A DNA stretch of 64,000 nucleotides. Origin: Ruegeria marisrubri. GTDB taxonomy: Bacteria > Pseudomonadota > Alphaproteobacteria > Rhodobacterales > Rhodobacteraceae. The DNA lies in the NCBI RefSeq assembly GCF_001507595.1, contig NZ_LQBQ01000012.1:434001-498000 (forward strand), read 5' to 3'. Shown here in pieces: positions 1-64,000 of this stretch; the first letter of the stretch is position 1, and each line of letters starts with the position of its first letter. The position numbers were made by a program, and so were the translations under genes. Below the pieces are notes generated by a model. The model saw only the letters and a list, made by a program, of their open reading frames with translations. It had not been told where the DNA came from and ran no database searches.

Positions 1-563
1 TGGACGAGGTCTCGGCCATGCCCGAGGGCACGCAATACGCCGCGCTGGAACTGATCGAGCAGGGGGCCGGGCTGCGCATCATCGCGGGCACCACCGCCGA
101 TCTGTCCGACCTGGTCGCAAGAGGGCAGTTCAATGCGGACCTGTTCTATCGCCTTGACGTGATGCGGGTGCGTATCCCTTCTCTGGCCGAGCGGCCCGAG
201 GACATTCCCGTCATCTTCCGCCACTATGTCGCGCAGGCGGCTGAACAGGCGGGTATTCCCGCGCCCGAAGTGACTCCGGACCACCTTGCGGCGCTGATGG
301 CGCAGGACTGGCCGGGCAACGCGCGGTCGCTGATGTCGGCGGCGATGCGCTTTGTTCTGGGCATGCCCGAAGAAGTGGCCGAGGCATCGGGGCTGGGGCT
401 GGCCGAACAGATGGCGCGGGTGGAACGCTCGCTGCTGATCGCGGCACTGGGGCGGCACAACGGCAAGGCGTCCGAGGCCGCCAAGGCGCTGAAACTGCCG
501 CGCAAGACGTTCTACGACAAGCTGGCCCGATACGGTATCCGCCCCGAGGACTACCGTCGCTGA
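1..563 (+). CDS. dctD: DctD-type sigma54-dependent response regulator (C-terminal part, 5' truncated by window)
   Basis: Only the C-terminal ~187 residues are present; the reading frame is open from base 3 and continues upstream of the window. The fragment starts at the Walker B region (LDEVSAMP), continues through the AAA+ core (GTTADL, FNADLFYRLDV, R-finger region, IPSLAERPEDIP, WPGNARSL) and ends in a Fis-type helix-turn-helix (GKASEAAKALKLPRKTFYDKL). This is the layout of NtrC-family activators that remodel sigma54 RNA polymerase. The DctD call rests on the TRAP dicarboxylate transporter directly downstream and on tandem palindromes between them. The receiver domain and a DctB sensor kinase would lie upstream, unseen. 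Another NtrC-type regulator is possible from this fragment alone. Confidence 0.85.
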   Translation, partial: DEVSAMPEGTQYAALELIEQGAGLRIIAGTTADLSDLVARGQFNADLFYRLDVMRVRIPSLAERPEDIPVIFRHYVAQAAEQAGIPAPEVTPDHLAALMAQDWPGNARSLMSAAMRFVLGMPEEVAEASGLGLAEQMARVERSLLIAALGRHNGKASEAAKALKLPRKTFYDKLARYGIRPEDYRR

Positions 564-681
564 CACCGGGGTGCTCCCGCCCCCTTTGCCAGCATCGAAG
601 ATGCAGTCAAAGGCGTTGGGCCGGGCAGCCCGCCGGGGCGGGCTGCGGTCATGCCATTGATTCTTGCGCCTGATTCGGAAG

Positions 682-732
682 CTGTGCGAAATTTCGCACA
701 GGTGCCTGTCTGGATGTGCGGAAAATCGCACA
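682..732 (+). promoter_or_regulatory. Two tandem DctD-like activator sites
   Basis: Two copies of TGTGCG-N6-CGCACA lie at 683-700 and 715-732, spaced 32 bp centre to centre, i.e. about three helical turns on the same DNA face. The first is a perfect 20-bp palindrome including flanks (682-701). This resembles the palindromic tandem DctD sites upstream of rhizobial dctA as I recall them. The adjacent gene encodes a DctD-type activator and the downstream genes a dicarboxylate transporter, so the assignment is natural but inferred. Confidence 0.75.
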
Positions 733-741
733 ACCCAAAAG

Positions 742-760
742 TTGGCACTGAAACTCAACA
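742..760 (+). promoter_or_regulatory. Possible sigma54 promoter (weak)
   Basis: TTGGCAC matches the -24 element of sigma54 promoters, but the -12 position carries CA where GC is expected, and the activator sites would be only about 45 and 77 bp upstream of the implied start. No better GG-N10-GC pair was found between here and the dctP start. The call is tentative. Confidence 0.25.
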
Positions 761-925
761 TTTGGGTGTCCTCGTAAAGATCTGAAAATAAACGAATATC
801 GCCGTTCATGACGTTGCGTCCGACAAAACGTTGAGCGGTGCCGCCCGATTCGCTTCACTTCCGGCAATGCGACGCCATCCGTGCGTCCAGCAGAGAAGAT
901 TCAGAATCTCGGGAGGAAATGAGAG

Positions 926-1927
926 ATGAAATTCCTGACAACAGCCGCCACCGCCCTGGCCCTGAGCGTGACCGCGACCGCCGGTTTCGCCGCCTGCGAC
1001 GAGGGCGAGATCGTCGTCAAGTTCGCGCATGTGACCAACACCGACAAGCACCCCAAGGGGATCGCCGCCTCGCTGCTGGAAAAGCGCGTGAACGAGGAAA
1101 TGGACGGCAAGATGTGCATGGAGGTCTATCCGAACTCCACGCTCTACAATGACGACAAGGTGCTCGAGGCGATGCTGCAGGGCGACGTGCAACTGGCCGC
1201 GCCCTCGCTGTCGAAATTCGAGAAGTTCACCAAGCAGTTCCGCCTGTTCGACCTGCCGTTCATGTTCAAGAACATCGACGCGGTGGATGCCTTCCAGGCC
1301 TCCGAGGCGGGTCAGGAGATGAAGGACAGCATGCAGCGCCGCGGTCTGCAGGGGCTGGCCTTCTGGCATAACGGTATGAAGCAGATGTCGGCCAACAAGC
1401 CGCTGATCGAGCCCAGCGACGCAAACGGCCTGAAGTTCCGCGTGCAGTCCTCGGACGTTCTGGTGGCCCAGATGGAAGCCATCGGCGGCAGCCCGCAGAA
1501 GATGGCCTTCTCGGAAGTCTACGGCGCGCTGCAGCAGGGCGTTGTCGACGGGCAGGAGAACACCTGGTCGAACATCTACGGCAAGAAGTTCTTCGAGGTG
1601 CAGGACGGCATCACCGAAACCAACCACGGCATCATCGACTATCTGGTCGTGACCTCGGTGGACTGGCTGGACAGCCTGGAACCGGACGTGCGTGAGCAGT
1701 TCCTGACCATCCTCGCCGAGGTGACCGAGCAGCGCAACAAAGAGGCGTTTGCCGTCAACGAGCAGGCCAAACAGGCGATCATCGACGCCGGCGGCACCAT
1801 CCGCCAGCTGACGCCGGAACAGCGCCAGGCCTGGGTCGACGCGATGAAACCGGTCTGGGAGAAGTTCGCCGGTGACGTCGGTCAGGACAAGATCGACGCG
1901 GCACAAGCCATCAACGCAGGCTTCTGA
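926..1927 (+). CDS. dctP: TRAP transporter solute-binding protein DctP
   Basis: 333 residues, the usual size for DctP. An N-terminal signal peptide (MKFLTTAATALALSV...AGFAA, cleavage before C/D around residue 23) sends it to the periplasm, where it binds C4-dicarboxylates such as succinate, malate or fumarate and delivers them to DctQM. The motifs IVVKFAHVTNTDKHPKG, NGLKFRVQSSDV, GGSPQKMAFSEVYGALQQGVVDGQEN and NHGIIDYLV are typical of the DctP family; the FRVQ arginine normally contacts the substrate carboxylate. It is the first gene of dctPQM, preceded by a GGGAGG ribosome binding site. Substrate identity is inferred from family and the neighbouring activator. Confidence 0.93.
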   Translation: MKFLTTAATALALSVTATAGFAACDEGEIVVKFAHVTNTDKHPKGIAASLLEKRVNEEMDGKMCMEVYPNSTLYNDDKVLEAMLQGDVQLAAPSLSKFEKFTKQFRLFDLPFMFKNIDAVDAFQASEAGQEMKDSMQRRGLQGLAFWHNGMKQMSANKPLIEPSDANGLKFRVQSSDVLVAQMEAIGGSPQKMAFSEVYGALQQGVVDGQENTWSNIYGKKFFEVQDGITETNHGIIDYLVVTSVDWLDSLEPDVREQFLTILAEVTEQRNKEAFAVNEQAKQAIIDAGGTIRQLTPEQRQAWVDAMKPVWEKFAGDVGQDKIDAAQAINAGF

Positions 1928-2043
1928 CGGCCTGTTCAAGGCCGCCGCGTCCGGGGACTGGGGAGTTGTGGACGCGCGGCCAAAGGCGGGCCTGAAAAAC
2001 GGCCCGCCGCTTCAAAACTCACGAAAAACATGGGGGCAACGAG

Positions 2044-2721
2044 ATGTCTGGTGCGAAATCCGGCCCGACCGGGCTGGTCGACCATATCGAAGAAACCCTG
2101 ATCGCGGCGCTGCTCGGTCTGATGACCGTCGTGACCTTTGCCAACGTGATCGCCCGGTTCGTCTTCAATTCCAACATCCTCTGGGCGCTGGAACTGACCG
2201 TATTCACCTTTGGCTGGCTGGTGCTGCTGGGGGCATCCTACGCGGTCAAGAAACACGCCCATCTCGGTGTCGATGCCATCCTGAACATGCTGGCTCCGGG
2301 GCCGCGCCGGATCATGGCGCTGGTTTCCGTCGGGTTCTGCCTGATCTTCTCGCTGCTGATGCTCAAGGGGGCCTATGACTACTGGGCGGTCTTTGCCGAC
2401 CTGCCGCCGACCTCGGGCCGCTGGTTCCCGACCGGGTTCGATTTCTCGGCACGCAGCCAGAGCTTCTACGAGGTGGACGACATCCCGATGGTGGCGCCGC
2501 TGCGCTTTCTCGAGGATCTGATCAACTACGGCGAAGCCTACGAGAAGCTGCCGAAAGTGGTGCCTTACCTGGTGCTGCCGGTTTCGATGCTGCTGCTGGT
2601 GGTCCGCTTTGTGCAGGTCGGGTTGCAAATCTGGCGCGGCGAAGCCGACCGCATGGTGGCCAGCCACGAGGTCGAGGACGAACTCGAAGAGGTGCGCTCC
2701 AAGCAGGGGGAGAATGACTGA
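2044..2721 (+). CDS. dctQ: TRAP transporter small permease DctQ
   Basis: 225 residues with four hydrophobic segments (about residues 17-39, 49-69, 92-115 and 170-195), as expected for the small membrane subunit that pairs with DctM in Na+-driven TRAP transport. The TVFTFGWLVLLGASYAVKKHAHLGVD segment is characteristic of DctQ. The loop between the third and fourth segments (about residues 120-165) is long. It lies 116 bp after dctP and its stop codon overlaps the start of dctM by one base (TGATG), consistent with translational coupling. Confidence 0.93.
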   Translation: MSGAKSGPTGLVDHIEETLIAALLGLMTVVTFANVIARFVFNSNILWALELTVFTFGWLVLLGASYAVKKHAHLGVDAILNMLAPGPRRIMALVSVGFCLIFSLLMLKGAYDYWAVFADLPPTSGRWFPTGFDFSARSQSFYEVDDIPMVAPLRFLEDLINYGEAYEKLPKVVPYLVLPVSMLLLVVRFVQVGLQIWRGEADRMVASHEVEDELEEVRSKQGEND

Positions 2722-4097
2722 TGGACGTTGTCTTTCTCTTTGCCATGGTCATCGGCCTGCTGATGATCGGCGTGCCGATCGCGGTGGCGCTCGGCCTCAG
2801 CTCGACCATTTTCCTGCTGGTCTATTCCGACAGCTCGCTGGCCTCGGTCGCGGCCACCCTGTTCGAAGCCTTCGAGGGGCATTTCACCCTGCTGGCGATC
2901 CCGTTCTTCATCCTTGCGTCGTCCTTCATGACGACCGGCGGGGTGGCGCGGCGGATCATCCGCTTCTCCATCGCCTGCGTCGGGCACCTGCCGGGCGGTC
3001 TGGCAATCGCGGGCGTGTTCGCCTGTATGCTGTTTGCGGCCCTGTCGGGGTCCAGCCCGGCAACGGTGGTGGCCATCGGCTCGATCGTGATCGCCGGGAT
3101 GCGCCAGGTCGGCTATTCCAAGGAATTCGCCGCCGGCGTCATCTGCAACGCGGGCACGCTGGGCATCCTGATTCCGCCCTCGATCGTGATGGTCGTCTAT
3201 GCCGCCGCCGTCGAGGTCTCGGTGGGTCGGATGTTCATGGCGGGCGTCATTCCGGGCTTACTGGCCGGCCTGATGCTGATGGTCACGATCTATGTCATGG
3301 CCAAGGTCAAGAACCTGCCCAAGGGCGACTGGCTGGGCTGGGGCGAGATCTTTGAATCGGCGCGCGAGGCGGCCTGGGGGCTGTTCCTGATCGTCATCAT
3401 CCTGGGCGGCATCTACGGCGGCATCTTCACCCCGACCGAGGCTGCTGCGGTGGCGGCCGTCTATGCCTTCTTCATCGCCAGCTTCGTCTACAAGGACATG
3501 GGGCCGCTCAGCACCGAAGGCGACGCCAAGAACCTGTCGCTGTTCAGAAAACCCCACGCGCTGATCACCGCGTTCTTCCACGCCGACACCAAGCACACGC
3601 TGTTCGAGGCCGGCAAGCTGACGGTGACGCTGCTGTTCGTCATCGCCAACGCGCTGATCCTCAAGCACGTTCTGACTGACGAGCAGGTGCCGCAGCACAT
3701 CGCCGGCGCAATGCTCTCGGCGGGGCTGGGGCCGGTCACGTTCCTGATCGTGGTGAACGTGATCCTGCTGATCGGCGGGCAGTTCATGGAGCCCTCGGGC
3801 CTGCTGGTCATCGTCGCGCCGCTGGTCTTCCCGATCGCCATCGAACTGGGGATCGACCCGATTCACCTGGGCATCATCATGGTGGTGAACATGGAGATCG
3901 GCATGATCACGCCACCGGTGGGGCTCAACCTCTTCGTGACCTCGGGTGTCGCCGGCATGCCGATGATGAGCGTGGTGCGGGCGGCTTTGCCCTTCCTCGC
4001 CGTGCTCTTCGTCTTCCTGATCATGGTGACCTACATCCCGTGGCTCTCGACGTTCCTGCCGAATACCTTCATGGGGCCCGAGATCATCACCAAGTAG
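2721..4097 (+). CDS. dctM: TRAP transporter large permease DctM
   Basis: 458 residues with about twelve transmembrane segments, the ion-coupled transport channel of the TRAP system. Family signatures include GVPIAVALGLSSTIF near the N-terminus, FFILASSFMTTGGVARRI, ALSGSSPATVVAIGSIVI, GTLGILIPPSIVMVVYA and NMEIGMITPPVGLNLFV. It is slightly longer than many DctM proteins because of a loop around residues 255-300 (KDMGPLSTEGDAKNLSLFRK...). Last gene of dctPQM, followed by a strong hairpin terminator. Confidence 0.95.
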   Translation: MDVVFLFAMVIGLLMIGVPIAVALGLSSTIFLLVYSDSSLASVAATLFEAFEGHFTLLAIPFFILASSFMTTGGVARRIIRFSIACVGHLPGGLAIAGVFACMLFAALSGSSPATVVAIGSIVIAGMRQVGYSKEFAAGVICNAGTLGILIPPSIVMVVYAAAVEVSVGRMFMAGVIPGLLAGLMLMVTIYVMAKVKNLPKGDWLGWGEIFESAREAAWGLFLIVIILGGIYGGIFTPTEAAAVAAVYAFFIASFVYKDMGPLSTEGDAKNLSLFRKPHALITAFFHADTKHTLFEAGKLTVTLLFVIANALILKHVLTDEQVPQHIAGAMLSAGLGPVTFLIVVNVILLIGGQFMEPSGLLVIVAPLVFPIAIELGIDPIHLGIIMVVNMEIGMITPPVGLNLFVTSGVAGMPMMSVVRAALPFLAVLFVFLIMVTYIPWLSTFLPNTFMGPEIITK

Positions 4098-4118
4098 ACC
4101 GGGTGACGGAAAAAACCG

Positions 4119-4147
4119 AAAGCCGGGCCAATTGGCCCGGCTTTTTC
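4119..4147. terminator. Intrinsic terminator shared by dctPQM and tpiA
   Basis: A perfect inverted repeat at 4121-4142 (AGCCGGGCCAA / TTGGCCCGGCT) is followed by a run of T on the plus strand and preceded by an A-rich stretch, so it can act in both directions between the convergent dctM and tpiA genes. Confidence 0.85.
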
Positions 4148-4184
4148 GTTCTTGGAGGGGCGAACCGCTGCGGCGGGAAAGGGT

Positions 4185-4934
4185 TCAGGCGCTCTCCAGC
4201 GCCTCGATGATCGGAGAGAAATCGGCCGCTTTCAAGCTGGCGCCTCCCACCAGCGCCCCATCGACATTGGGCACGCCAAAGATCTCGGCCGCGTTGCCCG
4301 GCTTGACCGAACCGCCATAGAGCAGCCGCACAGACCCGCCCACTTCCGCGCCGAACCGGCGCTCCAGTTGGCCGCGCATGAAGTCATGCACCTCTGCGAT
4401 CTGTTCCAGCGTCGGCACCTTTCCGGTGCCGATGGCCCAGATCGGTTCATAGGCGACCACCAGATTTTCCCCGGTGGACTCGTCCGGGATCGACCCGGCC
4501 AACTGCCCGCCGATGATATCCAGCGTTTCGCCCGCCTCGCGCTGCGCAAGGCTTTCGCCGACGCAGATCACGGCGACCAGTCCGGCCCGCATCGCTGCGC
4601 GGGCCTTGGCGCATACGGTTCCATTGCTCTCGGCATAACTTTCGCGCCGCTCGGAATGGCCAAGAATGACGGCGCTGGCGCCGGCATCCTTCAGCATCCC
4701 GGCGCTGATGTCGCCGGTATGCGCGCCCGAGACCTCGGCGTGGCAGTCCTGGCCCCCGACAGAAATCGCCGATCCGGCCACGGTCTGCGCGGCGCGGTGC
4801 AGCAGGGTTGCAGGGGGGCAGATCAGAATGTCCACGGAGGGGGCAGGGTGGCCATGCGCCAGTGCTTCCAGTTCCGGCAAGGCCGTGCCGGTTCCATTCA
4901 TCTTCCAGTTGCCTGCCGCCAGCTTGCGCCGCAT
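4185..4934 (-). CDS. tpiA: Triosephosphate isomerase
   Basis: Interconverts dihydroxyacetone phosphate and glyceraldehyde 3-phosphate in the cytoplasm. The 249-residue protein shows the TIM barrel active site: GNWKMN with K11, ILGHSERR with H93, AYEPIWAIGTG with E163, and the phosphate-binding LYGGSVKP near the C-terminus. The start at 4934 (MRRKLAAGNWK) is preferred over an in-frame ATG 114 bp upstream because the family begins here and an AGGCGG sequence precedes it. Last of a minus-strand series after sufT and the sufA-like gene, convergent with dctM. Confidence 0.96.
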   Translation of the reverse strand: MRRKLAAGNWKMNGTGTALPELEALAHGHPAPSVDILICPPATLLHRAAQTVAGSAISVGGQDCHAEVSGAHTGDISAGMLKDAGASAVILGHSERRESYAESNGTVCAKARAAMRAGLVAVICVGESLAQREAGETLDIIGGQLAGSIPDESTGENLVVAYEPIWAIGTGKVPTLEQIAEVHDFMRGQLERRFGAEVGGSVRLLYGGSVKPGNAAEIFGVPNVDGALVGGASLKAADFSPIIEALESA

Positions 4935-5089
4935 CCGCCTGTCCCCTTGTCTCGTTCTTGATGGCTGGGTTCCCGGATAGCACCCGATGCGGTGACTGAC
5001 AATTCCGCTTGCCGATGCATCGCCCGACCGAGGCCGGAGCGAGGACACATTCGCCGCGCCCCGGTTCGTTTCAGATCAGGCGGGAATGG

Positions 5090-5455
5090 TCAGCTCTGCG
5101 AGGGCAGGCTCTCGTCGAACTTGATCGACTCGCCGCAGCCGCAGGCATCGACCACGTTCGGGTTCTTGAACTTGAAACCCGATTCCAGCAGCGACACCTC
5201 ATAGTCGATCTCGGTGCCGAACAGGAACATCTGCGCCATCGGCGCGATCATCACGCGGGCGCCGTCCTGCTCGACCACCTCATCATTCGGGTCGGGCTGA
5301 TCGACATATTCCATCGTGTATTCCATGCCCGCGCAGCCACCCTTCTTGACGCCGATGCGCAGACCGGCGTGACCGCCCTTTTCCATCAGGCGGCTGATCT
5401 GGGCTGCGGCCCTCGGGGTCATGGTCACGGCCTGTTTGCCGGGAATGCCGAACAT
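5090..5455 (-). CDS. A-type Fe-S cluster carrier (SufA/ErpA/IscA family)
   Basis: 121 residues of the HesB/IscA family, which accept and hand over [2Fe-2S] or [4Fe-4S] clusters to apo-proteins. The three conserved cysteines are visible in KKGGCAGMEY and VDACGCGESIKF. The N-terminus MFGIPGKQAVTMTPRAAAQI is a little longer than the minimal 107-residue form. A GGAGAACCCC site precedes the ATG. It follows sufT by about 175 bp on the same strand, which supports a role in Fe-S assembly; sufBCDS themselves are not in the window. Which A-type paralogue it is cannot be decided from sequence reading alone. Confidence 0.9.
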   Translation of the reverse strand: MFGIPGKQAVTMTPRAAAQISRLMEKGGHAGLRIGVKKGGCAGMEYTMEYVDQPDPNDEVVEQDGARVMIAPMAQMFLFGTEIDYEVSLLESGFKFKNPNVVDACGCGESIKFDESLPSQS

Positions 5456-5630
5456 GGGGTTCTCCGTTTTCGCGCGTTGGACTTAATCTAAGTCGCCGGC
5501 AGGCCGGGCTCAAGGGGTGGTTCAGCCCGAAGGAACCACGTCCGGGCGCGGGTGGCGCACGCGCCCCGGCAATCCCGGCGCGCCAATTTCGTAACTCTGC
5601 GGTGTCTCCGGCGGAGGAACCTTTGGATTC

Positions 5631-5993
5631 CTACATGAAACCCAGCTCCAGCCGCGCCTCGTCCGACATCATCTCCATGCCCCAGGGCGGCTCCCAGGTC
5701 AGTTCGACATCGACGCTCTTGACGCCCGGAACAGGCTCGATCGCGTCCATGACCCATCCGGGCATGTCCCCGGCCACCGGGCAGCCCGGCGCGGTCAGGG
5801 TCATGATCACCTTGACGTCATTCTCGGCGTTGATGTCGATGGTATAGATCAGGCCCAGTTCGAAGATGTTGACCGGGATTTCAGGGTCATAGACCGTCCG
5901 GCAGGCTTCGACCACCGCATCGTAAAGCGGGTGGTCAACGGTGGACGGCGCAATCAGCGGCGCCCCTTCAAGCGGTTCGGTCGCGTGGGTCAT
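5631..5993 (-). CDS. sufT: SufT/MIP18-family Fe-S assembly protein (DUF59)
   Basis: 120 residues, a complete MIP18/YitW-like domain: VYDPEIPVNIFELGLIY, the TLTAPGCPVAGDMP stretch with the conserved cysteine, and VELTWEPPWGMEMMSDEARLELG at the end. SufT-type proteins help maturation of Fe-S proteins, especially [4Fe-4S] enzymes, and usually accompany suf genes. Here it is followed by an A-type carrier and preceded by a cyclase carrying two predicted Fe-S centres. A CGAGGACCTG ribosome binding region precedes the ATG and a TATAAT-containing promoter lies just upstream. Confidence 0.9.
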   Translation of the reverse strand: MTHATEPLEGAPLIAPSTVDHPLYDAVVEACRTVYDPEIPVNIFELGLIYTIDINAENDVKVIMTLTAPGCPVAGDMPGWVMDAIEPVPGVKSVDVELTWEPPWGMEMMSDEARLELGFM

Positions 5994-6014
5994 CAGGTCC
6001 TCGAGGTCCTTGGT

Positions 6015-6055
6015 TCAGTTACCTGAGCGATTATATAGGGAAATCGTGTTCCGGG
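6015..6055 (-). promoter_or_regulatory. Promoter of sufT with inverted repeat at the start site
   Basis: Read on the minus strand, a perfect TATAAT lies at 6035-6030 with a loose GGACCC-like -35 upstream. Immediately downstream, TCAG-GTAA-CTGA forms a short dyad (6026-6015) at the expected transcription start, a plausible repressor site. Family of the regulator (IscR, RirA or other) is not deducible from this dyad. Confidence 0.5.
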
Positions 6056-6072
6056 GTCCAGAGGGCGCGACG

Positions 6073-7455
6073 TCATTCCCCGATTGCAACCCAGACATGG
6101 CCACCATCAACCCGCGTCGGGAACACCTGCAACGGGTTCTGGTTCTTCGAGATGTCGCCCAAGTGCTCCATGCCCTCGGACGTGCCGTCCTCGTTCAACA
6201 ACTCGCACCACGAGACCACCTCTCCGGTATCCAGGTCGAACCGGCTGCGGTGCCAGCGGCAGACCACCTCGTTGGCGTTGGCCTCGCTCTCGTCGGGGCG
6301 CAGTTTCTCGGGGCAGTCCAGGTTCTGCTGCCGGTTGAACAGGGGCAGATGGACATGCGGGCAGGCGTTGTTGAAGGCGTGGAACGTGTCGCCATGCCGG
6401 ACAAGAACCAGATCGAGGCTGGGCAGGTCGAACACCCTGACCTCGCCATCGTCCAGCGCATCGACCGCGATCAGGCGCGACCAATCGCGCCCGGCAAACC
6501 GCATGGTCTCGCGGTCCGCGGCGGCGTTCAGCGCGGCCGAGGCCTGCGGCGTCAGCCCCGAAATCTCGTAGAGCGTCGTGCGCTGCGAGGTGCCGGGCAG
6601 GCGGATGCGCACGAAATCCGACATCTCCACATCATCCCGCACCTGTTCGTACAGCGACTCGGAGACCAGAAAGCGCGTCCCGGCCTCCTTGTTGGCGGCT
6701 TCGACGCGGCTGGCGACGTTCACCACGTCGCCGATGGCGGTCAGCCTCTCGCTGCCGATCGAGCCGACCGAGCCGATCACCGCCTCGCCCCAGTGCAGCC
6801 CGATTCGCACCTCGAAATCGATGTCGTACATGCTCTTGAAAAACGGTTTCATCCGGTCGATCGCCGCCTGGCATTGCAAGGCGGCGTTCACCGCCCGCAG
6901 GGGTGCGGCCTCGGGGTTGTCGATGCCGAAGATCGCCATCATCCCGTCCCCGACGAACTTGTCCACGAAACCGTCATTGGCCTCGATGATCTCGCCCATC
7001 TGCGCGAAATAGCGGTTCAGCAGGTGCAGCACGTCATAGGGCAGCAGGTTTTCCGAGATGCCGGTAAAGCCCTTGATGTCGGAAAAGAAGATCGCAACCT
7101 GCTTCAGTTCGCCCGCCTTGCGGTTGCGTCCGCCGTCCAGCTGGCTGGTCAGCAGGATGTCGGTTTCGTCCAGAACCAGCCGGCGGAATTTCAGATAGCC
7201 GGTCGGCCGCAACTGGCACGACAGCCGCACATGCGGGTCAAGGCCCAGTTGTTCGGCCAGATCCGCCTCTTTGCCGGTGCGCTCGGGGCAGTTTTCCAAC
7301 CCGTCCAGTATCCAGACCCGGCAGGTGGAACATTTCGCCTTGCCGCCGCAGACATGGGTCAGCGGCAATCCGGCGCGCCGGGCGGCCTCCAGCAGGGTTT
7401 CCCCGTCCTCGCAGGAAAAGGAGAAGTCGTCCGGGAATGAGTGCAGCGTTGGCAT
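6073..7455 (-). CDS. Three-domain protein: [2Fe-2S] ferredoxin - class III adenylate cyclase - Rieske [2Fe-2S]
   Basis: 460 residues. Residues ~1-95 form a plant-type ferredoxin domain with the cysteine pattern C36-x5-C42-x2-C45...C80. Residues ~115-300 are a class III nucleotide cyclase: metal-binding D126 (FFSDIKGFTG) and D170 (KFVGDGMMAIFG), adenine-selecting K166 and D243, and transition-state N246 and R250 (GDVVNVASR), so an intact adenylate cyclase is predicted. Residues ~318-458 are a Rieske domain with C365-P-H367 and C399-x2-H402 (CRWHRSRFD), with an unusually long 31-residue spacer. No membrane segment is seen, so it is probably cytoplasmic. The start at 7455 follows a GGAGG site and is preferred over an ATG 42 bp upstream. 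Located upstream of sufT. Redox or Fe-S gating of cAMP synthesis is inferred. Confidence 0.9.
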   Translation of the reverse strand: MPTLHSFPDDFSFSCEDGETLLEAARRAGLPLTHVCGGKAKCSTCRVWILDGLENCPERTGKEADLAEQLGLDPHVRLSCQLRPTGYLKFRRLVLDETDILLTSQLDGGRNRKAGELKQVAIFFSDIKGFTGISENLLPYDVLHLLNRYFAQMGEIIEANDGFVDKFVGDGMMAIFGIDNPEAAPLRAVNAALQCQAAIDRMKPFFKSMYDIDFEVRIGLHWGEAVIGSVGSIGSERLTAIGDVVNVASRVEAANKEAGTRFLVSESLYEQVRDDVEMSDFVRIRLPGTSQRTTLYEISGLTPQASAALNAAADRETMRFAGRDWSRLIAVDALDDGEVRVFDLPSLDLVLVRHGDTFHAFNNACPHVHLPLFNRQQNLDCPEKLRPDESEANANEVVCRWHRSRFDLDTGEVVSWCELLNEDGTSEGMEHLGDISKNQNPLQVFPTRVDGGHVWVAIGE

Positions 7456-7545
7456 GGCGCGCCTCCAGAGGCCGAAGGTGAGCCTGCACTGTAGCACGCG
7501 CGGCGCCCAAACGGTGCAGCTATCTGGCGCCGCCTGTCGCTTCGA

Positions 7546-7827
7546 TCACTCGTTGATGTCGTGATCGAACGTCTTGACCTGTCCGTGGGGCAGGGCAAAG
7601 ACCCGCCGCAGCACCAGCCACGCGATCAGGGACAGCGCGGCAAAGATCAGCAACAGCACCGCCAGATGCACCGAAAAGTCCGGAAGCAGCAGCAACAGCC
7701 CGGTGATCGCCGCGCCCACGGCAAAGCCCAGAAAGATGAAACCGGGCAAGAGCACCTCGAGAATGGCCAGAACCAGAGCCCCGGCCATCCAGACCCACCA
7801 GATCGTCCAGAAGGGATCGGCCATCAC
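7546..7827 (-). CDS. NfeD-like membrane protein
   Basis: 93 residues: two to three hydrophobic helices (WTIWWVWMAGALVLAILEVLLPG, FIFLGFAVGAAITGLLLLLP, HLAVLLLIFAALSLIAWLVL) followed by a short soluble tail. The EVLLPGFIFLGFAVGAA stretch is the NfeD hallmark. NfeD proteins partner SPFH/stomatin proteins, and here its start overlaps the 3' end of the SPFH gene by 4 bp. The C-terminal OB-fold domain is very short, as in the single-domain NfeD1b class. Confidence 0.88.
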   Translation of the reverse strand: MMADPFWTIWWVWMAGALVLAILEVLLPGFIFLGFAVGAAITGLLLLLPDFSVHLAVLLLIFAALSLIAWLVLRRVFALPHGQVKTFDHDINE

Positions 7828-8714
7828 TTGCCTCCTTTCAGCATCTTGAAGGCGTCTCCGAAGGCCTCGATGGCATTCGCCGGCAGGACGATGGTCTGCT
7901 TGCCGTCACCGTTGCCCAGCGCGTTCAGCGCCTCGACCTGCTTCAGCGCCACCTGGTACTGCGCCGCCTCGATGCCGTTCTCGCGGATCGCCTTGGCGAC
8001 GACCTCGGTGGCATAGGCCTCGGCGTCGGCCTGGATGCGGCGGGCCTTGGCGGATTGCTCGGCGGCATACAGTTCGGCATCGGCCTGCAACTCGACGGCC
8101 CGCTTGCTGCCCTCGGCCTCGGTCACCTGCGCGCGGCGGGCACGCTCGGCATTCAGCTGCTGCAGCATCGCCTCGCGGGTCGCCGCATCCAGGTTCACGT
8201 CCAGGATTTCGGCGCGGGTGACCTCGATCCCCCAGTTGTCCACCGCGTCCTCGACGCTTTCCTTGATGCGCATGATCAACTGGGCGCGGTTCGACTGCAC
8301 CTCGTCCAGGTCCATCTTGCCGATCTCGGCGCGCACGATGCCGGCGACCGTGGTCGCGATGGCCGCGTCCACGTCACGGATCCGGTAGACCGTCTTTTCC
8401 GGCTCGAGGATGCGGTAGAAAACCGAGGTTTCGACCTGCACCAGCACGTTGTCCTTGGTGATCGCGTCCTGCGTGGCATTGGGCAGCTGGCGCTCGAGCA
8501 CCGAGATCTTGTGACGCGCAACGTCCAGAAACGGAACGATGAAGTTGATGCCGGGTCCCAGCACGGAATGCAGGCGTCCGAACCGTTCCACCACGTATTT
8601 TTCCGACTGCGGAACGATCTTCACGCCCTTGAAGATCACGATGACGATGAAAATCGCGCCGAGTAGATAAATGACGTTTTGTGTGAGCAATCCGATTACC
8701 TGATCTTCGGTCAT
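7824..8714 (-). CDS. SPFH/Band 7 (stomatin-like) membrane-microdomain protein, QmcA type
   Basis: 296 residues: an N-terminal membrane anchor (VIGLLTQNVIYLLGAIFIVIVIFKG), a Band 7 domain starting VPQSEKYVVERFGR, and an alanine/glutamate-rich coiled coil (about residues 185-250) ending in a conserved ANAIEAFGDAFKML tail. Such proteins oligomerise at the inner membrane and organise microdomains or regulate membrane proteases. The ATG at 8714 is preceded by AGGGACGG; a TTG 15 bp upstream is a less likely start. Operon with the NfeD-like gene. Confidence 0.9.
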   Translation of the reverse strand: MTEDQVIGLLTQNVIYLLGAIFIVIVIFKGVKIVPQSEKYVVERFGRLHSVLGPGINFIVPFLDVARHKISVLERQLPNATQDAITKDNVLVQVETSVFYRILEPEKTVYRIRDVDAAIATTVAGIVRAEIGKMDLDEVQSNRAQLIMRIKESVEDAVDNWGIEVTRAEILDVNLDAATREAMLQQLNAERARRAQVTEAEGSKRAVELQADAELYAAEQSAKARRIQADAEAYATEVVAKAIRENGIEAAQYQVALKQVEALNALGNGDGKQTIVLPANAIEAFGDAFKMLKGGK

Positions 8715-8970
8715 ATCCGTCCCTGTCAATTGTGTGCTGTTGTATACATTTCGGGGTTGAGCCCCTGTCTTTCAATACCGGTAAGGCGTGAACGGGTGGC
8801 GAGGCAAGTATGCAGAGCAATGAGAAACCACACAAGAACGTGCTTGTGCCCTTGTTGCCATGATACCGGCCGGTTGCGCCGGAACGAGGGCGGCGCAAAC
8901 CGCCTGACGGGTTGCATTGCGCGCGCCGATCGGGCAAAGCCTGCCCGGTTCAGCGATCCGAGGCGATGAC

Positions 8971-10101
<1,131 letters not shown>

Positions 10102-10116
10102 AAGTCAGCTGGCGGA

Positions 10117-10821
10117 TCAGCCCGATCGCGGCACCGCAACGGCGGCCGGGAAAGCTGGTCTTGCGCTGGTGGCAGGGCGCTGAAGGCGGTCGCTGACGCG
10201 CCCCAAACTGTCATCCATCCAGTTTCTGAGCGACAGGGCCAAGGGCTGAGCCGGGGCCGATTCCGCGTATCTGGCATGGGGATTCGCCCCCTGATCGGCC
10301 AGCAGGAACGCCGCCAGATCCGGTGCGTGCCGGTTCTGCTCTTGCTCGCGCTGCTCAATCACAATGGTCTGATGTCGTTCCGCTTCGCGATGCAGGGCCC
10401 GCGGCGACCAGTGGCCGTAGACCAGCTTGCTCAGAACCGCCGCCGCGCCGACCAGCAGGGCCGCGCTCAGTTCCGGCGATCCCCTCAGCGCCTCGCCGAG
10501 GCCGGGCAGAAGAAAGGCCGTCACCGCGATCAGCAGGCGTGCAACGGCGATGGATTCTATCATGAACCGCAGACGTGGCAGAAAAACGCAGATCGACACC
10601 GCGGCGACAAGGATCGCAACGGCATAGGTCATGCCGGTGAAAACTGGAACCGCCATGCCGAATACCGTCCCGTGCATATGCGCGTAGAGCAGATACCCGG
10701 AGACAAACGCCATCGCCGTGCCAAAGGCAATCCGGCGCCGGCTGCGGAAAACCCTCTGATATGCGTGCCTTAACAGCAGGGACGGGCTTGGAATATCTAC
10801 CTGAACGAAAGCCATGAACAT
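10117..10821 (-). CDS. Uncharacterised multi-pass membrane protein
   Basis: Not recognised. About 234 residues: basic N-terminus (RHAYQRVFRSRRR), then four to five hydrophobic segments (FGTAMAFVSGYLLYAHMHG, VPVFTGMTYAVAILVAAVSICVFL, IAVARLLIAVTAFLLPGL, LSAALLVGAAAVLSKLVYG) and a hydrophilic, proline- and alanine-rich C-terminal tail of about 85 residues with QREQEQNRH. No clear ribosome binding site; ATGs at 10821 and 10815 are both possible and a longer form would run over the lon upstream region. Convergent with tgt (15 bp apart). It could be a small sensor or stress membrane protein, but nothing in the sequence fixes a function. Confidence 0.6.
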   Translation of the reverse strand: MFMAFVQVDIPSPSLLLRHAYQRVFRSRRRIAFGTAMAFVSGYLLYAHMHGTVFGMAVPVFTGMTYAVAILVAAVSICVFLPRLRFMIESIAVARLLIAVTAFLLPGLGEALRGSPELSAALLVGAAAVLSKLVYGHWSPRALHREAERHQTIVIEQREQEQNRHAPDLAAFLLADQGANPHARYAESAPAQPLALSLRNWMDDSLGRVSDRLQRPATSARPAFPAAVAVPRSG

Positions 10822-10983
10822 ATGGCTAGAGACAGATTTGGGCCGAATTGCGGCCTGGTTTGGCCGGTATCTTGAACATGCGAAAAAATTGCGGGCAACC
10901 GCCGACCGGCAAATTCGCCGCATTGATGCCTTGCCCTCCCTCCGGCAAGGGTCCATGCTGGTTTTCACAAACCGGCGCACAAG

Positions 10984-11010
10984 GTTGAAATCGGCGTGTT
11001 AGCGCCCCAC
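10984..11010 (+). promoter_or_regulatory. Candidate heat-shock (RpoH) promoter of lon
   Basis: TTGAAA at 10984-10989 and CCCCAC at 11004-11009 are separated by 14 bp. This is close to the classical sigma32 layout (CTTGAAA, N13-15, CCCCATNT) and lies about 85 bp before the lon start, as expected for a heat-shock protease. Confidence 0.5.
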
Positions 11011-11093
11011 CTTTACCGTCCAAGAACAGGAGATGGCCGATGGTCGCCTCGTAGAGGGATCAGTGCCATCTTGCCAACGATTAAGGATAGAGC

Positions 11094-13502
11094 ATGCAAG
11101 AGCCTCTGAATTCCTCCTACCCCGTATTGCCGCTGCGCGACATCGTGGTTTTCCCCCACATGATCGTGCCGCTCTTCGTCGGCCGCGAGAAATCGGTCCG
11201 CGCGCTGGAAGAGGTGATGCAGGACGACAAGCAGATTCTGCTGTCGAGCCAGATCGATCCCAGCGTGGACGATCCGGGCACCGACGGCATATACCGAACC
11301 GGCGTGCTGGCCAACGTGTTGCAGCTGCTGAAGCTGCCCGACGGCACCGTCAAGGTGCTGGTCGAGGGCCAGGTGCGCGTCAAGATCACCGAATTCCTCG
11401 AAAACGAGGAGTTCTTCGAAGCGCGGGCCGAGCACTTGACGGAAATTCCCGGCGACGTGACCACGACGCAGGCGCTGTTGCGTACCGTGGCGGACGAATT
11501 CGAGCGTTACGCCAAGGTGCGCAAGAACATCCCCGAAGAGGCGCTGGCGGCGGTGGGTGACACCACCGAGCCGTCCAAGCTGGCCGATCTGGTCGCGGGG
11601 CATCTGGGCATCGAAGTCCAGCAGAAGCAGGACCTTCTGGAAACCCTCAGTGTCAGTGAGCGGCTGGAGAAGGTCTATGGCCTGATGCAGGGCGAAATGT
11701 CTGTCCTGCAGGTCGAGAAAAAGATCAAGACCCGCGTCAAGTCGCAGATGGAGAAAACCCAGCGCGAGTACTATCTGAATGAGCAGATGAAGGCCATTCA
11801 GAAGGAACTGGGCGACGGCGACGACGGCTCGAACGAAGTGGCCGAGCTGGAACAGAAGATCGCCGAGACCAAGCTGTCGAAAGAGGCACGCGAAAAGGCC
11901 GAGGCCGAGCTGAAGAAGCTCAAGAACATGTCGCCGATGTCGGCCGAGGCCACGGTCGTGCGCAACTACCTCGACTGGATCCTGTCGCTGCCCTGGGGCA
12001 CCAAATCCCGGGTCAAGAAGGATCTGAACCGCGCGCAAGAGATTCTGGATGCCGATCACTATGGCCTTGAGAAGGTCAAGGAACGCATCGTCGAGTATCT
12101 TGCCGTGCAGCAGCGCTCGAAAAAGCTGAAAGGCCCGATCCTGTGCCTTGTCGGCCCTCCGGGCGTGGGCAAGACCTCGCTGGGCAAGTCGGTGGCGCGC
12201 GCCACCGGGCGCGAGTTCATTCGCATCTCGCTGGGCGGCGTGCGCGATGAATCCGAGATCCGCGGCCACCGTCGCACCTATATCGGTTCGATGCCCGGCA
12301 AGATCATCCAGGCGCTGAAAAAGGCGAAAACCACGAATCCGCTCATCCTGCTGGATGAAATCGACAAGATGGGGCAGGATTTCCGTGGCGACCCGGCCTC
12401 GGCCATGCTCGAGGTGCTGGACCCCGAACAGAACAACACGTTCATGGACCACTATCTCGAGGTCGAATATGACCTTTCGAACGTGATGTTCCTGACCACG
12501 TCCAACAGCTACAACATGCCCGGGCCTCTGCTGGACCGGATGGAGATCATCCCGCTGGCCGGCTACACCGAGGACGAAAAGCGCGAGATCGCCAAGCGTC
12601 ACCTGATCCCGAAGCAGATCAAGAACCACGGCCTGAAAGCCAAGGAGTTCGAGCTGACGGACGAGGCGCTGACCGCGATCATCCGCACCTATACCCGCGA
12701 GGCGGGCGTGCGGAACCTCGAGCGCGAGATCGCCAAGGTGGCCCGCAAGGCGCTGACCAAGATCATCAAGGGCGAGGCGGAAGGCGTGAAGGTCACGCCG
12801 GAAAACCTGGACGAATTCCTCGGCGTGCCCAAGTACCGTTATGGTCTGGCCGAGAAAGAGGATCAGGTCGGCGTGGTGACGGGTCTGGCCTATACCTCGG
12901 TGGGGGGCGAGCTGCTCTCGATCGAGGCGCTGCGCCTGCCGGGCAAGGGCCGGATGAAGACCACCGGCAAGCTGGGCGACGTGATGAAGGAATCGATCGA
13001 GGCGGCGTCCTCGTATGTCCGGTCGATCTCGCCTCAGCTGGGCATCAAGCCGACGCAGTTCGACAAGTGGGACATCCACGTTCACGTCCCCGAAGGCGCC
13101 ACGCCCAAGGACGGCCCCTCGGCCGGCTTGGCCATGGTGACCTCGATCGTCTCGGTGCTGACCGGCATCCCGGTCCGCAAGGACATCGCGATGACGGGCG
13201 AGGTGACGCTGCGCGGCAACGCGCTGGCCATCGGTGGCCTCAAGGAGAAGCTGCTGGCCGCGCTGCGCGGCGGCATCAAGACCGTGTTGATCCCGCAGGA
13301 GAACGAAAAGGACCTGCCCGAGATCCCCGACAACGTGAAGGAAGGGCTCGAGATCATCCCGGTCAGCCATGTCTCCGAGGTGCTGAAGCACGCGCTTGTG
13401 CGCCAGCCCGAGCCGATCGAATGGGACGAAGCCGCCGAAGAGGCCGCCGCAGCCGCGGCCAAGGCCGGTGACGAGTCAGGGGCTTCGGCGAGGGCCCACT
13501 AG
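11094..13502 (+). CDS. lon: ATP-dependent protease La (Lon)
   Basis: 802 residues, full length. The N-terminal substrate-binding domain starts with [20 protein letters not shown], a coiled-coil region (about 190-290) leads into the AAA+ module with Walker [10 protein letters not shown] near residue 354 and Walker [11 protein letters not shown], and the C-terminal S16 protease domain carries catalytic S676 ([11 protein letters not shown]) with the lysine partner in [14 protein letters not shown]. The alanine-rich tail is a normal species variation. It degrades misfolded and regulatory proteins in the cytoplasm. AAGGA precedes the ATG, with a heat-shock-like promoter upstream. Confidence 0.98.
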
Positions 13503-13523
13503 TCAGACACCATGGAAACGGAA

Positions 13524-13549
13524 AAAGGCGGGCCAGATGGCCCGCCTTT
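13524..13549. terminator. Intrinsic terminator between lon and phoB
   Basis: GGCGGGCC-AGAT-GGCCCGCC (13527-13546) is preceded by an A run and followed by TTTGCCTTT. It lies 22 bp after the lon stop and about 35 bp from the 3' end of convergent phoB, so it may serve both. Confidence 0.8.
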
Positions 13550-13581
13550 GCCTTTGGGTCTCTCTCGGTGCCTGCGATTTT

Positions 13582-14271
13582 TCAGCCAAGGGCATAGCCG
13601 GCGCCGCGCACGGTGCGGATGGGGTCGCTGCCGCCGTTCCGGCTCAATGCCTTGCGCAGCCTGCCGATATGCACGTCCACGGTGCGCGTATCGACATAGA
13701 TGTCCCGGCCCCAGACACGGTTGAGAAGCTGCTCGCGGCTCCAGACCCGGCCGGGCTTTTCCATGAAGGTGGACAGCAGACGAAACTCGGTCGGTCCGAG
13801 CTTGAGCTCTTCCCCCCCGCGCGTGACCCTGTGGGTCTCGGAATCGAGCGTGATGTCTTCGAAGGTCAGGCGCTCGCCGACGGTCGCCGGGCGCGACCTG
13901 CGCAGCTGCGCCTTCACACGCGCGAGAAGCTCGATCAGCGAATAGGGCTTGGCCACATAGTCATCGGCGCCGGTTTCTAGGCCGCGGACCTTGTCCACCT
14001 CTTCGGACCGGGCCGAGATCATGATGACCGGCGTGGCGCGGAACTCAGGCTTGATCTTGATCTGCCTGCAGACTTCGATCCCCGACGTGCCGGGCAGCAT
14101 CCAGTCCAGCAGGATCAGGTCCGGCCGCTCCTCTTCGATCAGCAGCAGCGCCTCGGCGCCGTCGGCCGCGGTCAAGACCCGAAAGCCTTCGCTTTCCAGG
14201 TTGTAGACGAGCACTTCTCTCTGGGCCGGCTCGTCCTCGACCACCAGAACGGATGGCTGCAAGTCGGCCAT
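13582..14271 (-). CDS. phoB: Phosphate regulon response regulator PhoB
   Basis: 229 residues. Receiver domain with acidic pocket VVEDE, phospho-acceptor D56 (LILLDWMLP), and YVAKPYS containing the conserved lysine; then an OmpR-type winged helix (LGPTEFRLLSTFMEKPGRVWSREQLLNRVWG, DIYVDTRTVDVHIGRLRKAL). It activates Pho-box promoters under phosphate limitation. Last gene of pstSCAB-phoU-phoB; its ATG overlaps the phoU stop by one base. The partner kinase PhoR is not in the window. Confidence 0.96.
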   Translation of the reverse strand: MADLQPSVLVVEDEPAQREVLVYNLESEGFRVLTAADGAEALLLIEEERPDLILLDWMLPGTSGIEVCRQIKIKPEFRATPVIMISARSEEVDKVRGLETGADDYVAKPYSLIELLARVKAQLRRSRPATVGERLTFEDITLDSETHRVTRGGEELKLGPTEFRLLSTFMEKPGRVWSREQLLNRVWGRDIYVDTRTVDVHIGRLRKALSRNGGSDPIRTVRGAGYALG

Positions 14272-15005
14272 CAGACGTCGCCTTCCTGCAGCGTGGTCAG
14301 GGTGCGGTCCTGTTTCGGCCGGTCGTCATCCGGCAGAACGCCCGACACCAGATAGATCGTCTGCTCGGCGATGCCGGTCGCATGGTCGCCGACACGCTCG
14401 ATGTTCTTGGCGATGAAATGCAGGTGCATCCCCGCCGCGATGTTGCGAGGGTCTTCCATCATGTGCGTCAGCAGCGACCGGAACAGCGTGTTGTAGATCT
14501 GGTCGGCCTCGAGATCGCGCTCGATGATCTCCTCGGCCTTTTCCTGGTCGCGCTGGATATAGGCGTCGAGCGCGTCCTTGACCATCGCCTCGACAAATTT
14601 CGCCATGCGGACGAGGCCCGACATGGCCCCTTCGATCTCGTTGCTGCCTGCCATCGCCATCGTGCGCTTGGCGATGTTCTTGGCATAGTCGCCGCAGCGT
14701 TCCAGATAAGAGCTGATCTCCATGACCGACAGGACGGTGCGCAGATCCACCGCCGCCGGGGCGCGCAGCGCCAGCAGCCTTGCCGCATCCGCCTTGATGG
14801 CCTGGTTGAGCTCGTCCACCACCCGGTCGCCCTTGCGCACCTTCTCGGCCAGTTCCAGATCGCGGGTCTTCAGGGCCGTGGTCGCCTCGGAGAGCGCGAC
14901 CTCCACAAGGCCGCCCATTCGCATGACCATGGCCTGGATGCCTTCCAGTTCCCGGTCGTAGGAGGAAACGATATGCTGTCTTTCAGGTCCCATCTGGGTC
15001 TCCAT
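14271..15005 (-). CDS. phoU: Phosphate transport regulator PhoU
   Basis: 244 residues of two PhoU three-helix repeats, each with the metal-binding signature: ERCGDYAKN in the first and ERVGDHATG in the second. PhoU links the Pst transporter to PhoR and limits Pho signalling when phosphate is plentiful. The gene is squeezed between pstB (TAATG overlap) and phoB (TGATG overlap), indicating strict coupling. Confidence 0.96.
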   Translation of the reverse strand: METQMGPERQHIVSSYDRELEGIQAMVMRMGGLVEVALSEATTALKTRDLELAEKVRKGDRVVDELNQAIKADAARLLALRAPAAVDLRTVLSVMEISSYLERCGDYAKNIAKRTMAMAGSNEIEGAMSGLVRMAKFVEAMVKDALDAYIQRDQEKAEEIIERDLEADQIYNTLFRSLLTHMMEDPRNIAAGMHLHFIAKNIERVGDHATGIAEQTIYLVSGVLPDDDRPKQDRTLTTLQEGDV

Positions 15006-15802
15006 TAACCAATGCGGCCGGTGATGTAGCTTTCGGTGCGCGGGTCGGTGGGGTTGGTGAAGATCTGGCTGGTGTCGCCGAATTCGACCAGCGTTCCGAG
15101 GTGGAAAAAGGCGGTCTTCTGGCTGACCCGCGCGGCCTGCTGCATCGAGTGCGTTACGATCACCACCGAATAGTTCTGCTTCAACTCGTCGATCAATTCC
15201 TCGACCTGTGAGGTCGCGATCGGGTCAAGCGCCGAGCAGGGCTCGTCCATCAGCAGAACCTCGGGTTCCGTCGCCACGGCGCGCGCGATGCACAGGCGCT
15301 GCTGCTGGCCACCCGACAGGCCCGTTCCCGGTTGGTCGAGGCGGTCCTTCACCTCGTCCCAGATCGCGCCACGGCGCAGGGCCTTTTCCACGATCTCGTC
15401 CAGATCGGCCTTCGACTTGGCCAGACCGTGAATGCGCGGGCCATAGGCGATGTTGTCGTAGATCGACTTGGGGAAGGGGTTGGGCTTCTGAAACACCATC
15501 CCCACCTGCGCGCGCAGCTGAACCGGATCGACGGACTTGGCGTTGATGTCCCTGCCGTCCAGTTCGATCTTGCCGGTGACCCGGCAGATGTCGATCGTGT
15601 CGTTCATGCGGTTCATGCACCGCAAGAAGGTGGACTTGCCGCAGCCCGACGGCCCGATGAAGGCGGTGACGGTCTTGTCGGCGATGTCCACGTTCACGTC
15701 CTTGATCGCGTGCGTGGCGCCATAGTGGACATTCACGTTCCGGGCCGAGATCTTCGTGTCGGTGATCCCGATATCCCGCTCGATCTTTTGCATGTTGGTC
15801 AT
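15005..15802 (-). CDS. pstB: Phosphate ABC transporter ATP-binding protein PstB
   Basis: 265 residues from the preferred start. ATPase of the high-affinity phosphate importer: Walker [13 protein letters not shown], signature [14 protein letters not shown], Walker [14 protein letters not shown] and switch histidine VTHSM. The ATG at 15802 is chosen because GAGG lies 8 bp upstream; an in-frame start at 15832 would overlap pstA and add ten residues of no family match. The signature LCIARAVA and terminal GRIG are typical of PstB. Confidence 0.96.
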
Positions 15803-15825
15803 TTCGTAATCCTCGTTCGGAACGC

Positions 15826-17127
15826 TTACCATTTGCGTTCGAATTTCTGGCGCAGGTAGATGGCGATCGCGTTCATCATCACAAGAAAGCCCAGCAGCAC
15901 CAGGATCGCGGCCGAGGTGCGCGAGACGAAGCCGCGCTCGGGGCTGTCGGCCCAGATGAAGATCTGGGTCGGAAGCGCGGTCGCGCTCTCAAACGGGCTG
16001 GACGCGGCCGAGGTGATGAAGGCGTTCATGCCGATCAGCAGCAGCGGCGCTGTTTCACCCAACGCCTGCGCAAGGCCGATGATGGTGCCGGTCAGGATGC
16101 CGGGCGCGGCCAGCGGCAGGACGTGGTGAAAGATCATCTGCTGTTTCGACGCGCCGATGCCCAGGGCGGCTTCGCGGATCGACGGCGGCACGGCCTTGAG
16201 GGCCGCGCGCGTGGCGATGATGATGGTCGGCATGGTCATCAGGGCCAGGGTCAGGCCGCCGACGAAGGGTGCCGACCGGGGCAGGCCGAACCAGCCGATG
16301 AACACGGCCAGCGCCAGCAGACCGAACACCACCGAGGGCACCGCCGCCAGGTTGTTGATGTTCACCTCGATGAAGTCGCTCAGCTTGTTCTTGGGGGCAA
16401 ACTCCTCGAGATAGATCGCCGCGCCGATCCCCAGCGGGAAGGACACCAGGAAACAGGTCAGCAGCGCCCAGAAGGACCCGACCAAAGCGCCCTTGAGGCC
16501 TGCAAGTTCGGGGAAGCGCGAGTCTGCGTTGGTGAACAGCGCCCAGTTGAACGGCTTGGAAATCGCGCCCTGCTCCTTGAGCGCGTCGAACCAGGCGATC
16601 TCGCGATCCTTCACGCGCCGGTTCTCTTCCGGGGTGTCGCGCTTGATGAGCCCCTTGTTCAGCTGGTCATAGGGGTCCGAGACCGGCACGGTCATGGTGA
16701 TGGTCTGCCCGATCAGAGAGGGGTCGGCCTCGACCAGATCCCGCAGCTCGAACTGGGCGCCGTTCGACAGGATGCCTTCCACGGCTTTCCGTGTTTTCCG
16801 GTCCTCCATGTCCGCATCCGGCAGAATCGCACCCAGCGAGGCCCCGAGGGCGTCGTCGAACCCGCCGCGCGGCAGCTTCTCTTCGCGGATCTCCTCGGGG
16901 TCGACATAGACATCCAGGGTCAGATGCGTCTGCGTGAAGGCATGCCAGCCGGTCGAAAGCAGCGACGCGACAAGGATGAAGAGCATCACGAAGGCAATCG
17001 AGATCGCCCCAAGGCCGATCCATTGCAGGCGGGCCTGCTTGCGGCGGCGGCGCTTGAGCGAGGCCGCAACGATGTCCGCCGTGTTTTTCTTGCCCGAAGG
17101 GCCGGAAGGATGGGCTGTATCGGTCAT
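15826..17127 (-). CDS. pstA: Phosphate ABC transporter permease PstA (long form)
   Basis: About 433 residues, longer than the ~296-residue E. coli protein. A cytoplasmic N-terminus and first helix ([22 protein letters not shown]) are followed by a ~170-residue extracytoplasmic insertion (about residues 65-190), then the usual permease core with [38 protein letters not shown] and the EAA loop [21 protein letters not shown]. Such long PstA proteins are common in alphaproteobacteria. A GAGG site favours the ATG at 17127; the ATG at 17145 overlapping the pstC stop is an alternative. Confidence 0.93.
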
Positions 17128-17137
17128 GTCGGTCGCC

Positions 17138-18514
17138 TCAATCATAGGCTTCGCGATACTTGCGCACGATGCGCAGCGCGAAAATGTTGATCATCAGGGT
17201 GACGAGGAACAGCATCATGCCCAGGGCAAAGGCTGCCAGCGTCTTGGGGTTGTCGAAAGACGTGTCGCCGATCAGAAGCGTGACGATCTGAACGGTCACC
17301 GTGGTGACGCTGTCCAGCGGATTGATCGTCATCTTGGCGATCAGGCCCGCGGCCATCACCACGATCATGGTCTCCCCGATCGCGCGGCTCACGGCCAGCA
17401 ACACGCCACCGACGATCCCGGGCAGCGCGGCCGGAAACAGAACGGTGGTCATCATTTCACCGCGCGTCGCGCCAAGCCCCAGGGCGCCATCGCGCAGCGC
17501 GCGCGGAACGGCCGACAGGGCGTCATCGGCAAAGGAGGAAATGAAGGGGATCAGCATGATCCCCATGACGCTGCCTGCCGCAAGCGCCGTGTTGGGGGCC
17601 ACGTCCAGCCCGATCGACTGGCCAAAGCTGCGGATCGCGGGGGCGACGACCAGAATGGCGAAAAAGCCGTAGACCACCGTCGGAACCCCGGCGAGGATCT
17701 CGAGCAACGGCTTGACCACCGCGCGCAGCTTGCGGGGGGCGAATTCGTTGAGGTAGATGGCCGAGAACAGGCCAACGGGCACGGCCACGACCAGCGCGAT
17801 CACCGTGATGACGATGGTGCCCAGGATCACCGGGATCCAGCCAAAGGCCCCTTCGGCCGCGACCTGATCCTCGCGCAGGGGGATCTGCGGCTCCCAGTTC
17901 AGGCCGAACAGGAATTCGTACAGGGGCACCCGGTCGAGGAAACGCAGGGTTTCATAGGACAGCGAGACGATGATGCCGATCGTGGTAAAGATCGCCACGG
18001 TCGAGCAAAAGATCATCAGCCCCGAGACGATACCCTCGACACCCTGCCGCGCACGGAACTCGGCGGCCACGCGCGAGCGGGCAAAACCCAGCAGCAGCAG
18101 TGAGATCACCGCCACCGAGGCGACCAGCAGCCAGCCCGCCTTGGTTTGCAGGGCGGCATGGTGCTCGGCCGCTTCGAGCTTCCAGCTTTCCGGCGTTCCG
18201 AAAACCTGCCCCCTAGAAATCGACTTGATCTCGGACAGCACCAGCTGCACACCGCCGGAATCGAGTCCCTCCAGAGCTCCGTCAGGCAGCGCCCCCATGA
18301 CAAGCCTGTCGATGACGGTTCCCTGCAGCAAAAGCCACAGCAGGATGAACGTCAGAACCGGCACCAGGATGACCAGCGCCGAGAACATCCCGTGATAAGA
18401 GGCCATGGAATGAAGCCGCGAGCCACCATCACGAATGGACTTCGCCGCCATCCGGTTGATCGTGTAACCGGCGATGACGGCGACCGCGAGCAGAACGAAG
18501 GGAAGAGCTGTCAT
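17138..18514 (-). CDS. pstC: Phosphate ABC transporter permease PstC (long form)
   Basis: 458 residues, against about 320 in E. coli. The extra N-terminal part contains at least three hydrophobic segments (LPFVLLAVAVIAGYTI, FSALVILVPVLTFILLWLLLQG, GWLLVASVAVISLLLLGFA). The core has the PstC features IPVILGTIVITVIALVVAVPVG, LNEFAPRKLRAVVKPLLEILAGVPTVVYGFFA and the EAA loop RDGALGLGATRGEMMTTVLFP. Forms the phosphate channel with PstA in the inner membrane. Confidence 0.93.
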   Translation of the reverse strand: MTALPFVLLAVAVIAGYTINRMAAKSIRDGGSRLHSMASYHGMFSALVILVPVLTFILLWLLLQGTVIDRLVMGALPDGALEGLDSGGVQLVLSEIKSISRGQVFGTPESWKLEAAEHHAALQTKAGWLLVASVAVISLLLLGFARSRVAAEFRARQGVEGIVSGLMIFCSTVAIFTTIGIIVSLSYETLRFLDRVPLYEFLFGLNWEPQIPLREDQVAAEGAFGWIPVILGTIVITVIALVVAVPVGLFSAIYLNEFAPRKLRAVVKPLLEILAGVPTVVYGFFAILVVAPAIRSFGQSIGLDVAPNTALAAGSVMGIMLIPFISSFADDALSAVPRALRDGALGLGATRGEMMTTVLFPAALPGIVGGVLLAVSRAIGETMIVVMAAGLIAKMTINPLDSVTTVTVQIVTLLIGDTSFDNPKTLAAFALGMMLFLVTLMINIFALRIVRKYREAYD

Positions 18515-18586
18515 GAGCCTGCACTTTCCAAATGAAATCCCGGGCCGCCAATACGCGCCCCGGGCCTTGAGGTCCAGAAAAGACCC

Positions 18587-19642
18587 TTAGTTCAGGGCGT
18601 CCATCGGCTGGGCGTCCAGAACCGCGTCCTGCAGTTCGGCGCGCGCATCGTCGGACAGGGCGACGAGGCCGCGCTCGGCCAGGTAGCCATCGGGCTCCAG
18701 GGCGTCGTCCGACATGTATTCTTCGATGAACTCTTCGAGGTTCGGAATGACGCCGCGGTGCGCATTCTTGACGTAGAAATACAGCGGGCGCGAAATCGGA
18801 TAGGACTTGTCTGCAATGGTTTCGGTCGACGGCTCGACGCCCTCGATCATCACGCCTTTCAGCTTGTCCAGGTTCTCGTACAGGAACGAGTAACCGAAGA
18901 TGCCCATGGCGTTCGGGTCCGCCTCGAGACGCTGAACGATCAGGTTGTCGTTCTCACCGGCCTCGACGAAGGGCCCGTCGGTGCGCATGCGCGAGCAGTT
19001 TTCCTTGACCCAGGTCTTGAAGGCCTTCTTGTCCAGCTCTTCTTTCCTGGCCTTCACGAAGTCCAGTTCCTCGCAGCCTTCGTGCATGGCCAGCTCGACG
19101 AAAGCGTCGCGGGTGCCCGAGGTCGGCGGCGGGCCATAGGCCAGGATCTCGACGGCCGGCAGGTCCGGGTTGATTTCGTTCCAGGTCTTGAAGGGGTTGT
19201 CCACCCACTCGCCGTTCACTTCCACCTGGGCGCCCAGCGCCTGGTAGATTTCGCTCAGCGACAGGTCCCACTCGATGTCGTTGGCGCGCGATACCGCGAT
19301 CGACAGGCCGTCATAGCCGATCAGGGCTTCGGTGATGTCGGTCACGCCGTTTTCCTGGCACAGATTGTATTCCGATGCCTTCATGGCACGCGATGCGCCG
19401 GTGATGTCGGCGAACTGTTCACCGATCCCGCCGCAGAAGATCTTCATGCCGCCGCCGGTGCCGGTGGATTCGACGATCGGCGAGGGGGCGCCGGTGTTGT
19501 TGGCGAACTGCTCGGCTACGGCCTGGGTGTAGGGGAACACGGTTGACGAACCGACGATGCGAATTTCGTCACGAGCGGCTGCGGCGGTGGCGGACACGGC
19601 CACGAAGGCCAGCGCCGACACGGAAAGCTTTGTGAAAGACAT
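18587..19642 (-). CDS. pstS: Phosphate-binding periplasmic protein PstS
   Basis: 351 residues. Sec signal peptide MSFTKLSVSALAFVAVSATAAAA, then phosphate-binding loops IVGSSTVFPYTQAVAE, ESTGTGGGMKIFCGG and PPPTSGTRDAF. It feeds phosphate to PstCAB. The start at 19642 follows an AGGAG site; an in-frame ATG 33 bp upstream would disrupt the signal peptide. First gene of the operon, under the Pho box at 19729-19756. Arsenate is a competing ligand of this protein class, relevant to the ars genes upstream. Confidence 0.96.
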   Translation of the reverse strand: MSFTKLSVSALAFVAVSATAAAARDEIRIVGSSTVFPYTQAVAEQFANNTGAPSPIVESTGTGGGMKIFCGGIGEQFADITGASRAMKASEYNLCQENGVTDITEALIGYDGLSIAVSRANDIEWDLSLSEIYQALGAQVEVNGEWVDNPFKTWNEINPDLPAVEILAYGPPPTSGTRDAFVELAMHEGCEELDFVKARKEELDKKAFKTWVKENCSRMRTDGPFVEAGENDNLIVQRLEADPNAMGIFGYSFLYENLDKLKGVMIEGVEPSTETIADKSYPISRPLYFYVKNAHRGVIPNLEEFIEEYMSDDALEPDGYLAERGLVALSDDARAELQDAVLDAQPMDALN

Positions 19643-19728
19643 TGTCACTCCTGTTGTCGTTTCGGGCCGGAGCATGCGGCCACATGGCGGTCGCTAAACA
19701 GATTCGGTGACGCTTATGCAAAAAGTAT

Positions 19729-19756
19729 GTGACAGTTCTGTAACGTTGTTTGTGAC
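19729..19756 (-). promoter_or_regulatory. Pho box upstream of pstS
   Basis: On the minus strand the sequence ACGTTACAGAACTGTCAC (19746-19729) has two GTnAC half-sites 11 bp apart, matching the CTGTCAT-N4-CTGTCAC Pho box. A third GTCACA-type unit sits 12 bp upstream (up to 19756), and another GTCACC follows downstream, suggesting an extended PhoB site about 90 bp before the pstS start. Confidence 0.75.
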
Positions 19757-19874
19757 GATGGCTGAATTCGCGAATTGACGCGAAAAAATCCGCTCCGCAG
19801 GGCGGTGCGGATGGCGCGGGCCTGCCAGAGCGCGGCTTCACTCCCGGTCTGGTTTGAACGCCCGATCCTTGCCA

Positions 19875-20882
19875 TCAGGCAAAGCGCGCCCGTGTCCGGT
19901 TGGCGAAAGCCACAAGTGACAGCATGACAGGAACCTCGACCAGCACTCCCACCACCGTGGCCAGGGCTGCTCCGGAATTCAAACCGAACAGGCTGATGGC
20001 CACCGCAACCGCCAGTTCGAAGAAGTTCGACGTGCCGATCAGGGCGCAGGGCGCCGCGATCCGGTGCGGGACCCGCAGCGCATAGGCTGCGCCGTAACCC
20101 ATCGCAAAGATCCCGTAGCTCTGGATCAGGATCGGTACCGCGATCAGAACGATCACCGAAGGCTGCGCCACGATGGTCTGCCCCTGCAGCCCGAACAGGA
20201 TCACCACCGTCACGATCAGGCCGATCACCGAATAGGGTTTGACCTGCGCCTTGAAGGCCTCGATCGCCGCCACGTTGCCCAGTCGGCGCCGCGTTGCCAG
20301 CCCCGCCGCCAGCGGCAGAACGATGAACAGGACGACGGAAAGCAGCAGCGTCTCCCATGGCACGGTGATATCGGTCACGCCCAGCAGGAAGGCCACGATG
20401 GGCGCGAAGGCCAGCACCATGATCAGGTCGTTCACGGTCACCTGCACCAGGGTGTAGTTTGCGTCGCCCCTCGTAAGGTGCGACCAGACGAACACCATCG
20501 CGGTGCAGGGTGCCGCCCCCAACAGGATCAGCCCGGCAACATATTGCTGCGCGTCATCGGCGGGGATGGTGTCGGCAAAAATGTATTGCAGGAACAGCAC
20601 GCCCAACGCGGCCATTGTGAAGGGTTTGATCAGCCAGTTGACCGTCAGCGTGATAAGTAGCCCCCGGGGTTGACGCGCCACGTCCTTCAAAGAAGCCGGA
20701 TCGACGCCCACCATCATCGGGTAGACCATCGCCCAGATCAGCACGGCCACCACGAGATTCACATGCGCGACCTCGGCCGCTGCGATGGCCTGGAACAGAC
20801 CCGGAATCAGATTGCCGAGGATCACCCCCAGCACGATGGCCAGAAAGATCCAGATGGTGAGGTACCGCTCGAATATGCTCAT
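19875..20882 (-). CDS. acr3: ACR3-family arsenite efflux permease
   Basis: 335 residues with about ten transmembrane segments. Matches ACR3: [68 protein letters not shown] (with the conserved cysteine essential in ACR3 pumps) and [43 protein letters not shown]. Exports As(III) from the cytoplasm. Its ATG overlaps the arsJ stop (ATGA). Last gene of the ars operon, 232 bp before pstS on the same strand. Confidence 0.95.
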
Positions 20883-22132
20883 GTTGTGTTTTCTCCCGTC
20901 AGCCTGCCGGCGCCGAAGCGGCTGAGCAGGACCATGATTGTTGCCGTTGCCAGGCACAGCGGCAGCCCGCCCAGTTGGTAGGAAAGCCCTGACAACACCG
21001 TGCCCAGAAGGCGCCCGGCCGCGTTGGCCATGTAGTAAAAGCCGACATCCATCGTCACCCGGTCTTCGTGGGTGAAGGCGAGGATCAGAAAGGAATGCAG
21101 CGAGGAGTTCACCGCGAAGAGGAACCCGAACAGCAGCAGCCCAGCAACCAGCACCACCGTCAGCCACGGCGCGGGGGCGCCTGCGGTCCACGCCATCGCG
21201 GTCAGGGCCGCCGGGACCACCGCCAGCAGGCCGGCCCAGCGCCGCGCCTCGTCGACAAGTTCGTCCAGCGGCCGCTCCCTTGCGCGCAGCAGCCTTGGCG
21301 CGAATGCCTGTACCGCGCCGTAGAGGATGATCCATACTGCCATGAACGTGCCGATCACAAAGAACGCCGCCCGGTCGCCGGCCGCGCTGCCGTCCGAAAG
21401 CACCGCGTAGAAGTAGACCGGAATGCCCACCACGAACCACACATCGCGGGCGCCGAACAGGAACACGCGGGCAAGGCTCAGCCAATTGACGTTGCGGTTC
21501 TTCGATAAGACCTCGTGGAACTTCGCGTCCTTGCGACCCTGTGGAAGGCCGGCGGGCATCCACAGGACCACCGCCGCAAGGATCGCGGCCAGAGCCACGG
21601 CCATGCCGGTGACCGACGGCACGAAGCCCACGGTTCCGAGCAGCGCCGCGCCAAGCAGGAAACCCACGCCCTTGACCGCATTCTTCGATCCGGTCAGCGC
21701 GGCGACCCAACGGAACAGGCCGTCGCCGGTCTTGGGGGCCAGCAGCTTGACGGCGGATTTGCTGCTCATCTTGGCAAGATCCTTGGCCACGCCTGAAACA
21801 CCCTGCACCGCCATCACGTAAACGACGGAAAATCCGACCGCCCACCCGGGGTCGAGCCGCGCCAGCGCCACCAGCGCCGCCACCTGCAGCGCCAGCCCGG
21901 CATAGAGCGTGCGGGTCAGCCCGAACCGTGCCGCGATCCAGCCAGCCGACAGGTTGGTGACGACTCCGGCGGTCTCGTAGAGAACGAACAGATAGGCAAG
22001 CTGCACCGGCGTGAAGCCGAGCGTGTGGAAATGCAGCAGCACCAACATGCGCTGCGCGCCGTCGGTCAGCATGAACGCCCAATAGGCCGCCGTGACGGCG
22101 GCATAGGCACGCAGGCTGCTCATGTCGCTCAC
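20879..22132 (-). CDS. arsJ: Organoarsenical efflux MFS transporter ArsJ
   Basis: 417 residues, a twelve-helix major facilitator protein. The N-terminus ([27 protein letters not shown]) and [20 protein letters not shown] stretch are typical of ArsJ, which exports 1-arseno-3-phosphoglycerate made by the adjacent GAPDH. The unstable product decays outside the cell, releasing As(V). Both ends overlap neighbours by 4 bp (ATGA), implying a translationally coupled operon. Confidence 0.93.
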
Positions 22133-23127
22133 AACGACCCGCCGACCATCAACGCCACGTCCACCAGCCGGTGGGCATAGCCCATCTCGTTGTCATACCA
22201 GGCATAGATTTTTACCTGGGTGCCGTTCACCACCATCGTCGAAGGCGCATCTATGATCGAGGATCGCGTGTCGTTGACATAGTCCGCGCTGACCAGCGGC
22301 CGCTCTTCGTAGCCTAGGATGCCCTTGAGCGGGCCTTCGGCCGCGGCCTTGAACAGGGCGTTGACCTCCTCGGCCGTGGTGGCCCGCTCCACTTCGAACA
22401 CGCAGTCGGTGAGCGAGGCGTTCAGCAGCGGCACCCGCACCGCATGGCCGTTCAGCTTGCCCTTGAGTTCCGGGTAGATCAGGGTGATCGCCGTGGCGCT
22501 GCCGGTGGTGGTCGGGATCAGCGAATTGAGCGCCGAACGGGCCCGCCGCATATCCTTGGCGGGACGGTCCACGATGGTCTGGGTGTTGGTGACATCATGG
22601 ATCGTGGTCATCGACCCGTGCCGGATGCCCAGCCCCTCGTGGATGACCTTGACCACCGGCGCCAGGCAGTTGGTGGTGCAACTGGCCGCGGTGACGATGC
22701 GGTGACGGGCCGGATCAAAGATGTCGTGATTGATGCCATAGACGATATTGGCCGCGTCGCCGTCCTTGACCGGCGCCGAGACGACCACCTTTTTCACCCC
22801 GGCGGCGAAATAGGGGGCAAGCTTTGCCTCGGTCTTGAACGCACCGGTGCAGTCGATCACCACGTCAACGCCGTCCAGCGGCAGGTCCTCCAGCCGGTTT
22901 GTCCGGGTGACGGGGATGCGGGTGCCGTCGATGGTGATGCTGTCCGCGTCATGCGAAAACTCGGCCGGCCAGCGTCCGTGCGCCGTATCGAATTCCAGCA
23001 GGTGCGCATGCATCGCCGCATCGCCCACCGCATCGTTCAGGAAGGCAATCCTGGCGCCCCGTTCCAGCAGCGGGCGCAGGGCCAGCTTGCCCATCCGCCC
23101 CAGTCCGTTCACGGCATAAGTCGTCAT
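22129..23127 (-). CDS. ArsJ-associated glyceraldehyde-3-phosphate dehydrogenase
   Basis: 332 residues with complete GAPDH machinery: NAD-binding [14 protein letters not shown], catalytic C150 ([14 protein letters not shown]) and H177 (TTIHDVTN), and the phosphate-binding region [13 protein letters not shown]. In arsJ operons this enzyme uses arsenate in place of phosphate to form 1-arseno-3-phosphoglycerate for export. The operon position between arsRC and arsJ, with 4-bp overlaps, supports this dedicated role over a glycolytic one; the sequence differs from housekeeping GAPDH at the N-terminus (VNGLGRMG in place of INGFGRIG). Confidence 0.94.
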
Positions 23128-23957
23128 GTGGTGGTCTCCATCATGGAAATGTCATCTACCCGTGCCTGCAACGCGACGCGGTCGAGGGTTTCGACAGGCA
23201 GCGCCGCGAAGGCGGTGATGCGCCTGCGCAGCTGGTCATAGGCCTGCTCGAATGCGCGCCGACGCTCGGCCTCGGTCCCGGTGGCCTTTGCCGGGTCGGG
23301 CACGCCCCAATGGGCGCTGATCGGCTGTCCGGCCCAGACCGGACATTCCTCGTTGGCAGCCTGATCGCAGACGGTAAAGACGAAATCCATCTCTGGCGCG
23401 TCCTCGCCCCGGAATTGGGAAACGTGCTTGGCGCGCAAGCCGGACACGTCGTGCCCCTTGGCCTTCAGCGTCTTGACGGTCAGGGGATGCAACTCGGATT
23501 GCGGTCGGGTGCCGGCGGAATAGACGTTGAACAGGTCACCGGTCTGGTGCCGAAGGATCGCTTCGGCAAAAATCGAGCGGGCGGAGTTGCCCGTGCAGGT
23601 GAAAAGCACGTTCCACTTGCGGCCTGCCTTGGCACCGGATCGGGCGGAATCCGGCTTCGCGGCGCAGATCTCCGGCCGTCCGCGACAGCAGTCCATCAAC
23701 AGGAAATTCGTCATCTCGTGCACGCCGTCCCACCGCACCCGGTAGCGAAGCGAAGTTCCCGCCCGCGTCTGCGTGACCAGGCCCGCCTGCATCAGCGCCG
23801 ACAGATAGGCCGAGAGCGTGTTGGCCTTCAGCCCCAGGGCCTCGGCAATCTCACCAGCGGGAACCCTGTCGGGATAGCGACGGGCAAGCAGCCGGAACGC
23901 TGCCATGCGGCCCGGATGGCCGAGAGTCGTCAAGCGGGCGAGAATCTCTTGTTCCAT
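23124..23957 (-). CDS. ArsR repressor - ArsC arsenate reductase fusion
   Basis: 277 residues. Residues ~1-98 are an ArsR winged helix ([40 protein letters not shown]) with C90, C91 and C98 ([10 protein letters not shown]), resembling C-terminal As(III) sensor sites of some ArsR proteins. After a basic linker, residues ~113-255 are a low-molecular-weight-phosphatase-type arsenate reductase with P-loop C121-TGNSAR-S and a redox pair C197/C205 ([10 protein letters not shown]), suggesting thioredoxin coupling. The start at 23957 (MEQEILARL) is chosen from domain alignment; a 96-bp upstream extension is not domain-like. The ArsC-to-GAPDH junction overlaps by 4 bp. It senses and reduces arsenic in one polypeptide. 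Confidence 0.9.
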
Positions 23958-23992
23958 ATTTCGCGAATAAGAGAAATAGAGGACGCGGGCAA
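23957..23992 (-). promoter_or_regulatory. Promoter/operator of the ars operon
   Basis: Minus strand: TTGCCC (23992-23987), 16-bp spacer, TTATTC (23970-23965), placing the start site at or almost at the ATG. A near-palindrome centred on TTCGCGAA (23958-23968) overlaps the -10 and start codon and is a plausible ArsR operator. No Shine-Dalgarno sequence is visible before this ATG, consistent with a leaderless or very short leader transcript. Confidence 0.45.
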
Positions 23993-24241
23993 GGCCAGTA
24001 ACTTGAAAATGGGCATGTTCAGGGGGGCGAGGCCCAAACAAATCGTGCGACACACCTGATGCGCAAGCGCGTCACACCGGACCGGTTCACGCTCTTGGGG
24101 GCTGATCTGACAACAAGATGCCGGATGATCGGGGGCCGTGGGCCGCTGGGTGCGGACCGCGGCATTCGCAACGAAGATGTGAGTGGACTTGCCGCGCCCG
24201 GTTTGGAATTGTCGGGGTCCAAGGTGACAGGAGGGCCAGCC

Positions 24242-24898
24242 GTGCTGACCAGACGACATTTCATTGCAGGCTCGCTTGCGCTGTTCTCGCCGCCGATCGG
24301 TGGGGCGGTGATGGCATCGACCGCGTCGCAATGGGCAGCGTGGGATGCGCAGGTGACGCCTGCGAACTATGACCCGGCCACCTCGAACCCGTGGGGGCTG
24401 CATCCGCGTTTTCTGCCCCAGCGCGTCGAAACCAACCGGCCGCTGGTGCCGGGGGACATCCATGTGGATGCGGTGGCGCGCTATCTTTATTTCATCGAGG
24501 ACGGTTGGACGGCGATGCGCTATGGCGTGGCGATCGCACGGGGCAACCTGTACGAATCCGGCGTCTATACCATCGGCCGCAAGGCGAAATGGCCACGCTG
24601 GACGCCGACGGCGGAGATGATCCGGCGCGATCCGCAGGATTATGCCCAGTTCGCCGATGGCATGCCGGGCGGGCCGACCAACCCGCTGGGGTCGCGGGCC
24701 TTCTACCTGTACGAGGGCAACCGCGACACCTATCTGCGCATCCATGGCACGCCTTACCCGCGCTCGATCGGCGGCCGCGCCAGTTCCGGCTGCGTGCGGA
24801 TGGTGATGGCGCATATCATCGGGCTGTATGACCGGGTTTCGACCGGGGCCACGGCGCATCTCTACCCGGCCGAGCGTTACGTGACCGCGACGGGGTGA
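24242..24898 (+). CDS. L,D-transpeptidase (YkuD family), exported
   Basis: 218 residues from a GTG start preceded by AGGAGGG at ideal spacing; an in-frame ATG at 24059 has no such support. The N-terminus TRRHFIAGSLALFS has a twin-arginine-like signal (Tat or Sec). The YkuD catalytic region is intact: the histidine in RIHGTPYPRSIG and SSGCVRM with the nucleophilic cysteine. It forms 3-3 peptidoglycan crosslinks or attaches proteins to the wall. Divergent from the ars operon, convergent with a small lipoprotein gene 12 bp away. Confidence 0.92.
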   Translation: MLTRRHFIAGSLALFSPPIGGAVMASTASQWAAWDAQVTPANYDPATSNPWGLHPRFLPQRVETNRPLVPGDIHVDAVARYLYFIEDGWTAMRYGVAIARGNLYESGVYTIGRKAKWPRWTPTAEMIRRDPQDYAQFADGMPGGPTNPLGSRAFYLYEGNRDTYLRIHGTPYPRSIGGRASSGCVRMVMAHIIGLYDRVSTGATAHLYPAERYVTATG

Positions 24899-24910
24899 GG
24901 CGCGGCCGTC

Positions 24911-25186
24911 TTACTGAACGCGCGTACAGATCGGGCGGCCCTCGGTGGTGCGCAGGGGCAGATAGGTGGTCTCGACCGGACCGACGTGTCGATACCAGTA
25001 GCAGCCGTCCTCGGGCATGAGGCGCACCATGCTCAGGTCTTGCGAGGGGGCGGCCATGGCGATGACGCTGTCGGGCAGGGTTGCCGGGGTTCCCGGTTCG
25101 TCATCGCCCGCAATCGGAGCGGTGGTCGCGCAGCCCGCGACGACTGCGAGCATGGGCAGGGTCCGGAAAAATCGTGTGGTTGTCAT
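24911..25186 (-). CDS. Small predicted lipoprotein
   Basis: 91 residues. MTTTRFFRTLPMLAVVAGC is a lipoprotein signal with a lipobox (VAGC), so the mature protein starts with a lipidated cysteine near residue 19. The mature part is short with two other cysteines (EDGCYWY, RPICTRVQ) that could pair in the periplasm. No known family was recognised. A GTG 12 bp upstream is an alternative start. Similar small lipoproteins are frequent in Rhodobacterales. Confidence 0.7.
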   Translation of the reverse strand: MTTTRFFRTLPMLAVVAGCATTAPIAGDDEPGTPATLPDSVIAMAAPSQDLSMVRLMPEDGCYWYRHVGPVETTYLPLRTTEGRPICTRVQ

Positions 25187-25517
25187 CTGGAATCTCACTT
25201 CCTGACCTGTTCTTCGTCGCTTTCGGATACATTCGCACCCAAGTATGATGGCTGCAATTCGGTTTGTGTCGCACTGCGGGATTTCACGTCCTTGTGAGAG
25301 GAGAGACCGTTGGGCTTGCCTTGTGTCAAGCTTGCCGCCGGCTGGCTCAGCTCAAGGGGTGCAACCCGGAGGGACCGGAATCTGGCTGTGTCTTACGAGA
25401 TCGGTTGTGCTACACGGTCGCAATCCAGAATCGAAAACCGCCGAAAATTCGGTGAAAACTGCAGTAGGCCCGCAGAACCGAGCTAAGTGGGCATTTTGCT
25501 AGAGTGAGGCTACGGCA
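25187..25517. other. Intergenic region upstream of dusA (331 bp)
   Basis: No gene is supported. Its base composition is less GC-rich than its neighbours. It contains a two-part hairpin at 25449-25481 (TCGGT...CTGC...GCAG...ACCGA) close to dusA, and should include promoters of both the lipoprotein gene and dusA. No tRNA, SRP RNA or known riboswitch was recognised, but a small RNA cannot be excluded. Confidence 0.45.
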
Positions 25518-26525
25518 TTGAACAATAACGCTCAAAAAGCAGCGCGCTTGAGCGTGGCACCCATGATGGACTGGACCGACCGGCATTGTCGGTATCTGCA
25601 CCGCCTGCTCAGCGGACAGGCGCTGCTCTACACGGAAATGGTCACTTCGCCCGCCCTAGTGCGCGGCGGGGCGCTGCATCTGCTCGAGTTCAGCCCCGAA
25701 GAACACCCCGTGGCGCTGCAACTGGGCGGCTCGGACCCCGAGGAGCTTGCGCAGGCCGCGCGGCTGGGGGCCGAGGCGGGTTATGACGAGATCAACCTCA
25801 ACTGCGGATGCCCGTCCGACCGGGTGCAATCGGGCACCTTCGGCGCCGTTCTGATGAAAGAACCCCAGAGGGTGGCCGACTGCGTGGCCGCGATGCGCGA
25901 GGCGGTCGATGTCGACGTGACCGTGAAATGCCGCATCGGCGTCGATGAGCAGGACCCCGAACAGGTCCTGCCCGACTTCCTCGAAAAGATCCGCGCGGCC
26001 GGGTGCGAAAGGGTGACGATCCATGCGCGCAAGGCGTGGCTTCAGGGGCTGAGCCCCAAGGAAAACCGGGATATTCCCCCGCTGGATTATGACCTGGTGC
26101 ACCGGATGAAACAGGCGTTCCCGGACATGCACATCTCGATCAACGGCGGCATCGCCTCTCTGGCCGAGGCCAAGGCGCATCTCGACGCGGGGCTGGACGG
26201 GGTGATGATCGGGCGGGCGGCCTATCACCAGCCCGCGGATATCCTCTGTGCCGCCGACCCCGAGATTTTCGGCGTCGGCGCGGTCACCGACCCGGTCGAG
26301 GTCGTCCACCAGATGCTGCCCTATATCGAACGCCATCTTGCCGGTGGCGGGCGTCTGCATCAGATCACCCGGCACATGCTTGGCCTGTTCGCGGGCCGTC
26401 CGGGGGCGCGCGGCTGGCGCCGGGCCCTGTCCGAAGGCGCCGTGCGCAAGGGTGCCGGGCCGGAACTCGTGCTCGAGGCGCTGGCCTGTGTCGCGCCTAT
26501 GGAAAGGCCCGCCGAGGTGGGTTAA
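25518..26525 (+). CDS. dusA: tRNA-dihydrouridine synthase A
   Basis: 335 residues, the normal DusA length. FMN enzyme reducing uridines 20/20a in the tRNA D-loop. Motifs: SVAPMMDWTDRHCRYLHR at the N-terminus, YTEMVTSPALVRG, EINLNCGCPSDRVQSGTFGAVLM with the catalytic cysteine, VTVKCRIGVDEQD, and FMN-binding ISINGGIAS / DGVMIGRAAYHQP. The start is a TTG at 25518 preceded by GAGTGAGG; no ATG fits before the conserved core. Confidence 0.96.
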   Translation: MNNNAQKAARLSVAPMMDWTDRHCRYLHRLLSGQALLYTEMVTSPALVRGGALHLLEFSPEEHPVALQLGGSDPEELAQAARLGAEAGYDEINLNCGCPSDRVQSGTFGAVLMKEPQRVADCVAAMREAVDVDVTVKCRIGVDEQDPEQVLPDFLEKIRAAGCERVTIHARKAWLQGLSPKENRDIPPLDYDLVHRMKQAFPDMHISINGGIASLAEAKAHLDAGLDGVMIGRAAYHQPADILCAADPEIFGVGAVTDPVEVVHQMLPYIERHLAGGGRLHQITRHMLGLFAGRPGARGWRRALSEGAVRKGAGPELVLEALACVAPMERPAEVG

Positions 26526-26555
26526 GCAGGCCTGGGGCGAAATCGGGAGAGAGAC

Positions 26556-27380
26556 ATGCCGGATACGATGCTGCTGGCCCAGATGCTGGGCCTTTTGCTT
26601 GTGATCGGCGCTTTTGCCGGCGTTCTGGCCGGACTTCTGGGCGTCGGTGGCGGCATCGTCCTGGTGCCCGCGTTCTTCTACGCATTCCAGACGCTTGGCT
26701 ATGGCGGCCCGCAGCTGATGCAGATGTGCCTCGCCACTTCGCTGGCGACCATCGTCGTGACCTCGGTCCGCTCGGTTCTCAGCCACAACCGCAAGGGCGC
26801 GGTCGACTGGGAGATCCTGCGCAGCTGGGGGCCGGGGATCGTCGTCGGCGCGATCATCGGCGTGACGGTCGCCTCGGCCCTGCGCTCCGAGGCGTTGCAG
26901 GCCCTGTTCGGCATCCTGGGCATGGTGATCGGCGCTTACCTGGGCTTTGGCCGCGCGGAATGGCGGCTGGGCGACGCAATGCCCGGCGGTTTGCGCCGCG
27001 CGATCCTGTCGCCGATGGTCGGTTTTCTCTCGGTGCTGATGGGGATCGGCGGGGGCAGCTTCGGCGTGCCGCTGATGAGCCTCTACAACACGCCCATCCA
27101 CCGCGCCGTGGCCACCGCGGCGGGCTTTGGCGTCATCATCGCGGTGCCCTCGGTTCTGGGCTTTCTGTTTCTCGAAGTCGCGCCCGAGCATCGCCCGCCC
27201 TTTACCATTGGGGCGGTCAACCTCGTGGCCTTCGGCATCGTCATCGCCATGACGATGATCACCGCGCCCTGGGGCGTTCGGCTGGCGCATGCGATGGACC
27301 CCAAGCCGTTGAAACGGGTCTTTGCCGTCTTTCTGACGCTGGTCGCGCTGAACATGCTGCGCAAGGCGCTGGGATGGTAG
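26556..27380 (+). CDS. TauE/SafE-family sulfite/anion permease
   Basis: 274 residues with eight or so hydrophobic segments and two related halves (GLLGVGGGIVLVPAFF in the first, MGIGGGSFGVPLMSLY in the second), the hallmark of TauE/SafE (DUF81) transporters that export sulfite, sulfoacetate or related anions. A GGGAGAGAGAC sequence precedes the ATG. Its stop overlaps the following oxygenase-like gene by 7 bp, so the two are likely co-translated and may share a pathway. Substrate unknown. Confidence 0.9.
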   Translation: MPDTMLLAQMLGLLLVIGAFAGVLAGLLGVGGGIVLVPAFFYAFQTLGYGGPQLMQMCLATSLATIVVTSVRSVLSHNRKGAVDWEILRSWGPGIVVGAIIGVTVASALRSEALQALFGILGMVIGAYLGFGRAEWRLGDAMPGGLRRAILSPMVGFLSVLMGIGGGSFGVPLMSLYNTPIHRAVATAAGFGVIIAVPSVLGFLFLEVAPEHRPPFTIGAVNLVAFGIVIAMTMITAPWGVRLAHAMDPKPLKRVFAVFLTLVALNMLRKALGW

Positions 27381-28159
27381 GGGAATTTTTCCAGCGGGGT
27401 TGGGTTCGGTTCCCTTTCGATCCCGTTCTGTTGGATTGGGTCGGGCACGCGCTGCCCGTCGCACGCGCCTCTGTCTCCGATCCCGCCTTTGCCAAATGGC
27501 ACGACTGCGATGGCACCTGGTTCGTCGGCGTCGATGCGCTGGACAATGACCCGCAGGGCAGGGTGGGCGGCTCGGGGCCGCTGGCCGGGCAGGCCGTCGA
27601 TTTCATCTCGCGCCATCTGGGCTTTCATCCGCTGCACAAGGGGCAGGTCTCGGTGGTCTGTCCCGGCTACCCCCGGCCCCGCCGGGGCGAGAGCGAGGCG
27701 GCGGCCCGGTATCGCGCCAAGCGCGACGCGGCACATGTGGACGGGCTGAAAGCCTCGGGCCCCCAACGCCGCCGCCATGTCGAGGAACCGCACGCGTGGA
27801 TTCTCGGCTTGCCGCTGACCGAGACCAGCCCCGACGCCGCGCCGATGGTGGCCTGGGAAGGCAGTCACAAGATCCTCGGCTCCGCCTTCGCGCGGGCCTT
27901 GGCGGGCGTGGCACCCGAAAATATGAACAAGGTCGACGTGACCGAGATCTACCAGTCCGCCCGGAAACAAGTGTTCGACACCTGCACCCGCATCGAGATG
28001 CATGCCCGGCCGGGCGAGGCCTATCTGCTGCACCGCCACTGCCTGCACGGCGTGGCCCCTTGGGGCGAAAATGCCCAGGCCGGACCCGACGGCCGGATGA
28101 TCGCCTATTTCCGCCCCTGCCTGCCGCAAGGGATAGCCGAGTGGATTGAAAGCCCATAA
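27374..28159 (+). CDS. Phytanoyl-CoA dioxygenase-like (2OG-Fe(II)) protein
   Basis: 261 residues. The start ATG at 27374 lies inside the end of the preceding TauE gene. A double-stranded-beta-helix oxygenase is suggested by H121-V-D123 (AAHVDGLKA) and a distal H225 (HRHCLHGVAPW), giving the HxD...H iron triad, followed by R241/R247 (GRMIAYFRP) as 2-oxoglutarate-binding candidates. It resembles PhyH-family proteins of unknown substrate found in Rhodobacterales. Overlap with an anion exporter is the main contextual clue. The family call is from motifs, not a search. Confidence 0.7.
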   Translation: MVGEFFQRGWVRFPFDPVLLDWVGHALPVARASVSDPAFAKWHDCDGTWFVGVDALDNDPQGRVGGSGPLAGQAVDFISRHLGFHPLHKGQVSVVCPGYPRPRRGESEAAARYRAKRDAAHVDGLKASGPQRRRHVEEPHAWILGLPLTETSPDAAPMVAWEGSHKILGSAFARALAGVAPENMNKVDVTEIYQSARKQVFDTCTRIEMHARPGEAYLLHRHCLHGVAPWGENAQAGPDGRMIAYFRPCLPQGIAEWIESP

Positions 28160-28194
28160 CCTCCCCCCATATGTTTCGCAGGAGGTTTTGAGCG

Positions 28195-28923
28195 ATGATT
28201 ACGATTACGACACACATGGACGGCGCCCTGATCGAAGCTGAACTGACGGGCGAGGTCACAAGCAGAGATTACAACAACATACTGGTCCCGGCGGTCGAAA
28301 AGGCCCTGACCGAACATGACCGGATCCGTCTTCTGGTTATCATGGGGCAGGACTTTGAAGGATACGACCTCGGTGCCGCCTGGGCGGATACCAAGCTGGG
28401 GCTCGGGCACTGGCGTGGCTTCGACCGGGTTGCGGTGGTGACCGATCACCGCTGGGTGCAGACCGGCGTCCGGCTGGCCGCCCCGATCATGCCGTGCCCT
28501 GTTCAGGTCTTCGATCTCGCCGAGCTTGAAACCGCGCGACGTTGGATTCGCGAGTCGCTGGGCACCATCCACGTGATCGGTCTGGACGGCCCGTGCATTC
28601 AGGTCAAGCTGCAGGGCGAACTGGACCCCGAAGCCTATGAACGGGCCGAAGGCGATCTCGACGCCCGCATCCGCGAACGTGACGGCTTCCGCCTGCTGCT
28701 GGATCTGACCGAGTTCGAGGGCTGGCAGGGCATTTCCGCCCTCGGGGCGCATTTCGACCTCGTGCGCAATCATGTGCCGCTGCTCGAACGCGCGGCCATC
28801 GTCGGCGACAAGGAATGGCAGCGCCTGGCGCAGCGCGTCGGCAGCCGTCTTCTCAAGGTCGATACCCGGTTCTTCTCTCCCGATGAGATGGAGCAGGCAA
28901 AGGCCTGGCTGGCCGAGGGCTGA
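28195..28923 (+). CDS. Tandem SpoIIAA-like (STAS-related) protein
   Basis: 242 residues made of two SpoIIAA-like domains (PF11964 type), about residues 1-117 and 122-242. Shared features are an initial beta-strand pair (ALIEAELTGEVTSRDYN / CIQVKLQGELDPEAYE), RLLVIM / RLLLDL strands, DRVAVVTDHRWVQ / ERAAIVGDKEWQ and an ALPHA-end DLAELETARRWI / SPDEMEQAKAWL. Cytoplasmic, no catalytic residues visible; probably a binding or scaffold protein. Strong AGGAGG site before the ATG. Confidence 0.82.
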   Translation: MITITTHMDGALIEAELTGEVTSRDYNNILVPAVEKALTEHDRIRLLVIMGQDFEGYDLGAAWADTKLGLGHWRGFDRVAVVTDHRWVQTGVRLAAPIMPCPVQVFDLAELETARRWIRESLGTIHVIGLDGPCIQVKLQGELDPEAYERAEGDLDARIRERDGFRLLLDLTEFEGWQGISALGAHFDLVRNHVPLLERAAIVGDKEWQRLAQRVGSRLLKVDTRFFSPDEMEQAKAWLAEG

Positions 28924-28993
28924 ACGCCACGAGCGCGGACGGGCGCTGGTTGGCCCGGATGTGCAGCCTGAACGAAAGCTGACGGCGCGCGCG

Positions 28994-29227
28994 CTACCGC
29001 TCCTGCATCCGCGCCGCGCGTCCGCCGCGCCGCTTGGCGAGGCGCGGTTTGCGCGACGGCAGGTCCGCCATGATCTCGGCGCGTTCGGAAGCGTCCATCC
29101 TGGACCAGCGGCTGATCTCGTCAATGGTGCGGTAGCAGCCGGTGCAGATGCGCTCGGTCGGGTGCACGACGCAGATCTGGACACAAGGGCTTTCGACCTC
29201 GTCCCGTTTCCAAACCACGTTCGTCAT
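28994..29227 (-). CDS. DUF1289 small cysteine protein
   Basis: 77 residues. The DUF1289 core is ESPCVQICVVHPTERICTGCYRTIDEISRWSRMDASERAEIM, with four cysteines in CxxxC...CxxC spacing typical of this family, suggesting metal or Fe-S binding. A basic tail follows (KRRGGRAARMQER). Sits 17 bp after ruvX on the same strand, convergent with the SpoIIAA-like gene. Function of the family is not established. Confidence 0.87.
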   Translation of the reverse strand: MTNVVWKRDEVESPCVQICVVHPTERICTGCYRTIDEISRWSRMDASERAEIMADLPSRKPRLAKRRGGRAARMQER

Positions 29228-29244
29228 GAGCAGTCTCCGGCCCG

Positions 29245-29709
29245 TTACAAAAAGCGCAGACGATCCAGCGCCCCTTGCAGGATATAGCCCGCCGCGACGT
29301 GATCGATAACCTCCCCGCGACGTTTTCGTGTCGTATCCGCCTCGAGAAGTGCCTTTTCTGCCGCAACCGTGCTGAGGCGTTCGTCCCAGAATCCGATCGG
29401 CAGATCGGTCAGCCGCGACAGGTTCCGGGCAAAAGCGCGGGTCGATTGGCAGCGCGGCCCCTCGGTGCCATCCATGTTTTTGGGCAGGCCCAACAGGATG
29501 CCGCCGATCTCGCGGTCGGCGGCGATCTCCAGCAGTCGCGCGGCGTCCAGCGTGAACTTCTTGCGCCGCACCGTCTCCAGCGGACTTGCCACGCCGCGCA
29601 TCCGGTCCGAGACGGCCACCCCGATGGTCTTGTCCCCCAGGTCCAGCCCCATCAGCGCCGACATCGGCGCAAGGGCCGCGGCGAAATCCTCGAACGAGTC
29701 GTGGATCAT
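29245..29709 (-). CDS. ruvX: Putative pre-16S rRNA nuclease / Holliday junction resolvase RuvX (YqgF)
   Basis: 154 residues of the RNase H-fold YqgF family: MGLDLGDKTIGVAVSD (first catalytic aspartate), GILLGLPKNMDGTEGPR, and FWDERLSTVAAEKAL plus the terminal DHVAAGYILQGALD aspartate. In bacteria it trims the 16S rRNA 5' end. The start ATG overlaps the stop of ccmI by 4 bp; a longer upstream extension overlaps ccmI out of frame and is not used. Confidence 0.94.
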   Translation of the reverse strand: MIHDSFEDFAAALAPMSALMGLDLGDKTIGVAVSDRMRGVASPLETVRRKKFTLDAARLLEIAADREIGGILLGLPKNMDGTEGPRCQSTRAFARNLSRLTDLPIGFWDERLSTVAAEKALLEADTTRKRRGEVIDHVAAGYILQGALDRLRFL

Positions 29710-30935
29710 TGCGTCAGCCCGGCCTGTCGGGCCGCGTTGCCGATCAGTTCCAGCGCCTCGGTGTTTCCGGCGAATACCGCTTCGGCCTCGGCAAGGATCG
29801 CCGTCGCCCGCTCGGTTTCGCCTAGAACGCCCAGCGCGTTGATCAGGCGGGCCCATTCCTCGGCCGAGCCGCCCTCGGCCGCCAGCCGTTCGGCCAGACC
29901 ATCGACCATGCCACGGATCATCTGTTCGCGATCTTCGGCGCTCATGTCTCCGGCAGCGGCCATGTCGGCGGCGCTCGGCCCGGCCATCGGCGCGCCCTGC
30001 GACGCTGGCGGGCGATAGTCCACGCCTGCGCGATAGGCGAGCTCCTCGATCTGGTCGAGAATCGCGTCCGCCAGCGGCGAACCGGCAGGGGCCATCCGCA
30101 GGGTTTCCTCCAGCAGTTCAAAGGCCTGATCCGGCCGCCCGATCTGCGCCAGCATCTGCCCCCGGTAATACCGCGCCAGCAGGTTTGCCGGATCCAGCGC
30201 CAGCGCCTTGTCCAGCATCTCTTCCGCCTCGGGTGAGACATAGCCGCCGGCGGCCAGTATCAGCAGGCTGGCCATCTCCGAATAGTCCTTGGAGGAGACA
30301 TCGTCGCCCGACAGCTCGATCACCCGCTGCATGGCCTCATAGGCAGCCTTGTAGTTGCCGACATTGGCCTCGTGCTGCGCCAGCAGCAGATGCCCCTGCA
30401 GGTCGTCGGGCCGCCCGGCCACGGTCTCGCGCAGCTTGACCAGCAGGTTTGCATAATTCTCGTCGATATCCGGCTCGGGCGCCGCCGGCATGCGTGCCTC
30501 GGCAGCCGCCTGATCGGGGCGCTCCGCGTGGTTCTTCTCGGCCATTTCGACGCGCATGGACAAGGGCAGGTCGAAATATCCGGGCGCGCCCAGCTGCTGA
30601 TACAGATAGAACGAGCCCCCCACCATCACGGCGGCGGCCACGGCCATGACACCCAGCGTCACGCCGCGGGAGGGGCCTCCGCCCTTGCGCTCCTGCTGCA
30701 ATTGCGCGTCGGCGGCCAGGATACGGCGCGAGATTTCGGTCCGGGCGCGCTCGGCATCGGCCTCGGCGATCACGCCGCGCGCAAGGTCGCGGTCCACGCC
30801 GGCCAGCTGCTCGCGATAGACCCGCAGGTCATAGGCGGCCGCAGGCTCGCCGCCGCGGCGGCCCCGCAGCATCGTGAGGCCAAGAACCGCTGCGACAACC
30901 AGCGCCATGAGGGAAACAAGGATCCAGAACGACAT
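29706..30935 (-). CDS. ccmI: Cytochrome c biogenesis protein CcmI (CycH)
   Basis: 409 residues: N-terminal membrane helix (FWILVSLMALVVAAVLGLTML), a short cytoplasmic loop with a leucine-zipper-like segment (YDLRVYREQLAGVDRDLARGVI), a second helix (GVTLGVMAVAAAVMVGGSFYLYQQ), then a periplasmic TPR domain (about residues 165-285, e.g. GHLLLAQHEANVGNYKAAYEAM). CcmI presents apocytochrome c to the CcmFH lyase. Other ccm genes lie at the far end of the window, a common split in this group. Confidence 0.93.
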   Translation of the reverse strand: MSFWILVSLMALVVAAVLGLTMLRGRRGGEPAAAYDLRVYREQLAGVDRDLARGVIAEADAERARTEISRRILAADAQLQQERKGGGPSRGVTLGVMAVAAAVMVGGSFYLYQQLGAPGYFDLPLSMRVEMAEKNHAERPDQAAAEARMPAAPEPDIDENYANLLVKLRETVAGRPDDLQGHLLLAQHEANVGNYKAAYEAMQRVIELSGDDVSSKDYSEMASLLILAAGGYVSPEAEEMLDKALALDPANLLARYYRGQMLAQIGRPDQAFELLEETLRMAPAGSPLADAILDQIEELAYRAGVDYRPPASQGAPMAGPSAADMAAAGDMSAEDREQMIRGMVDGLAERLAAEGGSAEEWARLINALGVLGETERATAILAEAEAVFAGNTEALELIGNAARQAGLTQ

Positions 30936-31016
30936 GTGCTCTCCTGAGTGTTGCCCCCATCTAGTCCTCTACGGCGGCCGAAAAAAGGGGCAAATGGCCG
31001 CTTAGGGCCACCATGT

Positions 31017-31036
31017 CGCAATAGTGCTCTATTGCG
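31017..31036. promoter_or_regulatory. Palindromic operator candidate upstream of soxB
   Basis: CGCAATAG-TGCT-CTATTGCG is a perfect inverted repeat in the 175-bp gap between divergent ccmI and soxB, about 75 bp before soxB. It is a good candidate binding site for a dimeric regulator of sarcosine oxidase (LysR, GntR or AraC type unknown). Confidence 0.5.
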
Positions 31037-31110
31037 GCGCAGTACGGCGGGGGTAAACTTTCGCCGCGCGGCATACCTGCGACCAATCACGAACCGGATC
31101 GGATTCGCTC

Positions 31111-32355
31111 ATGAAACACTATTCAGCCTTTGCCGTGGCGCGTGAGGCGCTGCGTTATCACACCGGATGGGAGCGCGCATGGCGGTCCCCGGAGCCCAAG
31201 AAACGCTATGACGTGGTCATCGTCGGCGCCGGCGGGCATGGCCTGGCGACCGCCTATTACCTGGGCAAGAACTATGGCATCCAGAACGTCGCCGTGATCG
31301 AAAAGGGCTGGCTGGGGGGCGGCAATACCGGCCGCAACACCACCATCATCCGCTCGAACTACCTGCAGGATCCCTCGGCCGCGATCTATGAAAAGGCGCG
31401 CGCACTCTACGAGGATCTCAGCCAGGAACTGAACTACAACCTGATGTTCAGCCCGCGCGGCGTGATGATGCTGGCCCAGACCCAGCACGAGGTGCGCGGC
31501 TACAAGCGCACGGCGCACGCCAACGCGCTGCAAGGCGTCAAGACCGAGTGGATCACCCCCGAGCGCGTCAAGGAACTGGTGCCGATCATCAACCTGCACG
31601 GGCCCCGATACCCGGTTCTGGGCGCGCTCTGGCAGGAACGCGGCGGCACCGCGCGCCACGATGCCGTGGCCTGGGGCTATGCCCGTGCCTGTTCGAACAT
31701 GGGCATGGACATCATCCAGAAATGCGAAGTCACCGGCGTCCGCCGGGAAAACGGCCGCGTCACCGGGGTCGAGACCACCAAGGGCGCCATCGAGTGCGAC
31801 AAGCTGGGCATCGTGGTGGCGGGGCACTCGGGTCAGCTGGCCGAGATGGCGGGCTTCCGTCTGCCGGTCGAGTCGCTGGCGCTGCAGGCGCTGGTGTCCG
31901 AGCCGATCAAGCCCTGCATGGACGTGGTGGTGATGGCCAACACGGTGCATGGCTACATGTCGCAATCCGACAAGGGCGAGATGGTGATCGGCGGCGGCAC
32001 CGACGGGTTCAACAACTACACCCAGCGCGGTTCGTTCCACCATATCGAGGAAACCGTCCGCGCCCTGGTCGAGACCTTCCCGATGATCTCGCGCCTCAAG
32101 ATGCTGCGGCAGTGGGGCGGAATCGTGGACATGACCGGCGACCGCTCGCCCATCCTGTCGAAAACGCCGCTTCAGGGCTGCTTCATCAACTGCGGATGGG
32201 GAACGGGGGGCTTCAAGTCGATCCCCGGCTCGGGCTGGGGCATGGCACAGCTGATGGCCACCGGCCATTCGCCGCTGACCGAGGCGTTCTCGCTGGACCG
32301 ATTCAAGGAAGGCCGGTTCATCGACGAAAGCGTCGCCGCAGGGGTGGCGCACTAG
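31111..32355 (+). CDS. soxB: Sarcosine oxidase beta subunit
   Basis: 414 residues, the flavin subunit that demethylates sarcosine to glycine. ADP-binding motif VVIVGAGGHGLATAYYLGKNYG, GGGNTGRNTTIIRSNY, and the RHDAVAWGYARA segment whose histidine (H183) is the likely covalent FMN ligand. The C-terminal GMAQLMATG...GCFINCGWGTGGFKSIPGSGWG is characteristic of heterotetrameric sarcosine oxidase. First gene of soxBDAG. The ribosome binding site is weak. Confidence 0.96.
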   Translation: MKHYSAFAVAREALRYHTGWERAWRSPEPKKRYDVVIVGAGGHGLATAYYLGKNYGIQNVAVIEKGWLGGGNTGRNTTIIRSNYLQDPSAAIYEKARALYEDLSQELNYNLMFSPRGVMMLAQTQHEVRGYKRTAHANALQGVKTEWITPERVKELVPIINLHGPRYPVLGALWQERGGTARHDAVAWGYARACSNMGMDIIQKCEVTGVRRENGRVTGVETTKGAIECDKLGIVVAGHSGQLAEMAGFRLPVESLALQALVSEPIKPCMDVVVMANTVHGYMSQSDKGEMVIGGGTDGFNNYTQRGSFHHIEETVRALVETFPMISRLKMLRQWGGIVDMTGDRSPILSKTPLQGCFINCGWGTGGFKSIPGSGWGMAQLMATGHSPLTEAFSLDRFKEGRFIDESVAAGVAH

Positions 32356-32439
32356 GGTCCGGAAACCCGGACCTGCCTGTGCCACAAATCAAGTTTCAGG
32401 CTGGCCGACCCGCCAGCCTACCGCCGAAAGGATGAACAT

Positions 32440-32769
32440 ATGCTGATCCTGAATTGCCCCTATTGCGGCGTCGACGCCGAAGAAACGGAACTGACCGCCG
32501 GCGGCGAAGCGCACATCAAACGCCATGGCCCCGGCTCGTCGGATGACGAGTTCCATGACTATCTGTTCATGCGCGAGAACCCCAAGGGGGTGCATTTCGA
32601 ACGCTGGCGCCACAGCAACGGCTGCGGCAAGTGGTTCCATGCGGCGCGCTGCACAGCCACGCTCGAGGTCTTCGGCACCTATTCCGCCCAGACCACCGAG
32701 CCGCCGAAAGAGATCCGCGAGGCCATCTCGGCCAAGCGTCCCGGCTGGAAGTGGAGAGAGTTCGAATGA
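32440..32769 (+). CDS. soxD: Sarcosine oxidase delta subunit
   Basis: 109 residues. Zinc-binding subunit: CPYCG (C6, C9) and HSNGCG (H58, C62) correspond to the four zinc ligands described for this family. The KWFHAARC and SAKRPGWKWREFE ends are typical. It lies 84 bp after soxB and 43 bp before soxA, with GAAAGGATG as ribosome binding site. Confidence 0.95.
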   Translation: MLILNCPYCGVDAEETELTAGGEAHIKRHGPGSSDDEFHDYLFMRENPKGVHFERWRHSNGCGKWFHAARCTATLEVFGTYSAQTTEPPKEIREAISAKRPGWKWREFE

Positions 32770-32812
32770 TCCGCTTCGCCATCCGTAATACCGCCTGCGA
32801 AAGGTCCGCAAC

Positions 32813-35800
32813 ATGAGCACCCGTCTCGCAAATCAAGGCCGGCTGATCGACCGGTCGAAACAGGTCACCTTCACCTTCAACGGCAAGACGATGCAGGGCT
32901 ATGAGGGCGACACGCTCGCCTCGGCGCTGCTGGCCAACGACCAGATGATGGTGGGGCGTTCCTTCAAGTATCACCGTCCGCGCGGCATCGTCGCCAGCGG
33001 CGCCGAAGAGCCCAACGCGCTCGTCGGCCTGGGCGAGGGCAGCCGGTTCGAGCCGAACCAGCGCACCACCACGACCGAGCTGTTCGATGGCCTCAAGGCC
33101 GAGTCGCAGAACCACTGGCCCAGCCTGGAGCATGACATCGGCGTGGTGAACAACTACGTCGCGCGTTTCCTGCCGTCGGGCTTCTACTACAAGACGTTCA
33201 TCCATCCCAAGCCGTTCTGGAAGCACGTCTACGAGCCGATCATCCGCCAGTCGGCGGGTCTGGGCAAGGCGCCCGACAAGGAAACCCGCGACGCCGACAC
33301 CTACGAACATTTCTACGCCTTCGTGGATGTTCTGGTCATCGGCGGCGGCGTGGCCGGTCTGCAGGCGGCCAAGGTGGCGGCCAAGTCCGGCGCCAAGGTC
33401 ATGCTGATCGAGCAGACCGCCCATTGGGGCGGACGCGCCCCCGTGGATGGCGGCACCATCGACGGCGAGCCTGTGGATAAGTTCGTGGAACAAACTGTTT
33501 CCGAATTGGAAGCAATGGACAACGTCACCCTGCGCCTGCGCTGCATGGGGGCAGGGGTCTATGACCACGGCTATGCCCTTGGTTACGAGCGTATTTCCGA
33601 CCACACGCCGGGCGCGCAGGGGCCGCGGCACCGCCTGTGGCGCATCCGCGCCAAGCAGATCGTGACCGCGACCGGCGCGATCGAGCGTCCGCTGTCCTTC
33701 GCAGGCAACGACGTGCCCGGCGTGATGCTGGCCTCGGCCATGCGCGACTATGTCGTGAACTGGGGCGTGACCCCGGGCGAGCGCGTCATCGTCGCCACCA
33801 ACAACGACGACGCCTATCGCACCGCGATCACGCTCAAAAAGGCCGGCGTCGACGTTCTGCGCATTCTAGACGCACGCGACTCGGCCGGTCCGCTGGCCGA
33901 CGAGGCGCGCGGCCTGGGCATCCGCGTCGATCCCGGCAAGGCCATCGCCAAGGTCAAGGGCGGCAAGCGCGTCAAGAAAGTGGCGATCTGCAATCAGAAC
34001 GGTATCGGCGGCGCGCGCGAAGAGGTCGAATGCGATGCGGTCGCCATGTCGGGCGGCTGGTCGCCGGTGGTGCACCTGTGGTCCCATTGCGGCGGCAAGC
34101 TGATCTGGGACGAGGCCAACGCGCATTTCCGCCCCGATCCCGACCGTCCGCCACTGGGCGCCAACGGCGAAGGCTTCGTCGTGGCGGCCGGCTCGGCCAA
34201 TGGCCCGCTGTCGCTGGGCGATGTCCTTACCGATGCACAGGCGGCCGGCGCGGCCGCGGCCAAGGGTGCGGGCTTCAAGGCCAAGGCCGGAAAGGCGCCG
34301 GTCGGCGAGACGACGGCCGAGGCGCCGATGGAGGCCGTCTGGCTGATGCCCGCCAATGCCGAGGTGCAGTTGCGCATGAAATCCTGGCTGGACTTCCAGA
34401 ACGACGTGAAGGTATCCGACGTCCAGCTCGCCGCGCGCGAAGGCTATGAAAGCGTCGAGCATACCAAGCGCTATACCACGCTGGGCATGGCGACCGATCA
34501 GGGTAAACTCAGCAACATCAACGGATTGGCGATCCTTGCCGACTCGCTTGATGCCGAGATCCCCAAGGTCGGCACCACCACCTTCCGCCCGCCCTACACC
34601 CCGATCTCGATGGGGGCCATCGCGGGCGAGGCGCGGGGCGAGGTGTTCCAGCCGATCCGCCGCACGCCGATGCATGACTGGCATGACCGCTCCGGCGCCG
34701 ACTGGGAGCCGGTGGGCCAGTGGCGGCGCCCCTACGCCTATGTGCGCCCCGGGGAAACCGTGCATGACGCCGTGAACCGCGAGGTCAAGAATACCCGCGA
34801 GAACCTCGGCCTGCTGGATGCCTCGACGCTGGGCAAGCTGATCGTCAAGGGGCCGGACGCGGGCAAGTTCCTGGACATGATGTACACCAACATGATGTCC
34901 ACGCTGAAGGTCGGCAAATGCCGCTATGGCCTGATGTGCTCGGAGAACGGCTTCCTCATCGACGACGGCGTCGTCGCCCGCATCGACGAGGACACCTGGC
35001 TGTGCCACACAACCACCGGCGGAGCCGAGCGCATCCACGCCCATATGGAGGAATGGCTGCAGACCGAGTGGTGGGACTGGAAGGTCTATGTCGCCAATGT
35101 GACCGAACAATATGCGCAGGTCGCCGTGGTCGGCCCCAACGCCCGCAAGGTGCTGGAGAAGCTGGGCGGCATGGATGTCAGCCGTGAGGCGCTGCCCTTC
35201 ATGGAGTGGCGCGACGGTCAGATCGGCGGCTTCGATTGCCGGGCCTACCGCATCTCGTTCTCGGGCGAGCTGTCCTATGAGATCGCGGTGCCCGCCAGCC
35301 AGGGGCAGGCCTTCTGGGATGCCCTGATGGAGGCCGGGAAAGAGTTCGGCGTGATGCCCTATGGCACGGAATGTCTGCACATTCTGCGGGCCGAGAAGGG
35401 CTTCATCATGATCGGGGACGAGACCGACGGCACCGTGATCCCGCAGGACCTGGGGCTGCACTGGGCGATCTCGAAGAAGAAAGAGGATTTCCTGGGCAAG
35501 CGCGCGCAGGAACGCTCTCACATGACCGACCCGGACCGCTGGAAACTGGTGGGTCTCGAGACTGTGGATGGTTCCGTTCTGCCCGACGGCGCCTATGCGG
35601 TGGGCGAGGGCGTGAACGCCAACGGACAGCGCAACATGATCGGGCGCGTGACCTCGACCTACTACTCGGCCAACCTGGGCCGGGGCATCGCCATGGGTCT
35701 GGTCAAGCACGGCCCCGACCGCATGGGCGAGGTGATCGAGTTCCCGGGCACCGATGGCAAAATCTACAAGGCAAAGATCGTGGACCCTGTGTTCTACGAC

Positions 35801-35827
35801 AAGGACGGGGAGAAGCAGAATGTCTGA
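32813..35827 (+). CDS. soxA: Sarcosine oxidase alpha subunit
   Basis: 1004 residues. An N-terminal ferredoxin-like fold lacking cluster cysteines (FTFNGKTMQGYEGDTLASALLAND), an NAD+ site near residue 175 (VLVIGGGVAGLQAAKVAA), a central flavoprotein domain, and a C-terminal GcvT-like domain (about 610-1000: LLDASTLGKLIVKGPDAGKFLDMMYTN, GTECLHILRAEKGFIMIGDETDG) that can bind tetrahydrofolate and capture the formaldehyde-level carbon. The length matches the family. AAAGG precedes the ATG. Confidence 0.97.
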   Translation: MSTRLANQGRLIDRSKQVTFTFNGKTMQGYEGDTLASALLANDQMMVGRSFKYHRPRGIVASGAEEPNALVGLGEGSRFEPNQRTTTTELFDGLKAESQNHWPSLEHDIGVVNNYVARFLPSGFYYKTFIHPKPFWKHVYEPIIRQSAGLGKAPDKETRDADTYEHFYAFVDVLVIGGGVAGLQAAKVAAKSGAKVMLIEQTAHWGGRAPVDGGTIDGEPVDKFVEQTVSELEAMDNVTLRLRCMGAGVYDHGYALGYERISDHTPGAQGPRHRLWRIRAKQIVTATGAIERPLSFAGNDVPGVMLASAMRDYVVNWGVTPGERVIVATNNDDAYRTAITLKKAGVDVLRILDARDSAGPLADEARGLGIRVDPGKAIAKVKGGKRVKKVAICNQNGIGGAREEVECDAVAMSGGWSPVVHLWSHCGGKLIWDEANAHFRPDPDRPPLGANGEGFVVAAGSANGPLSLGDVLTDAQAAGAAAAKGAGFKAKAGKAPVGETTAEAPMEAVWLMPANAEVQLRMKSWLDFQNDVKVSDVQLAAREGYESVEHTKRYTTLGMATDQGKLSNINGLAILADSLDAEIPKVGTTTFRPPYTPISMGAIAGEARGEVFQPIRRTPMHDWHDRSGADWEPVGQWRRPYAYVRPGETVHDAVNREVKNTRENLGLLDASTLGKLIVKGPDAGKFLDMMYTNMMSTLKVGKCRYGLMCSENGFLIDDGVVARIDEDTWLCHTTTGGAERIHAHMEEWLQTEWWDWKVYVANVTEQYAQVAVVGPNARKVLEKLGGMDVSREALPFMEWRDGQIGGFDCRAYRISFSGELSYEIAVPASQGQAFWDALMEAGKEFGVMPYGTECLHILRAEKGFIMIGDETDGTVIPQDLGLHWAISKKKEDFLGKRAQERSHMTDPDRWKLVGLETVDGSVLPDGAYAVGEGVNANGQRNMIGRVTSTYYSANLGRGIAMGLVKHGPDRMGEVIEFPGTDGKIYKAKIVDPVFYDKDGEKQNV

Positions 35828-36386
35828 ACCCATCAGCGCACTGAACCACGCAAGTTATGACGGCATCGCCCGGATCGAGGAATGTGGCCTGCAGGGGATG
35901 ATTACCCTGCGCGGCGACCTGTCCGGCAAGGTCGTGATCAAGGCGGTCAAGGACGCTACCGGCCAGAAGATGCCCGGCCAGCGCGAGGCGCATGTCGATG
36001 GCGAAACCGGCGTCTGCTGGATGTCGCCGGACGAGTTGCTGGTGCTTGTTCCTTACGCCGAGGTCGAGGCGAAACTGGCGGCCATGAAGGACGCGCTGGG
36101 CGGCGTTCATGCCCTGGCGGTCAACGTCTCGGACGCGCGCGCGGTATTCCGGGTTTCCGGCGCCTCGGCCCGCGAGGTGCTGGCCAAGGTGGCGCCCGTG
36201 GATCTGTCGCGGGATGCGTTCCAGCCCGGCCAGATCCGCCGCTCGCGGCTGGCGCAGGTGGCCGGCGCCTTCTGGATGGATGGCGAGGACGATTTCCGCG
36301 TGGTCTGCTTCCGCTCGGCGGCGGATTACGTCTTCAAGCTGCTCAAGGTGGCGGCGCAGCCCGGCAGCGAAGTCGGCGTTTACTGA
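35820..36386 (+). CDS. soxG: Sarcosine oxidase gamma subunit
   Basis: 188 residues; start at 35820 lies inside the end of soxA (8-bp overlap). MSEPISALNHASYDGIARIEECGLQGMITLRGDL, then LSPDELLVLVPYAE-like and VNVSDARAVFRVSGASAREVLAKVAPVDLSRDAF, a compact GcvT/YgfZ-like fold that completes the heterotetramer. A longer version starting at 35754 is rejected because its first 22 residues run in soxA in another frame. Confidence 0.95.
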   Translation: MSEPISALNHASYDGIARIEECGLQGMITLRGDLSGKVVIKAVKDATGQKMPGQREAHVDGETGVCWMSPDELLVLVPYAEVEAKLAAMKDALGGVHALAVNVSDARAVFRVSGASAREVLAKVAPVDLSRDAFQPGQIRRSRLAQVAGAFWMDGEDDFRVVCFRSAADYVFKLLKVAAQPGSEVGVY

Positions 36387-36394
36387 CCGAGGCG

Positions 36395-36457
36395 GCGGGG
36401 GCTCTGCCCCCGTCGCGCTTTGCGCGTCTCCCCCGGAGTATTTTCGAAAAGATGAAG
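36395..36457 (+). repeat. Intergenic hairpin repeat, copy 1
   Basis: GGGGGCTCTGCCCCC hairpin, then a second small GCGC hairpin (CGCGCTTTGCGCG), then CTCCCCCGGAGTATTTTCG and GATGAAG. It shares this order (hairpin, CTCCCC-GGAnTATTT, GATGAAG) with the copy at 62468-62519 in opposite orientation. It lies between the 3' ends of soxG and the FkbM gene. Confidence 0.7.
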
Positions 36458-36464
36458 TTTCCGG

Positions 36465-37217
36465 TCAGCCGGTGAACAGGAAGCTGCGAAAGCGGTCCTG
36501 TGCATCCGTGGCCGTGAGGTCGGCGGGGTGGCCGGTCTCGTCGAGGCAGGCGCCGTAGAAGGACAGGGCTTCGGCAAGGCGGGCCATGGCCGCGTCGCGA
36601 TCTTCGGTGGGTAGAAACGGCGCGTGGGTGGACAGGTAGAGCGCGGGGCGGTGTTTGCGCAGCCAGTCGATCAACGTGGGCAGCACGGCAAACTCCGCGC
36701 CTTCGATATCCATCTTGACCAGCGACACGCCCGAAAGGTCGGTGGCAGAGGCGAACTGGTCCCAGGCGATGGTCAGGGCGTCGGTTCCGTGCGCGCCGTC
36801 ATGCAGCAGAGAACTGGTGGAATCGCCCGGTTCTCCGCGCATCGAGGCCATGCGGGCCACGCCGAACCGGTCGGACAGCGCCACGCCAAAGGCGGAGACG
36901 TTTCGGATGTCGTTCAGATCGAGGTTCCAGGCCAGGTGGCGATAGGCGGTCGGGTCGGGCTCGAAACACCAGACATGGCGCGCCTTGCGGGCGCCGTAGA
37001 GAACGGTCGGGCCGATCCATGCGCCGATGTCCAGATAGTCGCGGTCGGGTGAAAGGTGGCGGTCGAGCACGGCGAATGTCTCGGGTTCCCAGTCGCCGGC
37101 CGAGGCCTTGCGCCAGAATTTCGAATGATAGGGGTCGAGCCGGAAGGTTTCGCCATTCAACTGACCCGCGTAATATCCGCGGGCGCGGTAGAACATCTTG
37201 CGCGTTTTGGTCAGCAT
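36465..37217 (-). CDS. FkbM-family SAM-dependent methyltransferase
   Basis: 250 residues. SAM-binding motif I YLDIGAWIGPTVLYGA, acidic CFEPDPTAYRHLAWNL, and the FkbM signature VSLVKMDIEGAEFAVLPTLIDWL. Such enzymes O-methylate sugars or other metabolites. It stands alone between soxG (convergent) and sodB (divergent), so the substrate cannot be inferred. Confidence 0.9.
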   Translation of the reverse strand: MLTKTRKMFYRARGYYAGQLNGETFRLDPYHSKFWRKASAGDWEPETFAVLDRHLSPDRDYLDIGAWIGPTVLYGARKARHVWCFEPDPTAYRHLAWNLDLNDIRNVSAFGVALSDRFGVARMASMRGEPGDSTSSLLHDGAHGTDALTIAWDQFASATDLSGVSLVKMDIEGAEFAVLPTLIDWLRKHRPALYLSTHAPFLPTEDRDAAMARLAEALSFYGACLDETGHPADLTATDAQDRFRSFLFTG

Positions 37218-37270
37218 CGCCCTGCCTCCGGGTTCATTGTTTTGTCCTGTCGGCCCTTGACCTCAACGGG

Positions 37271-37315
37271 CTGTCAAAGCATGTAAACGTGGGAATGCAA
37301 CACATATTTTGACAG
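37271..37315 (+). promoter_or_regulatory. Inverted repeat in the sodB leader
   Basis: CTGTCAAA (37271-37278) and TTTGACAG (37308-37315) are exact reverse complements, 29 bp apart. The second arm runs into the AGGGGG ribosome binding site, so folding in the mRNA could mask translation, or the arms may be protein sites. Role unproven. Confidence 0.3.
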
Positions 37316-37324
37316 GGGGCCAAG

Positions 37325-37924
37325 ATGGCTTTTGAACTTCCAGACCTTCCTTATGCACATGACGCGCTGGCATCCAAGGGCATGTCGGCCGAAACGCTGG
37401 AATATCACCACGACCTGCACCACAAGGCCTATGTCGACAACGGCAACAAGCTGATCGCCGGCACCGAGTGGGACGGCAAGTCGCTGGAAGAGATCATCGT
37501 CGGCACCTACCAGGCCGGCGCGGTGGCCCAGAACGGCATCTTCAACAACATCAGCCAGCTGTGGAACCACAACCAGTTCTGGGAAATGATGGGGCCGGGC
37601 GAGTCCAAGATGCCGGGCGAACTGGAAAAGGCCCTGGTCGAGAACTTCGGCTCGGTTGACGAGTTCAAGTCGCAATTCGCCGCCGCCGGTGCGGGGCAGT
37701 TCGGCTCGGGCTGGGCATGGCTGGTCAAGAACCCGGACGGCTCGCTGGCCGTCACCAAGACCGAGAACGGCGTGAACCCGCTGTGCTTTGGTCAGACCGC
37801 GCTGCTGGGCTGCGACGTGTGGGAGCATTCGTATTACATCGACTTCCGCAACAAGCGCCCCGCTTACCTGGACAACTTCCTCAACAACCTGGTGAACTGG
37901 GAAAACGTCGCCTCGCGCATGTGA
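37325..37924 (+). CDS. sodB: Superoxide dismutase (Fe/Mn family)
   Basis: 199 residues. Metal ligands H28 (EYHHDLHH), H82 (WNHNQFW), D164 and H168 (CDVWEHSYYIDFRN). Overall closer to the iron-type (AGAGQFGSGWAWLV), though cambialistic use is possible. No signal peptide, so cytoplasmic. It converts superoxide to hydrogen peroxide and oxygen. Preceded by a strong AGGGGG site and followed by an intrinsic terminator, so it is monocistronic. Confidence 0.96.
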   Translation: MAFELPDLPYAHDALASKGMSAETLEYHHDLHHKAYVDNGNKLIAGTEWDGKSLEEIIVGTYQAGAVAQNGIFNNISQLWNHNQFWEMMGPGESKMPGELEKALVENFGSVDEFKSQFAAAGAGQFGSGWAWLVKNPDGSLAVTKTENGVNPLCFGQTALLGCDVWEHSYYIDFRNKRPAYLDNFLNNLVNWENVASRM

Positions 37925-37949
37925 TCCCTTCGGGGTTTCCCGATACCGA

Positions 37950-37976
37950 CCCCGTGCCGCAAGGCGCGGGGTTTTT
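37950..37976 (+). terminator. Intrinsic terminator of sodB
   Basis: CCCCGTGCC-GCAA-GGCGCGGGG forms a 9-bp stem (one G-T wobble) with a stable GCAA tetraloop, followed by TTTTT, 26 bp after the sodB stop. Confidence 0.88.
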
Positions 37977-38059
37977 CTTTGGCCGCCGTGACAGGTGGCG
38001 GCTTGCCAATCGCCGTCCGCAGGGGCATCACGGTGCGGACAGGGGGCGAGGGCCGCATC

Positions 38060-39010
38060 ATGAAGGACGCCACGAAGGGCATTTTGGCAATGGTGGGCGC
38101 CTGTACCATCTGGGGCCTGTCGCCGCTGTTCTACAAGATGCTGGCCCATGTGCCGCCGCCCGAGGTTCTGTCGCACCGGACGCTGTGGTCGGTGATCTTT
38201 TTCGCCGGCGTTCTGGCGTTTCAACGTCGGCTGGGCGAGCTGGGGACGGCCTTTCGGGGGCGCAGGCAGGTCGGGGTGATCGCGCTGGCCGCGGCGATGA
38301 TCTCGGTCAACTGGTTCATCTTCATCCTGTCGATCCAGATCGGGCGCGCGACCGAGGCGTCGCTGGGCTATTACATCTTTCCCCTGATGACGGTTCTGGT
38401 CGGCTGGATGTGGTTCGGCGAGCGGCTGGGGGCGGCGCAATGGGGTGCGGTTGCGCTGGCGGCGGTGGCCGTTCTGGTGCTGACCATCGGCCTGGGCGTG
38501 GCGCCGTGGATCTCGCTGGTGCTGGCCACCAGCTTCGCCATCTACGGCGCGCTCAAGAAGGGGCTGGCACTGGGGCCGGTGGTGTCAGTGACCTGCGAGA
38601 TCCTGATCTTCCTGCCCTTCTGGCTGATCCTGCTGGGCTGGTATCACGCGACCGGGCAGGGCCATTTCGGCACCGGCTGGCTGACCAGCCTGCTGCTGAT
38701 CCTGTCAGGACCTCTGACCGCGATGCCGCTGATCCTGTTCAGCTATGCGGCGCGGCGGGTGCGGCTGTCGACCGTGGGGGTGCTGCAATACATCAACCCG
38801 ACGCTGCAGTTCTTCTGCGCGGTGCTGGCATTCGGCGAGCCCTTCACCCTGTGGCACCAGATCGCCTTTGGCCTGATCTGGACTGCTGTGGCGATCTTTT
38901 CGGCGGCGGCGCTGTCTCAGGACAGGGCGGCGCGCAGGGCCTCGACCGCGGCATTGGGGGTCTCGGCCCAGGTCACGAACGCGCCCAGCGACGGGTCGGC
39001 AAAGCCCTGA
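38060..39010 (+). CDS. rarD: RarD-type EamA-family permease
   Basis: 316 residues with ten predicted helices. Begins MKDATKGILAMVGACTIWGLSPLFYKML, includes HRTLWSVIFF, ISVNWFIFILSIQ and TEASLGYYIFPLMTVLVGW, typical of RarD (DMT superfamily). The last ~25 residues are hydrophilic and overlap the end of the convergent LOG gene by 94 bp, suggesting the ancestral stop was lost. An upstream in-frame start at 37979 is not favoured. Transport substrate unknown. Confidence 0.9.
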   Translation: MKDATKGILAMVGACTIWGLSPLFYKMLAHVPPPEVLSHRTLWSVIFFAGVLAFQRRLGELGTAFRGRRQVGVIALAAAMISVNWFIFILSIQIGRATEASLGYYIFPLMTVLVGWMWFGERLGAAQWGAVALAAVAVLVLTIGLGVAPWISLVLATSFAIYGALKKGLALGPVVSVTCEILIFLPFWLILLGWYHATGQGHFGTGWLTSLLLILSGPLTAMPLILFSYAARRVRLSTVGVLQYINPTLQFFCAVLAFGEPFTLWHQIAFGLIWTAVAIFSAAALSQDRAARRASTAALGVSAQVTNAPSDGSAKP

Positions 39011-39468
39011 GAGATCACCTGCTCCAACAACGCCCTGAGCGTGTCCCAGTAGCCATCGACATTCAGAACGATGATCGGCTTGTCATGCAGGCCCAGCTGG
39101 CGCCATGTCAGCGCCTCGAACAGTTCGTCCAGCGAACCGGGGCCGCCGGGCAGCACCACGACCGCGTCGGCATTCATGATCATGACCTTCTTGCGCTCGT
39201 GCATGGTCTCGGTGATGACGTAGTGGGTCAGGTCGGTCTTGCCCACTTCGCGGCGCACCAGGTGCACGGGGATGACGCCAAAGGTCACGCCACCCGCCGC
39301 CTGTGCCGCGCGCGCGACCTCGCCCATCAGGCCCACGTCGCCGGCGCCATAGACCAGCCGCCAGCCTTCATTGGCCAGCAGGGTGCCGAATTGCCTGGCG
39401 GCCTCGGCATAGACTGGATTAGCGCCATTGCGTGACCCGCAATACACACAGACGGATTTCTGAGACAT
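38917..39468 (-). CDS. LOG-family protein (nucleoside 5'-monophosphate phosphoribohydrolase-like)
   Basis: 183 residues. VCVYCGSRNGANPVYAEAA N-terminus, GLMGEVARAA, and catalytic region MHERKKVMIMNADAVVVLPGGPGSLDELFEALTWRQLG (PGGxGSxxE motif). LOG proteins release free bases from nucleotide monophosphates; in plants they activate cytokinins. Start at 39468, preceded by a purine-rich AAAAG region. The 3' end overlaps rarD by 94 bp. Confidence 0.92.
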   Translation of the reverse strand: MSQKSVCVYCGSRNGANPVYAEAARQFGTLLANEGWRLVYGAGDVGLMGEVARAAQAAGGVTFGVIPVHLVRREVGKTDLTHYVITETMHERKKVMIMNADAVVVLPGGPGSLDELFEALTWRQLGLHDKPIIVLNVDGYWDTLRALLEQVISQGFADPSLGAFVTWAETPNAAVEALRAALS

Positions 39469-39596
39469 GAAAAGGGCTTTCCGGGGTTGTGTCAGGACTT
39501 TTGACCCGTGATAGCCGGATTGATAGATTGTCTCAACCACGCGGTTGAAAAGCCCGCCATCAGAGCAGGGCGCAGACGCGGACTGAAAGGAACGGA

Positions 39597-41039
39597 ATGG
39601 CTGCCAAGTCGGGAAGCGAAGGCTTCGGTGCATTTGCCCTGGGAATGGGCGCGGGCGGACTCGTGCTTGCGGGTCTGGTGGCGCTCTACATGATGGGGGT
39701 TTTCGAGGAAGAACCAGAGACCTCTTCGGCCCCGGTGGATCAGGCGGCGGCACCCGAAGATGAGACCGCGGTTCAAGAGCAGGCGACAGCCGAGGCGCCG
39801 GCCCCGAAACAGGATGAGCCCGCCGCGGAAACCGTCGTCGAGGAGCAGACGGCCGCCTCCGAACCGGCGCCGCAGGAACAGACTGCGGAACAGACCGCAT
39901 CCGCAGACGCGCCGACAGAGGACCCCGCAGCCGAAGAGGCTGCCACCGAAGATCCGGCCGACCAGACCGGCAGCGCGAATGAGGCCGAACAAGCCGCCCC
40001 CGCGCCGGAACTCGATCAGATCTTCGTCGAGGCGGACGGAACCGCGCTGCTGTCGGGCAGCGCCGCGCCGGGCAGCGCCATCCGCGTTCTGCTGGACGGC
40101 GCCGAGATCCACGCCTTTACCGTTGGCAGCGACGGCCAGTTCGCCGAATTCGTGACGCTGCCCTTCAGCGCCAACGCGCGGGGTCTTGTTCTGGAAACCG
40201 GAGAGGGCGGGCAGGTCACCCGTTCCGATGACTACCTGATTGCGGCTCTGCCCGAGCCGGAAGTGCAGGAAGAACAGGTCGCAAGCGCCGAGGCCGAAAC
40301 CGCGCCGGGCGACGAACCCGCCACCGGGGAACCCGCCGAACCGGCGCAGCCCGCGTCCGAGGCGGAAACGGCGGCGGCAACCGGAACCGAGGATCAGCAA
40401 GCCGCCGAGCCCGCCCAAGAGCAGGCCGCGCAGGCCGAGGAAACGGCCGGAGGTGACACCGGAACCCAGGAGACGGGCGACCAGGTCGCCGTTCTGCGCT
40501 CGGGCGAGAACGGGGTCGAGCTTGTGCAGTCGCCGGAGCAGCAGGAAGAAACCCCGCAAGAGCAGGTCGCGCTCGACACGATCGGCTATTCCGACAGCGG
40601 CGAGGTGCAACTGACCGGGCGCGCCAAGGACGGCGCGGTGGTGCGGCTCTACCTCAACAACCGTCTGGTCATGGACCTGACCTCGGACGAGCAGGGCAAA
40701 TGGCGCGGCGAGATCGAGGGGGTCGATCCCGGAATCTACACTCTGCGGCTTGACGTGGTGGACGAGCAGGGCGAAGTCGTGAGCCGCCTCGAGACGCCGT
40801 TCAAACGCGAACCTGTCGAGCTTCTGGTGCCGCAAGAGCAGGCGACTGATACCGAAACGGCAGAGGCCCAGCCCGTGATCCGCTCGGTCACGGTGCAGAA
40901 GGGCGATACCCTCTGGGCCATCTCGCGCGAGCGCTATGGCGACGGCATCCTCTACGTGAAGGTGTTCGAGGCCAACCGCGACTCGATCCGCGATCCCGAC
41001 CTGATCTATCCCGGACAGGTGTTCACCATCCCGGAATGA
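39597..41039 (+). CDS. LysM-domain envelope protein with Pro/Ala/Glu-rich linker
   Basis: 480 residues. A membrane anchor ([25 protein letters not shown], about residues 11-36), then a long acidic low-complexity region (E, A, P, Q, T; about 40-140 and again about 220-320), with two Ig-like/beta modules ([44 protein letters not shown]) and a C-terminal LysM ([19 protein letters not shown]...[10 protein letters not shown]). It probably spans the periplasm to bind peptidoglycan. AAGGAACGGA precedes the ATG. Common in Rhodobacterales as an uncharacterised LysM protein. Confidence 0.88.
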
Positions 41040-41040
41040 C

Positions 41041-41095
41041 GCCTTGCCTTTGGCCGCTTTCCGGGCCAAGGGTTGTCCCTGACCGCAGGCAAGGC
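41041..41095 (+). promoter_or_regulatory. Structured leader before the Atm1-type exporter
   Basis: GCCTTGCC (41041-41048) pairs exactly with GGCAAGGC (41088-41095), and an inner TTGGCC/GGCCAA (41050-41055/41064-41069) can nest inside. The structure begins right after the LysM gene and ends five bases before the ATG at 41101, so it may act as a weak terminator or a translational control element. Confidence 0.35.
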
Positions 41096-41100
41096 AGGTA

Positions 41101-42924
41101 ATGAGACGTTTGGCCCCTTTGCATTCCGATGACATGCCGCCCGAGGACGAACGTCGCTCGGGCTGGCGCACCATACGCAGGGTGGCCCCGTATCTGTGGC
41201 CCAGGGACGAGCCGTGGGTGAAACGGCGCGTGGTGCTGGCGATGGCGATGCTGGTGCTGGCCAAGGTGATCGCGGTCTATACGCCGATCCTGTACAAGGG
41301 CGCGGTGGACAGCCTTGCGGGCGAGGGGGTGCCGCCGCTGGCGCTGGGCGCGGTGGGCCTGACCGTGGCCTATGGCATGGCGCGGATGATGACCGTGGGC
41401 TTCCAGCAACTGCGCGACGCGCTGTTCGCGCCGGTGGGGCAGCGGGCGCTCAGGGCGCTGGCGCTGGAAACCTTCCAGCACATCCACCGCATGTCGATGC
41501 GCTATCACATCACCCGCCGCACCGGCGGCCTCAGCCGGATCATCGAGCGCGGCGTGAAGGGCGTGGAGTTCCTGCTGCGCTTCCTGCTGTTCTCGATCGG
41601 GCCGCTGATCCTCGAACTGCTGCTGGTCGCGGTCATCCTGATGTGGCTGTTCGACGTGTGGTATCTGGTGGTCGTGGCCGTCACCATCGCGCTTTACATC
41701 TGGTTCACCTTCGCGGTCACCGAATGGCGCGTGAAGCTGCGGCGCGAGATGAACGACCAGGATACCGAGGCCAACCAGCGTGCCATCGACAGCCTGCTGA
41801 ACTTCGAAACCGTCAAGTATTTCAACGCCGAACAACGCGAAGCTGAACGCTATGACGTCTCGATGCGGGCCTATGCCAAGGCGGCGCTCAAGACATCCTA
41901 TTCGCTGGCCTTCCTGAACTTCGGCCAGTCCTTCCTGATCACCTGCGGCCTGATCGGGGTGATGGTCCTGGCCGCGCTCGGGGTGCAGAACGGCACGCTG
42001 ACCGTGGGCGATTTCGTCATGGTCAACGCCTACATGATCCAGATCACCGTGCCGCTGAACTTCCTCGGCACCGTCTATCGCGAGATCCGGCAGGCGCTGG
42101 TGGACATGGGGCAGATGTTCAACCTGCTGGAACAGCCGCCCGAAGTGACCGACAAGCCCGGCGCGCCGGATCTGGTGGTCACGGGCGGCGAGGTCACGCT
42201 CGAGGATGTGCATTTCGGATACGAGCCCGGGCGCGAGATCCTCAAGGGCGTGTCCCTGACCGTTCCGGCGGGCCAGACCGTCGCCATCGTCGGCGCGACC
42301 GGTTCCGGCAAGTCCACCATCGGGCGGCTGCTGTTCCGCTTCTACGACGTAACCGGCGGCGCGCTGAAGATCGACGGGCAGGACGTGCGCGACGTCACCC
42401 AGACCAGCCTGCACGCAGCCATCGGCGTGGTGCCGCAGGACACGGTGCTGTTCAACGACACGATCCGCTACAACATCGCCTATGGCCGCGAGGGCGCCAC
42501 CCAGGCCGAGGTCGAAGAGGCCGCCCGCGCGGCCCAGATCCACGACTTCATCGCCTCGCTGCCCGAGGGCTACGACACCAGGGTCGGCGAACGCGGTCTC
42601 AAGCTCTCGGGCGGCGAAAAGCAGCGGGTCGGCATCGCCCGGACCCTGCTCAAGAACCCGCCGATCCTGCTGCTGGACGAGGCCACCTCGGCGCTGGACA
42701 CCGAGACCGAGCAGGAGATCAAGGACGCGCTGGCGCGGGCGGGCGAGGGGCGCACCGTGATCACCATCGCCCACCGCCTCAGCACCATTGCCGAGGCCGA
42801 CCAGATCGTGGTGCTGGAACGCGGCGAGATCGTCGAACAGGGCACCCACGAAGAGCTTCTGGCCCGCGGCGGGCGCTACGCCCAGCTCTGGAGCCGTCAG
42901 CAGGCCGACGCCGAGGCCGCCTGA
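41101..42924 (+). CDS. Atm1-type (ABCB7/heavy-metal tolerance) ABC exporter
   Basis: 607 residues, half-transporter with membrane domain (about 30-310) and ATPase. Walker [12 protein letters not shown]-loop [20 protein letters not shown], signature [16 protein letters not shown], Walker [17 protein letters not shown] and H-loop IAHRLST. The [16 protein letters not shown] and family-wide similarity point to the Atm1/HMT1 class that exports glutathione-linked sulfur compounds or metal conjugates. It works as a homodimer in the inner membrane. Confidence 0.92.
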
Positions 42925-42999
42925 GGCCGGCTTATCGTCTTGTTGCGGCTGAGGATTTGGGTCTAGGTTGAACACGGGCGTGGCCTGCGGAGTGCTTGG

Positions 43000-44556
43000 A
43001 TGTTCAGATTTCTGCGTTTTCTTTTACTGTTGGCGGTCTTGCTGGTTGTTGCCAGTTTCGGATTCCAGCTGCTGTATCCGGTGCCGTCGAACGGCACGAC
43101 CGCCACCTCGACCGCGCTGCCGCCGACCGAGGAGACGACGCTGGGCCGCATCGTTCTGCCTCTGGCCGCCGAAAATCCGGGGCTTTCGGGCATCAGCAAG
43201 CTGCAGGATGGGCACAACGCCTTTGCCGCCCGCATCCAGCTTGCGGATCTGGCCGAGCAGAGCATCGACGCCCGCTACTACATCTGGCAGAAGGACGTGA
43301 CCGGCCTGTTGCTGCTGGACGCGCTCAAACGCGCCGCCGACCGGGGCGTCAAGGTCCGGCTGCTGCTGGATGACAACGGCACCCCCGATCTGGACCCGGA
43401 ACTGGCCGAGATGGACGCCCACCCCAACATCGAGGTGCGCCTGTTCAACCCGTTCATCCTGCGCAAGCCGCGCATGCTGTCCTATGTGCTGGACTTCCGC
43501 AGGCTGAACCGGCGCATGCACAACAAGAGCTTCACGGTGGATGGTGTCGCGACCATCATCGGTGGTCGCAATATCGGCGACATCTACTTTTCGCGCGATC
43601 TCGGGGTGAATTATTTCGATCTCGACGTGGTCGCGCTGGGCGACGCGGCACGGGATGTGTCGGCGGATTTCGACCTCTACTGGGCCAGCCCGTCTTCCGT
43701 TCCTGCCTCGCTGGTGCTGCCCGAGCAACCTGCCGATGGCAGCCATCTCGAGACCTCGGTGTCACAGGCGCTCGCCGCGCCCGGCGACGACCTTTATGCA
43801 CAGGCGGTGCGCGAACTGCCGCTCAGGGACGAATTGCTGGACAACGCCCGCGCCTTCGAATGGGTCGAGGTGGATCTGGTCAGCGACGACCCGGCAAAGG
43901 GGCTGGGCAAGGCGTCGGAACAGGACTTCATGATGTCGCGCCTCATCCGCCTGATCCAGCGCCCGGAAAAAGAGATCATGCTTGTGTCGGCCTATTTCGT
44001 TCCGGGGGATCGCCTGACGGATGTTCTGGCGAACTGGGCCCGCGACGGCGTCCGTGTCGCCACGTTGACCAACGCTCAGGAATCGACGGATGTTCTGCCG
44101 GTTCATTCAGGCTACCTGAAATATCGCAAAGAGCTGCTGGAAGCCGGCGTCGAGCTTTACGAGCTCAAGTCGGATCAGGACAAACCCGATCTTCTGGAAC
44201 AGTTCGGTCTGGTCGGCTCCAAGAACACCAGCCTGCACGCCAAGACCTTCGTCATCGACCGGCAATACCTGTTCGTCGGCTCCTTCAACTTCGATCCCCG
44301 TTCGGCCGCGCTGAATACCGAGATGGGGTTCCTGATCCGCAGCCCCGCCCTGGCCCAGGATATCATGGGCGGCTTCGATCGAAATCTGGCTGCGCGCGCC
44401 TACCGGGTCGATATGGACGAGAGTGGCGCCCTGATCTGGCACGAGACCCTGCCTGATGGCGGCGAGCGGCTGTACACCGAGGAACCGAAAACCAGCGGCC
44501 TGAGCCGGACGCTGGTCCAGGTCATGGGCTGGTTTCCGATCCAGTGGCTGCTGTGA
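43000..44556 (+). CDS. Phospholipase D-family protein (cardiolipin synthase-like)
   Basis: 518 residues. N-terminal membrane anchor (FLRFLLLLAVLLVVASFGFQLLYP), two HKD catalytic motifs: MHNKSFTVDG (first) and LHAKTFVIDRQYLFVGSFNFDPRS (second). The second half and GRNIGDIYF / NTEMGFLIRSP match cardiolipin synthase/YmdC-like PLD proteins. Likely acts on phospholipids at the periplasmic face of the inner membrane; exact reaction unassigned. Confidence 0.9.
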   Translation: MFRFLRFLLLLAVLLVVASFGFQLLYPVPSNGTTATSTALPPTEETTLGRIVLPLAAENPGLSGISKLQDGHNAFAARIQLADLAEQSIDARYYIWQKDVTGLLLLDALKRAADRGVKVRLLLDDNGTPDLDPELAEMDAHPNIEVRLFNPFILRKPRMLSYVLDFRRLNRRMHNKSFTVDGVATIIGGRNIGDIYFSRDLGVNYFDLDVVALGDAARDVSADFDLYWASPSSVPASLVLPEQPADGSHLETSVSQALAAPGDDLYAQAVRELPLRDELLDNARAFEWVEVDLVSDDPAKGLGKASEQDFMMSRLIRLIQRPEKEIMLVSAYFVPGDRLTDVLANWARDGVRVATLTNAQESTDVLPVHSGYLKYRKELLEAGVELYELKSDQDKPDLLEQFGLVGSKNTSLHAKTFVIDRQYLFVGSFNFDPRSAALNTEMGFLIRSPALAQDIMGGFDRNLAARAYRVDMDESGALIWHETLPDGGERLYTEEPKTSGLSRTLVQVMGWFPIQWLL

Positions 44557-47500
44557 TCATTCGGCCGCGCGCAGGGGCTTGTCCGGGGGCGGGGTGTCGG
44601 CCTCGTCGCCCTCGGCCGCTTCCTCTTCCGCCGGTTCGCTGCGCGGGAACGCGTCATCGGTCCAGATGATCTCGGTCCCATGCAGGTTGCGCACGGTGCG
44701 TCCCAGCGCCATGTCCTGGGCGATGCGGCTTGAACGGCCCGCGGTGAGGCTGGCCAGCAGCTTGCCGATCCAGATCACGTAGGTCGAGAACCACACCCGC
44801 AGCGCCAGGAACGAAGGCGTCACGACCAGCGTCAGCACCGTCGCGATGCCAAGCCCGAACACCACCGCCGTGGCCAGCTGTTTCCACCACAGCGCGGTGG
44901 GGCTGTCGATGGAATAGCCGCCATTGATGAAATCCAGCGACAGGCCGAACATCATCGGCGTCAGGCCCGCCATCGTCGTCAGCGTGGTCAGCAGCACCGG
45001 CCGGATGCGCGCCTCGGCGGTGCGCACGATCGCCTCGATCCGCGGCATGTATTCGCTGTATTCCTGGTAGGTGTCGATCAGCACGATGTTGTTGTTCACC
45101 ACGATCCCGGCCAAAGCCACGATGCCGGTGCCGGTCATGATGATCGAGAACGGCTGGTTCATCACCATCATCCCGATCAGCACGCCGGTGGTCGACAGGA
45201 CCACCGCCAGCAGCACCAGAACCGAGTTGTAGAACGAGTTGAACTGCGCCAGCAGGATCACGAACATCAGCCCCAGCGCGCCGACAAAGGCCTTGGAGAG
45301 GAATTCCTGGCTTTCGGCCTGATCCTCCTGATCGCCGGTCCATTCCCAGCTGACGCTGGCGGGCAGGGGATCAGAGTTCAGCCATTCGGTCAGAACCGCG
45401 ATGCGCTCGTTCGGGTTGACAGGGGCGAAACGCGCCTCGCCCGAAGCGATCTCCGCGCGGATCTCGTCAACGCCCGCGCCTGCGGTCAGTTGAACCAGCT
45501 CGAACTGCTTGCCATCGCCGCGTTCGAGGATCTCGCCCGCTGGGCTGACCCCTTCGGGCACCGCCCTGACGATGGCCAGCCGCTCCTCGCTGCCATCCCC
45601 GGCCGTCATGACGACCTTGGTCAGCCCGGCCTCGACATCCGCCTTGATGTCATAAAACCGCTCCTGATCGACGCGGCTGATCTTGGCCAGCTTCTTGACG
45701 GGCTGCCGGGTCACGAAATTCGACAGCGGCACCAGGCCGTCCCTGGTGCGCACCTTCAGCGTGTCCAGCGTCGAAAGCACCCGGTCCTCCTCGGGCAGGC
45801 GCACGCGGATCTCGATTTCCTCGTCATTGCTCTCGGGGCGCATCTCGCCCAGCAGGATGCCGCGCGTCACCAGTTGCACCATCGCACCCACCGTGGCCAC
45901 GTCGGCGCCGAACCGGCCCGCCTTGGCCACGTCCACGTCGATCTGCCAGTCGATGCCGGGCAGGGGCAGGCTGTCCTCGATCTTGATCAGACCCGGGGTC
46001 TCTTCGAACTTCGCCCGCGCCGCCTCGGTGGCTGCGGTAAGATCGCCCCAATCATCCCCCCGGATGCGCAGGTGAACCGGCTTGGCCGACGCCGGTCCTC
46101 GGCCCAGCACCTCGATCTCGACCTCGAAACCCGGCAGCTTCGCCAGTTCCGCGCCCAGCTGCTCGATCACCGCGTCGCCGTCATACTCGGGCGCGACCAC
46201 CTCGCGCGAGAACCTTCCCCCGGCAACCGGCTCCGATACCCTCGGGCGATCCTCCCACGGGATGATCTCGAACTGGACCCGCCCGACCGTGTCGGCCGGC
46301 GCCTGCGAGCCGCCGGTGTTCTGCCGCAGCCCGCCTTCGCCCGCAAAGGCAAAGACATTGCTGATAGCGGGGTGTGAACTGATGACCTCTTCGGCGGCGC
46401 GCACCATCGCGTCCTTCTCGGCCAGCGACAGGTTGCCCCGCGCCCGCACATAGGCGGTGGCCTGTTCCGGCTCGCTTTCGACAAAGAACTCAACGCCCAG
46501 GGATTTCTCGGGGAAGATGACGAAGGCCACCTGGTAGACCGCGAAGAACACCGCAAAGATCGACACGATCGGCATGATCGGGTTGCCCGCGATGAACTTG
46601 ATGACGTGGCCGAACAGCGTGTGTTCCTTGGCGGTATGGATCTGCTCGCGCCGGAACTCGACCCGCGCGGCGCCCAGGGTGATCGACCCGGCAAAAGCCC
46701 CGAACAGGAAGATGAACACACCCAGGGCCGTGCCGCCGAGCGCGCCTTCGGGCAGCAGGTAATACGGGTTCAAAAGCTGCATCGCGCCCAGAAAGATCAT
46801 GTAGAGCGCCGGCGGCACCAGCGCCGCGCGCAGCCACCACGGCGTCCGCGCCCGCAGCCAGTCCGAGGCGCGGTTGAAGATCCGGCTCAGCCGCCCCGAA
46901 ACGCCGCCCATGACCGGCAGATAGATCAGCGCCACCACCAGCGAGGCCGACAGCACGAAGATCAGCGTGACCGGCAGCATCCCCATGAACTCGCCCGGAA
47001 TGCCGGGCCAGAACAGCATCGGCAGAAAGGCGCAGAGCGTCGTCGCGGTCGAGGACACGATGGGCCAGAACATGCGGTGGGCGGCCTCGACATAGGCGTG
47101 CATCGGGCCGACGCCCTCCTTGATGCGCTTGTCGGCATATTCCACCACCACGATCGCGCCATCGACCAGCATCCCCACGGCAAGGATCAGGCCGAACATC
47201 ACGATGTTCGAGATGCTGACCCCCATCATCGCCAGAAAGGCAAAGCACAGCAGGAACGACGTCGGGATGGCAAAGCCCACCAGCAGCGCCGCGCGCGAGC
47301 CCAGCGAGGCCAGGACCACGATCATCACCAGCGCGATCGCCGTCAGAACCGAACCTTCGAGCTGGCGGACCATCGAGCCGACGATGCGGCTCTGGTCGTT
47401 CGACGTGCCCACCTCGACGGCGGCCCGCATCTCGGGGGGCCATTTCTTCTGCGCCTCGGCGACCGTCTGCTTCACGGTCTCGACCGTGTCGATCAGGTTG

Positions 47501-48366
47501 AAGCCCTTGCGCTTGACCACCTGCAGGGCGATCGTCGGCTCGCCATCGAACCGCGCGGTGCCCTTGCGGTCTTCGAAAGTATAGTTGATCTGGGCCAATT
47601 CCCCCAGCGTCACCACCCGGTCGCCGTTTACCTTGACGGGCAGGTCATAGACGTCTTTCGCCGTCTTGAAGGACGAAGGGATCTTGACCGAGAACGTGCC
47701 CTGTTCGGTCTCGACCTCGCCCGCCGCGATCAACTGGTTGTTGTTCTGCACCACGTTGATCAGTTCGGCGGCGGTGACGTTGTAGGCCTCCAGCCGCAGC
47801 GGGTCGATCACGACCTCCAGCATTTCGTCCCGGTTGCCGGCGATCCCGGCCTCCAGCACCGAATCCAGCGCCTCCAGATCGTCCTGCAAGTCCTTGGCGA
47901 TGCGGGCCATCGTCCGTTCCGGCACTTCGCCGGTCAGGTTGACGATGACGATCGGGAATTCCGAGAAGTTGAACTCGCTCAGGGTGTATTGCTCGGCCCC
48001 GTCGGGGAAACTGGCCTGTGCGGTGTTCATCGCGTCGCGCACATCGGCGGTGATGGCGGTCTTGTCCCAGCCGAATTCGAACTCCAGCGCGATGCCCGCA
48101 TAATTCTCGGCCGCGGTCGCGGTCATCTTCTTGAGCCCGTCCAGATCGGCCAGCTCGGTCTCCATCGGCTTGATCAGCAGGTTCTCGCTGTCTTCCGCCG
48201 AGATGCCGGGGAATTGCACCGATACGAATAGGGCCGGCACCTCGATGTCCGGCTCACCTTCCTTGGGCAGGCTGACATAGGCATAGCCGCCCACGACCAG
48301 CGAAATCGCGATGAAGGCCAGGATCATGCGGGCCCGTTCGGCGGCCCAGTCGATGACGCGTGTCAT
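44557..48366 (-). CDS. RND-family efflux permease (AcrB-like, enlarged)
   Basis: 1269 residues, longer than the ~1040 of AcrB. Starts MTRVIDWAAERARMILAFIAISLVVGGYAYVSLPKEGEPDIEVP, a standard RND opening. TM4 carries GMLVDGAIVVVEYADK with D402-G403 where AcrB has two aspartates. Between TM6 and TM7 there are two extra hydrophobic stretches (WLRAALVPPALYMIFLGAMQLL and TALGVFIFLFGAFAGSITLGAARV). The C-terminal tail is acidic and hydrophilic. Its ATG overlaps the adaptor stop by 4 bp. A longer frame upstream of 48366 is out-of-frame adaptor sequence. Exports drugs or metabolites through an outer-membrane TolC-type channel encoded elsewhere. Confidence 0.92.
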   Translation of the reverse strand: MTRVIDWAAERARMILAFIAISLVVGGYAYVSLPKEGEPDIEVPALFVSVQFPGISAEDSENLLIKPMETELADLDGLKKMTATAAENYAGIALEFEFGWDKTAITADVRDAMNTAQASFPDGAEQYTLSEFNFSEFPIVIVNLTGEVPERTMARIAKDLQDDLEALDSVLEAGIAGNRDEMLEVVIDPLRLEAYNVTAAELINVVQNNNQLIAAGEVETEQGTFSVKIPSSFKTAKDVYDLPVKVNGDRVVTLGELAQINYTFEDRKGTARFDGEPTIALQVVKRKGFNLIDTVETVKQTVAEAQKKWPPEMRAAVEVGTSNDQSRIVGSMVRQLEGSVLTAIALVMIVVLASLGSRAALLVGFAIPTSFLLCFAFLAMMGVSISNIVMFGLILAVGMLVDGAIVVVEYADKRIKEGVGPMHAYVEAAHRMFWPIVSSTATTLCAFLPMLFWPGIPGEFMGMLPVTLIFVLSASLVVALIYLPVMGGVSGRLSRIFNRASDWLRARTPWWLRAALVPPALYMIFLGAMQLLNPYYLLPEGALGGTALGVFIFLFGAFAGSITLGAARVEFRREQIHTAKEHTLFGHVIKFIAGNPIMPIVSIFAVFFAVYQVAFVIFPEKSLGVEFFVESEPEQATAYVRARGNLSLAEKDAMVRAAEEVISSHPAISNVFAFAGEGGLRQNTGGSQAPADTVGRVQFEIIPWEDRPRVSEPVAGGRFSREVVAPEYDGDAVIEQLGAELAKLPGFEVEIEVLGRGPASAKPVHLRIRGDDWGDLTAATEAARAKFEETPGLIKIEDSLPLPGIDWQIDVDVAKAGRFGADVATVGAMVQLVTRGILLGEMRPESNDEEIEIRVRLPEEDRVLSTLDTLKVRTRDGLVPLSNFVTRQPVKKLAKISRVDQERFYDIKADVEAGLTKVVMTAGDGSEERLAIVRAVPEGVSPAGEILERGDGKQFELVQLTAGAGVDEIRAEIASGEARFAPVNPNERIAVLTEWLNSDPLPASVSWEWTGDQEDQAESQEFLSKAFVGALGLMFVILLAQFNSFYNSVLVLLAVVLSTTGVLIGMMVMNQPFSIIMTGTGIVALAGIVVNNNIVLIDTYQEYSEYMPRIEAIVRTAEARIRPVLLTTLTTMAGLTPMMFGLSLDFINGGYSIDSPTALWWKQLATAVVFGLGIATVLTLVVTPSFLALRVWFSTYVIWIGKLLASLTAGRSSRIAQDMALGRTVRNLHGTEIIWTDDAFPRSEPAEEEAAEGDEADTPPPDKPLRAAE

Positions 48367-49607
48367 TTCGAGGCCTCGCGATAGGTGGGCTCGACCGCCA
48401 CGCCCTTGGTGACGAATTCCTGGCCGACCACGATCACATCGACCGTTTCGGGCAGATCGCCGACCCAGACGCCATCCGGCGCGTCGCGCAGCAGGCGCAC
48501 GGGCATGAAATCGACGATGTTGCCGTCTCCGACCACGCGGACGCCCAACTGCCCCTCGTTGTTCAACGTCAGCGCCGATTGCGGCAGCAGATGCGCCTTG
48601 GCGCCCTCGGCCGAGATCGCGATGTTCGCGGTCTGACCGTCGCGGATCGCCAGGTCGGGGTTCGGCACGGTGATCTCCACCTCGAAGGTGCGCGTCGTCT
48701 CGTCGGCCGAGCGGCTGACGAAGGTCACCTGCCCCTGGATCTGCTGCCCGGTCACCAGCTGCGCAAAGGCAGGCGCGCCGACCTTGACGCGGTTGACCTC
48801 GGCCTCGGGCACGAAGCCGACCAGCTTGATCGGGTCCAGCTGGATCACGGTGGCGCACAGGCTGCCGGATTCGCGTTGCAGCAGGCTGCCCAGTTCGGCG
48901 GTGTCGCTCTCCAGCAGGCCGTCAAAGGGCGCCTCGATGGTCAGGCGGTCCATCTCGCGCTGGGCGGCTGCGACGGCGGCCTCGGCGGCTTCGATTCCCG
49001 CGTGGGTCGCCTGCAGACCGGCCTCGGCCGATTTGACACCGGCCTCGGCCGAGCGCAGCGCCGCCTCGGTCGCTATGCGATTGGTTTCAGACGTATATCC
49101 TGTTTCCGACAGTTTCTGAGCGGCGGTATACCTGATCCGGGCCTCGGCCAGCCGGGCATGCGCCTCTTCCAGCTTGGCCTCGGCTTCGGGCAGTCGGCTC
49201 TCGGCCTCGATCTGACGCGCTTGGGCTTCGGCCAGCGCGGCCGGGCGGGTGCCGGGGTCAAGCTCGCACAGCACCTCGCCCGCCTTGACGAAGGCGCCCT
49301 TGCGCTTCGGTTCGGAGATCACCGTCGAAGAGGTTTCCGTTTTCACCTGGACCTGCCGGTTCGCCTTGGTCTCGCCGCGCAGCACGACCGCGCTGTCGAT
49401 CTCGCGCGCGGCCGAGCGCATCGCGACCACCCCCACGGCTTTTGATGCGGCCTCGGCACCCTTGTCCGAGGCTTCCGCCGCGGCGTCCGTGTCCTGTTCT
49501 GCGGCCGCGTCATATTTTGCAAAAGCAAGCAGCGCCTCGCGCTCGAATACAAGCAAATACATCGCTATCGTCACCAGAACCGCGGTGATGAAGGGAACCA
49601 GTCGCAT
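48363..49607 (-). CDS. RND efflux periplasmic adaptor subunit
   Basis: 414 residues. N-terminal anchor (FITAVLVTIAMYLLVFE), an unusual Ala/Asp/Glu-rich stretch (about 30-60), lipoyl-type halves (VQVKTETSSTVISEPKRKGAFVKAGEVLCELD and ITIEAPFDGLL-like), a long Ala/Glu-rich coiled-coil hairpin (about 125-220) and beta-barrel/membrane-proximal domains (VGFVPEAEVNRVKVGAPAFAQL, RTFEVEITVPNPDLAIRDGQTANI). Couples the RND pump to the outer membrane. First gene of the two-gene operon. Confidence 0.93.
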   Translation of the reverse strand: MRLVPFITAVLVTIAMYLLVFEREALLAFAKYDAAAEQDTDAAAEASDKGAEAASKAVGVVAMRSAAREIDSAVVLRGETKANRQVQVKTETSSTVISEPKRKGAFVKAGEVLCELDPGTRPAALAEAQARQIEAESRLPEAEAKLEEAHARLAEARIRYTAAQKLSETGYTSETNRIATEAALRSAEAGVKSAEAGLQATHAGIEAAEAAVAAAQREMDRLTIEAPFDGLLESDTAELGSLLQRESGSLCATVIQLDPIKLVGFVPEAEVNRVKVGAPAFAQLVTGQQIQGQVTFVSRSADETTRTFEVEITVPNPDLAIRDGQTANIAISAEGAKAHLLPQSALTLNNEGQLGVRVVGDGNIVDFMPVRLLRDAPDGVWVGDLPETVDVIVVGQEFVTKGVAVEPTYREASK

Positions 49608-49694
49608 CCCGTTCCTTTCTCAAGAATGTTTTTCGCGCCAATCGAGTTGCGCACAGGCAATCAAATGGGGCGGCACCTCTGCATTGTCTACTCT

Positions 49695-49713
49695 AAACTG
49701 ACCGGTTCAGATT
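49695..49713 (-). promoter_or_regulatory. TetR-like operator upstream of the RND operon
   Basis: AAACTGACCGGTTCAGATT contains CTGA-N5-TCAG inverted halves with a central CCGG, the usual look of TetR-family sites at RND operons. It lies about 90 bp before the adaptor start. No tetR gene is adjacent, so the regulator would be encoded elsewhere. Confidence 0.5.
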
Positions 49714-49831
49714 ATTTTTTTTCCCATAAGGGTGCAAGCACGGGAAAATGTGCCCTACGGGGCACTTGGCTTGTCGCATGGGGCGGGGTATGACTGGCGC
49801 GCATCGATACAAACAGAGCCCGGGGGCAGGG

Positions 49832-50503
49832 ATGAGCGACGTTGACAGTTTCATCGAAGAGGTGACCGAAGAGGTCCGCCGTGACCGGCTGTATAAGACG
49901 CTGCGACGCTGGGGCTGGATCGGCATTCTTGCGGTCATCATCATCGTCGGCGGCGCGGCCTTCAACGAATACCGCAAGGCCAAGGCGGTTTCCGAGGCCC
50001 AGGAGTTGGGTGACCAGATCATCGCCGCCCTGGCCGCGGATGACCCGGCCGGACGGGCCGCCGGTCTTGCGAAAATCGAGGCCAAGTCGGCAGGCGGCGA
50101 CGCCGTTGTTCAATTTCTTCTGTCGACGGCCCAGTCCAACTCGGACTCGACCGAAGCTGCGGTCGAAGGGCTCAACCGGATCGCGACCACAAGCGAGCTG
50201 CCCGAGATCTACCGCCACATAGCGACGTTCAAGAGCCTGCTGCTGCAAACCGAAACCCTGCCTGTCACAGATCGCCGCCAGCAGTTCGAGGCGCTGGCCG
50301 CCCCCGGCGCACCGCTGCGCCTGCTGGCCGAAGAGCAGCTGGCCCTGATCGAGGTCGAAGAGGGCGATGTCGAAGCTGCCGTGATCCGTCTCGAAGGTAT
50401 CCGGCAGGACGCCGAGGTCAGCGTGGACTTGCAACAACGCGCAACTCAGTTGATTGTGGCGCTGGGCGGTGACCCCGCACCCGTCATCAGACAGCAGGGC
50501 TGA
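49832..50503 (+). CDS. YfgM-like membrane-anchored tetratricopeptide protein
   Basis: 223 residues: a short cytoplasmic N-terminus (MSDVDSFIEEVTEEVRRDRLYKTLRRWG), one membrane helix (WIGILAVIIIVGGAAF) and a TPR-like periplasmic region (about 50-215). Matches the YfgM/TPR_21 family, ancillary to the SecYEG translocon. It is followed directly by bamB and der, the usual yfgM-bamB-der order in proteobacteria, which strongly supports the call. GGGGGCAGGG precedes the ATG at 49832. Confidence 0.88.
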   Translation: MSDVDSFIEEVTEEVRRDRLYKTLRRWGWIGILAVIIIVGGAAFNEYRKAKAVSEAQELGDQIIAALAADDPAGRAAGLAKIEAKSAGGDAVVQFLLSTAQSNSDSTEAAVEGLNRIATTSELPEIYRHIATFKSLLLQTETLPVTDRRQQFEALAAPGAPLRLLAEEQLALIEVEEGDVEAAVIRLEGIRQDAEVSVDLQQRATQLIVALGGDPAPVIRQQG

Positions 50504-50549
50504 GCCCGGCTCAGGCAGACGGCAATCAGACGACAGGCGAGTTCAAACG

Positions 50550-51872
50550 ATGGTAACAAAGACTTTTTCCCGCCGTGGGCTGCCCTTGATGGCTTTGGCG
50601 CTTGTCACCCTGACTGCCTGCACCGAACCCGAGGAAATCCTGCCCGGCCCGCGTGAAGACATCCGGCCCACCGCTGACAGCGCGACCGCCGAGGCGATCG
50701 GTTCCAAGCCGATCAGCGTGCCCGCGCAAAAGGCGAACGCAAGCTGGGAACAGGGGCCGGGCACGCCGGCCTTCCGTACCGCCAACGCGGCGCTACGCGC
50801 CAACCCGCAACGTATCTGGTCGGTCTCGATCGGGGCCGGCGACTCGCGCAAGCGGCGCATCACGGCCGACCCGGTGGTGGCCGGCGGGCTGATCTATACC
50901 CTCGATGCCGGGGCGATCGTCACGGCCGTGTCTCCCCAGGGCGGCGTGGTCTGGCAGACCGACCTGATCCCGCCCGGCGAAGGCGAGAAACACGCCACCG
51001 GCGGCGGCATGGCCTATTCGGGCGGCGTTCTCTACGTGTCGTCGGGCTTTGGCCGCCTGACCGCGCTTGACGCCCGCACCGGCGCGGTGCGATGGCAGCA
51101 GAAGCTGAACGCCACCGGCAGCGGCATGCCGACCATCCGCGATGGCCTGCTGTATCTGGTGGCCGGCGATCAGACCGGCTGGGCGATCAACACAAAGGAC
51201 GGGCGCGTCGCCTGGCAGGTCGAGGGCACACCGAGCGTCGGCAACGTGCTTGGCGCCCCGGCGCCTGCGCTGACCTCGGACCTTGTGATCTTCGCCTTCG
51301 GCTCGGGTGACATCACGGCAAGCTTCCGCCGCGGAGGCCTGCGGCGCTGGAATGCCGCCGTGTCGGGCGGCCGCAAGGGCCGCGCGGCGGCGCAGATCGT
51401 TGACGTGACGGGCGGCCCGGTGATTTCGGGTAGCACGCTCTTTGTCGGCAACCATTCCGGGCGCACCGTGGCGTTCCGCGCCGAATCCGGTGAACGGATC
51501 TGGACCGCAAGCGAAGGTGCGCTGGGCTCTGTCTGGCCGGTGGGGGATAGTGTCTTTCTGATCAGCGACCGCAGCCAGCTGATCCGGCTCAACGCGGCGG
51601 ATGGCTCGGTGATCTGGGCCAGGGATCTGCCCGGCTTCGTCAAGGACAAGCCCAGAAAACGCGGCCCGGTCTTTGCCCACTACGGCCCGATCATGGCTGG
51701 CGGGCGCATCGTGGTGGCCTCGAATGACGGCTACCTTCGGTTCTTCAACCCGGTCGATGGCACACTGTTGCACCGCGTCGAGGTGCCCGGCGGCGCCACC
51801 ACCGCGCCCGTCGTGGCGGGCCAGACGCTCTATGTGGTTTCGACCAAGGGCCAACTGCACGCTTTCCGTTGA
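50550..51872 (+). CDS. bamB: Outer membrane protein assembly factor BamB
   Basis: 440 residues. Lipoprotein signal MVTKTFSRRGLPLMALALV ending in LTAC (C24 lipidated). The rest is a PQQ-type beta-propeller with repeated blades such as GLIYTLDAGAIVTAVSP, GRLTALDARTGAVRWQQKL, GRTVAFRAESGERIWTA and LYVVSTKGQLHAFR. BamB aids BamA in inserting beta-barrel proteins in the outer membrane. The start at 50550 is chosen because the signal peptide begins there. Upstream of der. Confidence 0.93.
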   Translation: MVTKTFSRRGLPLMALALVTLTACTEPEEILPGPREDIRPTADSATAEAIGSKPISVPAQKANASWEQGPGTPAFRTANAALRANPQRIWSVSIGAGDSRKRRITADPVVAGGLIYTLDAGAIVTAVSPQGGVVWQTDLIPPGEGEKHATGGGMAYSGGVLYVSSGFGRLTALDARTGAVRWQQKLNATGSGMPTIRDGLLYLVAGDQTGWAINTKDGRVAWQVEGTPSVGNVLGAPAPALTSDLVIFAFGSGDITASFRRGGLRRWNAAVSGGRKGRAAAQIVDVTGGPVISGSTLFVGNHSGRTVAFRAESGERIWTASEGALGSVWPVGDSVFLISDRSQLIRLNAADGSVIWARDLPGFVKDKPRKRGPVFAHYGPIMAGGRIVVASNDGYLRFFNPVDGTLLHRVEVPGGATTAPVVAGQTLYVVSTKGQLHAFR

Positions 51873-51920
51873 CGGCCAGACGCGCTATAGGGCGCGTCTG
51901 AGTCTAGAAAGTTGAGTGAC

Positions 51921-53375
51921 ATGTCCCTGACCCTCGCCATCGTGGGGCGCCCGAATGTGGGCAAATCCACCCTGTTCAACCGCCTTGTCGGCAAACGTCT
52001 TGCGCTGGTCGATGACCAGCCCGGCGTCACGCGCGATCTGCGCGAAGGCGAGGGGCGGCTGGGCGACCTGCGGTTCACCGTGATCGACACGGCGGGGCTC
52101 GAGGATGCCACCGACGACAGCCTGCAGGGCCGGATGCGCCGCCTGACCGAGCGGGCGGTGGACATGGCCGATGTCTGCCTGTTCATGATCGACGCGCGCA
52201 CAGGCGTCACCCCCACCGATGAAATGTTCGCCGACATCCTGCGCAAACGCTCCAAGCACGTGATCCTGGCCGCCAACAAGGCCGAGGGCGCGGCTGCCGA
52301 TGCCGGCGTGCTCGAGGCCTACGGCCTGGGGCTGGGAGAGCCGATCCGCCTGTCGGGCGAGCATGGCGAGGGCATGACCGATCTGTATGCCGCGCTTATG
52401 CCCCTCGCCGACGAGATGGCCGACAAGGCCGCCGAGGACGCGCCCGAAACCGACGTGGACCTGCCCGAAGGGGCCGAGGACCAGGGCGAAACCCCGGCGA
52501 TCACCTCGGCAAAGCCGCTGCAGGTGGCCGTGGTCGGCCGCCCGAACGCGGGCAAATCCACCCTCATCAACAAGATCCTCGGCGAAGACCGCCTGCTGAC
52601 CGGCCCCGAGGCCGGCATCACCCGCGACGCGATCAGCCTGCGCATCGACTGGAACGGCACGCCCATGCGCATCTTCGACACTGCGGGCATGCGCAAGAAG
52701 GCCAAGGTCCAGGAAAAGCTGGAAAAGCTCTCGGTCTCGGACGGCCTGCGCGCGGTGAAATTCGCCGAAGTGGTCGTGGTTCTGCTCGATGCCGCCATCC
52801 CCTTCGAACAGCAGGACCTGCGCATCGCCGACCTGGCCGAGCGCGAGGGCCGCGCGGTGGTGGTCGCGGTCAACAAGTGGGACGTCGAAGAGCACAAGCA
52901 GGAAAAGCTGCGCGAACTCAAAGAGGCCTTCGAACGCCTGCTGCCGCAACTGCGCGGCGCGCCGCTGGTGACGGTGTCGGCCAAGACGGGCAGGGGGCTC
53001 GACCGCCTGCACGACGCGATCCTGCGCGCCTATGACGTGTGGAACCGCCGCGTGCCGACCGCCGCGCTGAACCGCTGGCTGACCGGCATGCTGGAACAGC
53101 ACCCGCCGCCGGCGCCGCAGGGCCGCCGGATCAAGCTGCGCTACATGACCCAGGCCAAGACCCGGCCGCCGGGATTCGTGGTCATGTGCTCGCACCCCGA
53201 CAAGATGCCGGCCAGCTACACGCGCTACCTGGTCAACGGGCTGCGCGACGATTTCGACATGCCCGGCACGCCGATCCGGCTGACCCTGCGCGGGCAGGGC
53301 GACAAGAACCCCTACAAGGGCCGGCGCAAGAAAAACGCGGGCGCCCTGGCCAAGCACCTCAAGGGCCGGTCCTAA
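51921..53375 (+). CDS. der: Ribosome assembly GTPase Der (EngA)
   Basis: 484 residues with two GTPase domains: G1 [12 protein letters not shown] and [13 protein letters not shown]3 DTAGL and DTAGM, G4 NKAE and NKWD, and a C-terminal KH-like domain ([26 protein letters not shown]). It acts in 50S subunit maturation. ATG at 51921 is preferred over a TTG at 51912 because family members begin at [11 protein letters not shown]. Confidence 0.97.
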
Positions 53376-53516
53376 CCGCGCCAATTCGCAGCATTTTCGC
53401 AGGCGGGGCGTGACAACGCCCCGCGCTTGGCGTTAGCATCTGCCTGCGCAACCGATTTTTCGCGTCCTGAATTTCGACGACACCTTTGACCGGGCCATGT
53501 GGGGAGCGGGCAGCAT

Positions 53517-54503
53517 ATGGATCTGAGGGCTTATACGAGGCAATACGCGGTTCAGAACAACTGGCGCGCCGCGTTCAGCTATTTCGGGACATTCGCGGTC
53601 TATTTCGCGTCCCTGTCCCTTGCGATCATCCACGTGGACAAATGGTATGTCCTGATCCCCGCGGGCATCGTCTTTGCCTTCTGCGCCGTGCGCCTTTACG
53701 TGCTGCAGCACGACTGCGGGCACCATTCGCTGTTCGAAACCCGCCAGCAGAACGAACTGGCCGGGCATGTCCTGTCGCCCTTCACCTTCGCGCCTTTCGA
53801 AGTGATGAAACAGAACCACAACCTGCACCACGCGGGCGTCGGCAACCTGGAACAGCGCGAAACCGGCGAGATTCACACCATGACGCTGCGCGAATGGAAC
53901 GAGGCCGACTTCTGGACGCGCCTGTTCTACCGCCTCTACCGCAACCCGTTCATCCTGGTGCCGGTCGGGGCGCTGTTTACCTATTTCATCCGCTACCGCT
54001 GGCCCAAGAACAGCACCCGCTTCGGCGTCAAGGGCGTGCTTCTGCACAACCTGTCGATCGTGGTCTGGCTGGGCCTGCTCTATCTCGTCGCCGGCAGCAC
54101 AGGCATCTGGGTCTGGCTCGCCTTTTCATTCCTCGGCGGCATGATCGGCGTGTTCCTAGTGTATCTGCAGCATAATTTCGAGGACACCTACTGGGACAGG
54201 CGCCCCGATCTCGATCCGCAACTGGCCGCGTTGCAGGGGTCGTCGGCGCTGGATTTCGGCTGGTGGTTCGACGCGGCCGTGGCCTGCATCACGCTGCACG
54301 ACATCCACCATTTCAACGCCCGTATCCCCTCGTATCGGCTGCGGGCCTGCCACTACAATCTGCCGCCGGAATACGCCCCGAGGCGCATCAAGTTCCCCGA
54401 GGCGCTGGCGGCGCTGAATCTCAAGCTGTGGGACGAGGACGCCAAGCGCCTCGTTCCCTTCCCAAAGAAAGAACGGCGCGCAGGCGTGGCCCAGGCCGGG
54501 TGA
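53517..54503 (+). CDS. Membrane fatty acid desaturase
   Basis: 328 residues with the three histidine boxes of acyl-lipid desaturases: HDCGHHS, HNLHHAG and HDIHHFN, plus four hydrophobic segments. Probably introduces a double bond in membrane lipid acyl chains using a di-iron centre. Start at 53517 fits a GGGAGCGGGCAGC upstream; an ATG at 53499 is a possible alternative. No ferredoxin partner is adjacent. Confidence 0.9.
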   Translation: MDLRAYTRQYAVQNNWRAAFSYFGTFAVYFASLSLAIIHVDKWYVLIPAGIVFAFCAVRLYVLQHDCGHHSLFETRQQNELAGHVLSPFTFAPFEVMKQNHNLHHAGVGNLEQRETGEIHTMTLREWNEADFWTRLFYRLYRNPFILVPVGALFTYFIRYRWPKNSTRFGVKGVLLHNLSIVVWLGLLYLVAGSTGIWVWLAFSFLGGMIGVFLVYLQHNFEDTYWDRRPDLDPQLAALQGSSALDFGWWFDAAVACITLHDIHHFNARIPSYRLRACHYNLPPEYAPRRIKFPEALAALNLKLWDEDAKRLVPFPKKERRAGVAQAG

Positions 54504-54573
54504 CGGCAACGCATCGCCGTGGTGAATGCCGCGCCGGTCGCAATCGCCGGTGGTGGCAAGAAAGGGGTGACGA

Positions 54574-55104
54574 ATGAAACCGGTTTCGGATGTGCGCGGC
54601 GTCGGAAAGGCGCTTGGCGAGGCACTGGTTGCCAAGGGCTACAAGACGGCGGGTGATCTGGCCAGGGCCTCAGCCGAGCAGCTGATGCAGGTGCCCCGCA
54701 TCGGGGCGGCGCGTGCGCCCTTGCTGATCGCGGCCGCGAAAGAGCTGGCTTTGCCAAGCCCGACGGCCGCTCCCAAGGCCAAGGCGGTGCGGCGCAAACC
54801 GGCTGTCGCCCAAGCCCCGGTAGAGGCGGCTCCCGAAACTCCAGAGGACAGCAAGGCCAGCGCCGGGCAACAGGCCAAGAAAGAAGCCGCGGCCCGGAAA
54901 AAGGCCAAGGCAAAGGCCAAGGCCGAAAAGGCGGCCCGCAAGAAAGAGGAAATGGAGGCCAAGTTCAAGAAGGCCAAGGAAAAGGTCAAATCCAAGTCCA
55001 AGAAGTCCAAGAAGAAAGACAAGAAAGAGGACAAGGACAAGGACAAGAAGAAAGAGAAGAAGTCCAAGAAGGACAAGAAGGACAAGAAAAAGGCGAAGAA
55101 GTAA
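54574..55104 (+). CDS. Helix-hairpin-helix protein with histone-H1-like lysine tail
   Basis: 176 residues. Residues ~1-55 contain a HhH-type DNA-binding unit (DVRGVGKALGEALVAKGYKTAGDLARASAEQLMQVPRIGAARAPLL). After a Pro/Ala linker, the last ~75 residues are almost only K, A, D, E, S and R (AKAKAKAEKAARKKEE, KSKSKKSKKKDKK). The tail resembles bacterial histone H1-like proteins that bind DNA nonspecifically. The codon pattern keeps a steady reading frame with a terminator after the stop, so it looks like a real gene. Start ATG 54574. Confidence 0.78.
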   Translation: MKPVSDVRGVGKALGEALVAKGYKTAGDLARASAEQLMQVPRIGAARAPLLIAAAKELALPSPTAAPKAKAVRRKPAVAQAPVEAAPETPEDSKASAGQQAKKEAAARKKAKAKAKAEKAARKKEEMEAKFKKAKEKVKSKSKKSKKKDKKEDKDKDKKKEKKSKKDKKDKKKAKK

Positions 55105-55130
55105 GCCTCCTTCGCCCGTGTCCTGCACCA

Positions 55131-55160
55131 GCCGGCGCCGGGGTCCCGGCCGCCGGTTTT
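55131..55160. terminator. Intrinsic terminator between the HhH gene and serS
   Basis: CCGGCGCCGGG-GT-CCCGGCCGCCGG-type stem with a small internal mismatch, followed by TTTTC on the plus strand, just before the convergent serS stop at 55162. Confidence 0.7.
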
Positions 55161-55161
55161 C

Positions 55162-56454
55162 TTATGCCAGCGTGCCGTCCAGCTGCAGGGTCAGCTTGCC
55201 ACCCAGATAGGGCGACAGGGCCTCGGGCAGGGTGACGGTGCCGTCCTCGTTCTGGCCGTTTTCCAGAACGGCGATCAGGCAGCGCCCCACGGCCAGCCCC
55301 GAGCCGTTCAGCGTGTGCAGGTATTCCGGCTTGCCGCCGCCCTCGGGGCGGAAACGCGCGTTCATCCGGCGGGCCTGGAAATCGCCGCAGGTCGAGACCG
55401 AGCTGATTTCGCGATAGGTGTTCTGCCCCGGCAGCCAGGCCTCGATGTCATAGGTGCGGCGCGCGCCGAAGCCCATGTCGCCGGTACACAGGATCACGGT
55501 GCGATAGGGCACGCCCAGCTTTTCCAAGATGCCCTCGGCGCAGCGCAGCATGCGCTTTTGTTCCTCGTCCGACTTGTCGGGATGCGTGACCGAGACCATC
55601 TCGACCTTCTCGAACTGGTGCTGGCGCAGCATCCCGCGCGTGTCCTTGCCCGCCGATCCGGCCTCGGACCGGAAGCACAGCGAATGCGCGGTGTAGCGGC
55701 GCGGCAGATAGCTTTCCTCGACGATGGTGTCATTGACGATATTGGTCAGCGAAACTTCGGAGGTCGGGATCAGCCACCACCCTTCGCGGGTCTGATAGCT
55801 GTCCTCGCCGAACTTGGGCAGCTGCCCGGTGCCGAACATCATCTCGGACAGCACCAGAACCGGGCCGTTGACCTCGGTCAGGCCGTTTTCCTCGGTATGG
55901 GTGTCCAGCATGAACTGGGCCAGCGCGCGGTGGATCTTGGCCACGCCACCCGACAGCAGCACGAAGCGCGAGCCCGACAGCTTGGCCGCGGTTTCGAAAT
56001 CCATACCGTTTTTCACGGCCTCGATCTCGAAATGCTCCTTGGGGGCAAAGCCGAACGCGCGCGGCGTGCCCCAGCGGCTGACCTCGACATTGTCATTCTC
56101 GTCCGCGCCCTCCGGCACGTCCTCGGCGGGCAGGTTGGGGATGCGCGACAGCTTGTCGGACAGCATGGCGTCCAGATCCTTGGCCTCGTTCTGCATCCGC
56201 GCGATCTCGGCCTTTTTCTCGGCCACCAGCGCGCGCAGGCGCTGGAACTCGGCCTCGTCACCGCGCGCCTTGGCGGCGCCCACCTCTTTGCTGGCCTTGT
56301 TCTGTTCGGCCTGCGCCGTTTCGGCCGCCAGGATCTTGGCCCGGCGGGCTTCGTCCAGCCGCAGCAGATCGGACGACACCGGCGCCTCGCCCCGGCGAGC
56401 GAGCGCGGCGTCGAAGGCAGCAGGGTTTTCGCGAATGGCGCGGATGTCATGCAT
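55162..56454 (-). CDS. serS: Seryl-tRNA synthetase
   Basis: 430 residues. N-terminal coiled-coil arm (about residues 30-100: [35 protein letters not shown]), then class II core with motif 2 [27 protein letters not shown] and motif 3 [18 protein letters not shown]. Charges tRNA-Ser with serine. The ATG at 56454 ([15 protein letters not shown]) follows AAGGAT. Downstream of the MscS-type gene on the same strand. Confidence 0.97.
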
Positions 56455-56532
56455 GGTTCAGATCCTTGGCAAATGAATCACTCCGCCCGCTTATGCACCA
56501 TCTGGCGCGCAGGGTGTAGCACCCGAATTGCC

Positions 56533-58194
56533 TTAGCTGTCGGTGTCTTCGCGCGCGTCATGGGCCAGATGGCCATCCCATGGCACCGCGGGAATCTTGG
56601 GTTCGGGCGGATCGGCCATGTAGGACGGGGTCATGATCTGCACGCCGTTTTCGTTGAACACGGCCACGATGTTGCGGTGCAGATCCGAGCGTATCCTGGG
56701 GATCGAATTGCCGCGGGTGGTATAGGCGTTGATCTGGTAGTTGATGGCATAGTCGGCCAGCGCGGTCCACAAAACGAACGGGGCCGGGCGGGCCTTGAGC
56801 CCCTTGGTGCGCCGCGCCGCCTCGATCAGCATCGCCTCGACCTTTTCGGGCGGCTCCTCATAGCCGATCCCGACCGTGGTGTGCACCAGAAGGCCGTTGC
56901 CGTCGGTCGGTTTCGAGAAATTGATCACGTCCGAGTTCATCAGTTGCGCGTTCGGGATCGAGATCAACTCGTTCTTGATGGATTTCAGGTGGGTTTCCAT
57001 CAGCTTGATCTGCACCACGTCACCGATATGTTCCCCGATCTGGATCCGGTCCCCGACCGAGGTCGAACGGCGGTATATCACGAACAGCCCGGCCAGCATG
57101 TTGCTGACTACCGAATTTGCGCCCAGCGACAGCATGGCGCCGACCAGGATCGTAAGTCCTTGAAATGCGGCTGAATCCGAACCCGGGATGTAGGGGACAG
57201 CAAATACCAACGCTATCAGGATCACGATGACTCTGGCGATGTTGAAGGTCGGGTTGACCCAGTGTTTCTCGAAATCCCCTATGTCGAAGGTGCCGGCTTC
57301 GACCGCGTCAAAGAAAACACGCAACCCCTTGATGACATAGAATGCCACCCACGAGATCAACGCGAGCATGATCAGGTTGGGGATATAGCTGATGATACCC
57401 TTGAAAATCAGAAGGACGGGTTCGGTCAAATAGGTCAGAAGCAGCTGCGCCAGATAACGGGACTCGGCAAAGGCCAGCAGAACGAAGGACAGGTAGTAGT
57501 AGAACCCGAGGAAGAAGATGACGAGGAGAACAAAGTTCAGGCCATATCGGATCAGGGCGGCAATGGCCTCGGCTTGCACGCTTTTGGCGGTGGCCTCTTC
57601 GACGTCCTTCAAATAGCGCCGAACAAAGACCAAGGTGCGCCGCCTGATGCGGCGGTGAAGCCATAGTATGATGACAACGAAAGCGACAAATCCCAAGGTC
57701 CACGCAGCGGCCTCGATGGCGCCGGAAACTCGGGCCTCTTCGGTTCTGTTCGCGCGATAGGCGACGATGGCTTCGCGGATGGCGTCCCCGTGCAGCAGGC
57801 TGAGAACCGCCAGGTCCATCTGCTCGAGTTCGGCGTCGGCGTCCGTGACGATGGTCACCAACACGCCGTCCGCAAGGATGCGCGTTCCAAGCTCCGATTC
57901 CTCAAACGTGATTTCGACATCTTTTGCGTCCGAGGATTCGGCGACCTCGATGATCGCGTTCTGAATACTTTCGGCGCGTTCCGGAGCAGGTAGCGCGCTG
58001 GAACCGCGGATGTGAAACAGCGTGTCCCCGTCCACGATGACCGGAGCCTTGAAGGTTTCGCTCAAGGCTTCTTCAGTTTCGGGCGCCTCGCCGCTCGTCT
58101 CCTGCGCCTGGGCAGGCGCGGAAACTGCCCATGCCAAGGCAGTGACAGACAAAAAAAGAACCAATAGATGGAATGGTTTGAAGAAATGCCGCAT
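56533..58194 (-). CDS. Mechanosensitive ion channel (MscS family) with periplasmic N-domain
   Basis: 553 residues. Signal peptide ending SAPAQA|QETSG, a ~130-residue periplasmic domain, several membrane helices (about 150-300) and the MscS core: GLTILVGAMLSLGANSVVSNMLAGLFVIYRRS with the pore-lining glycine/alanine helix, VGDRIQIGEHIGDVVQIKLMETHLK (beta domain) and LVHTTVGIGYEEPPEKVEAMLIEAA. It releases solutes on osmotic downshock. Downstream tail is short. Start ATG 58194. Confidence 0.92.
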   Translation of the reverse strand: MRHFFKPFHLLVLFLSVTALAWAVSAPAQAQETSGEAPETEEALSETFKAPVIVDGDTLFHIRGSSALPAPERAESIQNAIIEVAESSDAKDVEITFEESELGTRILADGVLVTIVTDADAELEQMDLAVLSLLHGDAIREAIVAYRANRTEEARVSGAIEAAAWTLGFVAFVVIILWLHRRIRRRTLVFVRRYLKDVEEATAKSVQAEAIAALIRYGLNFVLLVIFFLGFYYYLSFVLLAFAESRYLAQLLLTYLTEPVLLIFKGIISYIPNLIMLALISWVAFYVIKGLRVFFDAVEAGTFDIGDFEKHWVNPTFNIARVIVILIALVFAVPYIPGSDSAAFQGLTILVGAMLSLGANSVVSNMLAGLFVIYRRSTSVGDRIQIGEHIGDVVQIKLMETHLKSIKNELISIPNAQLMNSDVINFSKPTDGNGLLVHTTVGIGYEEPPEKVEAMLIEAARRTKGLKARPAPFVLWTALADYAINYQINAYTTRGNSIPRIRSDLHRNIVAVFNENGVQIMTPSYMADPPEPKIPAVPWDGHLAHDAREDTDS

Positions 58195-58315
58195 CCGTTC
58201 CCCCTTGAATTGACTATATCCAAGTCGAGCGGCCTTCCTAGGTCATATCTGCAACGCATCGCATCATCTTGGCCTTTCGTGACACCTTTGTCCCGAGGTG
58301 AGTGCAGGCCTTCGC

Positions 58316-58344
58316 TTGCAAAGGATCATTTCAAGGCATAGTTT
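58316..58344 (+). promoter_or_regulatory. Candidate sigma70 promoter of yajC-secDF
   Basis: TTGCAA (58316-58321), 17-bp spacer and TAGTTT (58339-58344), about 55 bp before the yajC start. Confidence 0.4.
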
Positions 58345-58400
58345 CCCGGCAAATTCGCGGCGATACGTCCGCGTTCCCAAGAAATAAAAAGGAATATCCC

Positions 58401-58685
58401 ATGGAAGGTGGCGCAATCGCCCAGTTTCTCCCGCTGATCCTGATCTTTGCGATCATGTATTTCCTTCTGATCCGCCCGCAGCAGAAGAAGATGAAAGAGC
58501 ATCAGGCCATGGTCGAGGCACTGCGCCGGGGCGATCAGGTCGTCACCCAGGGCGGTCTCATCGGCAAGGTCGCCAAGGTCAAGGAAGACGGTGAACTCGA
58601 GGTCGAGATCGCCGAGGGCGTCAAGGTTCGCGTGGTCAAGTCGACCATCGCCCAGGTTCTGAACAAGACCGAACCGGCGAAGTGA
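58401..58685 (+). CDS. yajC: Sec translocase accessory subunit YajC
   Basis: 94 residues: one membrane helix (FLPLILIFAIMYFLLIRPQQKKMKEHQ) followed by a soluble beta domain (GDQVVTQGGLIGKVAKVKEDGELEVEIAEGVKVRVVKSTI). YajC accompanies SecDF in preprotein export. ATG at 58401 is preceded by AAAAGGAAT; the in-frame start at 58302 adds no family-like sequence. Confidence 0.95.
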   Translation: MEGGAIAQFLPLILIFAIMYFLLIRPQQKKMKEHQAMVEALRRGDQVVTQGGLIGKVAKVKEDGELEVEIAEGVKVRVVKSTIAQVLNKTEPAK

Positions 58686-58718
58686 TTTCGTCGCATAAAT
58701 CCTTGAAAAGGCAGGGTA

Positions 58719-60380
58719 ATGCTGCAAATTGACACCTGGAAGCGGGTTCTGATCTGGTTGGTCTGCGTGGCTGGCTTGCTGATGGCCCTGCCAAACGCGT
58801 TCTACACCCGCGTCGAACAATCCAACGATGCCGAGGCCGCGATCGAGCTGGGCAATGACACCCCCGAGATGCAGGCGCTGGCCGCCCAATGGCCCAGTTG
58901 GATGCCTTCCTCGCTGGTCAACCTGGGCCTGGACCTGAGAGGTGGCGCGCATCTGCTCGCCGAGGTTCAGGTCGAAGACGTCTACGAATCCCGGATGGAG
59001 GCGATGTGGCCGGAAATCCGCGACGCCCTGCGGGGCGAGCGCGCAACCGTCGGCACCATCCGCAGACAGCCTTCGGCACCCGACGAGATTCGCATCAAGA
59101 TCAGCCAACCCGAAGGCATGGCCCGTGCGCTCGAGGTCGTGCGCGGCCTGTCGCGTCCGATTCAGACCCTGACCGGTGCTGGCGCCTCGGATATCGAGGT
59201 TCGCGCCGAGGGCGACGAGATCATCGTGCAACTGTCCGAAGCCGAGAAACTGGCCTCCGACGACCGCACGGTCCGGCAGGCGCTGGAAATCGTGCGCCGG
59301 CGGATCGACGAGGTCGGCACGCGCGAGCCGACGATCCAGCGGCAGGGGGCCGACCGCATCCTGATCCAGGTGCCGGGTATCGGCAGCGCCTCGGAGCTGA
59401 AGGAAATCATCGGCACCACCGCGCAGCTGACCTTCAACCCGGTCGTGTCGCGCGGCACCGACCCGGATGCCCCTGTAGGCGTGGGCGAAAAGGTGATCCC
59501 CTCGCTGGACGAAGAGGGCGTCTATTACACCATCGAGGCCGCCCCGGTCGTGACCGGCGAGGAACTGGTGGACGCGCAGCCGTCCTTTGACCAGAACGGC
59601 CGCCCGGCGGTGAATTTCCGCTTCAACACCTCCGGCGCGCGCAAGTTCGGCGACTACACCCGTGACAACATTGGCGCCCCCTTCGCCATCGTTCTGGATG
59701 ACGAGGTGATCTCGGCCCCGGTGATCCAGAGCCACATTCCCGGCGGTTCGGGCATCATCACCGGGCGTTTCACCGTCGAGGAAAGCACCAACCTGGCCGT
59801 GCTGCTGCGCGCAGGCGCGCTGCCTGCGGGTCTGGAGTTCCTCGAAGAGCGCACCATCGGCCCGGAATTGGGCCAGGACAGCATCGACGCAGGCAAGGTG
59901 GCCACCATCGTCGCCTTCGTCGCCGTGCTGACCTTCATGGCGCTCAGCTATGGCCTGTTCGGGATCTTCGCCAACATCGCGCTGCTCATCAATGTGGGTC
60001 TCATCTTTGGCCTGCTGTCGATGATCGGAGCCACCCTGACGCTGCCGGGCATCGCCGGGATCGTGCTGACGGTCGGCATGGCGGTTGACGCCAATGTTCT
60101 GATCTTCGAGCGCATCCGCGAGGAATTGAAAACCGCCAAGGGGCCGTCGCGGGCCATCGAGCTTGGCTATGAAAAGGCGCTTTCGGCCATCCTTGACGCC
60201 AACATCACGACCTTCATCACGGCCGTGATCCTGTTCGCGATGGGGTCGGGGCCGGTTCGCGGCTTTGCGATCACCCTGGGTCTGGGCCTCATCACCTCGG
60301 TCTTTACCGCGATCTTCGTGACGCGGCTGATGATCGTGATGTGGTTCGAACGCCGCCGCCCGAAAACGATCGAGGTTTGA
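58719..60380 (+). CDS. secD: Protein translocase subunit SecD
   Basis: 553 residues. First helix (VLIWLVCVAGLLMALPNAF), a large periplasmic P1 domain with NLGLDLRGGAHLLAEV and EVGTREPTIQRQGADRILIQVPGI, and a C-terminal set of five helices with conserved DAGKVATIVAFVAVLTFM and VGMAVDANVLIFERIREEL. Works with SecF to use the proton gradient in late steps of export. Followed by secF after one base. Confidence 0.97.
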   Translation: MLQIDTWKRVLIWLVCVAGLLMALPNAFYTRVEQSNDAEAAIELGNDTPEMQALAAQWPSWMPSSLVNLGLDLRGGAHLLAEVQVEDVYESRMEAMWPEIRDALRGERATVGTIRRQPSAPDEIRIKISQPEGMARALEVVRGLSRPIQTLTGAGASDIEVRAEGDEIIVQLSEAEKLASDDRTVRQALEIVRRRIDEVGTREPTIQRQGADRILIQVPGIGSASELKEIIGTTAQLTFNPVVSRGTDPDAPVGVGEKVIPSLDEEGVYYTIEAAPVVTGEELVDAQPSFDQNGRPAVNFRFNTSGARKFGDYTRDNIGAPFAIVLDDEVISAPVIQSHIPGGSGIITGRFTVEESTNLAVLLRAGALPAGLEFLEERTIGPELGQDSIDAGKVATIVAFVAVLTFMALSYGLFGIFANIALLINVGLIFGLLSMIGATLTLPGIAGIVLTVGMAVDANVLIFERIREELKTAKGPSRAIELGYEKALSAILDANITTFITAVILFAMGSGPVRGFAITLGLGLITSVFTAIFVTRLMIVMWFERRRPKTIEV

Positions 60381-60381
60381 C

Positions 60382-61350
60382 ATGCGATTGAAACTTATTC
60401 CACAGGAAACCTCTTTCGATTTCTTCAGCCGGTGGAAGATCTGGCTGGGTATCTCGGGTCTGATGATGGTGGTGGCCTTCACCTCGTTCCTGCTGCAGGG
60501 CCTGAATTTCGGCATCGATTTCCGGGGCGGCACCACGATCCGCACCGAAAGCGCACAGGCGATCGACGTGGGCGCTTACCGTGACGCGATCGCGCCTCTG
60601 GATCTGGGTGATGTGACCATCACCGAGATCTTCGACCCGACCTTTGGCCCGGATGAAAACGTGGCCATGATCCGCATTCAGGCACAGGAAGACGCCGAGG
60701 CGGTGACCGCGGACGTCATTGACAACGTGCATGACGCGCTGCGCGGCGTCGATCCGGATATCAAGATTGTCTCGGTGGAATCGGTCGGCCCGAAAGTGTC
60801 GGGTGAGTTGATCCAGACCGCCGTGATTGCAGTCGTTCTGGCGATATGTGCGGTGCTGGTCTATATCTGGCTGCGCTTCGAGTGGCAGTTCGCGCTAGGC
60901 GCCGTGGCTGCGCTGGTACATGACGTGATTTTGACCATCGGGATCTTCTCCGAGCTTCAGATTCGCTTCGACCTGGCGATCATCGCGGCCCTTCTGACCA
61001 TCGTCGGCTATTCGCTGAACGATACCGTGGTCGTGTTCGACCGGGTGCGCGAGAACCTGCGGAAATACAAGAAGAAGGACCTGAAAGAGGTTCTGAACAT
61101 CTCGATCAATGAAACCCTCAGCCGCACGGTGATGACCTCGGTCACGACCCTGCTGGCGCTTGTTTCGCTCTATGTGCTGGGCGGCGACGTTATCCGCGGC
61201 TTCGTCTTCGCGATGATCTGGGGCGTGATCGTGGGAACCTATTCTTCGGTCTTCGTGGCCTCGACCATCCTGCTGTGGCTGGGGGTCAAGCGCGACTGGT
61301 CGAAACCTTCGAACACGGCGGGCAACCAGTTCGCCAACATCGATGCCTGA
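60382..61350 (+). CDS. secF: Protein translocase subunit SecF
   Basis: 322 residues. GLNFGIDFRGGTTI after TM1, GPKVSGELIQTAVIAVVLAICAVLVYIWLRFE, and the conserved SLNDTVVVFDRVRENLRKYKKKDLKEVLNISINETLSRTVMTSVTTLLALVSLYVLGGDVIRGFVFAMIWGVIVGTYSSVFVA. The stop overlaps the start of the next gene by 8 bp. Confidence 0.97.
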   Translation: MRLKLIPQETSFDFFSRWKIWLGISGLMMVVAFTSFLLQGLNFGIDFRGGTTIRTESAQAIDVGAYRDAIAPLDLGDVTITEIFDPTFGPDENVAMIRIQAQEDAEAVTADVIDNVHDALRGVDPDIKIVSVESVGPKVSGELIQTAVIAVVLAICAVLVYIWLRFEWQFALGAVAALVHDVILTIGIFSELQIRFDLAIIAALLTIVGYSLNDTVVVFDRVRENLRKYKKKDLKEVLNISINETLSRTVMTSVTTLLALVSLYVLGGDVIRGFVFAMIWGVIVGTYSSVFVASTILLWLGVKRDWSKPSNTAGNQFANIDA

Positions 61351-62095
61351 CGCCCTGCTGCAGGCCCTGGCGACGCCGGGCCTTGGCTGGATGATGTTCA
61401 CGATCGGAGCCGCGGGCCTTGTCCGCGGCTTCACCGGTTTCGGCACCGCGATGATCTTCGTCCCCGTCGGCAGCCAGTTTCTGCCGATCCCGGACGTTGT
61501 TTTCCTCATGGCGGCGACCGGCATCTTTTCGACCGCGGCGCTGGCCCCGCAGGCCTGGCGCCAATGCGACAAGGCAGAGGTCTCGACCCTCGCGCTGGCG
61601 GCGGCCCTGACGGTGCCGGTCGGCCTGTGGGTAATGTCTCAGCTCGAGGCCGTCACATTGCGCTGGATCGCCAGCGGCGTCATCGGCCTGACCCTGACTG
61701 CGGTGATCACAGGCTGGCGCTGGCATGGGCGGCTCGGGCTGCGGGGGCGGCTGGCCATCGGAGGCAGCGCGGGCACGATCGGCGGCATGACCGGGCTGAC
61801 CGGGCCGGTGGTGATCGTGTTCTACCTGGCCAATGCGCGCGACGTGCGCACGGTGCGGGCCAACACCATCATCTTTCTGGCGATGCTCGACATCGTGATC
61901 GTGGCCAATATCCTGCTGGGCGGGTTGGCTGGCCCCTCGACGCTGTGGCTGGTGGTCCTGCTCTCGATCCCCTATCTTGTCACCACACTGGTCGGCAAGG
62001 CGCTGTTCGATCCGTCGCTGGAAAGGCTCTACCGGATCGCCTCTTACGCGGTGATTGCCACGGCCGTGATCTCGGGCCTGCCGATACTGGAGTGA
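61343..62095 (+). CDS. TauE/SafE-family permease (second in window)
   Basis: 250 residues with about eight helices and the AAGLVRGFTGFGTAMIFVPVGSQFLP and GGSAGTIGGMTGLTGPVVIVFYLA motifs of TauE/SafE. The start lies within the end of secF, so it is likely translated from the secDF transcript, but a functional link to secretion is not evident. Substrate unknown. Confidence 0.88.
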   Translation: MPDALLQALATPGLGWMMFTIGAAGLVRGFTGFGTAMIFVPVGSQFLPIPDVVFLMAATGIFSTAALAPQAWRQCDKAEVSTLALAAALTVPVGLWVMSQLEAVTLRWIASGVIGLTLTAVITGWRWHGRLGLRGRLAIGGSAGTIGGMTGLTGPVVIVFYLANARDVRTVRANTIIFLAMLDIVIVANILLGGLAGPSTLWLVVLLSIPYLVTTLVGKALFDPSLERLYRIASYAVIATAVISGLPILE

Positions 62096-62107
62096 AGGAA
62101 AGCCGAT

Positions 62108-62461
62108 ATGCGCCTCAATGAAATGACATTCTCCGATGCACAGCCGGTTGACGGCTACGGCCCAGGTTTCTTCCGCATCGGCGGCGAAATCCATCAAGGA
62201 GCGGTCCTGACCGGCACTTTCGGGACACGGCCCTGGGGCGGATACGAGGACTCGGCACCGCTTCTGGAACTGGCTCTCGACATTGACGTGCTCTTCATCG
62301 GAACCGGCAAGGACATGGCGCACATCCCTGCAGACCTTCGATCGGCACTCGAAGGTGCCGGCTTGGGTGTCGAGATCATGAACTCTCCCGCAGCCTGCCG
62401 CACCTACAACGTGCTGCTCTCCGAGGGCCGCCGCATCGCGCTGGCCCTCCTCCCGGTCTGA
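62108..62461 (+). CDS. Mth938-like (NDUFAF3-related) domain protein
   Basis: 117 residues of the Mth938/COG3737 fold: MRLNEMTFSDAQPVDGYGPGFFRIGGEIHQGAVL, LLELALDIDVLFIGTGKDMAHIP and EIMNSPAACRTYNVLLSEGRRIALALLPV. The eukaryotic relative NDUFAF3 helps complex I assembly; the bacterial role is unknown. AAGGAAA precedes the ATG. Confidence 0.88.
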   Translation: MRLNEMTFSDAQPVDGYGPGFFRIGGEIHQGAVLTGTFGTRPWGGYEDSAPLLELALDIDVLFIGTGKDMAHIPADLRSALEGAGLGVEIMNSPAACRTYNVLLSEGRRIALALLPV

Positions 62462-62467
62462 CGCATC

Positions 62468-62519
62468 CCTTCATCTGGCTGCAAATATCCCGGGGAGTGT
62501 GAGGGGCTGGCCCCTCACT
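62468..62519 (-). repeat. Intergenic hairpin repeat, copy 2
   Basis: Read on the minus strand: GAGGGGCCAGCCCCTC hairpin, then ACTCCCCGGGATATTTGCA and GATGAAGG. This matches the element at 36395-36457 in order and in the CTCCCC-GGAnTATTT and GATGAAG blocks, but inverted. It lies between the Mth938-like gene and ccmA. Confidence 0.7.
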
Positions 62520-62592
62520 CTTGTGCTCTCCACCGACGCCCTGCGGCAAATCCGGCCTTTTTCCCCTTGCAGCAATCAGATAAGCGGGTCTC

Positions 62593-63207
62593 ATGACACT
62601 GACCGTTACCAACCTCGCCATCACCCGCGGCGGCGTGCCCGTGCTCGAGGGGATCAACTTTGCGCTCGAGCCTGGGAAAGCCCTGATCCTGCGCGGCCCG
62701 AACGGAATCGGCAAGACGACGCTTCTGCGCACGCTGGCGGGGCTGCAGCCGCCGCTGGCCGGCGTGATCGACGGGGCCGAGGATACGGTGGCCTATGCGG
62801 GCCATTCCGACGGGCTGAAACCGACCCTGACCGTGGTCGAGAACCTGCGGTTCTGGGCCTCGGTGTTCGGCGCTGCGGACATCCAGAGCGCTCTGGACGC
62901 CTATGGCCTGAACGAACTGGCCGATCGGCAGGCCGGGAACCTTTCGGCGGGCCAGAAACGGCGGCTGGGCCTGTCGCGGCTGCTCGTCACGGGGCGGCCG
63001 ATCTGGATGCTGGACGAACCGACGGTATCGCTCGACCGCAACGCGGTAGCCATGTTCGCCGATGCGGTGCGCGGGCATCTGGGGCAGGGCGGGTCGGCCC
63101 TGATCGCCACCCATATCGACCTTGGCCTGGACGGAGAGGTTCTGGACGTGGGCCCCTACAAGGCCAAGCCGAAACCCATCGACGATTTTGACGGAGGCTT
63201 CCTGTGA
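62593..63207 (+). CDS. ccmA: Heme exporter ATP-binding protein CcmA
   Basis: 204 residues. Walker [13 protein letters not shown], signature [16 protein letters not shown], Walker [17 protein letters not shown] and [11 protein letters not shown]. With CcmB and CcmC it releases holo-CcmE during cytochrome c maturation. Overlaps ccmB by 4 bp (GTGA). Confidence 0.95.
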
Positions 63208-63860
63208 TCGCCCTGCTCAAGCGCGACCTGACCCTGGCCTTCCGCGCGGGCGGAGGCTTTGGTCTGGGGCTTGCATTTTTCCTGATCGTCACGGTGCTGG
63301 TGCCGTTCTCGGTCGGGCCGCAATCCTCGCTGCTGTCCACCATTGCCCCAGGCGTGTTGTGGCTGGGGGCGCTGCTGGCCTGCCTGCTGTCGCTCGACCG
63401 ACTGCTGGCGCTGGATTGGGAGGACGGCTCGCTCGACCTGCTCGCCACCGCTCCGCTGCCGCTGGAATCGGTGGTGACGATCAAGGCGCTGGCGCACTGG
63501 ATCACCACCGGCCTGCCGCTGGTGCTGGCCGCGCCCGTGTTGGGCGTGCTGCTGAATCTGCCGGTGCCCGGGTTCTTCTGGCTCGTCGTGTCGCTGGCGC
63601 TCGGCACCCCGGCGCTAAGCGTCATCGGCACCTTCGGCGCGGCCCTGACCGTGGGGCTCAAGCGGGGCGGGCTGCTGCTGTCGCTTTTGGTTCTGCCGCT
63701 CTACGTGCCCACGCTGATCTTCGGCGCCGAGGTGGCCCGTCGCGGCGCGACAGGGATGGAGACCGCCACGCCTCTGCTGATGCTGGCCGGGATCACCGCC
63801 GCAACCATCGCCCTGCTGCCTTTTGCCAGCGCCGCGGTTCTCCGCGTCAATCTACGTTGA
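63204..63860 (+). CDS. ccmB: Heme exporter membrane protein CcmB
   Basis: 218 residues with six hydrophobic segments. [77 protein letters not shown] and [16 protein letters not shown] are typical. The start codon is GTG at 63204, inside the ccmA end. Confidence 0.95.
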
Positions 63861-63905
63861 CCAATGTCAATTGAGAACTGCCCCGAGTCGGACTAGATAA
63901 GCGCC

Positions 63906-64000
63906 ATGTCGATAGCATCCAAAGCCAACGCCCTCTGGGAATACGCCAACCCCAAGAAGTTCCTCACCACGACCGAGCGCGTGCTGCCGTTCTTCTGGAT
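63906..64000 (+). CDS. ccmC: Heme exporter protein CcmC (N-terminal fragment, cut by window end)
   Basis: Only the first 31 codons are visible: an initial basic stretch, WEYANPKKFL and TTTERVLPFFW, matching the N-terminus of CcmC in this group. It follows ccmB by 45 bp. The rest, including the WWD motif, is beyond the window. Confidence 0.85.
   Translation, partial: MSIASKANALWEYANPKKFLTTTERVLPFFW

Follow-up and report, generated by a model that had tools for sequence, protein, structure and literature searches.

What use might a bacterium have for a nucleotide cyclase that carries a ferredoxin at one end and a Rieske protein at the other, and why should such a gene lie beside genes for Fe-S cluster assembly? 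The question is raised by one gene in a 64,000-nucleotide stretch of a 720-kb contig of Ruegeria marisrubri (the stretch as a whole is called the window below). Bacterial routes that lead from the internal redox state into cyclic-nucleotide signalling are, in our own judgement, little known, and a soluble version with two types of cluster would be easier to purify and titrate, making redox gating a directly testable matter. The best available reading of this protein, we argue, is that of a redox-gated cyclase, with the regulation something that we infer from the company its domains keep.

What, then, does the gene encode? The frame starts with an ATG at 7455 and stops at 6073-6075; a GTG at 7497 would lengthen it, and the alignments with homologues begin at the ATG. 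The preliminary description of this DNA had proposed a fusion of ferredoxin, cyclase and Rieske domains, and Pfam bears this out with three domains, every match above its curated cut-off (Fer2, E 4.5e-12; Guanylate_cyc, E 3.3e-22, 79.4 bits vs a cut-off of 21.9; Rieske, residues 325-415, E 1.3e-9). Every cluster and cyclase residue that had been named also lies at its given position. The Fer2 domain starts near residue 8-10, a crude hydropathy count gives no N-terminal hydrophobic segments (locus L006), and we see no six-helix, cytochrome-b-like anchor. At the level of sequence, these results confirm a soluble class IIIb cyclase flanked by two different Fe-S domains (Table 1).

Table 1. The cyclase gene, its parts and its neighbours (positions are those of the window)
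Feature	Position	Strand	Evidence or remark
Three-domain soluble class IIIb cyclase gene (Fer2 - cyclase - Rieske), 460 aa	6073..7455	minus	
Fer2 [2Fe-2S] domain, residues 10-85; predicted ligands C36, C42, C45, C80	7201..7428	minus	PF00111
Family-specific linker between Fer2 and cyclase, residues 90-106 (RRLVLDETDL..SQL type)	7138..7188	minus	
Class III (IIIb) cyclase domain, residues 116-294	6574..7110	minus	PF00211
Rieske [2Fe-2S] domain, residues 318-460; predicted ligands C365, H367, C399, H402	6076..6504	minus	PF00355
SPFH/Band 7 protein, upstream neighbour	7824..8729	minus	Pfam
93-aa NfeD-like membrane protein (presumed), upstream neighbour	7546..7827	minus	order conserved in genus
Conserved sufT upstream element, TGGAC-N16-CCTATATA	6032..6060	minus	between cyclase and sufT
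sufT (FeS_assembly_P / SUF_assoc), neighbour	5631..5993	minus	Pfam, NCBIfam
A-type Fe-S carrier (SufA/IscA family), neighbour	5090..5455	minus	Pfam, NCBIfam

The N-terminal part had been called a plant-type [2Fe-2S] domain. A [2Fe-2S] domain it is, but the spacing of its cysteines, C36-x5-C42-x2-C45-x34-C80, is what we take to be that of the adrenodoxin/ISC group and not the plant type, and the top NCBIfam profile is that of the ISC ferredoxin (TIGR02007, E 7.2e-13, 48.7 bits, below its cut-off of 132.1). The C-terminal part has the Rieske ligand motifs C365-P-H367 and C399-R-W-H402 and, modelled alone, folds with a pLDDT of 90.0 and a pTM of 0.83; the best PDB matches of residues 318-460 are the Rieske ferredoxins of 3-nitrotoluene, carbazole and naphthalene dioxygenases (5bok, 4nbc and 2qpz). 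Unlike those ferredoxins, the Rieske domain here is fused to a cyclase, and the stretch between its two ligand motifs is, we believe, longer than theirs. By their ligand residues both [2Fe-2S] sites are confirmed as intact, and each may be expected to bind a cluster. The full-length monomer model has a mean pLDDT of 81.7, with most of each domain locally well predicted and residues 95-113 at pLDDT < 50; since its pTM of 0.49 gives no confident arrangement of the domains, any path for electrons between the two clusters is something we can only infer.

Is the middle of the protein a working enzyme? The window copy has D126, K166, D170, T239, N246 and R250, of which we take the two aspartates to bind metal, K166 and T239 to recognise the base, and N246 and R250 to stabilise the transition state. 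The residues that had been put forward as a catalytic set for ATP are therefore in place, with the exception of one assignment: the second base-recognising position is presumably T239 and not, as had been thought, D243, and a threonine at that site is a mark of class IIIb. The K166/T239 pair suggests that the product is probably cAMP. In the best structural matches of the full-length model, the cyclases CyaC of Spirulina, CyaB of P. aeruginosa and Cya2, the cyclase fold is common with the window protein; we know of no Fe-S domains in any of the three. By their PDB titles, Cya2 is a guanylyl cyclase and CyaC was solved also in the presence of bicarbonate, and PMC3383692 mentions a threonine thought to predict regulation by bicarbonate.

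These residues can be followed through a family. We aligned 78 rows (76 distinct, L071/L083 and L069/L146 being identical pairs), 59 of them close relatives and 19 from a branch with CDGSH motifs to which we return below. D126, D170, T239, N246 and R250 are invariant in all 78, and the cluster ligands fare nearly as well: those of the ferredoxin are kept throughout save for an arginine at C36 in L089 (whose frame is open far upstream, at its 5' end) and an unread residue at C42 in L141, and those of the Rieske domain save in L127, where the Rieske end is degenerate. A serine stands two residues after the last Rieske histidine in 75 of the 78 rows, as it does, we believe, in bc1-type Rieske proteins. 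The lysine is another matter. Its position is K in 40 of the close rows, N in 13, S in 2, L in 2, R in 1 and D in 1; it is N in all 19 rows of the CDGSH branch; and it is K, without exception, in 56 of 56 membrane-type ferredoxin-cyclases. With K166 lost in so many relatives, "ATP cyclase" is too simple a name for the entire family. Branches with Asn at 166 possibly act on another substrate base, and the variable residue amounts to a natural series on cyclase specificity.

One might ask, on seeing such substitutions, whether these proteins are sensors at all. The Fe-S domains could be structural, or the whole could be an electron-transfer enzyme for which the cyclase domain is a scaffold, and both the replacement of K166 in many members and that of D243 in 8 of the 59 close rows lean that way. 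The invariance of the metal aspartates, N246 and R250 would be surprising in a dead scaffold, and the window copy keeps its K166; we judge this reading improbable.

How widespread is the architecture? We scanned one genome per species with the two Rieske motifs as queries, so that members without these motifs are missed; 175 loci were confirmed, and as the work went on with the best 80 (79 distinct), the family size that follows is a lower bound. Cyclase and Rieske positions both align within one frame in 72 of the 79. Another three, L079, L095 and L148, run off the end of a contig. The survey of homologues thus recovers the three-domain architecture that had been looked for, and the order Fer2 - cyclase - Rieske is, by sequence, that of a real and conserved family, not a one-off. 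The remaining four loci (L129, L131, L132 and L133) have Rieske frames that stand alone, in records whose titles point to cyanobacteria (Pleurocapsa, Hyellaceae and Waterburya). The proteins are 118-123 aa long in the three cases measured, and are the closest free-standing Rieske relatives among the best 80 of 175 loci.

Judged by record titles, the hosts are Leisingera and other Rhodobacteraceae, Mesorhizobium, Ensifer/Sinorhizobium, Rhizobium, Phyllobacterium, Stappia and Hongsoonwoonella, together with metagenome-assembled genomes labelled Gammaproteobacteria and Gemmatimonadetes; a Betaproteobacteria assembly contributes only a cut locus. Legume-symbiont genera are thus among the hosts. 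The distribution is patchy. A whole-protein search of 41 genomes gave a full-length match in the protein's own genome only, with none in the 24 genus relatives; a family sample gave full-length matches in 2 of 149 genomes, its own included (1 of 148 others; E 1e-58 or better); and a class sample, in which at most four candidates were scored per genome, gave matches that reach the Rieske domain in 2 of 385, its own again included (E 1e-53 or better). Among 192 plasmid records with a match, two carry full-length homologues, both of them Rhizobium megaplasmids, and these two copies are 55% identical to the window protein.

Where did such a protein come from? That ferredoxin-cyclase fusions are known had been pointed out in the preliminary description, and rightly so: PMC4821796 (eLife 2016) reports on 30 cyclases of class IIIb in which a ferredoxin separates the catalytic domain from an anchor of six helices. 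This anchor is likened there to the cytochrome b of fumarate reductase/succinate dehydrogenase, and two haems are predicted in it. Such cyclases are cluster 1 of that paper, exemplified by Q132R4 of Rhodopseudomonas palustris, and in the passages that describe them the haem is a prediction, with no test of it reported. We find such proteins close to home. In the Fer2-cyclases of genus and class relatives, the N-terminal part is 266-414 residues long and has 2-6 hydrophobic segments in 56 of 56 cases (a crude count), and the window genome itself has one (L037, a 635-codon frame with histidines in or near the hydrophobic segments).

The likeness between the two types is considerable. Membrane type and window protein alike place a [2Fe-2S] domain of the adrenodoxin/ISC type immediately ahead of a class IIIb cyclase, and 44 positions, among them the four Fer2 cysteines and T239, are at least 90% conserved in both the membrane type and the Rieske type. 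The window protein differs in having no membrane anchor, in its added C-terminal Rieske domain and in a linker of its family's own: R92, L93, D96 and D99 of this linker are 100% conserved in 52 Rieske-type rows and unconserved in the 56 membrane-type rows. As the linker is not common to the membrane type, signal transmission may differ between the two. A tree of the common Fer2-plus-cyclase part has a branch with an SH-aLRT of 100 that separates all 23 membrane-type rows from the 52 Rieske-bearing rows and L038. Being the product of a quick search, with SH-aLRT support only and long branches between the main groups, this tree makes a single origin of the Rieske fusion likely, and no more than that. 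The window copy groups with Leisingera and L074/L075 in a roseobacter branch (support 97). On this evidence the nearest known kin of the family are class IIIb cyclases of the membrane that combine a ferredoxin with a cytochrome-b-like anchor.

Soluble proteins that stop after the cyclase also exist. L038, from genome G090, is a 337-codon frame with 50% identity to the window protein over residues 2-304, and WP_245126431.1 of Hymenobacter volaticus is a protein of 308 aa with 41.5% identity over residues 2-299; like the window protein they join Fer2 to cyclase without an anchor, and unlike it they have no Rieske domain. The flanks searched around L038 hold no Rieske remnant, and in the tree it groups weakly with a Gemmatimonadetes row (87). 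Searches of the CC-licensed PMC literature listed no paper on a Rieske-bearing or CDGSH-bearing cyclase, in keeping with the earlier suggestion that the system is undescribed. The simplest reading is that of a redox-gated cyclase whose haem anchor has given way to a Rieske domain.

This comparison is what brings us to redox. The common core of both types would be Fer2 plus class IIIb cyclase, with the input module exchanged, the Rieske domain (alone or with CDGSH motifs) taking the place of the cytochrome-b-like membrane anchor and its predicted haem; that one redox module appears to have been swapped for another is our main reason for reading the enzyme as redox-gated. In the mechanism that we propose, the N-terminal [2Fe-2S] domain would set the output of the cyclase by its redox (or cluster-occupancy) state, acting through the short, highly conserved linker. 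The C-terminal Rieske domain would be a second redox centre that swaps electrons with the ferredoxin centre or with a partner in the cell, such that electrons (or oxidants) reach the ferredoxin domain through or beside it. The cAMP so made would be read by proteins with cyclic-nucleotide-binding domains, nine of which are found in the window genome (along with 20 cyclase domains besides the window copy), and a redox-gated protein of this kind may switch cAMP signalling on or off with the redox state of the cell. Taken whole, this explanation, in which a soluble adenylate cyclase of class IIIb serves as a redox sensor in the cytoplasm, seems to us a shade better than an even bet.

The branch with CDGSH motifs takes the same design further. 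Its 19 rows (18 distinct) come from records titled uncultured Alphaproteobacteria, Rhodobacteraceae, MarineAlpha2 and TMED198, hosts that we take to be marine, and the motifs lie in an N-terminal extension. By pattern count there are four of them in five rows (L130, L135, L137, L147 and L149; for example, L137:4672-6468), three in one row and two in 12, so that 18 of the 19 rows have them; the row with none, L138, has its frame cut by the end of a contig. Pfam finds zf-CDGSH in four stretches of L137 and in two each of L039, L145 and L142. Up to six predicted cluster sites, that is, four CDGSH, a ferredoxin and a Rieske, may thus be gathered around one cyclase. A Fer2-cyclase in a 555-codon frame accompanies the CDGSH form in both of the searched genomes that carry it, G282 and G410; the count of hydrophobic segments covered the one of G410. 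A broader proposal, that we are dealing with soluble multi-cluster enzymes that integrate several redox inputs and that the branches with Asn for K166 make a cyclic nucleotide other than cAMP, is speculative, with some chance of being right.

So many clusters in a soluble protein raise another thought, namely that the Rieske (and CDGSH) centres do not carry electrons but react with O2, NO or reactive oxygen species, and that the cyclase is a sensor of such molecules. The presence of several cluster types in a soluble protein fits this idea by way of known cluster chemistry, and root-nodule genera are among the hosts, as the record titles have it. We regard an O2 or NO sensor as unlikely.

What of the neighbours? 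On the minus strand the order in the window is SPFH, NfeD-like, cyclase, sufT and A-type carrier, with the start of sufT 79 bases, and the carrier about 600 bases, downstream of the cyclase. (The 93-aa protein has no Pfam or NCBIfam match, and its NfeD-like nature is our assumption.) Adjacent Fe-S assembly genes had been reported, and sufT and the A-type carrier are indeed there, but the two SUFBD genes of the genome lie on another contig, flanked, by eye, by iscR, iscS, sufC and sufS. From the two Fe-S centres and this setting it had been suggested that the cyclase is gated by redox state, O2 or Fe-S supply. In the fuller form of the last of these ideas the clusters would act by their presence or absence, and the cyclase would report the status of assembly, or damage, of Fe-S clusters.

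The difficulty is that the SPFH-NfeD-sufT-sufA block is kept in genus relatives that have no cyclase. sufT occurs in every one of the 41 genus genomes searched. Of the loci from 29 genus relatives, 28 have NfeD as well as sufT, and the gap between the two is 94-98 bases in 26 of the 28, 192 in L160 and 1,427 in L152. In L152 the interval is filled by a gene for a putative exported protein (L152:324-1247, minus); a similar gene lies upstream of sufT in L153 (L153:2030-2962, plus), where NfeD falls outside the stretch. These exported proteins, putative in both cases, are 307-310 aa long. L075 has another gene, the cyclase and an MFS-type transporter gene between NfeD and sufT, and L074 has the cyclase and an MFS-type gene ahead of sufT. 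The interval, in short, seems to collect accessory genes, and the unrelated ones in or near it in L152, L153 and L075 speak against a sensor of Fe-S supply. So does sufT itself, ahead of which the element listed in Table 1 stands at constant spacing in 31 of 31 other loci (29 genus relatives, L152-L180, plus L074 and L075). We consider it a candidate promoter-like signal, conserved though absent from the output of a sigma-70 scan. Since it is kept, sufT probably retains its own promoter, and the cyclase would be one more gene in an interval that tolerates extras.

Linkage was then counted across the family. The queries were SufB, SufD, SufS, IscS and IscR of the window genome (named by eye except for the SUFBD pair), SufT and SufA of the window, and Mrp and NifU of L072; SufC was left aside because ABC ATPases would match widely. 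They were run against the window and 83 other loci, that is, the 79 of the scan (with the four stand-alone Rieske loci) plus L067, L068, L039 and L069, of which 57 have at least 3 kb on both sides. Clear Fe-S biogenesis genes lie near the cyclase in the window and in three of the 83 loci, L074, L075 and L072, all of the roseobacter branch: before sufT in L074, between NfeD and sufT in L075, and, in L072 of Leisingera aquimarina, downstream of genes for Mrp (PF10609) and a NifU-domain protein (L072:1764-4206, plus). (The Mrp of L072 has a GBBH-like C-terminal domain, and its Nfu/NifU protein has a DUF6522 match.) A SufS match in L105, at 24.5%, is taken to be a putative generic aminotransferase. 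Four of the five roseobacter members are thus near Fe-S biogenesis genes, and a local functional link in that branch is possible; these four are two placements, and three of them, among them the window, seem to go back to a single inherited position. The other 80 loci have no clear neighbour of this kind in the flanks covered. The sufT/sufA linkage expected of the homologues is, in other words, mostly missing from the available flanks, so that gating by Fe-S supply is not supported, and we would give it a small probability.

Might some other gene travel with the cyclase? In a clustering of neighbour ORFs, no ORF of the window falls in a cluster with more than two other loci, L075 in nearly all cases, and the window is absent from the two largest clusters (22 and 19 loci); we have accordingly dropped the idea of a conserved partner gene. 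Pfam on 132 of 137 selected neighbour proteins from 35 contexts finds each family in at most four of the 132 (MFS and Guanylate_cyc), a count for which 25 of 151 families were listed, genes were called by a codon-periodicity heuristic, and two proteins of L074, two of L094 and one of L073 were left out.

Two smaller observations concern the cyclase domain by itself. A phage origin was considered and rejected: nine phage records match, the five listed cover residues 107-297, the cyclase only, and a single-sequence scan gave no phage match. Among the 80 listed of 132 confirmed viral contigs (L187-L266) the matches lie within residues 102-344. Many of these contigs, and Pelagibacter phage HTVC008M, match the cyclase domain only, with no Fer2 or Rieske in the match ranges among the matches listed. 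Finally, a second cyclase-domain match occurs in the flanks of the Rieske-cyclase gene at 13 of the 83 loci (L078, L093, L098, L101, L102, L104, L111, L116, L117, L128, L145, L147 and L150).
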